From the NCBI GenBank assembly GCA_903885165.1, contig CAISHO010000111.1, forward strand, positions 1 to 36,418: a DNA stretch of 36,418 nt, written 5' to 3'. Position 1 is the first letter of the stretch. Each line of letters opens with the position of its first letter. This DNA is from an uncultured Nitrosomonadales bacterium. Its GTDB lineage: Bacteria > Pseudomonadota > Gammaproteobacteria > Burkholderiales > Gallionellaceae. Below are positions 1 to 36,418 of this stretch, piece by piece. The notes beneath the pieces are model-generated. The model worked only from the letters and a program-made list of their open reading frames with translations. It was not told the origin of the DNA and searched no databases. The position numbers and the translations under genes were made by a program.

Positions 1-2219
1 ATTTCGGTCAGGGTAAATGGTATCCGGGAGAACCGCTACCGCGCTGGGCGTTGGGTTGTTACTGGCGGCTGGACGGTAAACCGCTTTGGAATGATGCGAA
101 ACTGCTGGTAACGTCTGATGCTGCGGGAACGCTTAAAACGGAGGACGGGCAGCGCTTTATCTCCCGTTTGGCTCAATCGCTGGCACTGGATGAGCGGTTT
201 GTCATCACCGCGTATGAAGATGTAACACAAATTATCGATCAGGACCAGCGCTGGCCGAACAATCTCGATCCGCTTCATTCCGATTTGAAGACGTCCGACG
301 AGCGGCGCCGTGTGGCGGCTTTGATAGAACGCGGTTTAGGTGAGCCGGCAGGGTATGTGCTGCCGATGAAAGCCTTGCCGCCCGATGCTGAACATAGCGC
401 GGCTGGATTCCGTTCCAGTCCCTGGCCGCTGCGCCGCGAGCATTTGTATCTGATCGGCGGGGATTCGCCGCTGGGCTTGCGTCTGCCGCTAGCTTCCTTG
501 CCCTGGGTGATGCCAGAGGCTAGGGAAGAAGAATTCGGTCGCGATCCGTTTGCCGATATAGCACCGCTGCGTGACTCGTCGTCAGCTCAAGCCGCCAAAA
601 TTGTGCCGCCCAAACTGAGTTACGATCCGCACGAGATTGTGCACACTGCCTTGTGTGTCGAGGTGAGAAACGGGGTGTTGTGCGTATTTTTGCCGCCCGT
701 GCCCTTGCTGGAGGACTTTATTGTGCTGCTGAGTGCCATCGAAGCTTGTGCCGCAGCGCTGAAGTTGCCGTTGCGACTGGAAGGTTATACCCCGCCGTCG
801 GATCCTCGTCTGAAAGAGTTTCGTATCACGCCCGATCCCGGTGTGATCGAAGTCAATATCCATCCTTCGTCGAGCTGGGCGCAACTTGTTGAAAATACTC
901 ATATTTTATACGATGAGGCGAGACTCGCCCGATTGGGTACTGACAAGTTTATGATGGACGGTCGTCATGCCGGCACAGGTGGCGGCAATCACGTGACGCT
1001 GGGGGCTGCCACGCCCGCCGATTCGCCCTGTCTGCGTCGCCCGGACGTGCTGATGAGTTTCATTACCTACTGGCAGCATCATCCGGCATTGTCTTATTTG
1101 TTCTCGGGGATGTTTATCGGTCCGACCAGTCAGGCGCCCCGGGTGGATGAGGCCAGACACGAAGGGCTGTACGAACTTGAGATTGCCTTTCAGCAGATGA
1201 GCGAGCACCTCAAACCCGGCACGGAGAGTGCTCAGCCCTGGCTGGTGGACAGGTTGTTGCGCAATTTGCTGGTCGATCTGTCCGGCAATACGCACCGCGC
1301 CGAATTTTGTATCGATAAACTGTATTCGCCCGACAGTGCGACCGGACGTTTGGGGCTGGTTGAGTTTCGCGGTTTCGAGATGCCGCCGCATGCGCAGATG
1401 TCTTTGCTGCAGATGTTGCTGCTGCGTGCGCTGGTGGCGCGTTTCTGGCAAACGCCTTATACCGGCAACCTGAATCGCTGGGGTACAGAACTGCATGACC
1501 GCTATATGCTGCCGCACTTTGTCGCCCAAGATATGCGCGATGTGGTGCAGGACTTGCAGCGCGCCGGATATGCCTTCGAATTCGAGTGGTTTGCGCCTTT
1601 CCTTGAATTCAGATTCCCGCGCTTCGGTTCGGTGGCGTATCAGGGCATCGAGATTGAATTGCGTCAGGCGATAGAACCCTGGCACGTGTTGGGCGAGGAA
1701 ATGGCGGCTGGCGGGACGGCGCGTTATGTTGATTCTTCGCTGGAACGTATGCAAGTCAAAGTTCGCCACATGAACGATAACCGCCACATCTTAACCTGCA
1801 ATGGCCGTCCGTTGCCGCTGACCTCGACCGGGGTGCGCGGCGAATACGTCGCGGGTGTGCGTTATCGCGCCTGGAGTCCGCCATCCGGTTTGCACCCGAC
1901 TATCGGTGTTCAAGCACCGCTGGTGTTTGATCTGGTGGACAGCTGGAGCGGGCGTTCGATCGGCGGTTGTACCTATCACGTCACCCATCCGGGCGGGCGC
2001 AACTACGACACCTTCCCTGTCAATGCCAATGAGGCCGAGGCGCGGCGCGTGGCGCGTTTTTGGAATCACGGTCATACGCCGGGTGCGGTGCATGTCAGAC
2101 GGGAAGGGCGCAATCCGGACTATCCGCTGACGCTGGATTTACGCCGTGCGCCTGAATCATTGATGGAGGGGATGCCGTTCATGCCGTCTGAAATGATGCA
2201 ACAGCGGAGCCAGCAGTGA
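1..2219 (+). CDS. Transglutaminase-like / DUF2126 (putative amidoligase) protein, C-terminal part
   Basis: The reading frame is open from base 3 to the TGA at 2217-2219, so the N-terminus lies outside the window and the TTG at 51 is not the true start. About 738 residues are visible. The opening FGQGKWYPGEPLPRW and the later DGRHAGTGGGNHVTLG and HPALSYLFSGMFIGPTSQ are typical of the large proteins that join an N-terminal transglutaminase-like cysteine protease domain to a C-terminal DUF2126 domain. DUF2126 has been proposed in the literature to be an amidoligase with a glutamine-synthetase-like fold. The visible part is this C-terminal domain. The substrate is unknown; genomic partners of the family suggest peptide tagging or modification, which is inference here. 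No frame break is seen. Only one flank is visible, so the operon cannot be judged. Confidence 0.85.
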   Translation, partial: FGQGKWYPGEPLPRWALGCYWRLDGKPLWNDAKLLVTSDAAGTLKTEDGQRFISRLAQSLALDERFVITAYEDVTQIIDQDQRWPNNLDPLHSDLKTSDERRRVAALIERGLGEPAGYVLPMKALPPDAEHSAAGFRSSPWPLRREHLYLIGGDSPLGLRLPLASLPWVMPEAREEEFGRDPFADIAPLRDSSSAQAAKIVPPKLSYDPHEIVHTALCVEVRNGVLCVFLPPVPLLEDFIVLLSAIEACAAALKLPLRLEGYTPPSDPRLKEFRITPDPGVIEVNIHPSSSWAQLVENTHILYDEARLARLGTDKFMMDGRHAGTGGGNHVTLGAATPADSPCLRRPDVLMSFITYWQHHPALSYLFSGMFIGPTSQAPRVDEARHEGLYELEIAFQQMSEHLKPGTESAQPWLVDRLLRNLLVDLSGNTHRAEFCIDKLYSPDSATGRLGLVEFRGFEMPPHAQMSLLQMLLLRALVARFWQTPYTGNLNRWGTELHDRYMLPHFVAQDMRDVVQDLQRAGYAFEFEWFAPFLEFRFPRFGSVAYQGIEIELRQAIEPWHVLGEEMAAGGTARYVDSSLERMQVKVRHMNDNRHILTCNGRPLPLTSTGVRGEYVAGVRYRAWSPPSGLHPTIGVQAPLVFDLVDSWSGRSIGGCTYHVTHPGGRNYDTFPVNANEAEARRVARFWNHGHTPGAVHVRREGRNPDYPLTLDLRRAPESLMEGMPFMPSEMMQQRSQQ

Positions 2220-2647
2220 ACTTTTGATGTACTTAAACTGTAGTGAGTAGTAAAAACTGTTTTTACTATCGCCGGTGGCAGACCGGCAGTAAGGCCGCAA
2301 GGGTCTTCGCCTAAAAACATAATCGCGCGTTGCGCTCTTTGTTTTGAGCGAAAGGCGACCCCGGTTTGCCGCGCCTCCGGCGTGCCCTCGATAGTCCGCA
2401 AGCATCCGGGCTGCGCAACTCGCCCTAGTTGGGCGCAAACAACACGCCCAACTGCGGAGCTCGAACAGTGTTGGCTCAGCAAACTTTCGCGTTAATCGTT
2501 TCGCCGAAACTGTTGCAATGTTTCTCATTGCAACACGTTTTCGCCTAACCCCACCGTTGTTTGCAGACTATCTGCGGCGGCGCGCAGGGGCGAAGGGTTG
2601 TGCTGAATGTGCTTCATTTCATTGGGTTATTAATTCTATATAGCCTT
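2220..2647. other. Gene-free stretch rich in perfect hairpins
   Basis: No convincing gene lies between the DUF2126 stop and the end of tldD. The stretch holds a run of short perfect inverted repeats: 2248-2256/2260-2268 (9 bp, 3-nt loop), 2271-2276/2282-2287 (6 bp), 2333-2337/2346-2350 (5 bp), 2427-2435/2445-2453 (9 bp), 2511-2520/2526-2535 (10 bp, followed by CGTTTT), and 2563-2567/2571-2575 (5 bp). The first could end the DUF2126 transcript, although its stem is AT-rich. The rest resembles a repeat or structured-RNA element. Two overlapping minus-strand open frames here have low-complexity Arg/Cys-rich translations and no clear ribosome site, so they were not called. Confidence 0.5.
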
Positions 2648-4093
2648 TTAAACGGTGCCGCCTACTGTCAATCCATCTATTCTGACTGTGGGTTGACCGA
2701 CACCGACTGGTACGCTTTGACCTTCCTTACCGCAGGTGCCCACTCCCGGGTCGAGCGCCATGTCGTTACCTATCATCGAGATACGGGTCAATACATCCGG
2801 GCCGTTGCCGATCAGCGTCGCGCCTTTGACCGGATGCGTGATCTTGCCGTCTTCGATCATATAGGCTTCGGCGGTGGAGAACACGAACTTGCCGCTGGTG
2901 ATATCCACCTGGCCGCCTGCAAAATTGACCGCATACAGGCCGTGTTTAACCGAGGCAATGATCTCCGCAGGATCTTTGTCGCCGCCCAGCATATAGGTGT
3001 TGGTCATGCGCGGTAGCGGGATATGCGCATAGGATTCGCGGCGTGCATTGCCGGTCACAGGAACACCCATCAGGCGCGCATTCAGACTGTCTTGCAGATA
3101 GCCTTTGAGTATGCCGTCTTCAATCAGGGTCGTGCACTGGGTCGGGTTGCCTTCATCGTCCATCTGCATCGAGCCGCGACGGTCGGCTAACGTGCCGTCA
3201 TCAACCACCGTCACGCCCGCTGAGGCTACGCGTTCGCCCACCCGTCCCGAGAAGGCGGAACTGCCCTTACGGTTAAAGTCGCCTTCCAGTCCGTGACCGA
3301 TCGCTTCATGCAGCAGGATGCCCGGCCAGCCGTTGCCCAGCACCACGGTCATGTTGCCGGCAGGAGCTGGGGCCGCATCCAGATTGACTACCGCCTGATG
3401 GACAGCAAGTGCGGCATATTTATGCAACAACGCGTCGTCGAAATAACTGTAATTGAAGCGTCCGCCACCACCGGCAGAGCCTTGCTCGCGGCGTCCGTTG
3501 CTCTCGATGATGACGGTGATCGATAATCTGACCAGCGGGCGGATATCCGCATTCATCAGGCCGTCGCTGCGCGCGACCATCACCACCTCGTATTCGCCGG
3601 CCAGACCTGCCATCACCTGCACCACGCGCGGGTCAAGTGCGCGCGCATAGCCTTCGATGCGTTCTAGCAGGGCGACCTTGTCGGCATCTTTTAAGCTGGC
3701 AATCGGGTCGTTGGGTAGATAGATGTCGCGCCGGGAACCGCGATGCAGCATGGGGACGGTTTGCGTACCGCCGGCACTGGCGATGGCGCGGGTTGCGCTG
3801 GCTGCGCTTTGCAGCGCATTTAAGCTAATGTCATCGGAGTAGGCAAAAGCGGTTTTCTCACCGCTGACAGCGCGTACCCCAACCCCCTGGTCGATGCTGA
3901 AGCTGCCTGATTTGACGATACCCTCTTCCAGTGACCAGCTTTCCGCGCGGCTATACTGAAAATAAAGATCAGCATAATCAAGATGATGCGCTAACATGCT
4001 GTTGAATACCTGTTCAATCTGACGTGTTTCGATCGAGTAGGGAGCGAGCAGGATTTGCTGCGCCGAGGTGAACAGTGAGTCAGATGAGGTCAT
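2648..4093 (-). CDS. tldD: Metalloprotease TldD
   Basis: The 481-residue product has the length and sequence of TldD, the catalytic subunit of the TldD/TldE (PmbA) zinc protease. In E. coli this protease trims unfolded or modified peptides such as microcin B17 precursor and acts on the CcdA antitoxin. The HExxxH zinc motif is visible as HEAIGH at residues 262-267, followed by GLEGDF, and the C-terminus carries the glycine-rich DPGVGTCGKEGQSVPVGVG segment. The start at 4093 has no strong Shine-Dalgarno, but the N-terminus matches family length. It is the last gene of a minus-strand group after yhdP and a nitrilase-family amidase, 81 bp downstream of the latter. The partner tldE is not in the window. 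Confidence 0.95.
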   Translation of the reverse strand: MTSSDSLFTSAQQILLAPYSIETRQIEQVFNSMLAHHLDYADLYFQYSRAESWSLEEGIVKSGSFSIDQGVGVRAVSGEKTAFAYSDDISLNALQSAASATRAIASAGGTQTVPMLHRGSRRDIYLPNDPIASLKDADKVALLERIEGYARALDPRVVQVMAGLAGEYEVVMVARSDGLMNADIRPLVRLSITVIIESNGRREQGSAGGGGRFNYSYFDDALLHKYAALAVHQAVVNLDAAPAPAGNMTVVLGNGWPGILLHEAIGHGLEGDFNRKGSSAFSGRVGERVASAGVTVVDDGTLADRRGSMQMDDEGNPTQCTTLIEDGILKGYLQDSLNARLMGVPVTGNARRESYAHIPLPRMTNTYMLGGDKDPAEIIASVKHGLYAVNFAGGQVDITSGKFVFSTAEAYMIEDGKITHPVKGATLIGNGPDVLTRISMIGNDMALDPGVGTCGKEGQSVPVGVGQPTVRIDGLTVGGTV

Positions 4094-4125
4094 ATATTTA
4101 AAATTGGAAGTGGGTAGTGGATAGT

Positions 4126-4170
4126 GGAGAGTTGGTTAAGCAGGGTATTACTTCCCGCTTCCCACTCTCC
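4126..4170. repeat. Intercistronic hairpin between the amidase gene and tldD
   Basis: GGAGAGTTGG (4126-4135) can pair with CCCACTCTCC (4161-4170) with one mismatch, in the 81-bp gap between the two minus-strand genes. On the minus strand no uridine run follows, so it is more likely a processing or stability hairpin, or chance, than a terminator. The left flank (about 4107-4131) is a degenerate run of AGTGG-like units. Confidence 0.35.
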
Positions 4171-4174
4171 GGTT

Positions 4175-5023
4175 TTAGCAGCTGTGCAGTGTACGGTGAT
4201 CCAGGGCGGGCAGGCTGTTACGCAGACTGGTCTGATAACTTCGGTTAATTTCGGCAATTACCACGCCCGAGCCACGGGGTAGTCTGTCCAGTATGCGGCC
4301 CCAGGGATCGACGATCATACTGTTGCCGTGTGTCTCGCGTCCGTTGACATGGTATCCGCCCTGTGCAGACGCGACCATATAAGCCAGATTTTCTATGGCG
4401 CGAGCGCGTATCAGCACTTCCCAGTGCATCTTGCCGGTGGTGTCGGTAAAAGCGGCGGGCAGTACGATCATATCGACGTTTTTCATTGCACGGAACAGTT
4501 CTGGAAAGCGCAGGTCGTAACAGACCGCAAGTCCGATACGCCCAAAAGGGCTGTCCACTACCACGACCTGATTGCCCGGCTCTATGGTCTGCGCTTCATC
4601 GTAGCTTTCATTACCCAGCGACAGACTGAACAGGTGAATCTTGTCGTAGCGGGCGACCTGTTGGCCTTGATCGTCAAAGACCAGACAACTGTTGAGCACC
4701 TTATCGGGGGTGCTGGCGGCTAGCGGGATAGAGCCGCCGACCAGCCAGATTTTATGCTGACGAGCGGTGTCGCTCAAAAAAGTCTGTATAGGACCGTGGC
4801 CGGCTTGCTCGCGGACCTTCAGTTTGTCTTGTTCGTTCATGCCCATGATCGCGAAAAATTCCGGTAACACCACCAGACGCGCACCTTGTTCTGCGGCCTT
4901 GGCGATTAGACGCCGTGCTTCGCTCAGATTGCCGGCGACATTAGGACCGGAAGCCATCTGGATGGCGGCGATCTTGAAAGTATTAAGGGATGCGTCGGTG
5001 CAGGTTGAGTTTCCGGCTGGCAT
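4175..5023 (-). CDS. Carbon-nitrogen hydrolase of the nitrilase superfamily (Nit1/deaminated-glutathione-amidase-like)
   Basis: The 282-residue protein carries the complete nitrilase-superfamily triad: Glu55 in LPEFFAIMG, Lys128 in RYDKIHLFS and Cys168 in GLAVCYDLRFPEL. The sequence around the cysteine, the GNESYDEAQTIEPGN segment and the C-terminal region resemble the Nit1/YbeM branch. That branch hydrolyses deaminated glutathione to alpha-ketoglutarate and cysteinylglycine, a metabolite-repair reaction in the cytoplasm. Assignment to that substrate is by family and is not proven by sequence. The ATG at 5023 has AGGAAAA just upstream, which supports this start even though it adds about 15 residues before the conserved core. 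The gene lies 24 bp after yhdP and before tldD, so cotranscription is likely. Confidence 0.88.
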   Translation of the reverse strand: MPAGNSTCTDASLNTFKIAAIQMASGPNVAGNLSEARRLIAKAAEQGARLVVLPEFFAIMGMNEQDKLKVREQAGHGPIQTFLSDTARQHKIWLVGGSIPLAASTPDKVLNSCLVFDDQGQQVARYDKIHLFSLSLGNESYDEAQTIEPGNQVVVVDSPFGRIGLAVCYDLRFPELFRAMKNVDMIVLPAAFTDTTGKMHWEVLIRARAIENLAYMVASAQGGYHVNGRETHGNSMIVDPWGRILDRLPRGSGVVIAEINRSYQTSLRNSLPALDHRTLHSC

Positions 5024-5047
5024 ATGTTTTCCTGAATAGTGGTTCCG

Positions 5048-8000
5048 TTAATTAGTTGGTGCTGGTTTTGCTGCGGGTAATATCTTGACGGGTGTTTCGC
5101 CCACCTTGACGACATTCGGGTCGCTCCAGGTCCCGCTGACATTGTATTCAAAAGAGATTAACTTATCGAGTGGATTGCCTAATACTTTGTTGACGATCAG
5201 TGCACCGATCCCCACCACGGGTCCACCGGCGAAGGCGCTAAGCATCGAGACACTGGAACCTAAGGTCGGCAAGACTTCCACGCGCAGATTTTGTGTCTCA
5301 TCGTTCAGGTTGACGCTTCCCTTCATAGTGACTTTTGCGGAAGAACCATCGATGTGTAAATCCTGGGTTTGCATCACGCCATTTTTGAGTGTGGCATTAC
5401 CGTTGATATTGTCGAACTCAAATCCTGCACTGAATACATCGGTAAAATCCAGTGTAATACGCTTGGGGAGGGCCTGTAAACTGAGTATACCCAGCAGCTT
5501 GCCAATTCCCGGATCCATCTTGAGAAACTGTCCCTTGCCCGTATCGAGTTTGAGTGTACCCTCCAGTGTGGCGTAGTTGAACTTATCCGGTTGGCCATTC
5601 CAACTCATATTGGCGGCCAGTTTTCCGCTGCCGTTTTTTACCGTATTTGGATAACCTGAACGTGCCAGGATTTTTCCGGCATTGGAAATATCCATCAGCA
5701 GATTGATTTGCGTTTGCGAGTGTGCTTGTGTGCTGTGCCACAGACCGTCACCGTTGATGCTGCCATCCGCATTGCTAATGTGCAAACGACGCAGCCGCCA
5801 GTCTTGCCCTTCAGGATAACCGGTCAGTTCAAAATGGCCGATTTGCTTGTTCTTGTAGAGCAGATCATCGATGGAAATCTCTATGGCGGGCAGCTTGTGC
5901 GGGCTGGATTCGACCGGTTTAGCGGCAGGTTGTACGGCAGGTGCTTCGCTGTCGGTCCAGTACAGGTTGCGCAAACGGGCGGTCACTTTGCCCGCACCGT
6001 TAAAGCTCTGAGGTAACCAGATCACTTCCCCGTTGAGCTGAGGGCTGGCGAGTTGAGTGGTCAGGCCGTCACCGCGTTTTGCCGCGTTGATTTGTAAATC
6101 GGACAGTTTTAGTCCGTAAGCGGTGAGCTTGTCAATATGCAGATTGGCGCCGGCAATCGGCAGTGCTGCGCCGTCTGATCCACCGCTCAGTGCGTCCCAA
6201 CCTTGCAGTGACAATTCGGGTAGATTGCCTGTTACCCACACGCCGGCCCTGAGCTCAGCCGAAGGACTCTGTTTGAGATCTGCGGGCAGCTTATCTGTGG
6301 TTTGTGCGTTGAAATTGATCAGGCCGCGTTTGATTACGCTAATGCCGTTTTCTTCCGTGCGCATCAGGCGCGCGTTGAGTAATTTGCCGAGTTGTACGGT
6401 GATCTGATCTTGTCCGTCAGCGATATTCTTTTTCTCGATACGCAGCGGCCAGACTTCGTTACTGCGCTTGGTGAGCGGGACCGGCAGGGTGGAGCTGATG
6501 CCAGCTAAGTTGGAATTGAGAACGATCTGCGGAATTTTTTTGACGATGCTGATATTCGCATCCCAGGTTGTCGAACCGTGCAGAAAACCTAACACAGGAT
6601 TTTTTTCTGTACGGCGTAATACTTCAAGATTGATGCGCCCCTGGGCATTGGCTTTGACAGCCCCGCCTTCGGCAGTTTGGACATTCATATGCGCGGGACC
6701 GCCCAGAATGTCGGCGGCCACATTGTTCGCCTGCATCGCCGATTCGGTAAAGGATAATTCGCCGTGCGTGTTACGTAACCAGGGCGCACCGGCACCCAGA
6801 TCAATATCACTGGCAGGGATGCGTAGCAGGCCGGATACTTTGACCGGTTTTGTGCCCTGCAGGGGAATGCGTGCAGACAGTTGCAGATGTCCGTTGCCGC
6901 TGGCACTCATCCCGTCGGTGAACTCGTTAATATAGCCATGTACCGGGCTTTGCTGGATGAATTGCAAAAAGGTATTGTTGGCTCCATCGGCTTCGCCCTT
7001 GATGTCCAGCGGCATGTCCGGGTTTCTCATGTCTGGCAGGGTGACGCTCAGATGGTGCACCTGCGCACCCATCATATTGGCGTTTTGTGATTGCACCTCC
7101 AGTTTGTTGTTGCGCATGATTAGTTCGCCGGACAAATTGTCGATGACGGGCCAGTCGGGGGCGAATTTGACCGCGACGCCCTGGGCGTGCGCGCCCATTT
7201 CAATAAACGTATCACGGGTTCCATCCAGCGGGAAATCGCTCAGATTTCCTTTGATGCGCAGGTGAAAATCTTCCGTGTGTCCGGACAACATCGCCTCGTT
7301 CAGCCAATCGTTTTCTTTTTTATCCAATGCAATCAGAGGTGTGTAGCGTGCGGCGCGGCGAATGTCCGCGCGCGTCAGATTGACCGTCAAATCCAGCAAG
7401 CCCAATGTGCCGGCTTTGCTTTGGAAGTTGCCGTATAGTGTGCCTGATAGATCATCATTGGCCAGTGCCATGTTGTCCGCGCGTATCGCAAGTTCCCCTT
7501 TTTCGTGCTGCCAGCTCGCCTGACCGGTCAGATTGTGTAACTCCAGCGCTTCCCGCATGAAGCCCGGGGCATTGACGGTCATGTTTTGTGTGTTGAAATT
7601 CAGACGTCCTTTGGATTCGTTGCCATCAACGGCAACAGAGAGTCCGGTAAAGCCCGGCAACTTACCGACTTGCTGTATGGCAAGATCGCTAAACTGCCCC
7701 TTGATTTGATAATTTAGTAATTTGTCTTTGGCGACTTGCCACTGCATATCCAGATTGGATACCAGACCACGGGGTGCATAGGCGTTAAGTTGGCTGCGCA
7801 GTTGTGCTTCCAGCGGGAAGAAGTTCGCCAGATTGACCAGACTTTCCAGTTGAAGGGTGTTCGCACGCAGCGCTCCGCCCGCCGGATGCGATTTGCCGAC
7901 TGGGTAGGTTTGCAGATAAAAATCAGTGGGTTGCAGGCGCAGACCATTGTCAAGTTGCATGGATAAGTTGCGGGTGGAGACTTCCCATCCATCGTTGAGC

Positions 8001-8938
8001 ATTTTCCAGGTGGCGCGTCCGTGCAAAGAATGGACGCCCATCACAGGTACGTCATCGCTTAATCGGGTTGCCACATCACGCAAAGCCAGATCGGCAGTGA
8101 TTTGTGCGATTTTCCCGCCTTCAATACCCAGCCATCCGCGTAACGCACCTCGCCCACTGGAAAGTTGTTCAGGGAGTTTCAACCAGGGGCGCCATGCGAG
8201 CAGGTCGGTGTAGGACAGTTGCGTAAAAATCTGTCCGCGCCATTGTTTTAAATCGTCGATCCGTCTGCCGTGAAAATCCCCTCGTATATCCAGCGGTGAG
8301 GCCAGTTCGATGGGCGGCACGGCTTGCAGCGCAAATTGATGGTGGCTGAATAGACTTTCGATACGTAGATTGACCTGATCCAGCATCAGGGGAGGGGCGC
8401 CACGTTGTTCGTCTACCCAGACGATTACGGCATTGCGCACGACCATACGCGACTGATGCAGCAGCCAGTTGGCCAGGTTTTTGTCTGAACCCCCGGATGA
8501 AACGGCGACGCTGCCGATATATATTTTGCCTTGTGTATCGCGTCGTATCAGCAGGGCGGGGCGGTCAATTTCCAGACTGGCCAGACGGAGTTCGGCCGCA
8601 GGTACCGATAGCCAGGATGCGCTGGCATTGATGTGCGGCAATACCAGCGCGGGTTTGCCCTGATTATCCAGGATATTCACATCGGTTAGGTTGAGGTGGG
8701 GGTACATGCCCATCCAGTTACCCTCAATTTTTCCGATGCTCACCGGATTGCCGATTGCCGCAGACAGGGAGGCGCTGATTTTGTCGTGAAACTGCTCGAT
8801 ATTAGGCAGCAGCCAATAGCGCAGGACGATGATAACGATCGCACATAGCATCGCCGTGATCGTCGTGGCGATGATCGCCAGTCGGGTCAAGCGGTTTAAG
8901 TGGTGCCAGAGCAGGCGAACGGCGCGGGAATTCAACAT
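5048..8938 (-). CDS. yhdP: YhdP family AsmA-like envelope protein
   Basis: The 1296-residue protein has one N-terminal membrane anchor (about residues 16-44). A very long, mostly beta periplasmic part follows, with a DUF3971/AsmA-like organisation and a conserved C-terminus including TLKLDTGKGQFLKMDPGIGK and GPVVGIGALIVNKVLGNPLD. YhdP homologues are bridge-like proteins that, with TamB and YdbH, move phospholipids from the inner to the outer membrane in E. coli. Length and domain order match the family, with no break. It is the first gene of the minus-strand yhdP-amidase-tldD unit, and glnE is transcribed divergently from about 150 bp away. No clear Shine-Dalgarno is seen before the ATG. Confidence 0.93.
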   Translation of the reverse strand: MLNSRAVRLLWHHLNRLTRLAIIATTITAMLCAIVIIVLRYWLLPNIEQFHDKISASLSAAIGNPVSIGKIEGNWMGMYPHLNLTDVNILDNQGKPALVLPHINASASWLSVPAAELRLASLEIDRPALLIRRDTQGKIYIGSVAVSSGGSDKNLANWLLHQSRMVVRNAVIVWVDEQRGAPPLMLDQVNLRIESLFSHHQFALQAVPPIELASPLDIRGDFHGRRIDDLKQWRGQIFTQLSYTDLLAWRPWLKLPEQLSSGRGALRGWLGIEGGKIAQITADLALRDVATRLSDDVPVMGVHSLHGRATWKMLNDGWEVSTRNLSMQLDNGLRLQPTDFYLQTYPVGKSHPAGGALRANTLQLESLVNLANFFPLEAQLRSQLNAYAPRGLVSNLDMQWQVAKDKLLNYQIKGQFSDLAIQQVGKLPGFTGLSVAVDGNESKGRLNFNTQNMTVNAPGFMREALELHNLTGQASWQHEKGELAIRADNMALANDDLSGTLYGNFQSKAGTLGLLDLTVNLTRADIRRAARYTPLIALDKKENDWLNEAMLSGHTEDFHLRIKGNLSDFPLDGTRDTFIEMGAHAQGVAVKFAPDWPVIDNLSGELIMRNNKLEVQSQNANMMGAQVHHLSVTLPDMRNPDMPLDIKGEADGANNTFLQFIQQSPVHGYINEFTDGMSASGNGHLQLSARIPLQGTKPVKVSGLLRIPASDIDLGAGAPWLRNTHGELSFTESAMQANNVAADILGGPAHMNVQTAEGGAVKANAQGRINLEVLRRTEKNPVLGFLHGSTTWDANISIVKKIPQIVLNSNLAGISSTLPVPLTKRSNEVWPLRIEKKNIADGQDQITVQLGKLLNARLMRTEENGISVIKRGLINFNAQTTDKLPADLKQSPSAELRAGVWVTGNLPELSLQGWDALSGGSDGAALPIAGANLHIDKLTAYGLKLSDLQINAAKRGDGLTTQLASPQLNGEVIWLPQSFNGAGKVTARLRNLYWTDSEAPAVQPAAKPVESSPHKLPAIEISIDDLLYKNKQIGHFELTGYPEGQDWRLRRLHISNADGSINGDGLWHSTQAHSQTQINLLMDISNAGKILARSGYPNTVKNGSGKLAANMSWNGQPDKFNYATLEGTLKLDTGKGQFLKMDPGIGKLLGILSLQALPKRITLDFTDVFSAGFEFDNINGNATLKNGVMQTQDLHIDGSSAKVTMKGSVNLNDETQNLRVEVLPTLGSSVSMLSAFAGGPVVGIGALIVNKVLGNPLDKLISFEYNVSGTWSDPNVVKVGETPVKILPAAKPAPTN

Positions 8939-8951
8939 AAGTACAGTTAGG

Positions 8952-9031
8952 AGTCGCTAGACGTAAGTTGTCAGTTAAACCAAAAAAGTTGTTAACATTA
9001 GCCATCAGTAGTTCAATACCGACTAGCGACT
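8952..9031. repeat. Inverted repeat in the yhdP/glnE divergent promoter region
   Basis: AGTCGCTAG (8952-8960) and CTAGCGACT (9023-9031) are exact reverse complements separated by 62 bp, in the 149-bp gap between two divergent genes. The second arm sits in a local direct repeat (GACTAGCGACTAGC). It could be a regulatory pair or a small repeat remnant; no known regulator is recognised. Confidence 0.35.
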
Positions 9032-9087
9032 AGCAATCAATCGTAAGACAATGTGCATTCTAACTTATCAGGCTGGTAAATACGTTC

Positions 9088-11811
9088 ATGAATACGGAAA
9101 ACTCGTTGTTTTTGACCTTTTCTGAGTTGTTGCACAAGACATTGCGCGGTAGTCGTTATGCCAAGCGGATGCTTGAATCGGACGCCGTTCTGATGAGCTG
9201 GTTGCAGGACAACTACATTACACCCTGTAATCGGCAGGAGATGGTGACACTACTGGCTCAGTCGGGGTTCGATTTGAACGATGAGGTGCAGTTGGCGCGT
9301 GCGGTGCGGCGTTTGCGAAAACAGGTGATGGTCAAACTGATTTTACGCGATCTGAACGGCTTGGGTGACTTGAATGAGGTAATGCAATCGATGACTGCGC
9401 TGGCCGAAATCGTGGTGCAGCAGGCGGAAGTTTGTTTGATGAAAACACTGGTTGCGCAGTTTGGCAGTCCGATCGGTGTGGTCAGTCAGACCCCGCAGGA
9501 CATGCTGGTAATCGGCATGGGTAAATTGGGGGGAGGCGAGTTGAATGTGTCGTCCGATATTGACCTGATTTTTGTTTATGCGGAAGACGGGGAAACCAAC
9601 GGTGCGCGCGCGCTTTCCAATCATGAATTTTTCACGCGACTTGGTCGTCGTCTGATCAATATCATCAACGAGGCAACCGGAGACGGTTACGTATTCAGGG
9701 TTGACATGCGCTTGCGTCCTTACGGCGACAGTGGTCCACTGGTGATGAGTTTTGCCGCGCTGGAAGAATATCTGATTACCCAGGGGCGAGAGTGGGAACG
9801 CTATGCCTGGATCAAGGCGCGCGTTGTAGCTCCCGTTGATAATTTATATATCTCTGAATTAAAAAAACTTTATCAGCCGTTCGTATTCCGGAAATATCTG
9901 GATTTCGGGGCGATTGACTCGATGCGCAAGCTGCATCTGCAAATCCGACAGGAAGTGCAGCGACGGGACCGTCAGGACAATATCAAGCTGGGACCAGGGG
10001 GGATCCGTGAAATCGAATTCACCGCCCAAGTGTTTCAACTGATACGCGGCGGACAAGACGCGAGGTTGCGCATTTTGCCTACTCAGTGCGTGCTCAAACA
10101 GTTAATTGAAAATGGCCATTTGACGGCCGCTGTGGCGGCAGCGCTGGATGATGCTTATGTCTTTTTGCGCAATCTGGAGCATCGTTTGCAGTATTTGGAT
10201 GATCAGCAAACGCAGCTGTTGCCTGACAAAGAAGAGGATAAGCTGATTATCGCTGAGTCCATGGGGTATGCCGATTATGTGTCATTAGTGGTGGAACTCG
10301 ATCGCCATCGTGCCTGCGTGACTGGACAGTTTGAGCAAATTTTCGGAGCCCCGATACAAGAGAGTGGTAACGGCTGGCTATGGCGCGAGGATGTTTCCGC
10401 CGAAGAATTGTCGGTGGGGTTGGCTAAACTGGGCTATCGTGCGGCGGTGGACAGTGCGGAGCGTCTGTTGCAATTGCGCGGCAGTCTGCGTTATCGGCAA
10501 TTGTCCGATCTGAGTCGGCAGCGCACGGACAGCCTGATACCCCAATTCATCACGCTGGGCGCTAAATTTAATGATCCCGATGTGACGCTATCTCGGCTGT
10601 TGACACTGCTGGAGGCGATCAGCCGGCGGGCCGCTTATTTGGCTTTTCTTTCGGAATATCCGCAGGCCTTGGAGCGCTTGACCCGATTGCTTTCTTCTAG
10701 CAGTTGGGCGGCGAAATTTTTGACTCAACATCCCGCCCTCTTCGATGAGTTGCTCGATGCGCGTGAGATGTATCAGTCGCCGCTATGGCCTCAGATTGCG
10801 CTGGATGTGAAAGAGCGCCTAGCCCTCTGTGCGGGGGATATCGAACGGCAGCTCGACGTGCTGCATCAGGTGCAGCAGGAACAGGTGTTCCATCTGCTGG
10901 CGATGGATTTGCAGGACTTGTTGCCGCTGGAAAAACTCAGCGATCATCTGAGCGATCTGGCGGATCTGGTGTTGCATCAAGTATTGCAACTGGCTTGGGC
11001 GAGTGCGCGACGTCGTCATTGCGAAGAACCGCGCTTTGCCATCATCGCTTACGGCAAACTGGGCGGTCGTGAACTGGGCTATGCGTCTGATCTGGATATG
11101 ATTTTTCTTTATGACGACGATCACTCGGACGCGCAGGAAAATTACGCCAGACTCGGCAAAAGCATTAATACCATGTTGAGCAGCTACACGGCATCCGGGC
11201 GCTTGTATGAGACCGATCTGCGTCTGCGCCCTAACGGGGCGAGCGGCTTACTGGTCAGTTCGGTTGGCGCCTTTGCCGAATACCAGAAAAACGAGGCATG
11301 GGTCTGGGAGCATCAGGCGTTAACGCGTGCCCGTTTTAGTGCGGGTGATAAAAAGGTCGGGGCAGCGTTTGAGGAAATACGCAGGGAAGTTTTGTGTCAG
11401 TCGCGCGATGATGAGAAATTGCGCAATGAAATCATAGAAATGCGTCAAAAGATGCACGATGGACACCCGAATAACAGCGACTTGTTCGACATCAAACACG
11501 ATAGCGGCGGTATGGTGGACATCGAGTTTATGGTGCAATTTTTGGTTTTAGCGCATGCGCATCAGTATCCCGATCTAACCAATAATGCCGGTAATCTGGC
11601 ATTGCTGAAAATGGCGGCCCAGTTCGGTCTAATCGACAGTGAGTTAGCGGAACAAATCCGCAGCCTGTATCGCATCCTGCGCCAGACTCAACACAGCCTG
11701 CGGCTGAACGATGTTTCACCTTGCCGGATGAAACAAGGTGAAATAGATATCAGTGCGGCTGTTACGCTGTGGGCGAAACTGTTTGGCGAGGGTAAGGACG
11801 GCGACTGTTAA
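9088..11811 (+). CDS. glnE: Bifunctional glutamine synthetase adenylyltransferase / adenylyl-removing enzyme
   Basis: GlnE attaches AMP to glutamine synthetase, or removes it, in response to PII and glutamine, and so tunes nitrogen assimilation. The 907-residue protein has the family's two nucleotidyltransferase modules. The N-terminal deadenylase has GMGKLGGGELNVSSDIDL at 143-160. The C-terminal adenylyltransferase starts at AYGKLGGRELGYASDLDM (from 654). Both keep the G-K-L-G-G and D-x-D residues. The HDSGGMVDIEF segment and the final helical GlnE domain are present. Length is slightly below the E. coli protein (about 946), within the family range. No strong Shine-Dalgarno precedes the ATG. 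The neighbouring minus-strand gene ends 20 bp downstream, so the two converge. Confidence 0.96.
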   Translation: MNTENSLFLTFSELLHKTLRGSRYAKRMLESDAVLMSWLQDNYITPCNRQEMVTLLAQSGFDLNDEVQLARAVRRLRKQVMVKLILRDLNGLGDLNEVMQSMTALAEIVVQQAEVCLMKTLVAQFGSPIGVVSQTPQDMLVIGMGKLGGGELNVSSDIDLIFVYAEDGETNGARALSNHEFFTRLGRRLINIINEATGDGYVFRVDMRLRPYGDSGPLVMSFAALEEYLITQGREWERYAWIKARVVAPVDNLYISELKKLYQPFVFRKYLDFGAIDSMRKLHLQIRQEVQRRDRQDNIKLGPGGIREIEFTAQVFQLIRGGQDARLRILPTQCVLKQLIENGHLTAAVAAALDDAYVFLRNLEHRLQYLDDQQTQLLPDKEEDKLIIAESMGYADYVSLVVELDRHRACVTGQFEQIFGAPIQESGNGWLWREDVSAEELSVGLAKLGYRAAVDSAERLLQLRGSLRYRQLSDLSRQRTDSLIPQFITLGAKFNDPDVTLSRLLTLLEAISRRAAYLAFLSEYPQALERLTRLLSSSSWAAKFLTQHPALFDELLDAREMYQSPLWPQIALDVKERLALCAGDIERQLDVLHQVQQEQVFHLLAMDLQDLLPLEKLSDHLSDLADLVLHQVLQLAWASARRRHCEEPRFAIIAYGKLGGRELGYASDLDMIFLYDDDHSDAQENYARLGKSINTMLSSYTASGRLYETDLRLRPNGASGLLVSSVGAFAEYQKNEAWVWEHQALTRARFSAGDKKVGAAFEEIRREVLCQSRDDEKLRNEIIEMRQKMHDGHPNNSDLFDIKHDSGGMVDIEFMVQFLVLAHAHQYPDLTNNAGNLALLKMAAQFGLIDSELAEQIRSLYRILRQTQHSLRLNDVSPCRMKQGEIDISAAVTLWAKLFGEGKDGDC

Positions 11812-11831
11812 AATTTCAAGTACCCGCTGCC

Positions 11832-12449
11832 TTATTTTGATTCGTTCAAAGCCTGCGATTCGAGTTTGATGCGCGCGGCCTCGTTCAGCGCGCAGCCCCG
11901 CCACGGGATCAGACTTGGAACGATCCGGCAGTAATGGGCATAGGAATTAGGGTGATAGCGCAGGATGCGTTTCTCCTCAATGCGACTCCCCAGCGCCAAA
12001 TATAGCGTGATGCACAAGGCGGTGACCAGCCATGTTTCGGTCATGGGATGCGCCCAGATGAGTATCAGTGTCAAAAAGTACCATGGGTGTCTGACCCAGC
12101 GATGCCACGGACTGAAGGTCAGCGTCCAGGTTTCGGCCTTCAAACCCAGAAAGCCGGGCAGTGAATAGAACTTCAGCGTGTGAATGAAAGCCAGTAGCGT
12201 CGCCACACTGATGCCATGCCGTATCCAGTGCAGCCAGTTTGGCTCATTCCACAGAAGAATTTCTGGCATCCGTGCCGAGATGGCAAAGGGTAACACCGCC
12301 ATAACAATGGCCAGGCAATTGAATGCAAGCCGGCTGTAGTTTCCGAATATACGCTCCAGCGTAGTGCCGGCAAGCAGGCTGTGAGTGACGCCAAAGAGTA
12401 GCCAACTCGCAGCCAGGATCAATAACTGCAGTGGATCATTGTGGTTCAT
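11832..12449 (-). CDS. Membrane protein of the isoprenylcysteine carboxyl methyltransferase / NnrU-like family
   Basis: About 205 residues from the ATG at 12449; a TTG at 12473 would add eight. The protein has four to five hydrophobic segments. Its C-terminal half contains WHRWVRHPWYFLTLILIWAH and, after the last helix, SRIEEKRILRYHP...YAHYCRIVPSLIP. This is the pattern of bacterial ICMT/PEMT-like and NnrU-like membrane proteins, in which the R-H-P and E-E residues contribute to S-adenosylmethionine binding in characterised members. The substrate is unknown. It lies 45 bp downstream of the rhodanese gene on the same strand, so the two probably form one transcript, and its 3' end faces glnE. 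Confidence 0.75.
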   Translation of the reverse strand: MNHNDPLQLLILAASWLLFGVTHSLLAGTTLERIFGNYSRLAFNCLAIVMAVLPFAISARMPEILLWNEPNWLHWIRHGISVATLLAFIHTLKFYSLPGFLGLKAETWTLTFSPWHRWVRHPWYFLTLILIWAHPMTETWLVTALCITLYLALGSRIEEKRILRYHPNSYAHYCRIVPSLIPWRGCALNEAARIKLESQALNESK

Positions 12450-12494
12450 GTTTGATTTTGAACAGGCGTGCAAAACGACTGTAAAGCCGAAGGG

Positions 12495-12851
12495 TTAGTC
12501 TAGAAACTTTCTCCAGGTGCCAATGTTATGAACATTCCGGTAGCCATTCTTCATCAGCAATAGTTTGGCCATTCCACTTCTTGTTCCACTTGCACAACAG
12601 AGAACAACGGGGGACAACCTGGATATCTCTCCGAGCCGGCTTGCTAAATCCTGAAGGGGGATGTTAATCGTTCCCGGGGCATTCCCGCTTGCGAACTCGC
12701 TAAACGATCTGACATCGATACAAGTTGCGCCGTTCTTTTTGAGTTCCGGCAGCATAGCGATGATTCTTTTTGAATTCCACCACTTGTATGAAAACCAAAG
12801 GATTAACGCAAGAAATGGCCAATACTGGTTAAGAAATTCCGGAAAATTCAT
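12495..12851 (-). CDS. Membrane-anchored rhodanese-like domain protein
   Basis: The product is 118 residues from the ATG at 12851, which has AGGAG six bases upstream; a longer frame to 12899 lacks such support. An N-terminal membrane segment (FLNQYWPFLALILWFSYKW) is followed by a single rhodanese domain. Its ATCIDVRSFSEFASGNAPGT opening and the loop CCASGTRSGMAK include the expected active-site cysteine and arginine (C-x-x-G-x-R). Single-domain rhodaneses transfer or carry sulfane sulfur; the specific partner is unknown. The catalytic domain could face either side of the membrane; the shortness of the segment before the helix does not settle this. It is the upstream gene of a two-gene minus-strand unit. 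Confidence 0.85.
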   Translation of the reverse strand: MNFPEFLNQYWPFLALILWFSYKWWNSKRIIAMLPELKKNGATCIDVRSFSEFASGNAPGTINIPLQDLASRLGEISRLSPVVLCCASGTRSGMAKLLLMKNGYRNVHNIGTWRKFLD

Positions 12852-13147
12852 ATAGCTCCTTAATAGATTGAATTGATGATATATCCATGGGTATGGCACG
12901 TGCCAGATGTACAGTTATCAATAATATACTGCCTCTGAGCGGCCTTGGTACATTTATCAGATGAATCTTTGCTTATATTTGAAAATATCGGTAAGCAAAA
13001 CTGAATAGAGCATCAAGGTAAAATAACTGATCGACCGATTTTCTGCTGACAGCTGACCTTCAAAGTATTGTCTATCCTGTCTTTTATTCGATCGATTTTT
13101 TTCCTCATATAAGAACCATTTCGATGCGGTGCAGAGTAATAAATGCT
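12852..13147. other. AT-rich gap between the rhodanese and marR genes, with a long imperfect palindrome
   Basis: No credible gene is seen; the open frames here have unremarkable translations. At 12968-12999, TTTGCTTA and TAAGCAAA form 8-bp outer arms, with ATATTT/AAATAT pairing inside and a four-base bulge. It could be a regulator site or a cruciform. The right end of the gap leads into the marR promoter. Confidence 0.4.
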
Positions 13148-13176
13148 TTGACAATAATTGCCTAGGCAATTAAATT
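13148..13176 (+). promoter_or_regulatory. Promoter and MarR operator of the efflux operon
   Basis: A perfect -35 box TTGACA (13148-13153) is followed after exactly 17 bp by TAAATT (13171-13176), a 4/6 match to the -10 consensus. The spacer carries the perfect 18-bp palindrome TAATTGCCTAGGCAATTA (13155-13172), which even overlaps the first bases of the -10 box. This is the usual placement of a MarR/EmrR repressor site, so autorepression of the operon is the natural reading (inference). Confidence 0.75.
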
Positions 13177-13201
13177 GCATGTAGTCCTTAAGAGGTGTGC
13201 G

Positions 13202-13660
13202 ATGGATAAATTTTACAGTGAGGAAACTTACACCCCTTCCGATTCGGTGGGTTATCTGATGCGCGGAGCCTGGCAAGCGCTGTTGAAGAACATTGACAGT
13301 GAAATGCAGGCGCTGGAGCTGACTGGCATGCAGTGGGGACCTTTGCTGCTGATCGCAAAAGGCGCATGTAATACGGTAGCAGGTTGTGCTCGGGCAAGTT
13401 ACAGCGATAGCGGTGCGATGACGCGCATGCTGGACAGGCTGGAGGCCAAAGGCTTGCTGTGCCGGGTGCGCAGTCTGGAGGATCGCCGCATCGTTAATTT
13501 GAAATTAACTCAAGCCGGGCAGGAGATTGTCAAACTGATTCCGGCGCATCTGGTCAGGGTACTGAATCAACATCTACAGGGGTTTAGTGTGGAGGAGTTT
13601 GAATTGTTCAAAAATATGCTAAGGCGTTTTACTGAAAATGGCCAGCAGGAGATGAAATGA
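13202..13660 (+). CDS. MarR family transcriptional regulator
   Basis: The 152-residue product has the MarR winged-helix layout: an N-terminal dimerisation helix, a recognition region around YSDSGAMTRMLDRLEAKGLL (residues 67-86), the wing SLEDRRIVNLKLTQAG (91-106) and C-terminal helices. The ATG at 13202 has AAGAGGTG four bases upstream; a TTG at 13175 lies inside the predicted -10 box and is rejected. MarR/EmrR repressors usually respond to phenolic or other hydrophobic drugs and control an adjacent pump. That fits here: the next gene starts within this stop codon, and a palindromic operator lies in the promoter. The ligand is unknown. Confidence 0.9.
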   Translation: MDKFYSEETYTPSDSVGYLMRGAWQALLKNIDSEMQALELTGMQWGPLLLIAKGACNTVAGCARASYSDSGAMTRMLDRLEAKGLLCRVRSLEDRRIVNLKLTQAGQEIVKLIPAHLVRVLNQHLQGFSVEEFELFKNMLRRFTENGQQEMK

Positions 13661-15054
13661 GTTCGGCTAAGTTTAAATGGGTGATTGTTGGTACATTCTT
13701 GTTATCGGGGTGTGCCAGTTATTCCGGCATTACAACGCATGCGACGCTGCTCATTCCTAAATCACAAGCAAAACCCGCCGATGTATTCCCGGCGCAGCAC
13801 TGGTGGAGTGGATTTTCTGATCCCCAGCTCGATAGGCTGATAGTACAGACGCTGGCCAATAATTATAGTCTGAAAGTCGTGCAAAGCCGGATAGCAGGTG
13901 CGCAGGCAATGCAATTCTCCGCTGACAGTGCGCGTTATCCGCAAATCAATGCCGGTGCGCAATCGACGCGTGAGCATCTGAGCGCGAATAGCATTTACCC
14001 GCCTCCCTTGGGTGGCAGTACGGTGATAATGAGTTCGACCAGCCTTACCGCCGGGTGGCAGATCGACTGGTTCGGCAGGCAACGGGCGGCACTGGATGCG
14101 GCAATCGGGCAAGTGCGTGCAGAAGAGGCGGATATGCAAGCGGCGAAAGTGGTGTTGGCCGCTTCCGTTGCAACACAATATTTCAATCTGGCACGTTTAC
14201 AGGAACAACAACAGATCAAGCAGCAGTTGCTGCAGCTCAGCTTACGTCATGCCGAATTAATCAGTCAGCGTGTGACGGCTGGACTCGACAATACCCTGTT
14301 GCAAAAGCAAACTGAGGCGGAGCCGGCAAAATTGCGTCGCGATCTAGCCTCAGTTACTGAACAAATCGATATCGCGCGGCATGGGCTGGCTGTATTGATG
14401 GGCGCGGAACCCGCTGAAACGCAAAATTTGCTGGCGCGTCTGCCGGATCAAGGGGAATTTAATCTGCCGGATAGTTTACCGGCCAGCTTACTTGGGCATC
14501 GCGCGGATGTAACGGCTGCACGCTGGCGAGTGGAGAGTCAGTTACAAGGTGTCAAAGCGGCGCGTGCGGACTTCTATCCTAATATCAACCTCACGGCCTT
14601 TGCCGGTTTTGAATCTATCGGTTTGTCGCAATGGTTGAAAATGGATAGTCGGACGATGGGTGCAGGCCCTGCGCTCAGTTTGCCGGTGTTCGATGCAGGC
14701 AGGCTACGGGCTCAGTTGCAGGGAAAAACGGCGCAGGCCGATGGCGCCATCGAAACTTACAATGCCACCGTCTTGAATGCGTTGCGGGAAGTTGCTGATA
14801 GCTTATCCTCCAGGCAGGCTGTGCAGGCGCAAGTGCAGCAACAACAGCGCGTAATGACGCAACTAAATGGTGTCCTGGAACTGGCAAAGCAACGCTATCT
14901 GGCAGGACTGACTAATTATTTCGGCGTACTGGCAGCCAATGAGGCTTTTTTGCAGCAACAGGCGCTGCTGACGGATTTGCAGCTTCGCGCATTAGATGTT
15001 GAGGTAGTGCTGATGCTGGCATTGGGTGGCGGCTATACCGCCCCGGTCATGTAA
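13657..15054 (+). CDS. Outer-membrane efflux lipoprotein (NodT/TolC family)
   Basis: The 465-residue protein starts with a lipoprotein signal (FLLSGC, lipidated Cys at residue 19). It has the duplicated outer-membrane efflux domain of the NodT type, with the characteristic QHWWSGFSDPQLDRLI segment, RADVTAARWRVESQL and the late SLPVFDAGRLRAQLQ motif. It would form the trimeric outer-membrane channel for the adaptor and pump encoded next. ATGA overlap with the marR stop, and AGGAGATGAA before the start, indicate translational coupling. The downstream gap of 41 bp contains a small duplication of GTCATGTAATT (15046-15056 and 15065-15075) around the stop codon. Confidence 0.92.
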   Translation: MSSAKFKWVIVGTFLLSGCASYSGITTHATLLIPKSQAKPADVFPAQHWWSGFSDPQLDRLIVQTLANNYSLKVVQSRIAGAQAMQFSADSARYPQINAGAQSTREHLSANSIYPPPLGGSTVIMSSTSLTAGWQIDWFGRQRAALDAAIGQVRAEEADMQAAKVVLAASVATQYFNLARLQEQQQIKQQLLQLSLRHAELISQRVTAGLDNTLLQKQTEAEPAKLRRDLASVTEQIDIARHGLAVLMGAEPAETQNLLARLPDQGEFNLPDSLPASLLGHRADVTAARWRVESQLQGVKAARADFYPNINLTAFAGFESIGLSQWLKMDSRTMGAGPALSLPVFDAGRLRAQLQGKTAQADGAIETYNATVLNALREVADSLSSRQAVQAQVQQQQRVMTQLNGVLELAKQRYLAGLTNYFGVLAANEAFLQQQALLTDLQLRALDVEVVLMLALGGGYTAPVM

Positions 15055-15095
15055 TTGTTTACCAGTCATGTAATTTTTTAAAGGATAAGTAAAAA

Positions 15096-16286
15096 ATGAG
15101 TGAAATTCCTCCCGCACAATCCCCACGCAAAAAGTGGCTGTTGATACTGCTAAGTTTTTTTGTGCTAAGCGGTATCGCCTATACGTTGTATTGGTATCTG
15201 CATAGTCGGCATTATGAATACAGCGATGATGCTTATGTGACCAGCAATATTGTGCAGCTGACCCCGCAAGTGGCTGGTACGGCTATAGCAATTGCGGTAA
15301 ACGAAACCGATTTTGTGCGGGCAGGAGACGTGTTGGTGACACTCGATAGCAGTAATACCCGGGTGGCCTTGCAAGAGGCAGAGGCGCAGCTGGCGCAAAC
15401 CGTGCGCGAAGTGCATACGCTGTATACGGCGAACGATAGTCTGACTGCGAAGCTTGCGCAACATAGGGCGGAACTCGATCAGGCGCGTGTTGATCTTGAA
15501 AATGCTAAAAAAGACCTTTTGCGTCGTCAGCCGCTGGTCGCTACAGGCGCAGTCTCTCAGGAAGATTTGCAGCATGCGCAAACCGTGTTAGCCGCAGCGC
15601 AGAGTCATGTCGCGGCGCTGGTCGCAGCCGTAAATGCAGCCTTGCAGCAATTATCGGGCAATCAGGTGCTGACCAACGGCACTAGCGTGCACAATCATCC
15701 GCGTGTACTGGCCGCCGCAGCCCGGGTGAAACTGGCTTATCTCGATGTACATCGCAGTGAGATCGTCGCTCCGCTCGACGGTTATGTCGGTCGTCGCTCT
15801 GTGCAACTGGGGCAGCGTGTGGCAATCGGTGTGCCAATGATGACCATCATTCCGCTCAAGCAAATCTGGGTGGAAGCTAATTACAAAGAAGCACAGTTGC
15901 GTCGTATCCGCCTCGGCCAGCCGGTCGCCCTGACAGCCGATATCTATGGCACTAAGGTTGATTATCACGGTCGTGTTGCAGGGATAGCTTCAGGGACAGG
16001 AGCCGCCTTTGCGCTGTTGCCGGCACAGAATGCCACGGGTAACTGGATTAAGGTGGTGCAGCGCGTACCGGTACGCATTGCACTCGACGCCAGGGAAGTC
16101 GCCGCACACCCCTTGCGTGCAGGTATGTCGATGGAGGCCACGGTGGACTTGACCGATATGAGCGGCGCGATGTTGCCCGATGCCTCAAGCCCTAAACAGG
16201 CAGTTCAAACGCAGGTTTACAGCGGTACGGAACACGCGGCAGACAGCCTGATCGATAAAATTATCCGCAGCAACTCTAATGGCTAA
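15096..16286 (+). CDS. emrA: EmrA-like HlyD-family membrane fusion protein
   Basis: The 396-residue adaptor has a short cytoplasmic tail, one transmembrane helix (about 14-34, WLLILLSFFVLSGIAYTLYW), the lipoyl-like opening YVTSNIVQLTPQVAGTAIAI, a coiled-coil hairpin rich in Ala/Gln/Glu (about 90-190), and a beta-barrel region with EIVAPLDGYVGRRSVQLGQ. These features match EmrA, which links the EmrB exporter to an outer-membrane channel. An AAAGGATAAG ribosome site precedes the ATG. The stop overlaps the start of the pump gene by eight bases. Family membership is firm; the exported compounds are not known. Confidence 0.93.
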   Translation: MSEIPPAQSPRKKWLLILLSFFVLSGIAYTLYWYLHSRHYEYSDDAYVTSNIVQLTPQVAGTAIAIAVNETDFVRAGDVLVTLDSSNTRVALQEAEAQLAQTVREVHTLYTANDSLTAKLAQHRAELDQARVDLENAKKDLLRRQPLVATGAVSQEDLQHAQTVLAAAQSHVAALVAAVNAALQQLSGNQVLTNGTSVHNHPRVLAAAARVKLAYLDVHRSEIVAPLDGYVGRRSVQLGQRVAIGVPMMTIIPLKQIWVEANYKEAQLRRIRLGQPVALTADIYGTKVDYHGRVAGIASGTGAAFALLPAQNATGNWIKVVQRVPVRIALDAREVAAHPLRAGMSMEATVDLTDMSGAMLPDASSPKQAVQTQVYSGTEHAADSLIDKIIRSNSNG

Positions 16287-17832
16287 TCCCGCCGTAGCTA
16301 TGCCACCTATGCAGGGCGCCATGCTGGTGGTGGCCAGTATGGCGCTGGCGCTGGCGACCTTCATGAACGTGCTGGATGTGTCGATTGCCAACGTCTCAAT
16401 TCCGGCCTTGTCCGGCGATCTGGGGGTGAGCATCAGTCAGGGCACCTGGGTGATCACCTCATTTGCCGTGGCCAATGCGATTGCGGTGCCGCTGACCGGC
16501 TTTCTGACTCAGCGCTTTGGTGCGGTGCGGGTGTTCGTTTCCAGTATCCTGTTGTTTGTTATAGCTTCTTTTTTGTGCGGGATGTCGACCAGTCTCGGTA
16601 TGCTGGTTTTTTTTCGCGTGATACAAGGCGCCGTGGCAGGGCCGATGATTCCGTTGTCGCAGTCCTTGCTGCTGTCGAGTTACCCGAAGGCAAAAGCGGG
16701 TCTTGCACTGACTATCTGGTCGATGACCACGCTGGTCGCTCCCGTGGCAGGCCCGTTGCTGGGCGGCTGGATTACAGATAATATTTCCTGGCCGTGGATT
16801 TTCTATATCAATATTCCCATCGGCCTGCTGGCAGCCGGGGTAACCTGGGCGCTGTACCGCAAGCGGGAAACGCCGACGCGTCAGGTGCCCATCGACTATG
16901 TCGGTCTGGTACTGCTCATCATATGGGTAGGCTCGCTGCAAATCATGCTGGATAAGGGTAATGAGCTGGACTGGTTTAATTCCACCGAGATCATCGTGCT
17001 GGCGATTATCTCTGTCATGACCTTCTGCTTCTTTCTGGTGTGGGAATTGACCGACGACCATCCTGTGGTTGATCTGAGTTTGTTTAGGCGGCGCAATTTC
17101 TGGTCTGGCACCTTGTCCTTGTCAGTAGGTTACGGGATATTTTTTGGTAATGTCGTGTTGTTGCCGCTATGGTTGCAGCAGGATATGGGTTATACCGCAA
17201 CGCTTGCGGGAGCAGTGCTGGCACCGGTAGGCTTACTGGCGATACTGCTCTCGCCGCTGGTCGGTAAAAATATCGCTAAAGTCGATCCGCGTTTATTTTC
17301 CACACTGGCATTTGGTACTTTCGCTTTGATATTGTGGATGCGTTCCCAGTTCACTACACAGACGGATTTTGTCACCATCATGATTCCTTCGTTGATTCAG
17401 GGGATTGCGATGGCGGCATTCTTTGTGCCGTTAATGACTTTGATTTTTTCAGGGCTTACGCCGGATAAGATTCCTGCGGCTTCCGGCTTATCCAATTTTG
17501 TGCGTATCATGGCCGGCGGCTTCGGCGCATCGATTTATACCAGTGTATGGGAGAATCGCAGCAGTGCTCATCACGCGGTGCTGGCAGAACACATTAACTT
17601 TGCCAATCCGGTGAGCGAGTCCGCGCTCAAGATGCTGACGGGTATGGGCATGAATGAGCAACAGGCGTTGAGCTTCGTCAATAATCTGATTAATCAGCAG
17701 GCGGCGACACTGGCGGCGAATGATCTTACCTGGCTGTCAGCACTGTTGTTTATCGCACTGATCGCTTTTATCTGGTTGATCCATCCGCCTAAAACAAAAA
17801 GCGCGGTGGTTGCTGACGCTGGTGCACATTGA
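16279..17832 (+). CDS. emrB: EmrB/QacA-type MFS drug exporter (DHA2 family)
   Basis: The 517-residue protein has about fourteen hydrophobic segments. It keeps DHA2 hallmarks, among them FMNVLDVSIANVSIPALSGD in helix 1, GTWVITSFAVANAIAVPLTG, the RFGAVRVF loop, RVIQGAVAGPMIPLSQSLL, and APVAGPLLGGWITDNISWPW corresponding to the antiporter motif C region. Such pumps use the proton gradient to expel lipophilic drugs and uncouplers across both membranes with EmrA and a TolC-like channel. The start lies inside the end of emrA. A hairpin pair lies after the stop, ahead of the convergent uup gene. Confidence 0.93.
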   Translation: MANPAVAMPPMQGAMLVVASMALALATFMNVLDVSIANVSIPALSGDLGVSISQGTWVITSFAVANAIAVPLTGFLTQRFGAVRVFVSSILLFVIASFLCGMSTSLGMLVFFRVIQGAVAGPMIPLSQSLLLSSYPKAKAGLALTIWSMTTLVAPVAGPLLGGWITDNISWPWIFYINIPIGLLAAGVTWALYRKRETPTRQVPIDYVGLVLLIIWVGSLQIMLDKGNELDWFNSTEIIVLAIISVMTFCFFLVWELTDDHPVVDLSLFRRRNFWSGTLSLSVGYGIFFGNVVLLPLWLQQDMGYTATLAGAVLAPVGLLAILLSPLVGKNIAKVDPRLFSTLAFGTFALILWMRSQFTTQTDFVTIMIPSLIQGIAMAAFFVPLMTLIFSGLTPDKIPAASGLSNFVRIMAGGFGASIYTSVWENRSSAHHAVLAEHINFANPVSESALKMLTGMGMNEQQALSFVNNLINQQAATLAANDLTWLSALLFIALIAFIWLIHPPKTKSAVVADAGAH

Positions 17833-17994
17833 TGGATTAACATTTCGCTTTGGGGTAAAGTCGTGCGGAAGTGGCCAGCCCTGTTTTTCTCAATTAATCA
17901 TCAGCGTTCTATTCCCCTACCAGGTGACAGGATATTAAACTTGGATGCGCTAAGGCGAGTACCGGTAAAGGATTTGCAGGGTGGGAAAAGCGCA

Positions 17995-18025
17995 GCGTTT
18001 CCAACGATGATTAGTGTGGAAACGC
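17995..18025. other. Hairpin downstream of emrB
   Basis: GCGTTTCCA (17995-18003) and TGGAAACGC (18017-18025) are exact reverse complements with a 13-nt loop, in the 243-bp gap between the convergent emrB and uup genes. No uridine run follows directly, so it may be a stability or regulatory hairpin. Confidence 0.4.
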
Positions 18026-18033
18026 CGTATAAA

Positions 18034-18052
18034 CGGGGTATTATCTACCCCG
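18034..18052. terminator. Possible bidirectional terminator between emrB and uup
   Basis: CGGGGTA (18034-18040) and TACCCCG (18046-18052) form a 7-bp GC-rich stem with a 5-nt loop. On the plus strand it is followed by CATTTTCTAATTTT, and on the minus strand by TTTATACGG. Both convergent operons could end here; the T-runs are imperfect. Confidence 0.5.
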
Positions 18053-18075
18053 CATTTTCTAATTTTCGGCCCGGA

Positions 18076-19989
18076 TTAGCCGTTATTGCGCTTTTCCAGT
18101 TCCTCCCAGCGCGCCATGATGGTCAGGATTTCCTCTTCGATGGCTTCATTGCGCGTCTGTAATTGCTTGGCGCGTTTTGCATCGTTGCGAAATATCGTGC
18201 CATCTGCCAGATGGGCGGCGATATCGATCTGCTCCTTTTCCAAAATTTCGATGCGCTTAGGTAAAGACTCCAGTTCCTGAGTCTCTTTATAGTTCAGACG
18301 ACTGGCGGCTTTCGGCTTTTCTACGGGGGCGGCAGCTACGCGGGGTGGGGTGGACGTAGCCGGTTTCGATAGGGCTGCGGCGGCCTGAAATTTTTGCACG
18401 CGTACCCAGTCTTCGTAACCGCCGACATATTCCTGCAATTTGCCGTCGCCTTCAAAGGCGATCACCTGAGTGACCACATTGTCCAGGAAGGCGCGGTCAT
18501 GGCTGACCAGAAATAGCGTGCCATCATAGTTGGCCAGCAACTCTTCGAGCAGTTCCAGCGTTTCGATATCCAGATCGTTGGTTGGTTCATCCAGCACCAG
18601 TACGTTAGCAGGTTGTGTGAACAAACGTGCCAGTAGCAGGCGGTTACGTTCGCCACCTGAACAACTCTTGACCGGAGACCGGGCACGCTCGGGCGGGAAC
18701 AGGAAGTCGCCCAGATAACTGATGACGTGCTTTTGCTGACCACCGATTTCAACAAAATCAGCGCCCTGGCTGATGGTGTCGGCCAGCGTCATGTTTTCAT
18801 CGAGCTGTTCGCGCAACTGGTCGAAATAGGCCACTGACATCTTGGTGCCCAGTTTGACCTCGCCTGAATCAGGGTCGATATCGCCCAGTATCATTTTAAG
18901 CAGCGTGCTCTTGCCCGCCCCGTTAGGGCCCAGCAGGCCGATCTTGTCGCCACGCTGGATGCGGCAGGAGAAGTTATCGATCAGGGTACGTCCGCCGTAG
19001 GCCTTGCTGACGTCAGTCAGTTCAGCTACCAGCTTACCTGAACGCTCGCCGGTATCCACTGTCATTTCCACTTTGCCCAGTTTTTCGCGGCGTGCTGAAC
19101 GGTCGCGGCGCAGTTGCTCAAGACGAAGCACGCGCCCCTCGTTACGGGTACGGCGCGCTTTCACGCCCTGACGTATCCACACTTCTTCCTGAGCCAGCAC
19201 CTTGTCAAACTTGGCATTGACCACGGCCTCGTCAGCGAGCATGCGTTCCTTGAGTGCCAGATAAGCGGTGAAGTTGCCCGGGAAGCCGGCCAGTTTGCCG
19301 CGATCAAGTTCGACGATGCGCGTGGCCACGTTGTCCAGGAAGCGTCGATCGTGGGTGACGAACAGCACACTGCCGACAAAATTATTCAACAGACCTTCCA
19401 GCCAGTCGATAGAGGCGAAATCCAGATGGTTGGTCGGCTCATCCAGAATCAATACATCGGGTTCGGCGACCAGGGCTTGCGCCAGGGCTACGCGTTTACG
19501 CTGCCCGCCAGACAGATTGCCGACCAGACGATCCGGGTCCAGATCCAGTTTGGCAATAGCGGTCTCAATGCGTGCCTGCACCGACCAGCCGTCCTGAGAT
19601 TCCAGTTGCGTCTGCAAGTGCTGCATCTCTTCGAGCAGTTTGTCGTAATCCGCGTCCGGCTCACCCAGTTGATGCGAAACATGGTGATAGTCGTGCAACA
19701 GTTTTTGCAGATTGCCCAAGCCTTTTGCTACCGCATCGAACACGCTGTCATCTGGATCGAGCACCGGTTCCTGGCTGACGTAGCAGATGCGAGCGGAAGG
19801 TTGGCGCCATACCAGTCCGTCATCCAGCGTTCCTTGCCCCGCCAGCACGCGCATCATGCTGGATTTGCCGCCACCGTTGCGCCCGATCAGTCCTACGCGT
19901 TCGCCCTCATCGAGTTGAAATTCGGCGTGGTCGAGCAGGGCGACGTGACCGAAGGCTAAGGAGGCTTTATCTAGTGTGATGTATGGCAT
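18076..19989 (-). CDS. uup: ABC-F family ATPase Uup
   Basis: The 637-residue soluble protein has two ABC ATPase domains and no membrane segment. The first has Walker A GRNGGGKSS (36-44), signature LSGGQRKRVALA (159-170) and Walker B ILDEPTNHLD. The second has Walker A GPNGAGKS (354-361) and signature SCSGGERNRLLLARL. A linker (about 240-320) and a charged C-terminal tail (about 540-637, predicted coiled coil, WEELEKRNNG end) give the Uup layout. Uup-type ABC-F proteins act on ribosomes or branched DNA rather than in transport; in E. coli uup mutations affect precise excision of transposons. The start overlaps the stop of the upstream small membrane-protein gene as TAATG, indicating coupling. 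Confidence 0.92.
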   Translation of the reverse strand: MPYITLDKASLAFGHVALLDHAEFQLDEGERVGLIGRNGGGKSSMMRVLAGQGTLDDGLVWRQPSARICYVSQEPVLDPDDSVFDAVAKGLGNLQKLLHDYHHVSHQLGEPDADYDKLLEEMQHLQTQLESQDGWSVQARIETAIAKLDLDPDRLVGNLSGGQRKRVALAQALVAEPDVLILDEPTNHLDFASIDWLEGLLNNFVGSVLFVTHDRRFLDNVATRIVELDRGKLAGFPGNFTAYLALKERMLADEAVVNAKFDKVLAQEEVWIRQGVKARRTRNEGRVLRLEQLRRDRSARREKLGKVEMTVDTGERSGKLVAELTDVSKAYGGRTLIDNFSCRIQRGDKIGLLGPNGAGKSTLLKMILGDIDPDSGEVKLGTKMSVAYFDQLREQLDENMTLADTISQGADFVEIGGQQKHVISYLGDFLFPPERARSPVKSCSGGERNRLLLARLFTQPANVLVLDEPTNDLDIETLELLEELLANYDGTLFLVSHDRAFLDNVVTQVIAFEGDGKLQEYVGGYEDWVRVQKFQAAAALSKPATSTPPRVAAAPVEKPKAASRLNYKETQELESLPKRIEILEKEQIDIAAHLADGTIFRNDAKRAKQLQTRNEAIEEEILTIMARWEELEKRNNG

Positions 19990-20444
19990 TATTTTGTATG
20001 ATCAAAGAGGGCGGATTGAGGGAGTGACGACTGGTAGAGGAAGGAGAAGCCCACGACCCAGAGGGCCATGACCCAGTAGCCGAAAGCATCGGTGAAGCCG
20101 TTCAGTAAGAGTCGCACGTCGTGGTTCTGAATCAAAAACTGGGTAAACTGGAATAGACAGAACAGTGTGGCGAGCACGTTAGCCGCCATCACCAGACGTT
20201 GACCGAGTTGATAGCCACGACCGTCAGGTTTGCCTTCCGGAAATAATGCGCCGCGAAAATGCAGGATCAGGTAGACCGCGCCGAATAGCAGTAATGCGCC
20301 AACCAGACGGCCGGGAATGTCACCTTCGTAGGTGTTCGCGCCCAGTATTTCCAGTACAACGCGTCCGACGGCGGCGACAAAGCCCATCGCCATGGTTTGT
20401 GGAATCAGGAACCAGGCGATAAATAGATTGATACGAGATGGCAT
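19989..20444 (-). CDS. Small multi-pass membrane protein of unknown function
   Basis: I do not recognise this protein. It has 151 residues from the ATG at 20444, which carries a strong GGAGG ribosome site; a longer frame to 20519 has no such support. It has four hydrophobic helices: LFIAWFLIPQTMAMGFVAAV near the start, RLVGALLLFGAVYLILHF, RLVMAANVLATLFCLFQF and FGYWVMALWVVGFSFLY. A charged loop (FPEGKPDGRGYQLGQR) lies between helices 2 and 3. The stop overlaps the uup start (TAATG), so the two are probably translated together. No motif suggests an enzyme. Confidence 0.75.
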   Translation of the reverse strand: MPSRINLFIAWFLIPQTMAMGFVAAVGRVVLEILGANTYEGDIPGRLVGALLLFGAVYLILHFRGALFPEGKPDGRGYQLGQRLVMAANVLATLFCLFQFTQFLIQNHDVRLLLNGFTDAFGYWVMALWVVGFSFLYQSSLPQSALFDHTK

Positions 20445-20494
20445 TATTTTTCCTCCATAATTGTTTGCGTGTAATTCGCGAAGCGTATCGTTCG

Positions 20495-20540
20495 TCCCTT
20501 CCCTCGCTTGCGGGGGCAAGGTTAGGATGGGGGAACGGGG
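20495..20540. repeat. GC-rich extragenic hairpin
   Basis: Between prxQ and the small membrane-protein gene, the stretch starting CCTTCCCTCGCTTGCGGGGG can fold into an 11-bp stem with one bulge. It resembles the short GC-rich CCCTCCCC...GCAAGCGGG extragenic repeats common in proteobacteria. Copy number elsewhere cannot be judged from this window. Confidence 0.4.
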
Positions 20541-20544
20541 ATGG

Positions 20545-21105
20545 TTATTTCATCATCGGGGATTGATGTTCCATGGCTGTTAATTTTTTCAGGTCTGCAA
20601 TGATTTCCTTCGAATGCCTTGAGGTTTCCACACTCAGGTATTCGCGGCAAATATTGCCTTGCGGGTCGATCATAAAAGTGAAGCGGCGTGCCAGTTTCAT
20701 GATGCCCAGATTCAGCAGAGCACCGTAACTGTCGGCTACCGCGCCGCTCTTATCAGCCAGCAAGGGGAAGGGCAGGTGATACTTTTCCGCAAATTTAGCA
20801 TGGCTGTCACTGTCGTCTACGCTGATGCCGATCACTTGTGCACCCATTTCTGTCAGTTGGTGCAGATCGTCGCGAAACGCACAGGCTTCCTGTGTGCAAC
20901 CTGGTGTGTCATCTTTTGGATAAAAATACAGCACTAAATATTTGCCGCGATAATCTTGCAAAGCGTGCTGATGACCGTGTTGGTCGGGTAAAATGAATTC
21001 GGGTGCGGGCTTGCCTAATTCAGGCAAATCGCCGGCACGCGCCGCGCGCGCCACAAACAGGGCCGCGAAAATAATCAACGCGGCGAATATAGCTAACCAT
21101 TTCAT
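20545..21105 (-). CDS. PrxQ/Bcp-type peroxiredoxin with an N-terminal export or anchor segment
   Basis: The 186-residue protein has an N-terminal hydrophobic stretch (LAIFAALIIFAALFVARAA, about 4-22) followed by a full PrxQ/Bcp thioredoxin-fold domain. The active site YPKDDTPGCTQEAC places the peroxidatic Cys at 70 and the resolving Cys at 75, the C-x4-C arrangement of PrxQ. The domain reduces hydrogen peroxide and alkyl hydroperoxides with thiol donors. Classic Bcp is cytoplasmic; here the leader ends AARAG, so a cleaved signal or membrane anchor is plausible and the enzyme would act in the periplasm (inference). An AAGG ribosome site lies six bases before the ATG. Confidence 0.9.
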   Translation of the reverse strand: MKWLAIFAALIIFAALFVARAARAGDLPELGKPAPEFILPDQHGHQHALQDYRGKYLVLYFYPKDDTPGCTQEACAFRDDLHQLTEMGAQVIGISVDDSDSHAKFAEKYHLPFPLLADKSGAVADSYGALLNLGIMKLARRFTFMIDPQGNICREYLSVETSRHSKEIIADLKKLTAMEHQSPMMK

Positions 21106-21165
21106 TGTACGCCTTAGTTTGTGAGGGTAATTTACCTTAGCCGCGCATGATACCAGTGCCGGGGT

Positions 21166-21193
21166 TTAGATTACAGCGCATTTCCGTTACAAT
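21166..21193 (+). promoter_or_regulatory. Probable tRNA promoter
   Basis: TACAAT (21188-21193) is a good -10 box ending nine bases before the mature tRNA. A weak -35 (TTAGAT, 21166-21171) stands 16 bp upstream. A GC-rich discriminator (GCGCCCGCT) follows the -10, as in growth-rate and stringently controlled stable-RNA promoters. The -10 overlaps an inverted repeat, GCGCATT/AATGCGC (21176-21182/21191-21197). Confidence 0.55.
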
Positions 21194-21202
21194 GCGCCCG
21201 CT

Positions 21203-21277
21203 GTCCTCGTCGTAAAATGGATATTACCGCCCCCTCCTAAGGGGCAATTACAGGTTCGATTCCTGTCGAGGACACCA
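21203..21277 (+). tRNA. tRNA-Arg (anticodon CCT)
   Basis: All four arms fold: acceptor GTCCTCG with CGAGGAC, D stem GTAA/TTAC, anticodon stem GCCCC/GGGGC around loop CTCCTAA (anticodon CCT, reading AGG), a four-base variable loop, and T arm ACAGG-TTCGATT-CCTGT. CCA is encoded (21275-21277). The gene is 75 nt long. It stands alone between prxQ, transcribed away, and the orphan mlaF-like gene. Confidence 0.95.
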
Positions 21278-21597
21278 GTTTGTTGTTTTAATTCAATATA
21301 TTAAATTTATTTAGAGCTATTTTTTATATCGATAAATAGCAACGATCTATGCTTGCAAACTGGCTACATCAACGCTGCTCATTTTTATCTTAGCCCGCTG
21401 TACTTAGCCGTTGATTGTAATCGGCATCATTTCTACCATGGCGTTCCGTATTAAATAATACAGTCTGAGCCCGCTAGTTTTTCAGTATTCCGCACTAGTA
21501 GAAATAACGTTCTAGGGAATATAGAGAAAAAGGGGGCCGAAAAATTGCGAAATGACCCTGACCGGATTGGGTCAGAATTATTTATTTGACGGCAAAA
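21278..21597. other. AT-rich gap between tRNA-Arg and the mlaF-like gene
   Basis: No gene is seen. The composition is clearly more AT-rich than the flanks. GCTATTT (21316-21322) and AAATAGC (21334-21340) form a 7-bp stem that could end the tRNA transcript or be chance. Near the mlaF-like gene, CTGACC (21558-21563) and GGTCAG (21570-21575) form a 6-bp inverted repeat about 25 bp before the proposed start, followed by AATTATTTATTT. No duplicate of the tRNA 3' end was found in the window. Confidence 0.4.
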
Positions 21598-22434
21598 ATG
21601 ATAACATCCCATGCGATATTAAGCGCTCATCAAGGAAAGATATTGAAGCACACCAATTTAATCGAAGTCAGTGATCTGCATTTCGCCTACGGAAAAAACA
21701 AGGTGCTCAAAGGCATCAACCTTACTATTCCTCACGGTAAAGTGGTGGCGATACTTGGCGTCAGCGGATGCGGCAAGAGCACGTTGCTGCATCATTTTGG
21801 CGGACAACTGAAACCGGATCGTGGCAGTGTCACTTTTGAAGGTAAAGTAATCCATAAGTTGGGTAATAACGAACTGTATGCGGTGCGTCGAGAAATGGGC
21901 ATGATGTTCCAGGTCAGCGGCTTGTTCAGCGACTTGACTGTGTATGACAATCTGGCTTTTCCGATGCGAGAACACACCGATCTATCGGAAGAGATGATCC
22001 GCGATCTGGTACTGATGAAATTGCAGGCGGTTGGTTTGCGCGGCGCACACGGATTGATGCCGAAAGATTTGTCGGGCGGTATGGAGCGACGCGTTGCGCT
22101 GGCGCGGGCGATTGCGCTTGATCCGACCTTGATTATCTACGACGAGCCATTTGCGGGTCTTGACCCTATTTCTTTGAATATTATTGCAAATTTGATTCGA
22201 AAACTGAATGATGCGTTGGGGGTGACTTCAGTTGTGGTCACTTACGATATGTCAGAGTCGCTTAAAATTGCTGACTATGTGTATTTTATTCATGAAGGCG
22301 TGGTCGTGGCTGAGGGTGAATCGGCTGATATGCTGTCGTCAAAAGATCCTTTCGTACATCAGTTTGTCCATGCACAGCCGGATGGTCCGGTCGCTTTTCA
22401 GTATCCTTGCAGGCCTTATGCGGAAGATTTGTAA
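21598..22434 (+). CDS. Orphan MlaF-like ABC ATPase with altered H-loop
   Basis: This is a single ABC ATPase of about 278 residues. Its sequence is closest to MlaF, the ATPase of the Mla system that moves phospholipids between the membranes: LIEVSDLHFAYG start, Walker A GVSGCGKST, Q-loop MGMMFQVSGLFSDLTVYDN, signature LSGGMERRVALARAIALDP, Walker B TLIIYDEPFAGLDP and the MlaF-type tail DPFVHQFVHAQPDGPVAFQY. The H-loop reads VVVTYDMSES: the switch histidine (E. coli MlaF His203) is Tyr, at residue 216 here. No mlaE, mlaD, mlaC or mlaB gene is nearby. The start is uncertain: ATG 21598 is used, TTG 21586 extends it, and TTG 21643 has AAGGAAAG upstream. Confidence 0.85.
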   Translation: MITSHAILSAHQGKILKHTNLIEVSDLHFAYGKNKVLKGINLTIPHGKVVAILGVSGCGKSTLLHHFGGQLKPDRGSVTFEGKVIHKLGNNELYAVRREMGMMFQVSGLFSDLTVYDNLAFPMREHTDLSEEMIRDLVLMKLQAVGLRGAHGLMPKDLSGGMERRVALARAIALDPTLIIYDEPFAGLDPISLNIIANLIRKLNDALGVTSVVVTYDMSESLKIADYVYFIHEGVVVAEGESADMLSSKDPFVHQFVHAQPDGPVAFQYPCRPYAEDL

Positions 22435-22447
22435 TTAACCGAGATAG

Positions 22448-22620
22448 TTCATTAGCTTAAAATGCGTTATTCCCGCGCAGGCGGGAATCCAGACGATTAA
22501 TCAAAGTCCCGCGTAGCGGCTCAACACCGCTTTTTTGTCCCTGCCTGCAGCAGGTAGGGGCTTTGCCGGATATTTCATCTTGTTGGATTCCCGCCTGCGC
22601 GGGAATGACGGGCTAATGAA
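22448..22620. repeat. MITE-like inverted-repeat element between mlaF-like gene and acnA
   Basis: A 23-bp perfect inverted repeat (22469-22491 against 22584-22606) starts with ATTCCCGCGCAGGCGGGAAT, the sequence pattern of the dRS3 repeats known from Neisseria. Outside it, TTCATTAGC (22448-22456) and GCTAATGAA (22612-22620) are again exact reverse complements, so the whole 173 bp has terminal inverted repeats of about 44 bp with a mismatched middle. The interior has no gene. This is the architecture of a small non-autonomous mobile element. Confidence 0.75.
22515..22536 (+). terminator. Possible terminator of the mlaF-like gene inside the repeat element
   Basis: AGCGG (22515-22519) and CCGCT (22527-22531) form a short stem with a 7-nt loop, followed by an unbroken run of Ts to 22536. 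The stem is only 5 bp, so termination would be partial. Confidence 0.45.
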
Positions 22621-22645
22621 TTATTTGGGATTAATTCACTGCGCT

Positions 22646-22669
22646 CATCCCGGCTTTGACACCGGGATG
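22646..22669. other. Hairpin 3' of acnA
   Basis: CATCCCGG (22646-22653) and CCGGGATG (22662-22669) form a perfect 8-bp stem with an 8-nt loop, 11 bp downstream of the acnA stop. Neither strand has a strong T-run after it; it could stabilise or partly terminate the acnA message. Confidence 0.45.
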
Positions 22670-22680
22670 GCTTTGTAGCT

Positions 22681-25374
22681 TTAGCCGCGTGCGACGAGTT
22701 CCTTCAATACGTACGGAAGGATGCCGCCAGCGCGGTAGTAATCCACTTCGATCGGAGTGTCGATGCGCAGTAGCAAGGGAACTTGTGCTGTTGTGCCATC
22801 GGCACGCGTGATGATCAACGTGACATCCTGTTGCGGTTTTAATACACCGTCGATGCCGGTGATACTGAAACTTTCATCGCCCAGCAAACCTAAGCTGGCG
22901 ATCGAGGTGTCACCCTTGAATTGTAATGGCAACACGCCCATGCCCACCAGATTGCTGCGGTGGATACGTTCGTAGGATTTGGCGATCACCGCTTTTACGC
23001 CCAGCAGTTGCGTACCCTTGGCCGCCCAGTCGCGGGATGAACCGGTACCATATTCTTCTCCGGCGAAGATGACGGTGGCAGTGCCTTCGTTAATGTAGCT
23101 CATCGCCGCATCATAGATCGCGGTCTGTGCGCCCTTATATAAGGTGTAGCCGCCTTCGATGCGGCTGCCATCAGAGTTCGCCGGCAACATCAGGTTTTTG
23201 ACACGGACATTGGCAAACGTGCCGCGCATCATGACTTCATGGTTGCCGCGACGTGAGCCGTAGCTGTTGAAATCGCGCACCGTGACGCCGTGTTCCTGCA
23301 AGTATTTACCGGCCGGAGTGGATGGCTTGAAACTACCGGCCGGGCTGATGTGGTCGGTGGTGACGGAATCGCCAAAGATCGCCAGTGCGCGTGCGCCGAC
23401 GATATTAGCCACAACAGGCACTGCAGCATCGAAGAACGGTGGACGGGCGATGTAAGTCGAATCATCCCATTGATACAGTTCGCCGGTAGGGGCGGTGATC
23501 GCATTCCACAGCGGCAGATCGCGGGTCAGGTCGCTATATAGTTCGCGGTAGACTGCAGGGTCTGTGGCGAACTGGCTGACAGCCTGAATTTCTGCATTGG
23601 AAGGCCAGATGTCGCGCAGGAACACCGGATTACCTTCTTTGTCCGTACCGAGCGCTTCGGTATCCAGATTGATGTTCACGTGACCGGCAATCGCGTAGGC
23701 CACCACCAGCGGCGGGGACGCCAAAAAGTTAGACTTGATATTGGCGTGGATACGCGCTTCGAAGTTACGGTTGCCTGACAACACGGCAGCGGCGATCAGA
23801 TCGTTTTTGACGATAGTTTCTTCGATGTGCGGCTCCAAGGGGCCTGAGTTACCGATACAGGTAGTGCAACCGTAAGCGGCGACGCTAAAACCCAACTGTT
23901 CCAGATAGGGTAGCAGACCGGCATTGGTCAGATACGCCGTGACCACGCGTGAACCGGGGGCTAGGGTGGTCTTGATGTGCTTTTTAACCGACAAGCCCTT
24001 TTCTACCGCCTTCTTAGCCAGCAAACCGGCGGCGAGCAACACGCTAGGATTGGAGGTGTTGGTGCAGGAGGTGATCGCTGCGATCAATACATCGCCATTG
24101 CCGATTTCAACGCCGTCGACGCCTGTCGCATAGCGTTGTCCCAGCTTTTCAGCAGGTTGATTGAAACCGCTTTGCGCTGTCGGTTTGGAAAACAGTGCGT
24201 CGAACGATTCGTGCATTTTGGACAGGGCAATGCGATCCTGAGGACGCTTAGGGCCGGCGAGTGATGGCTCTATGCTGCCCAAGTCGAGGGTGACGACATT
24301 GCTGTAGTCGATATCGCCGTCTTTAGGAATGCCGTATAAGCCTTGTGCCTTGAAGTAGGCGGAAAATGCATCCAGTTCCTGTTCGGTGCGACCAGTGTTG
24401 CGCATGAAGTTGACAGTGACATCATCGACCGGGAAGAAACCCATGGTAGCGCCATATTCCGGTGCCATGTTGGCGATGGTCGCGCGGTCTGGCAGAGTCA
24501 GGGATGCCGTGCCGGTGCCGAAGAATTCGACGAACTTGCCAACGACTTTCTGGCTGCGCAGCAATTCGGTGACGGTCAGTACCAGATCGGTGGCGGTGAC
24601 GCCTTCTTTCAATGCGCCGGTCAAATTCACACCAACCACATCAGGCGTGAGGAAGTAAACCGGTTGACCCAGCATGCCCGCTTCCGCTTCGATACCGCCC
24701 ACGCCCCAGCCGACGACGCCGATGCCGTTGATCATGGTGGTGTGAGAGTCGGTACCAACCAGGGTGTCAGGGTAGTAAACGCCATTCTTATTTTGTACGC
24801 CGCGCGCCAGATATTCCAGATTGACCTGATGCACGATACCGATGCCGGGTGGCACGACCTTAAAGGTGTCAAATGCCTGCATACCCCACTTCATGAAACG
24901 ATAGCGCTCAGTGTTGCGCTCAAATTCCATTTCCATATTGATGCGTAGCGCATCCGGATTGTTAAAGCTGTCTATCTGTACCGAGTGATCGACCACCAGA
25001 TTGACTGGAACCAGCGGTTCGATGATCTTAGGGTCGCAGCCTTGTGCTTGAGCAGCGTCGCGCATCGCGGCCAAATCGGCCAGCAGCGGAACACCGGTGA
25101 AATCCTGTAAGACGATACGGGCAACGACGAAGGGAATTTCTTCGGTGCGCGGTGCATTCGGTTGCCAGCCGGCCAGTTCACGGACATGGGCTTCGGATAC
25201 CTTCTTGTCGTCATAATTGCGCAACACAGCTTCCAGCACGATACGGATGGATACAGGTAGTCGTGAAATCTTGCCGAGTCCCGCCGCTTCCAGCGCGGGC
25301 AGAGAGTAATACGTGCCCTGTACACCATTGGCGAGATTGAATGATGAACGTGTGTCGAACAGGTTATGCGTCAT
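22681..25374 (-). CDS. acnA: Aconitate hydratase AcnA
   Basis: The 897-residue protein matches AcnA/IRP1-type aconitase in length and order. It isomerises citrate to isocitrate in the TCA cycle with a [4Fe-4S] cluster. The cluster cysteines are visible as Cys437 in [10 protein letters not shown] and Cys503 and Cys506 in [25 protein letters not shown] and the swivel-domain [19 protein letters not shown] and [14 protein letters not shown] segments carry known substrate-binding residues. The start at 25374 has GGAG about ten bases upstream. The gene is convergent with the mlaF-like gene, and no other TCA gene is adjacent. Confidence 0.97.
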
Positions 25375-25685
25375 AGCTATGGCTCCGAATTACACAAGAT
25401 AAGAAGGGGATGTGATTATAACCAGTTACACGGTTTGGTGAAGTATGTGATAAATATGAATTAATCTATAATTATTAGGTTAACATGATGAAAAATAAAG
25501 ATAATATTATATTTTTAGCGCGATAAGCATCTAAAAAATATTTTATAATTAACATCTTTTGTTATAAATACAGACTATAAGCATGCGGTGATTTTTAAAA
25601 TCAGACCTAAGTCTGATAGTATGCGCATCCATCCTGGTGTGAGAATCGGGTGGCGTTTTTATATGTACATGGATGGGTTTCGATT
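25375..25685. promoter_or_regulatory. AT-rich divergent region between acnA and the RND operon, with a palindrome
   Basis: The gap is strongly AT-rich and holds no gene. ATCAGAC (25600-25606) and GTCTGAT (25611-25617) form a 7-bp palindrome around CTAA, 32 bp before the GTG alternative start of the efflux operon. It is a candidate operator for an unlinked regulator. No clear -35/-10 pair can be chosen among the many AT-rich options. Confidence 0.4.
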
Positions 25686-27236
25686 TTGAATAAAAAATTT
25701 ACAGTCCTGTTTTCATTGCTGGTATTGTCCGGTTGCGCGGCAGGCCCTGATTTTAAACGTCCGCCAGCTCCAGTTGCATCGGCTTATACCCCGCAGCCCT
25801 TGCCGGTCATGACCGTTTCTGCCAATGTATCGCAGGGCGGGGCGCAGTCTTTTGTGATGACAGCGCAACTTCCCGCTGACTGGTGGCGTTTGTTTCAATC
25901 TGAGCCTTTGAATGCGCTGGTTGCACGCGCCTTAAAGGCGAATCCCACCATAGAAGCGGCTCAAGCTGCTTTAGCGCAGGCCCAGCAAAATGTGATCGCA
26001 CAACAGGGATTTTTCTATCCTACGGTCGGTGTGAGCTATACACCTTCTAGAAATAAGCTGGCAGGAAATATGGGGGGTAATTCACCCGGGTTGCAAGGTA
26101 ATGGTACGCTGATCCAAACCTATTCCAATCCTGCCGGCCCCAAATACAACGGCCCGGCTTATTACAATTTCCATGTCGCTCAACTGAATGTAGGCTATGT
26201 GCCCGATGTGTTCGGCATGCGACGCAGGCAAGTCGAGTCGGCTGAGGCGCAAGCGCAGATGCAACAGATGCAGTTGCAGGCGACCTATATAACGTTAGCT
26301 TCAAACGTGGTGGCCGCTGCGTTTCAGGAAGCGAGTTTACGCGCGCAGATTGAGGCCGTGAACCGTGTGATCGCGCTCAATCGTGAAAATCTGGAGATCA
26401 TGCGTTCGCAGTTGAAACTGGGTTTTGTCGCCGAGATCGATGTGCTGGCACAGGAAGCTGCACTCGCTCAAACCGAACAGGCGCTGCCACCCCTAGTCCT
26501 TCAGTTAGAACAAACACGCGATTTAATACGTGCACTGGCGGGTAATACACCAGACAGGGATGTTCCGGAGACTTTTGTGCTGGCTGATCTGCATTTGCCT
26601 GAAGCGTTGCCGCTAAGTCTGCCATCCAAACTGGTGGAGCAACGCCCCGATGTGATGATCGCCGAAGCGCAATTGCACGATGCCAGTGCCCAGTACGGCG
26701 TGGCGATTGCCAACCGTTTACCGCAGTTTTCCATTCAGGCCGGGATGGGCGGAATGGCGTCCTCTGCGGATTGGATGTTCCGAGCCGGTGGCGGTTTTTT
26801 CAGTCTGGCCGGTAGCGTGGCACAGACTATTTTTGACGGAGGCACTTTGCGTGCCCAGTCGCGAGGGGCTGAACAGGCATTAATCCAGGCGGGTGCGCAA
26901 TACCGCAGTACGGTGATTTCGGCACTGCAGAATGTCGCCGACACCCTGCATGCCATAGAATCCGATGCACAAGCGCTCCAGGCCGCGGCCGCATCCGAGC
27001 AGGCGAGTAAAAAGGTATTGGATCTGACGATGGCGCAATATAAGTTGGGTTACATCGGTTATCAGAATCTGTTGATGGCAGAGCAAAATTATCGCTTAAC
27101 GACCCTGGTTCTGATACAGGCGCAGGCAACCCGCCTGGGTGATGCCGCCGCGCTTTATCAGGCGCTGGGTGGGGGGTGGTGGAATCAAGCTAATTCCGCT
27201 ACATCAAATTCGCAACAAGGAGTAAATGCTTCATGA
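25686..27236 (+). CDS. Outer-membrane lipoprotein of the RND efflux operon (NodT/TolC family)
   Basis: The product is 516 residues from the TTG at 25686, giving a clean lipoprotein signal (NKKFTVLFSLLVLSGCAAG, lipidated Cys at 17). GGATGGG lies eight bases upstream. A GTG at 25650 would add twelve residues before the signal and is the alternative. Two outer-membrane efflux repeats are present, with ADWWRLFQSEPLNALVARAL, QRPDVMIAEAQLHDASAQYG and the late FDGGTLRAQSRGAEQALIQA motif typical of NodT proteins. It would form the channel for the adaptor and heavy-metal RND pump that follow. The stop overlaps the adaptor start (ATGA). Confidence 0.92.
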   Translation: MNKKFTVLFSLLVLSGCAAGPDFKRPPAPVASAYTPQPLPVMTVSANVSQGGAQSFVMTAQLPADWWRLFQSEPLNALVARALKANPTIEAAQAALAQAQQNVIAQQGFFYPTVGVSYTPSRNKLAGNMGGNSPGLQGNGTLIQTYSNPAGPKYNGPAYYNFHVAQLNVGYVPDVFGMRRRQVESAEAQAQMQQMQLQATYITLASNVVAAAFQEASLRAQIEAVNRVIALNRENLEIMRSQLKLGFVAEIDVLAQEAALAQTEQALPPLVLQLEQTRDLIRALAGNTPDRDVPETFVLADLHLPEALPLSLPSKLVEQRPDVMIAEAQLHDASAQYGVAIANRLPQFSIQAGMGGMASSADWMFRAGGGFFSLAGSVAQTIFDGGTLRAQSRGAEQALIQAGAQYRSTVISALQNVADTLHAIESDAQALQAAAASEQASKKVLDLTMAQYKLGYIGYQNLLMAEQNYRLTTLVLIQAQATRLGDAAALYQALGGGWWNQANSATSNSQQGVNAS

Positions 27237-28384
27237 TCAAATTGAATAAAGTGGGATTGCTGGCGGTGTTGATACTGGGCGGGGCGGGTTATTTTTACTG
27301 GCATAAATTGCATGCTGTATCACATGCACCTGAGCTTATTCAGCCTGCAACACACAAGACTTCCGATACCTTGCGTTTTGAAACTAACGCGCCACAATTG
27401 TCTTTCATTAAAATTTTGGCCGTTGAAGCATTTCCTGAACCGCTGGTTGAGCCTTTGAATGCGCGTATTGCGTATGACGACAACCGGACTGCCCGAGTTT
27501 TTTCGCCTGTTGCAGGGCGAGTGGTGCGCATTCTGGCCGAGATAGGTCGGCATGTAGATAAAGGCGAAGGTGTTTTGGTGCTGGATGCACCGGATTTTGC
27601 ACAAGCCGTTGCTGATAGCCGGAAAGCCGAAGCCGATAAGCTGCGCAAACAGGAGTCGCTGGATAGAGCGCGCTTGTTGTATGAGGCCAAAGGGTTGGCC
27701 CGTAAGGATTTAGAGTTGGCTGAGGCCGATAGCTTGCAGGCTGAGGCCGAAGCGAAGCGGGCGCGGGCCAGGCTGGCAAATTTGAACGGCGAATCAGGGG
27801 CAGGGGCTGAGCAGTATGTACTACGCGCACCCCATGCCGGGGTGGTGAGTGAACGTCAGGTGAGCGCCGGCAGTGAGGTGCGTCCGGATGCGGTTAATCC
27901 GCTGTTCGTGATAACAGAACCTGAGCACGTCTGGGTGCAGGTAGACTTGCCTGAACAACAGATGGGAAAAGTAAAAGTGGGTCAGTCTGTGCAGGTACAG
28001 GTAGATGCTTATCCTGACGATGTTTTTTCGGGAAAAATAACCGTGATTGCAGGCGCGTTGGATCCGGTCACACGGCGCATGCAGGTGCGCTGTGAAATCA
28101 ACAATCCAGAGCTTAAACTAAAACCTGAAATGTATGCGCGCGTCTCGCCGATTGCCGACGTACATGATAGTTTGCCACGTATTCCGAATACGGCGATCGT
28201 CACGCAGGGCTTGTATAGCTATGTTTTTGTTGAACAAAGTCCCGGGGAGTTGCAGCGTAGAAAAGTCGTGCTCGGCTTGCAGGGGCATGAGGAAAGCTAT
28301 GTTAAGGATGGTTTAAAGACCGGAGAGCGTGTTGTAACCATAGGTGCGTTGCTGCTTAATGCCGAGTTGGCAGGTACTGACTGA
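27233..28384 (+). CDS. RND efflux periplasmic adaptor (CzcB/CusB-like)
   Basis: The 383-residue adaptor has one N-terminal hydrophobic anchor (VGLLAVLILGGAGYFYW). The lipoyl/beta-barrel pattern includes RVFSPVAGRVVRILAEIGRH, a short coiled coil (about 125-185, DSRKAEADKLRKQESL), YVLRAPHAGVVSERQVSAGS and the membrane-proximal DVHDSLPRIPNTAIVTQGLY. This is the membrane-fusion family that pairs with heavy-metal RND pumps. No His- or Met-rich metal-binding extension like that of some CzcB/CusB or SilB proteins is present. ATGA overlap with the preceding gene and AAGGAG ten bases upstream mark operon coupling. Confidence 0.9.
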   Translation: MIKLNKVGLLAVLILGGAGYFYWHKLHAVSHAPELIQPATHKTSDTLRFETNAPQLSFIKILAVEAFPEPLVEPLNARIAYDDNRTARVFSPVAGRVVRILAEIGRHVDKGEGVLVLDAPDFAQAVADSRKAEADKLRKQESLDRARLLYEAKGLARKDLELAEADSLQAEAEAKRARARLANLNGESGAGAEQYVLRAPHAGVVSERQVSAGSEVRPDAVNPLFVITEPEHVWVQVDLPEQQMGKVKVGQSVQVQVDAYPDDVFSGKITVIAGALDPVTRRMQVRCEINNPELKLKPEMYARVSPIADVHDSLPRIPNTAIVTQGLYSYVFVEQSPGELQRRKVVLGLQGHEESYVKDGLKTGERVVTIGALLLNAELAGTD

Positions 28385-28389
28385 TGGAC

Positions 28390-28522
28390 GCTTCTAAAAT
28401 CCATTTTTACGGCGCATCGCGGCGTTGCGCGGTACTCGCTCATTCGCCTACCAAATGGTATGTCTCGTTCGCTCCATTCCGTGCGCCTTGCGCTGCATTC
28501 CTAAATTCTGAATTTTAGAGGC
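28390..28522. repeat. Inverted-repeat element in front of the RND permease gene
   Basis: GCTTCTAAAATCC (28390-28402) and GAATTTTAGAGGC (28510-28522) are inverted repeats with two mismatches, bounding about 107 bp of GC-rich sequence with no open gene. The interior (CATTCGCCTACC, GGTATGTCTCGTTCGCTCC) looks like a family of extragenic repeats seen in betaproteobacteria; this is recalled resemblance, not a search. The right arm contains AGAGG, six bases before the RND permease ATG, so the arm supplies the ribosome binding site. Confidence 0.65.
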
Positions 28523-28527
28523 ATCCT

Positions 28528-31500
28528 ATGCTCGAAAAACTGATTACCTTCGCGCTGCAACAGCGCGTCTTCGTGCTGGCAGGCTCGCTGGTTCTGTTGG
28601 TGTTTGGCTGGCGCGCGCTGGACAATCTGCCGATAGAAGCGTTTCCGGACGTGCAGGACGTGCAGGTGCAAATCGTTACCCAAATGCTGGGGCAGGCCCC
28701 TGAAGAAGTCGAACGCAGCGTGACCTTGCCGATCGAGCGCGAAATGAGCGGCGTGCCGCGTATGACGCAATTGCGTTCGGTTTCGATCACCGGTTTATCG
28801 GTGATCACGCTGACTTTTTCCGATAATACCGATGATTATTTTTCACGTCAGCAAGTTCTGGAAAAACTGCAAAATGTGACGCTGCCGCCCGGTGTGCAGC
28901 CAAGTTTGGCACCGCTGACCAATGCGGTCGGTGAAGTGTATCGCTATGTGCTGGATGTGCCTGAAACCATGAAGCCCTACGAGGTGCGCGCCTTGCAGGA
29001 CTGGGTGTTGCGTCCCGCCTTGCGTCAGGTGACGGGCGTGGCCGATGTGGTGAGTTTTGGCGGAACGGTCAAGGAGTATCAGGTTCGCGTCAATCCGAAT
29101 CTGCTCAGAAAGTTTAACATCACCATCGATCAGGTGTCGCAGGCGCTGACTGCAAATAGCAGCAACGGTGGCGGTGGTGTTCTGAGGCGCGGGGATGAGG
29201 CGTTGGTGGTACGCAGCATCGGATTATTCCAGAGTCTGGACGATATCTCTCGCGTCGTGGTTGCGGCTAAAGATGGTAAGACCGTGATGGTGGGCGATGT
29301 AGGTGTGGTGGCGGTCGGCGACCGTCCGCGCTCCGGCGTTGTCGCTTTTAACGAACACGACAATGTGGTGCAAGGCATCGTGCAGATGACCAAGGGGCAG
29401 AATGCCACTAAGGTGGTTGAGGGAATCAAGGAACGCATTGCCGAGCTGACGCCGAAGTTGCCGCCTGGTGTGAAAATCGTTCCTTATTACGATCGCACGG
29501 AACTGGTACGTCATACTGTCCATACGGTGAGTGAAAATCTGATTGTCGGCGCGTTGCTGGTGGTCGCTATCTTGATTTTGTTCCTGCGCAACTGGTATGC
29601 GGCACTGGCCGTGGCAGCGATTATTCCGTTGGCGTTGTTGTTTGCCTTTATCCTGATCGATGCACGCGGCGTCTCGGCTAACCTGATTTCGCTGGGGGCG
29701 GTCGACTTCGGTATCATCATCGACAGCGCCGTGGTGCTGGTCGAAGCGCTGATGGTAAAACTGGCGCTCGCCAAGGCGGACGAATTGCCGCAACACAAGT
29801 CGTACGGCTGGCGCATCCACCTGATCAAGCAGAACTGTATCGAAATGGGTACGCCGATTCTGTTCTCTAAAGCCATCATCATTCTGGCGTTTCTGCCCAT
29901 CTTCACTTTTCAACGCGTCGAGGGCAAGATATTTTCCCCCGTCGCGTTTACCCTGAGTTTCGCCTTGCTGGGTGCGATTATATTGACGCTGACGCTGTTG
30001 CCGGCGCTGTTAAGTTATGCTGTTAAAAACAAAGATTTAGCTGAGCAGCACAGCGAGTGGATGCATAACTTGCAGGAACGCTATCGCGCCATGTTGATCT
30101 GGGCAGAAACGCGTCGCCGGGCTATCGTCGTATCGTCGGTGAGTGTGCTGGTCGTGACGCTGGCTTTGTCGCCGCTGTTGGGTAGTGAGTTTTTGCCTAA
30201 ACTGGACGAAGGCAATATCTGGCTGACCATCAGTCTGCCACCGGCCACGGCGTTGGATAAAACCAAGGAAGTCGAACGTCAGGTGCGCAAGATTCTTAAT
30301 ACCTATCCTGAAGTCAATAACGTGGCCACGCAAGTCGGACGCCCGGATGACGGTACTGATCCTAAGGGGCCAAACAATCTGGAAATCATGGCGGATTTGA
30401 ATCCGCATGATGTGTGGCGTTTTGCCGACAAAGAGGCGATGATCGCTGACATGACGGCCAAAATTCAGGAAATACCGGGTGTGCCGACCAATTTCTCTCA
30501 GGTTATTCAGGATAACGTCGAGGAAGCCTTGTCGGGTGTGAAGGGCGAAATTTCAGTCAAAATTTTCGGTCCTGATCTGGAGATACTGGAGGATAAATCC
30601 ACTCAGGTTGCCAATATACTCGCGGGAATCAGGGGATCCGCCGATGTGGCTGCGATCAAGGTGGGCGGCCAAACTGAGCTGAACGTGACGTTGGATCGTC
30701 AGCGGATGTCACGCTATGGCCTGAATATCAATGATGTGAATGCCACTATCCAGACTGTGTTGGCCAGTAGTACGGTCAATTCCTTCTACGAGGGAGATAG
30801 GCGTTTTGACGTGACGGTACGGATTGACGCGCCTTACCGTGATGCGGTGGATGACGTCCGCGATTTGCCGATAGCGCTGCCGAATGGTGGTTCTATCCCG
30901 TTGGGTTCGATTGCCAATATCGAGGTGCGTCAGGGTGCGGCGCGCGTTGGTCGCGAAGCAGGAGGGCGTGTCGTGGCAGTTAAGGCCAATTTGCTGGGAC
31001 GCGATCAAGGTAGTTTCGTTGCTGAAGCGATGGAAAAGGTCAAGACTGACGTTGCCTTACCGCCAGGATATACCCTGACCTGGGGTGGCCAGTTTGAGAA
31101 TCAGCAGCGCGCCATCAAACGACTCAAGGTGATCGTGCCTGTGTCTATATTGATGATCTTCGTATTGTTGTTCTGGGCGTTCAAATCGATGCGCAAAGCA
31201 TTACTTGTCATCCTGATGGTGCCGTTTACTTTAATCGGTGGCCTGGCCGGATTGGGGTTGGCCGGATTGCACATGTCGGTATCGGCAGCAGTGGGCTTCA
31301 TCGCTGTTGCCGGTATCTCGGTGCAGAACGGGGTGATCATGGTCGAGCAGTTTATGGAAGGGATGCGTAACGGTCGTACGTTGACCATCAGTGTGATGGA
31401 CGGTGCGATTTCGCGCCTGCGCCCTATCCTGATGACCGCCATGATGGCCGGTATCGGTCTGCTGCCCGCCGCCTTGTCGCACGGTATTGGCTCTGAAACT

Positions 31501-31638
31501 CAGCGACCTTTTGCCGTGGTGATCGTCGGTGGTATCGTTTCTGCCACTTTGTTTACCTTGTTGCTATTGCCCTTGTTGTTTCCGATTTTTGCAGAAGAAG
31601 TCAATGTGGCGGAAGGTCAGCCACTCACCAGTGAGTAA
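28528..31638 (+). CDS. Heavy-metal RND efflux permease (CzcA/CusA family)
   Basis: The 1036-residue proton-driven pump has twelve transmembrane helices and two large periplasmic loops. The HME-RND signature in helix 4 is intact: DFGIIIDSAVVLVE with Asp393, Asp399 and Glu406 at the spacing of CzcA Asp402, Asp408 and Glu415. The end matches the family (HMSVSAAVGFIAVAGISVQN, RPILMTAMMAGIGLLPAAL). At the porter-domain position where CusA has its substrate methionine (LYMPVSLPG region), this protein reads IWLTISLPPAT, so Cu/Ag specificity is not supported. The exact metal, or another substrate, cannot be read. The gene lies 143 bp after the adaptor gene, the gap being filled by a repeat. Confidence 0.93.
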   Translation: MLEKLITFALQQRVFVLAGSLVLLVFGWRALDNLPIEAFPDVQDVQVQIVTQMLGQAPEEVERSVTLPIEREMSGVPRMTQLRSVSITGLSVITLTFSDNTDDYFSRQQVLEKLQNVTLPPGVQPSLAPLTNAVGEVYRYVLDVPETMKPYEVRALQDWVLRPALRQVTGVADVVSFGGTVKEYQVRVNPNLLRKFNITIDQVSQALTANSSNGGGGVLRRGDEALVVRSIGLFQSLDDISRVVVAAKDGKTVMVGDVGVVAVGDRPRSGVVAFNEHDNVVQGIVQMTKGQNATKVVEGIKERIAELTPKLPPGVKIVPYYDRTELVRHTVHTVSENLIVGALLVVAILILFLRNWYAALAVAAIIPLALLFAFILIDARGVSANLISLGAVDFGIIIDSAVVLVEALMVKLALAKADELPQHKSYGWRIHLIKQNCIEMGTPILFSKAIIILAFLPIFTFQRVEGKIFSPVAFTLSFALLGAIILTLTLLPALLSYAVKNKDLAEQHSEWMHNLQERYRAMLIWAETRRRAIVVSSVSVLVVTLALSPLLGSEFLPKLDEGNIWLTISLPPATALDKTKEVERQVRKILNTYPEVNNVATQVGRPDDGTDPKGPNNLEIMADLNPHDVWRFADKEAMIADMTAKIQEIPGVPTNFSQVIQDNVEEALSGVKGEISVKIFGPDLEILEDKSTQVANILAGIRGSADVAAIKVGGQTELNVTLDRQRMSRYGLNINDVNATIQTVLASSTVNSFYEGDRRFDVTVRIDAPYRDAVDDVRDLPIALPNGGSIPLGSIANIEVRQGAARVGREAGGRVVAVKANLLGRDQGSFVAEAMEKVKTDVALPPGYTLTWGGQFENQQRAIKRLKVIVPVSILMIFVLLFWAFKSMRKALLVILMVPFTLIGGLAGLGLAGLHMSVSAAVGFIAVAGISVQNGVIMVEQFMEGMRNGRTLTISVMDGAISRLRPILMTAMMAGIGLLPAALSHGIGSETQRPFAVVIVGGIVSATLFTLLLLPLLFPIFAEEVNVAEGQPLTSE

Positions 31639-31655
31639 TCACGCCCTCTCGGTAG

Positions 31656-31692
31656 TCGTGCTAATTCGTTTTCATTAAACGTGTTAGCACGA
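31656..31692. other. Hairpin downstream of the RND operon
   Basis: TCGTGCTAA (31656-31664) and TTAGCACGA (31684-31692) form a perfect 9-bp stem. Inside it, CGTTT (31667-31671) and AAACG (31677-31681) form a second 5-bp stem. No T-run follows on the plus strand. It may stabilise the efflux mRNA or cause partial termination before the next gene. Confidence 0.5.
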
Positions 31693-31802
31693 ATACGTAT
31701 TCATACAGCAAAAGCTGATCGAATCAGTCTCGTTTGTCAGGTTTTTATCGACAAAATTTCACGTAGTAAAATAATTTTAACTCACTGTAAATTAAGGAAA
31801 AT

Positions 31803-32441
31803 ATGCAAGATAAAACTGTTACGGAAACAAAAATAGTCATGTCCGATCCTACCGCGTTAGGTGTATTCGGCTTGGCAATGGTCACTTTTGTCGCCGCCTC
31901 GGCCAAGATGCATTGGACTAACGGGGTGGTCTATCTGATTCCCTGGGCGCTGTTCTTGGGATCAATCGCGCAGATATGGGCATCCACCATTGATTTTAAG
32001 AAGAACAATTATTTCGGTGCTATCGTGCTGGGTGCTTATGGTCTGTTCTGGATAGCGGTCGCTATGCACTGGGCGATTAGCTTAGGTTGGTTTGGTCCGA
32101 TTGATCTGACCAAGGCTGATCCGAGACAACTGGGTGTCGCCTGTATCGGTTATTTTATTTTCTCTTTGTTTATCATGGTTGCGGCTTTTGAAGCCAACAA
32201 AGTATTCGCGGCTATTCTGGTGCTGATCAACGTGCTGTTGCCTGCGCTGGCGCTGTCCATCTTTGGCATTAATGCGGTATTTTTTGCAGACGTTGCGGCA
32301 TGGTCCGAGCTCTCTATTTCACTGTTAGGTTTCTACGCTGCGGGTGCGGTGTTCTTGAATAGCTACTTCGGTCGCGTCCTCTTGCCTCTTGGCGCGCCTT
32401 TCGGCTTTATTCGCAAGGGCCCGGCTAAAGTCTCGCCGTAA
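31803..32441 (+). CDS. Acetate-uptake-type transporter (GPR1/FUN34/YaaH family)
   Basis: The 212-residue membrane protein has six hydrophobic helices and the order of the GPR1/FUN34/YaaH (SatP) family: a start motif SDPTALGVFGLAM in place of the usual N-P-x-x-L-G-L, the FKKNNYFGAIVLGAYGLFWI segment after helix 2, and a short conserved tail. Members move acetate or succinate, probably as channels; one branch is also related to AmiS/UreI-like amide channels, so ammonium or amide transport is an alternative. AAGGAAAAT precedes the ATG. The gene stands alone between the RND operon and a gene remnant. Confidence 0.75.
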   Translation: MQDKTVTETKIVMSDPTALGVFGLAMVTFVAASAKMHWTNGVVYLIPWALFLGSIAQIWASTIDFKKNNYFGAIVLGAYGLFWIAVAMHWAISLGWFGPIDLTKADPRQLGVACIGYFIFSLFIMVAAFEANKVFAAILVLINVLLPALALSIFGINAVFFADVAAWSELSISLLGFYAAGAVFLNSYFGRVLLPLGAPFGFIRKGPAKVSP

Positions 32442-32515
32442 GCCATCCATAGGGTGCGAAAAAAGTAGCGCTCCCTTGCTCCTCAGAGTTGACCGGTTGT
32501 CGGAATGTGCCGCTG

Positions 32516-32874
32516 TTATTTGGCGGCAGTCTGATGTGGTGGGATATGGGTCAGAATGGCTTGCACGGCGGCATCCAGATGTTTTGCAAAAATACGATTC
32601 AATTCCAACGCAACGCCGGCTTCAACTTCAATTTCCAGTTGTCGCGCGCTTTGTGCAAGATCCTTTACACATATTATCAAAGCCGCAACATGGATGCGAT
32701 GAAGCAGGAAAGCGGCTTTTGTGTGTTGTTCGTCTTGCAATAAGGCGTTCACCTGATACGATGTCAAGCATACTCCTGTGCAAATCTCAGCAGGATTTTG
32801 GTCAGTAATTCCCGATTACCGTCCAGTTTGGCCAGTGCACTGGAAAGATCAAAGCCCGCGATGTTGAATGCCAT
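32516..32874 (-). pseudogene. Frameshifted Hpt (histidine phosphotransfer) domain remnant
   Basis: Read on the minus strand from the ATG at 32874, the first frame gives FDLSSALAKLDGNRELL and ends FAQEYA at a TGA (32766-32764). This is the beginning of the Hpt domain found at the C-terminus of hybrid sensor kinases. A one-base frame change at this point continues as VNALLQDEQHTKAAFLLHRI and DLAQSARQLEIEVEAG to the stop at 32516-32518, matching the second half of an Hpt domain in length and pattern. The phosphorylation motif H-x-x-K-G has become HRIHV. No kinase or receiver domain precedes it. The second frame has a TTG start with AGGAG, so a short product could still be made. Confidence 0.7.
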
Positions 32875-32949
32875 TGTTATAGTGAATGCATTGCTGTATA
32901 GCATAGATCATGCATTGCGGTTGGCAGGCGCCAATAGCCCCAGTTTGCT

Positions 32950-33987
32950 TCAGGGAGTGGGATTGGGCTGTCGTCTATGCACGTTTTCGATCTGTTCTAT
33001 CACATCCGCCGAGAGTTCGATTGTATGACTGTCCAGATTATCCTTCAGTTGTGTCAAGGTGGTCGCGCCCAGTATCACACTGGTACAAAACCAGCGGGTG
33101 CGTGCATAGGCCAAGGCCATCTGTCCCGGATTTAATCCGTATTCTTGTGCGATGCGAACATAGGCTAAGCTTGCCTCAGGTACGCCAACCTTTTGGTAAC
33201 GCTGACCAAAGCCGGCAAACAGATTGACTCGCCCGCGGGCTTGTGGATCGGCCAGATATTTTCCGGTCAAATGTCCAAAAGCAAGCGGGCTGTAGGCCAA
33301 CAGCCCGACATCGGCGTGATGGCATACTTCTGCCAAGCCGTTCTCGAAGGTTCGATTCATCAGATGGTAAGCGTTCTGGATGGACACGATTTTGGGCAGA
33401 TTCAACTGTTCGGCACAACGCACGAACTCGGCAACGCCCCAGGGAGTTTCATTGGACAGGCCGATGTGGCGGATTTTCCCCGCACGGATCAGATCCGCCA
33501 GTGCCAATAACTGTTCGGAGATGGCGACGGTTTCATGTTCTTGTGTCCGGTCATAGCTTGTTTCACCAAACATCGGCACATAACGATCCGGCCAGTGTAT
33601 CTGGTAGAGATCGAGATAGTCGGTCTGCAAACGTTGCAGACTGGTGTCGATTGCCGCATTGAGGTGTGTCCGGTTGATGCGCGGGCCGTTACGTATCCAA
33701 GAAAAACCGCGCGCGGGACCGGTAATTTTGCTGGCGACGATGAGCTTGTCGCGTTGTTGATTTTTGAGCCAAGTGCCGATATAGAGCTCGGTTTTCCCTT
33801 GGGTTTCCGCGCGGGGCGCGACCGGATACATTTCAGCCGTATCGATGAAATTCACCCCGTGCGATATCGCCAGATCGAGTTGTTGATGCGCTTCCTGTTC
33901 GCTATTTTGTTCGCCAAAAGTCATCGTACCTAAACATAGAGTGGACACGTTCAGATCGCTGCAGCCTAATTGCCGGTATTCCATCAT
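32950..33987 (-). CDS. tas: Aldo/keto reductase, Tas-like
   Basis: The 345-residue protein is a full-length AKR of the Tas type (E. coli Tas is about the same length). It opens MEYRQLGCSDLNVSTLCLGT and carries FIDTAEMYPVAPRAETQGKT with the catalytic Asp and Tyr, a Lys in LIVASKITGPARG, and the His in YLDLYQIHWPDRYVPMFGE. The C-terminal QMALAYARTRWFCTSVILGATT segment binds NADPH. The substrate is unknown; these enzymes reduce carbonyl compounds in the cytoplasm. GGAG precedes the double ATG (33987 or 33984). The Hpt remnant lies downstream on the same strand. Confidence 0.92.
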   Translation of the reverse strand: MMEYRQLGCSDLNVSTLCLGTMTFGEQNSEQEAHQQLDLAISHGVNFIDTAEMYPVAPRAETQGKTELYIGTWLKNQQRDKLIVASKITGPARGFSWIRNGPRINRTHLNAAIDTSLQRLQTDYLDLYQIHWPDRYVPMFGETSYDRTQEHETVAISEQLLALADLIRAGKIRHIGLSNETPWGVAEFVRCAEQLNLPKIVSIQNAYHLMNRTFENGLAEVCHHADVGLLAYSPLAFGHLTGKYLADPQARGRVNLFAGFGQRYQKVGVPEASLAYVRIAQEYGLNPGQMALAYARTRWFCTSVILGATTLTQLKDNLDSHTIELSADVIEQIENVHRRQPNPTP

Positions 33988-34443
33988 CGTTGCTCCTATT
34001 CTCCATTAGGGCTATTTTAATCTTTTCTGCACGAGGATGTTCGGGTGATCAATCTGATGCTTGATTGATGTGAAAATTACGTTGTGAATTATTATGTTGG
34101 CAAGGTCAAAAAACTTTACAAAGTTGTTGATTTTTTTGAGGGTAAGTCGGAAAATGCCGCTTCTTAATTTCCTTAGGGAGGCATCTTGGACAGTGGCTCT
34201 AGTAGCTCAAACCGCGTCAGCTAACTCAGCGAATTCGCAGGCATAGTCCAGGACTTCAGCCGCCGTTTCGCTAATGCAGCGGGACGGTGCGCAAGCCGTA
34301 AATCATCAATCCTTTTTCGGATTGCTTCGTATACATCCAGTGGTCGTTTTAAACTCATCGTGTCGTTATCGATCACTCCGCCGCATTCCTGCGTACTCAC
34401 GTTAGGCATGCCGGAAAATATTGCAGAATTAAAAAGGGAGCGA
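33988..34443. other. Gap between tas and the CDF gene, with a possible gene remnant
   Basis: The left part (about 34010-34170) is AT-rich and should hold the tas promoter; no definite boxes can be picked. The right part has protein-like text on the minus strand spread over three frames: MSLKRPLDVYEAIRKRIDD (from 34358), MYTKQSEKGLMIYGLRTVPL in the next frame, and SETAAEVLDYACEFAELADA ending near 34206 in the third. None has a good ribosome site. It could be a decayed small gene. I do not recognise the family. Confidence 0.35.
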
Positions 34444-35367
34444 ATGTCACATCACCACGATCACGGCTGCGGGGGGCATCATCAACACGGCGACCCGAAT
34501 TCTCGCGCCTTTACCGTGGCCATAGCGCTGAATACGATTTTTGTCGTGGTTGAGTTTGCCTATGGCCTGATTGCCAATTCGACGGCACTCATGGCCGACG
34601 CCGGTCACAATCTGTCCGATGTGCTGGGACTGTTGCTGACGTTGGCTGCGACTATGCTTTCCCGTCGGACGCCTGCCGGTCGTTTCACCTATGGTTTGCG
34701 CAGCACCTCGATTCTGGCCGCGTTGGCAAATGCCATGTTGTTGATGGTGGCGTGCGGTGCGATTGCGTGGGAGGCCGTGCATCGCGTCTGGCAACCCCAT
34801 CTGGTGGACGGACTGACTGTCACGCTGGTGGCGAGTGTCGGTATCGTCATCAACGGCTTGTCGGCGTGGTTGTTTGTCAAGGCCAGTCAGGGCGATCTGA
34901 ATATTCGTGCCGCTTATCTGCATATGCTGGCCGATGCAGTGGTTTCGCTGGGTGTGGTGATTGCCGGTGTGGCCATCATGTTCACCGGTTGGTACTGGCT
35001 TGATCCGCTTATCAGTCTGGTGATAGTCGCGGTGATTGTGATAGGCACCTGGGGATTGCTGCGCGAGTCGTTGCAATTGGCCTTGAATGCGATTCCGGCT
35101 CACATCGATGTGTCTGCGGTAGAGGCTTATCTGAGGAAATGTTCCGGCGTTACAGATATCCACGACCTGCATATCTGGGGAATGAGCACGACCGAGAGCG
35201 CCTTGACGGTTCATCTGGTAATGCCGGCAGGCTATCCTGGCGACGCCTACATGGATGACGTTATGCACACGTTAAAAGCGCAGCACGCCATTGGACATAG
35301 CACGCTGCAAGTAGAGCTGGGTACGACGAACCATCGTTGCGTGCTGCACCCTGTCATCGACCTGTAA
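34444..35367 (+). CDS. Cation diffusion facilitator with His-rich N-terminus (CzcD/ZitB-like)
   Basis: The product is 307 residues from the ATG at 34444, which has AAAGGGAG four to five bases upstream; a longer frame from 34360 adds 28 unlikely residues. The N-terminus SHHHDHGCGGHHQHGD is a metal-sensing or loading tail. Six helices follow, with the transport-site motifs ALMADAGHNLSD in helix 2 and YLHMLADAVVS in helix 5 (H-x-x-x-D type, as in zinc exporters). The cytoplasmic domain keeps VTDIHDLHIWGMS and HSTLQVE. It would export Zn(II), possibly also Cd or Co, using the proton gradient. It fits with the nearby heavy-metal RND operon but has its own promoter region. Confidence 0.92.
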   Translation: MSHHHDHGCGGHHQHGDPNSRAFTVAIALNTIFVVVEFAYGLIANSTALMADAGHNLSDVLGLLLTLAATMLSRRTPAGRFTYGLRSTSILAALANAMLLMVACGAIAWEAVHRVWQPHLVDGLTVTLVASVGIVINGLSAWLFVKASQGDLNIRAAYLHMLADAVVSLGVVIAGVAIMFTGWYWLDPLISLVIVAVIVIGTWGLLRESLQLALNAIPAHIDVSAVEAYLRKCSGVTDIHDLHIWGMSTTESALTVHLVMPAGYPGDAYMDDVMHTLKAQHAIGHSTLQVELGTTNHRCVLHPVIDL

Positions 35368-35451
35368 CTTTACGCGTGTATCATCCTGATGGACTATTTA
35401 CATCTTACACATTGATGAAAGAACCCTTGCGGGTTTCAGAAGGTACGTTTT

Positions 35452-36418
35452 ATGAATTTTAAAACATCTGGCCGGTTTAGTTTGGCATTGTTGGCAACTG
35501 TTTTTGGCGGATTTGCAACGATAAGTCACGCGGATACGAACGTTGAAGAACAGATGTCTGCTCATGTGCAGATGACCTATAACTGGCAGTATCACCCGGC
35601 TTTTGGGGCTGCGTATTCCGGGCCTAATAGTATTATTCACACTGCGGAAAAGATGTACACCGCCACTACTACCGGTTTCTTTGGTTTTCGGCCCTGGCAG
35701 GGCGGGGAGTTGTATCTAACCCCGGAAGTTTCTCAGGGCGTGCCTTTTTCGACTAATCTGGTCGGATTAGGTGGTTTTACCAATGGCGAGATCACGCGTG
35801 CCGGCGGGACCAATCCGACGCTGTACCGGCAAAAACTTTTTCTGCGTCAGACCTGGAACCAGGGTGGCGAGTCGCAGCGCATTGAAGCTGGCCAGAATAA
35901 CCAGATGGCAGGTTGGGTGGACAAAGATCGGGTTGTCCTGACGGTGGGAAATTTTTCTACGCTCGACGTGTTCGATCCGAATACCTATGCCAAGGATCCG
36001 CGTACTCAGTTTATGAACTGGGGTAACTGGACTTATGCTGCCTACGACTACGCGGCCGATGCGCGCGGTTTCGGTTGGGGATTTGCGGCTGAATGGTACA
36101 AGAATGACTGGGTTTTTCGTGCCGGGCGCATGACAGGACCTACTTTGCCAAATATGTTGCCGGTTGATCAGTCAATTTTTAAACATTTTGGTGATCAGTT
36201 TGAGGTTGAACATCATCATGAACTGGCAGGTCACCCGGGCGCGGTTCGGGTGCTGGCCTGGCGTGATCGTGCCATTCTGGCCGGGTTTAGCGATGCAACA
36301 GCATGGTTGAAGGCCAATCCTAATCCTGCCGGCGGACCTTATGCCGGGCCTGGTGCACTTTTGGCGGTGCGCGGTACGGAAAAAAATAAATTCGGTCTAG
36401 GCGTTAATGTCGAGCAGG
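35452..36418 (+). CDS. OprB-like carbohydrate porin, N-terminal part
   Basis: The frame is open from the ATG at 35452 to the end of the window (322 codons, no stop). AGAAGGT lies about eight bases before the start. A Sec signal peptide (SLALLATVFGGFATISHA, likely cleaved before Asp) is followed by an aromatic-rich beta-barrel sequence. The barrel includes LYRQKLFLRQTWNQGGES, VGNFSTLDVFDPNTYAKDPR and FMNWGNWTYAAYDYAADARG, which are hallmarks of the carbohydrate-selective porin OprB family. Such trimeric outer-membrane channels take up sugars; the substrate cannot be told. The C-terminus lies beyond the window. Confidence 0.88.
   Translation, partial: MNFKTSGRFSLALLATVFGGFATISHADTNVEEQMSAHVQMTYNWQYHPAFGAAYSGPNSIIHTAEKMYTATTTGFFGFRPWQGGELYLTPEVSQGVPFSTNLVGLGGFTNGEITRAGGTNPTLYRQKLFLRQTWNQGGESQRIEAGQNNQMAGWVDKDRVVLTVGNFSTLDVFDPNTYAKDPRTQFMNWGNWTYAAYDYAADARGFGWGFAAEWYKNDWVFRAGRMTGPTLPNMLPVDQSIFKHFGDQFEVEHHHELAGHPGAVRVLAWRDRAILAGFSDATAWLKANPNPAGGPYAGPGALLAVRGTEKNKFGLGVNVEQ

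Follow-up and report, generated by a model that had tools for sequence, protein, structure and literature searches.

A MITE-like palindrome with IS5-type ends at the adaptor-pump junction of a heavy-metal RND operon and at start codons of the same genus

The metal pump operon and the element within it

The DNA analyzed here (the window) is a stretch of 36,418 nucleotides from an uncultured Nitrosomonadales bacterium of the Gallionellaceae. Toward its end, the gene for an RND periplasmic adaptor is followed directly downstream by TGGACGCTTCTAAAAT... and by the gene for a heavy-metal RND permease (Table 1). The original prediction for this DNA, made from the letters alone, placed an inverted repeat here, with AGAGG in its right arm six bases before the ATG of the pump gene and its other arm about 107 bp upstream. 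Both arms are found, at 28386-28403 and 28509-28526; they comprise 18 nt each, are 83% complementary, and lie 105 nt apart. The spacer between the adaptor and pump genes consists of this element save for one base on either side. The right target-site copy reads TATG in the window compared with TGATG in the related genome G010, so one base seems to have been lost. A covariance model of the element core finds the window copy at 28406-28507 with an E value of 2.1e-17. Rfam at the gathering threshold returns a tRNA as the sole match in the whole window, and relaxation to an E value of ≤1 yields no match around the element between 28330 and 28580.

Table 1. Features of the adaptor-pump junction, with positions in the window
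Feature	Position	Strand	Basis
RND periplasmic adaptor gene	27233..28384	+	TIGR01730 above cut-off; stop TGA 28382-28384
Probable left target-site copy TGAT(G), holding the adaptor stop	28382..28385	+	Comparison with G010 (L191) and with element-free TGATG homologues
Palindromic MITE-like element, 141 bp	28386..28526	+	Inverted repeat, DNA matches in 21 other genomes, covariance-model match
Left terminal inverted repeat (TIR) GGACGCTTCTAAAATCCA	28386..28403	+	Inverted-repeat search
Most conserved core motif TCGCCTACC-AAAT-GGTATGTCTCG (TAYC/GRTA stem with loop)	28444..28467	+	Alignment A1, covariation, exact-pattern matches
Right TIR TGAATTTTAGAGGCATCC	28509..28526	+	Inverted-repeat search
Shine-Dalgarno-like AGAGG within the right TIR	28517..28521	+	Sequence; predicted paired; 6 nt before ATG
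Probable right target-site copy TATG, including the pump ATG (28528-28530)	28527..28530	+	Sequence; TGATG in G010
CusA/CzcA-family heavy-metal RND permease gene	28528..31638	+	TIGR00914 at 981 bits (cut-off, 701)

Distribution of the element

Comparison across genomes establishes that the element has homologues. Its own genome holds one other clear relative (C84, 70% identity, E value of 0.0012); the other six of the eight matches of the DNA search in this genome are short and weak, and one of them adjoins the C84 copy. Across 41 genomes, the same type of search gives matches in 22, one of them being the own genome, from 2 of 17 genera; 20 of the 21 other genomes belong to the same genus and 1 to the same order. 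Within the genus, the covariance model of the core, built from 62 sequences, matches in 53 of 61 genomes, with up to 30 copies per genome. Further copies, which the original prediction called for, are thus scarce in the own genome and abundant in the genus. An exact pattern of the core is found at no fewer than 120 places in other genomes; the 80 records listed include Nitrosomonas, Accumulibacter, Pseudomonas, and Halothiobacillus. With a length of ∼143 bp (the span being set by model coordinates), TIRs, and multiple dispersed copies, the element has the general makeup of a MITE.

Junctions with and without the element

The proposed insertion between adaptor and pump is borne out by closely homologous pump genes. 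In 2 of 13 homologues (window included), namely, in the window and in G010, the core lies ahead of the start codon, and the other 11 junctions are free of the element. Five of these 11 show a TGATG stop/start overlap (L190, L193, L194, L196, and L197), four have 0 to 2 nt from stop to start (L192, L195, L199, and L201), and two contain core-less spacers of 45 nt (L198) and 37 nt (L200). These two are the longest element-free spacers, and a spacer as long as that of the window without the repeat arms is absent among the 13 homologues. The element lies exactly where the TGATG overlap occurs in the five element-free homologues. In G010 (L191), the junction reads TGATG-GGAACCTC...GAGGTTCCC-TGATG, i.e., the overlap is duplicated.

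Two further junctions occur in both states, as judged from the best 30 of 53 genomes with a match for nuoL and the best 30 of 57 for tolR, with the junctions of L175 and L227 lying outside the stretch and that of L225 being partly in view. The element is present at the nuoK-nuoL junction in 6 of 30 loci and at the tolQ-tolR junction in 5 of 30 loci, a typical element-free tolQ-tolR junction being ...CCATGAGATC... Several further tolR loci have short core-less spacers. Three of them, L223, L230, and L246, retain GAGAGG or AGAGG before the start codon and by eye look like decayed copies.

Placement at start codons

The genus-wide sample consists of 130 of the 150 covariance-model matches listed (30 provided as loci and 100 fetched), reduced to 129 by the loss of L285 near a contig start. 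Of the 20 matches left out, 16 were already present under other identifiers, including several at start codons (nuoL, tolR copies, and the window itself), and 4 were low ranked. Element ends are set by model coordinates, and genes are represented by open reading frames (ORFs) of at least 70 codons, or at least 50 codons where they run off the locus, some of which are doubtful (L300 and the right side of L336).

The ATG of a long ORF begins 0 to 3 nt past the element end at 68 of the 258 ends, compared with a background of ∼1.6 per nt at distances of 13 to 200 nt. When copies are clustered by their flanking proteins, 91 loci remain, and 44 of them have a start codon at this distance (mean of 5.4 and maximum of 11 at 25 other offsets). 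With one representative per locus, the count is 42 of 91 (mean of 4.7 and maximum of 10 at other offsets). No start codon at 0 to 3 nt is present at 47 of the 91 loci. The 74 start-adjacent ends, 73 from the sample plus that of the window, precede 49 distinct genes. Judging by their N termini, these presumably include tolR, lolD, trpG, ptsI, rmlD, and gmhB.

At the far end of the element, a codirectional stop codon lies within −12 to +6 for 40 of the 73 sampled start-adjacent ends and is lacking from this range for 33. The stop is located at exactly −4 in 15 instances, as is expected of duplicated stop/start overlaps. The 185 other ends likewise show stops at −3 to 0, in 32 instances, and so proximity to a stop is not special to start-adjacent ends. 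The orientation of the element at start codons is about even, with 42 left and 38 right ends at −3 to 10. Some elements lie between divergent ORFs, which rules out coupling as their general role. Long ORFs starting near both ends of the element are seen at L361, L405, L373, L382, and L336, although some of these ORFs are perhaps not genes; a single palindrome might give Shine-Dalgarno (SD) sequences to two divergent genes at these loci.

The original view of the repeat stands in part. It had described an inserted repeat element with a ribosome-binding site in its arm that pairing would hide and that may set pump expression by mRNA folding. The dispersed copies, their absence from most homologous junctions, and the predicted pairing of the likely SD sequence agree with this, whereas the exact placement in the stop/start overlap and its recurrence across the genus were missed.

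TIR type and Shine-Dalgarno sequence

Placement at start codons goes with the TIR and not with the core. This was compared in 99 elements outside the genus sample, a part of which belong to the same genus, with TIR classes assigned by author-made regular expressions. In copies with the CCTC-type TIR, an ATG is found at positions −2 to 5 at 10 of 40 ends (background of 2.0). The same core with the GGAAACGCTGA-type TIR shows an ATG in this range at 2 of 58 ends (background of 2.3), with the CAGGCTGTTGAA-type TIR at 0 of 14 ends (background of 0.6), and with the GAGGTTGTGAA-type TIR at 1 of 26 ends (background of 1.0). For elements with unclassified TIRs, the count is 8 of 60 ends (background of 2.5). 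Read outward, CCTC is GAGG. In the genus sample, 59 of the 73 start-adjacent ends match the SD sequence over at least 4 nt, as do 100 of the 185 remaining ends (P value of 6e-5 by Fisher's test). Within the 67 copies that have one start-adjacent end, the SD match at this end is better than at the opposite end in 26, worse in 11, and equal in 30.

One core apparently travels under several TIRs. Nitrosomonas-type copies such as L061, L078, and L118 contain it under the GGAAACGCTGA-type TIR and show, by eye, the direct repeats TTAA, CTAA, and TTAA at their ends, and full-length insertion sequence (IS) copies with a TIR similar to this type exist (L249 and L264).

Folding, arm pairing, and covariation

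The supposition that pairing of the arms hides the ribosome-binding site agrees with RNA fold prediction. For bases 28385 to 28535, the minimum free energy (MFE) is −45.6 kcal/mol, with a z score of −2.22, and 4 of 200 shuffled sequences fold as well. This fold does not leave AGAGG open: the motif is paired in the MFE structure and likewise in the centroid structure, with a mean predicted probability of being unpaired, P(unpaired), of 0.001. A closed SD sequence, as required for a coupling hairpin, is also predicted for 80% of the 60 start-adjacent ends (of 74) with an SD match of at least 4 nt, where P(unpaired) is below 0.2. In this set, the mean P(unpaired) of the SD sequence rises from 0.10 in the intact element to 0.46 when the first 10 nt of the element are held open, exceeding 0.5 at 37% of the 60 sites, and amounts to 0.32 when the left arm alone is shuffled. 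Holding 8 to 18 nt open raises the value in G010 from 0.001 to 0.31 to 0.47. At the window locus, the same treatment frees AGAGG only to 0.14 to 0.19, which makes coupling of this adaptor and this pump through the hairpin a weakly supported hypothesis.

Comparison of copies shows that the arms covary. The pairing score of arms from the same copy is 11.2, compared with a maximum of 6.5 in 1,000 permutations (91 representatives), and the outer 4 nt match at 0.82 within a copy compared to 0.40 (n = 40). Drift with selection for pairing, or correction by template switching, would explain this arm-specific matching only in part. The arms of start-adjacent copies score higher for pairing (11.95; n = 75) than those of other copies (9.69; n = 54), with a P value of 5e-4. 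The foldback of the core covaries along its whole length, with 185 two-sided changed cells compared to 58 in shuffled data, and the signal is lost on sliding the partners. The pairs of the foldback were picked after viewing of alignment A1, so the percentage paired is inflated and the covariation counts are the useful part. The stem is interrupted by conserved pyrimidine-pyrimidine mismatches (A1 columns 21-85, 29-78, and 45-60) that are nearly invariant. Such near-invariant mismatches within a covarying stem look as if a single folded strand were recognized.

Insertion sequences with the same ends and target duplication

A search with PF01609 identifies full-length IS copies that share their ends with the small elements. 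L257, L263, and L265 contain the TIR GGGCACYTCTAAAAAT, L249 contains the TIR GGGAAACGCTGA, and L264 is similar to the latter; the TIRs of these IS copies match two TIR types of the small elements. The transposases of L257 and L263 belong to the IS5 family, with NF033581 scores of 289 and 304 bits compared to a cut-off of 140. A TIR in common with full-length IS elements of the family, as expected of an IS5-derived MITE, is thereby found in L257, L263, and L265. By eye, the TIR is present and the element core is absent in the 150 nt at each end of the IS copies. Mobilization of the small elements by IS5 transposases would fit these shared ends. The own genome contains one fragmentary PF01609 match with an internal stop, so no active partner is seen there.

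Target duplication was assessed in the 40 copies whose arms both contain CCTC/GAGG. Eight of these 40 copies carry direct repeats of ≥6 nt at their ends, compared with 3.8% of 2,000 cross-element pairings. A 4-mer match at the symmetric register is found in 6 of 40 copies, compared to 0 to 1 at other symmetric registers, and at neighboring registers in 7 and 6 of 40. As judged from these repeats, target duplications are real but worn in most copies, with a length that may lie anywhere from 4 to 6 bp. The twofold TGATG at the czcA junction of G010 is the target-site duplication expected of a MITE. A fixed duplication of 4 bp is not borne out for this genus, given the direct repeats of at least 6 nt and the matches at neighboring registers. 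Two other ideas, that insertion produces the outer arms by copying host sequence in inverted form and that the element prefers hairpin loops, were dropped as main readings in view of the IS copies with the same TIR and the direct repeats at the ends. The outer arms of L155 (first copy), AAAAAATCCCGCCCA and TGGGCGGGATTTTTT, are terminator-like and resemble a bidirectional terminator split by the element.

Proposed mechanism and alternatives

The favored and probable explanation is that a nonautonomous, MITE-like palindrome of the IS5 type entered the stop/start overlap, restored both codons, and supplies an SD sequence from its arm. A palindrome with IS5-type TIRs of about GGRMACCTCTAAAAATC would have entered the TGATG formed by the adaptor stop and the pump start and duplicated a short piece of target sequence. 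The duplication would give back the adaptor stop on the left and the pump ATG on the right. The earlier SD sequence would have had to sit in the coding end of the adaptor gene; any native SD sequence now lies at a distance of over 141 nt, and the one provided by the right TIR would take its place. In the mRNA, the arms would pair and close the new ribosome-binding site. The foot of this hairpin would begin at the upstream stop codon, where a terminating ribosome may press on the left arm and help to open the SD sequence. Since the left arm would be loosened in this way, coupling between adaptor and pump could outlast the 141-nt insertion. Use of the SD sequence, in vivo pairing of the arms, coupling, and selection for either may be proposed on the basis of the comparisons above.

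The element could also be a purely selfish MITE, a serious alternative that is nonetheless held to be improbable on balance. Its positions at start codons would then reflect a target preference for short motifs like TGAT, ATGA, or TCAT combined with the purging of deleterious insertions, and the SD-like TIR would be tolerable and nonregulatory. The direct repeats at the ends, the IS5 copies with the same TIR, and the nearly equal use of both orientations at start codons are in line with this. The slow evolution of copies at shared sites argues against it: in 40 ortholog pairs (41 less one with fewer than 40 four-fold sites, and with the L303/L331 group left out), elements at the same place are 91% identical compared to 67% at four-fold sites, with 80% between unrelated copies, the pairs coming from 12 gene groups and thus not being independent. 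The best identity in 161 same-genome pairs, taken from the 100 fetched copies, is 0.91, so no recent burst is seen, and the copies look old yet retained. The better arm pairing and stronger SD matches at start-adjacent ends likewise speak against purely selfish spread.

A more far-reaching extension of the insertion model is put forward tentatively and is considered less likely than not. Here, a mobile foldback element would have been domesticated across the genus as a portable translation initiation cassette. Selection would keep the folded strand, which would close the SD sequence until the upstream gene is translated and which is perhaps recognized via the invariant core.

A role as a hairpin for mRNA stability or processing, as in ERIC or NEMIS, is unlikely. 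The element would be cotranscribed and cut by RNase or protected, and its overlap with the SD sequence would be incidental. The whole-element fold with covariation of the core suits such a function, as does the ERIC precedent (PMC2229807); placement at 0 to 3 nt and the near restriction to CCTC-type TIRs are left unexplained by it. The idea that the inverted repeat surrounds an ordinary ribosome-binding site by chance, with which the modest z score of the single-copy fold would agree, is refuted for practical purposes by the homologues in most genomes of the genus, the element-free junctions, and the covariation.

Relation to known elements

The element resembles bacterial MITEs of the IS5 family in being short and dispersed, with TIRs that match full-length IS5 elements of the genus and a short target duplication. 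It differs from them in that its TIR can act as an SD sequence at start codons, its foldback covaries over the full length, and its core occurs under several TIRs. With REP and REPIN sequences, it shares the form of dispersed palindromes but is distinguished by its size of ∼143 bp, its long TIR, and an IS5-type partner. Like ERIC/IRU, Correia/NEMIS, and RUP, which are palindromic repeats of ∼100 to 160 bp with TIRs, it lies in transcripts. ERIC affects mRNA stability (PMC2229807). The element lacks an Rfam match and is told apart from ERIC, Correia, and RUP by description and not by sequence; anchoring to start codons goes unmentioned for those families in the available text.

Translational coupling at TGATG/ATGA overlaps has been described by Huber et al. 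(2019; PMC6728339), and one mode described there is sequestration of the initiation region by a hairpin that is opened by upstream translation. The element sits in exactly this type of overlap. In that mode, the upstream gene takes part in the structure, whereas here a mobile element would bring the structure in.

Literature searches on MITEs, repeats with ribosome-binding sites, coupling with IS elements, and TIRs with SD sequences return no account of the element among the matches listed, and those listed for sequence words of the core are all off topic. In the main text of a MITE review (PMC10969869), the words ribosome, start codon, and Shine-Dalgarno are absent. The element is probably an IS5-type MITE anchored to start codons. 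If the favored explanation is true, a transposable element can slip into the most tightly packed site of an operon, the stop/start overlap, while both genes stay intact, and the ribosome-binding site that it leaves there is controlled by a hairpin. Should domestication apply, dozens of operons would have one common transposon-derived coupling device. The rewiring of translation within operons by small repeats across a genus becomes testable, with tolQ-tolR, nuoK-nuoL, and the metal pump as natural pairs with and without the element.

Other repeats nearby

The window contains a second inverted repeat at 22465-22610, with 27-nt arms that are 96% complementary (CGTTATTCCCGCGCAGGCGGGAATCCA). This repeat is presumed to resemble the ATTCCC-GGGAAT (dRS3-like) repeats of Neisseria. 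A further small palindrome, of the GGCAATCCGCGAAGCGGATGC type, is located within the orthologous element of G010 (L191), in its right half, and a similar word adjoins the elements L023, L372, and L396.
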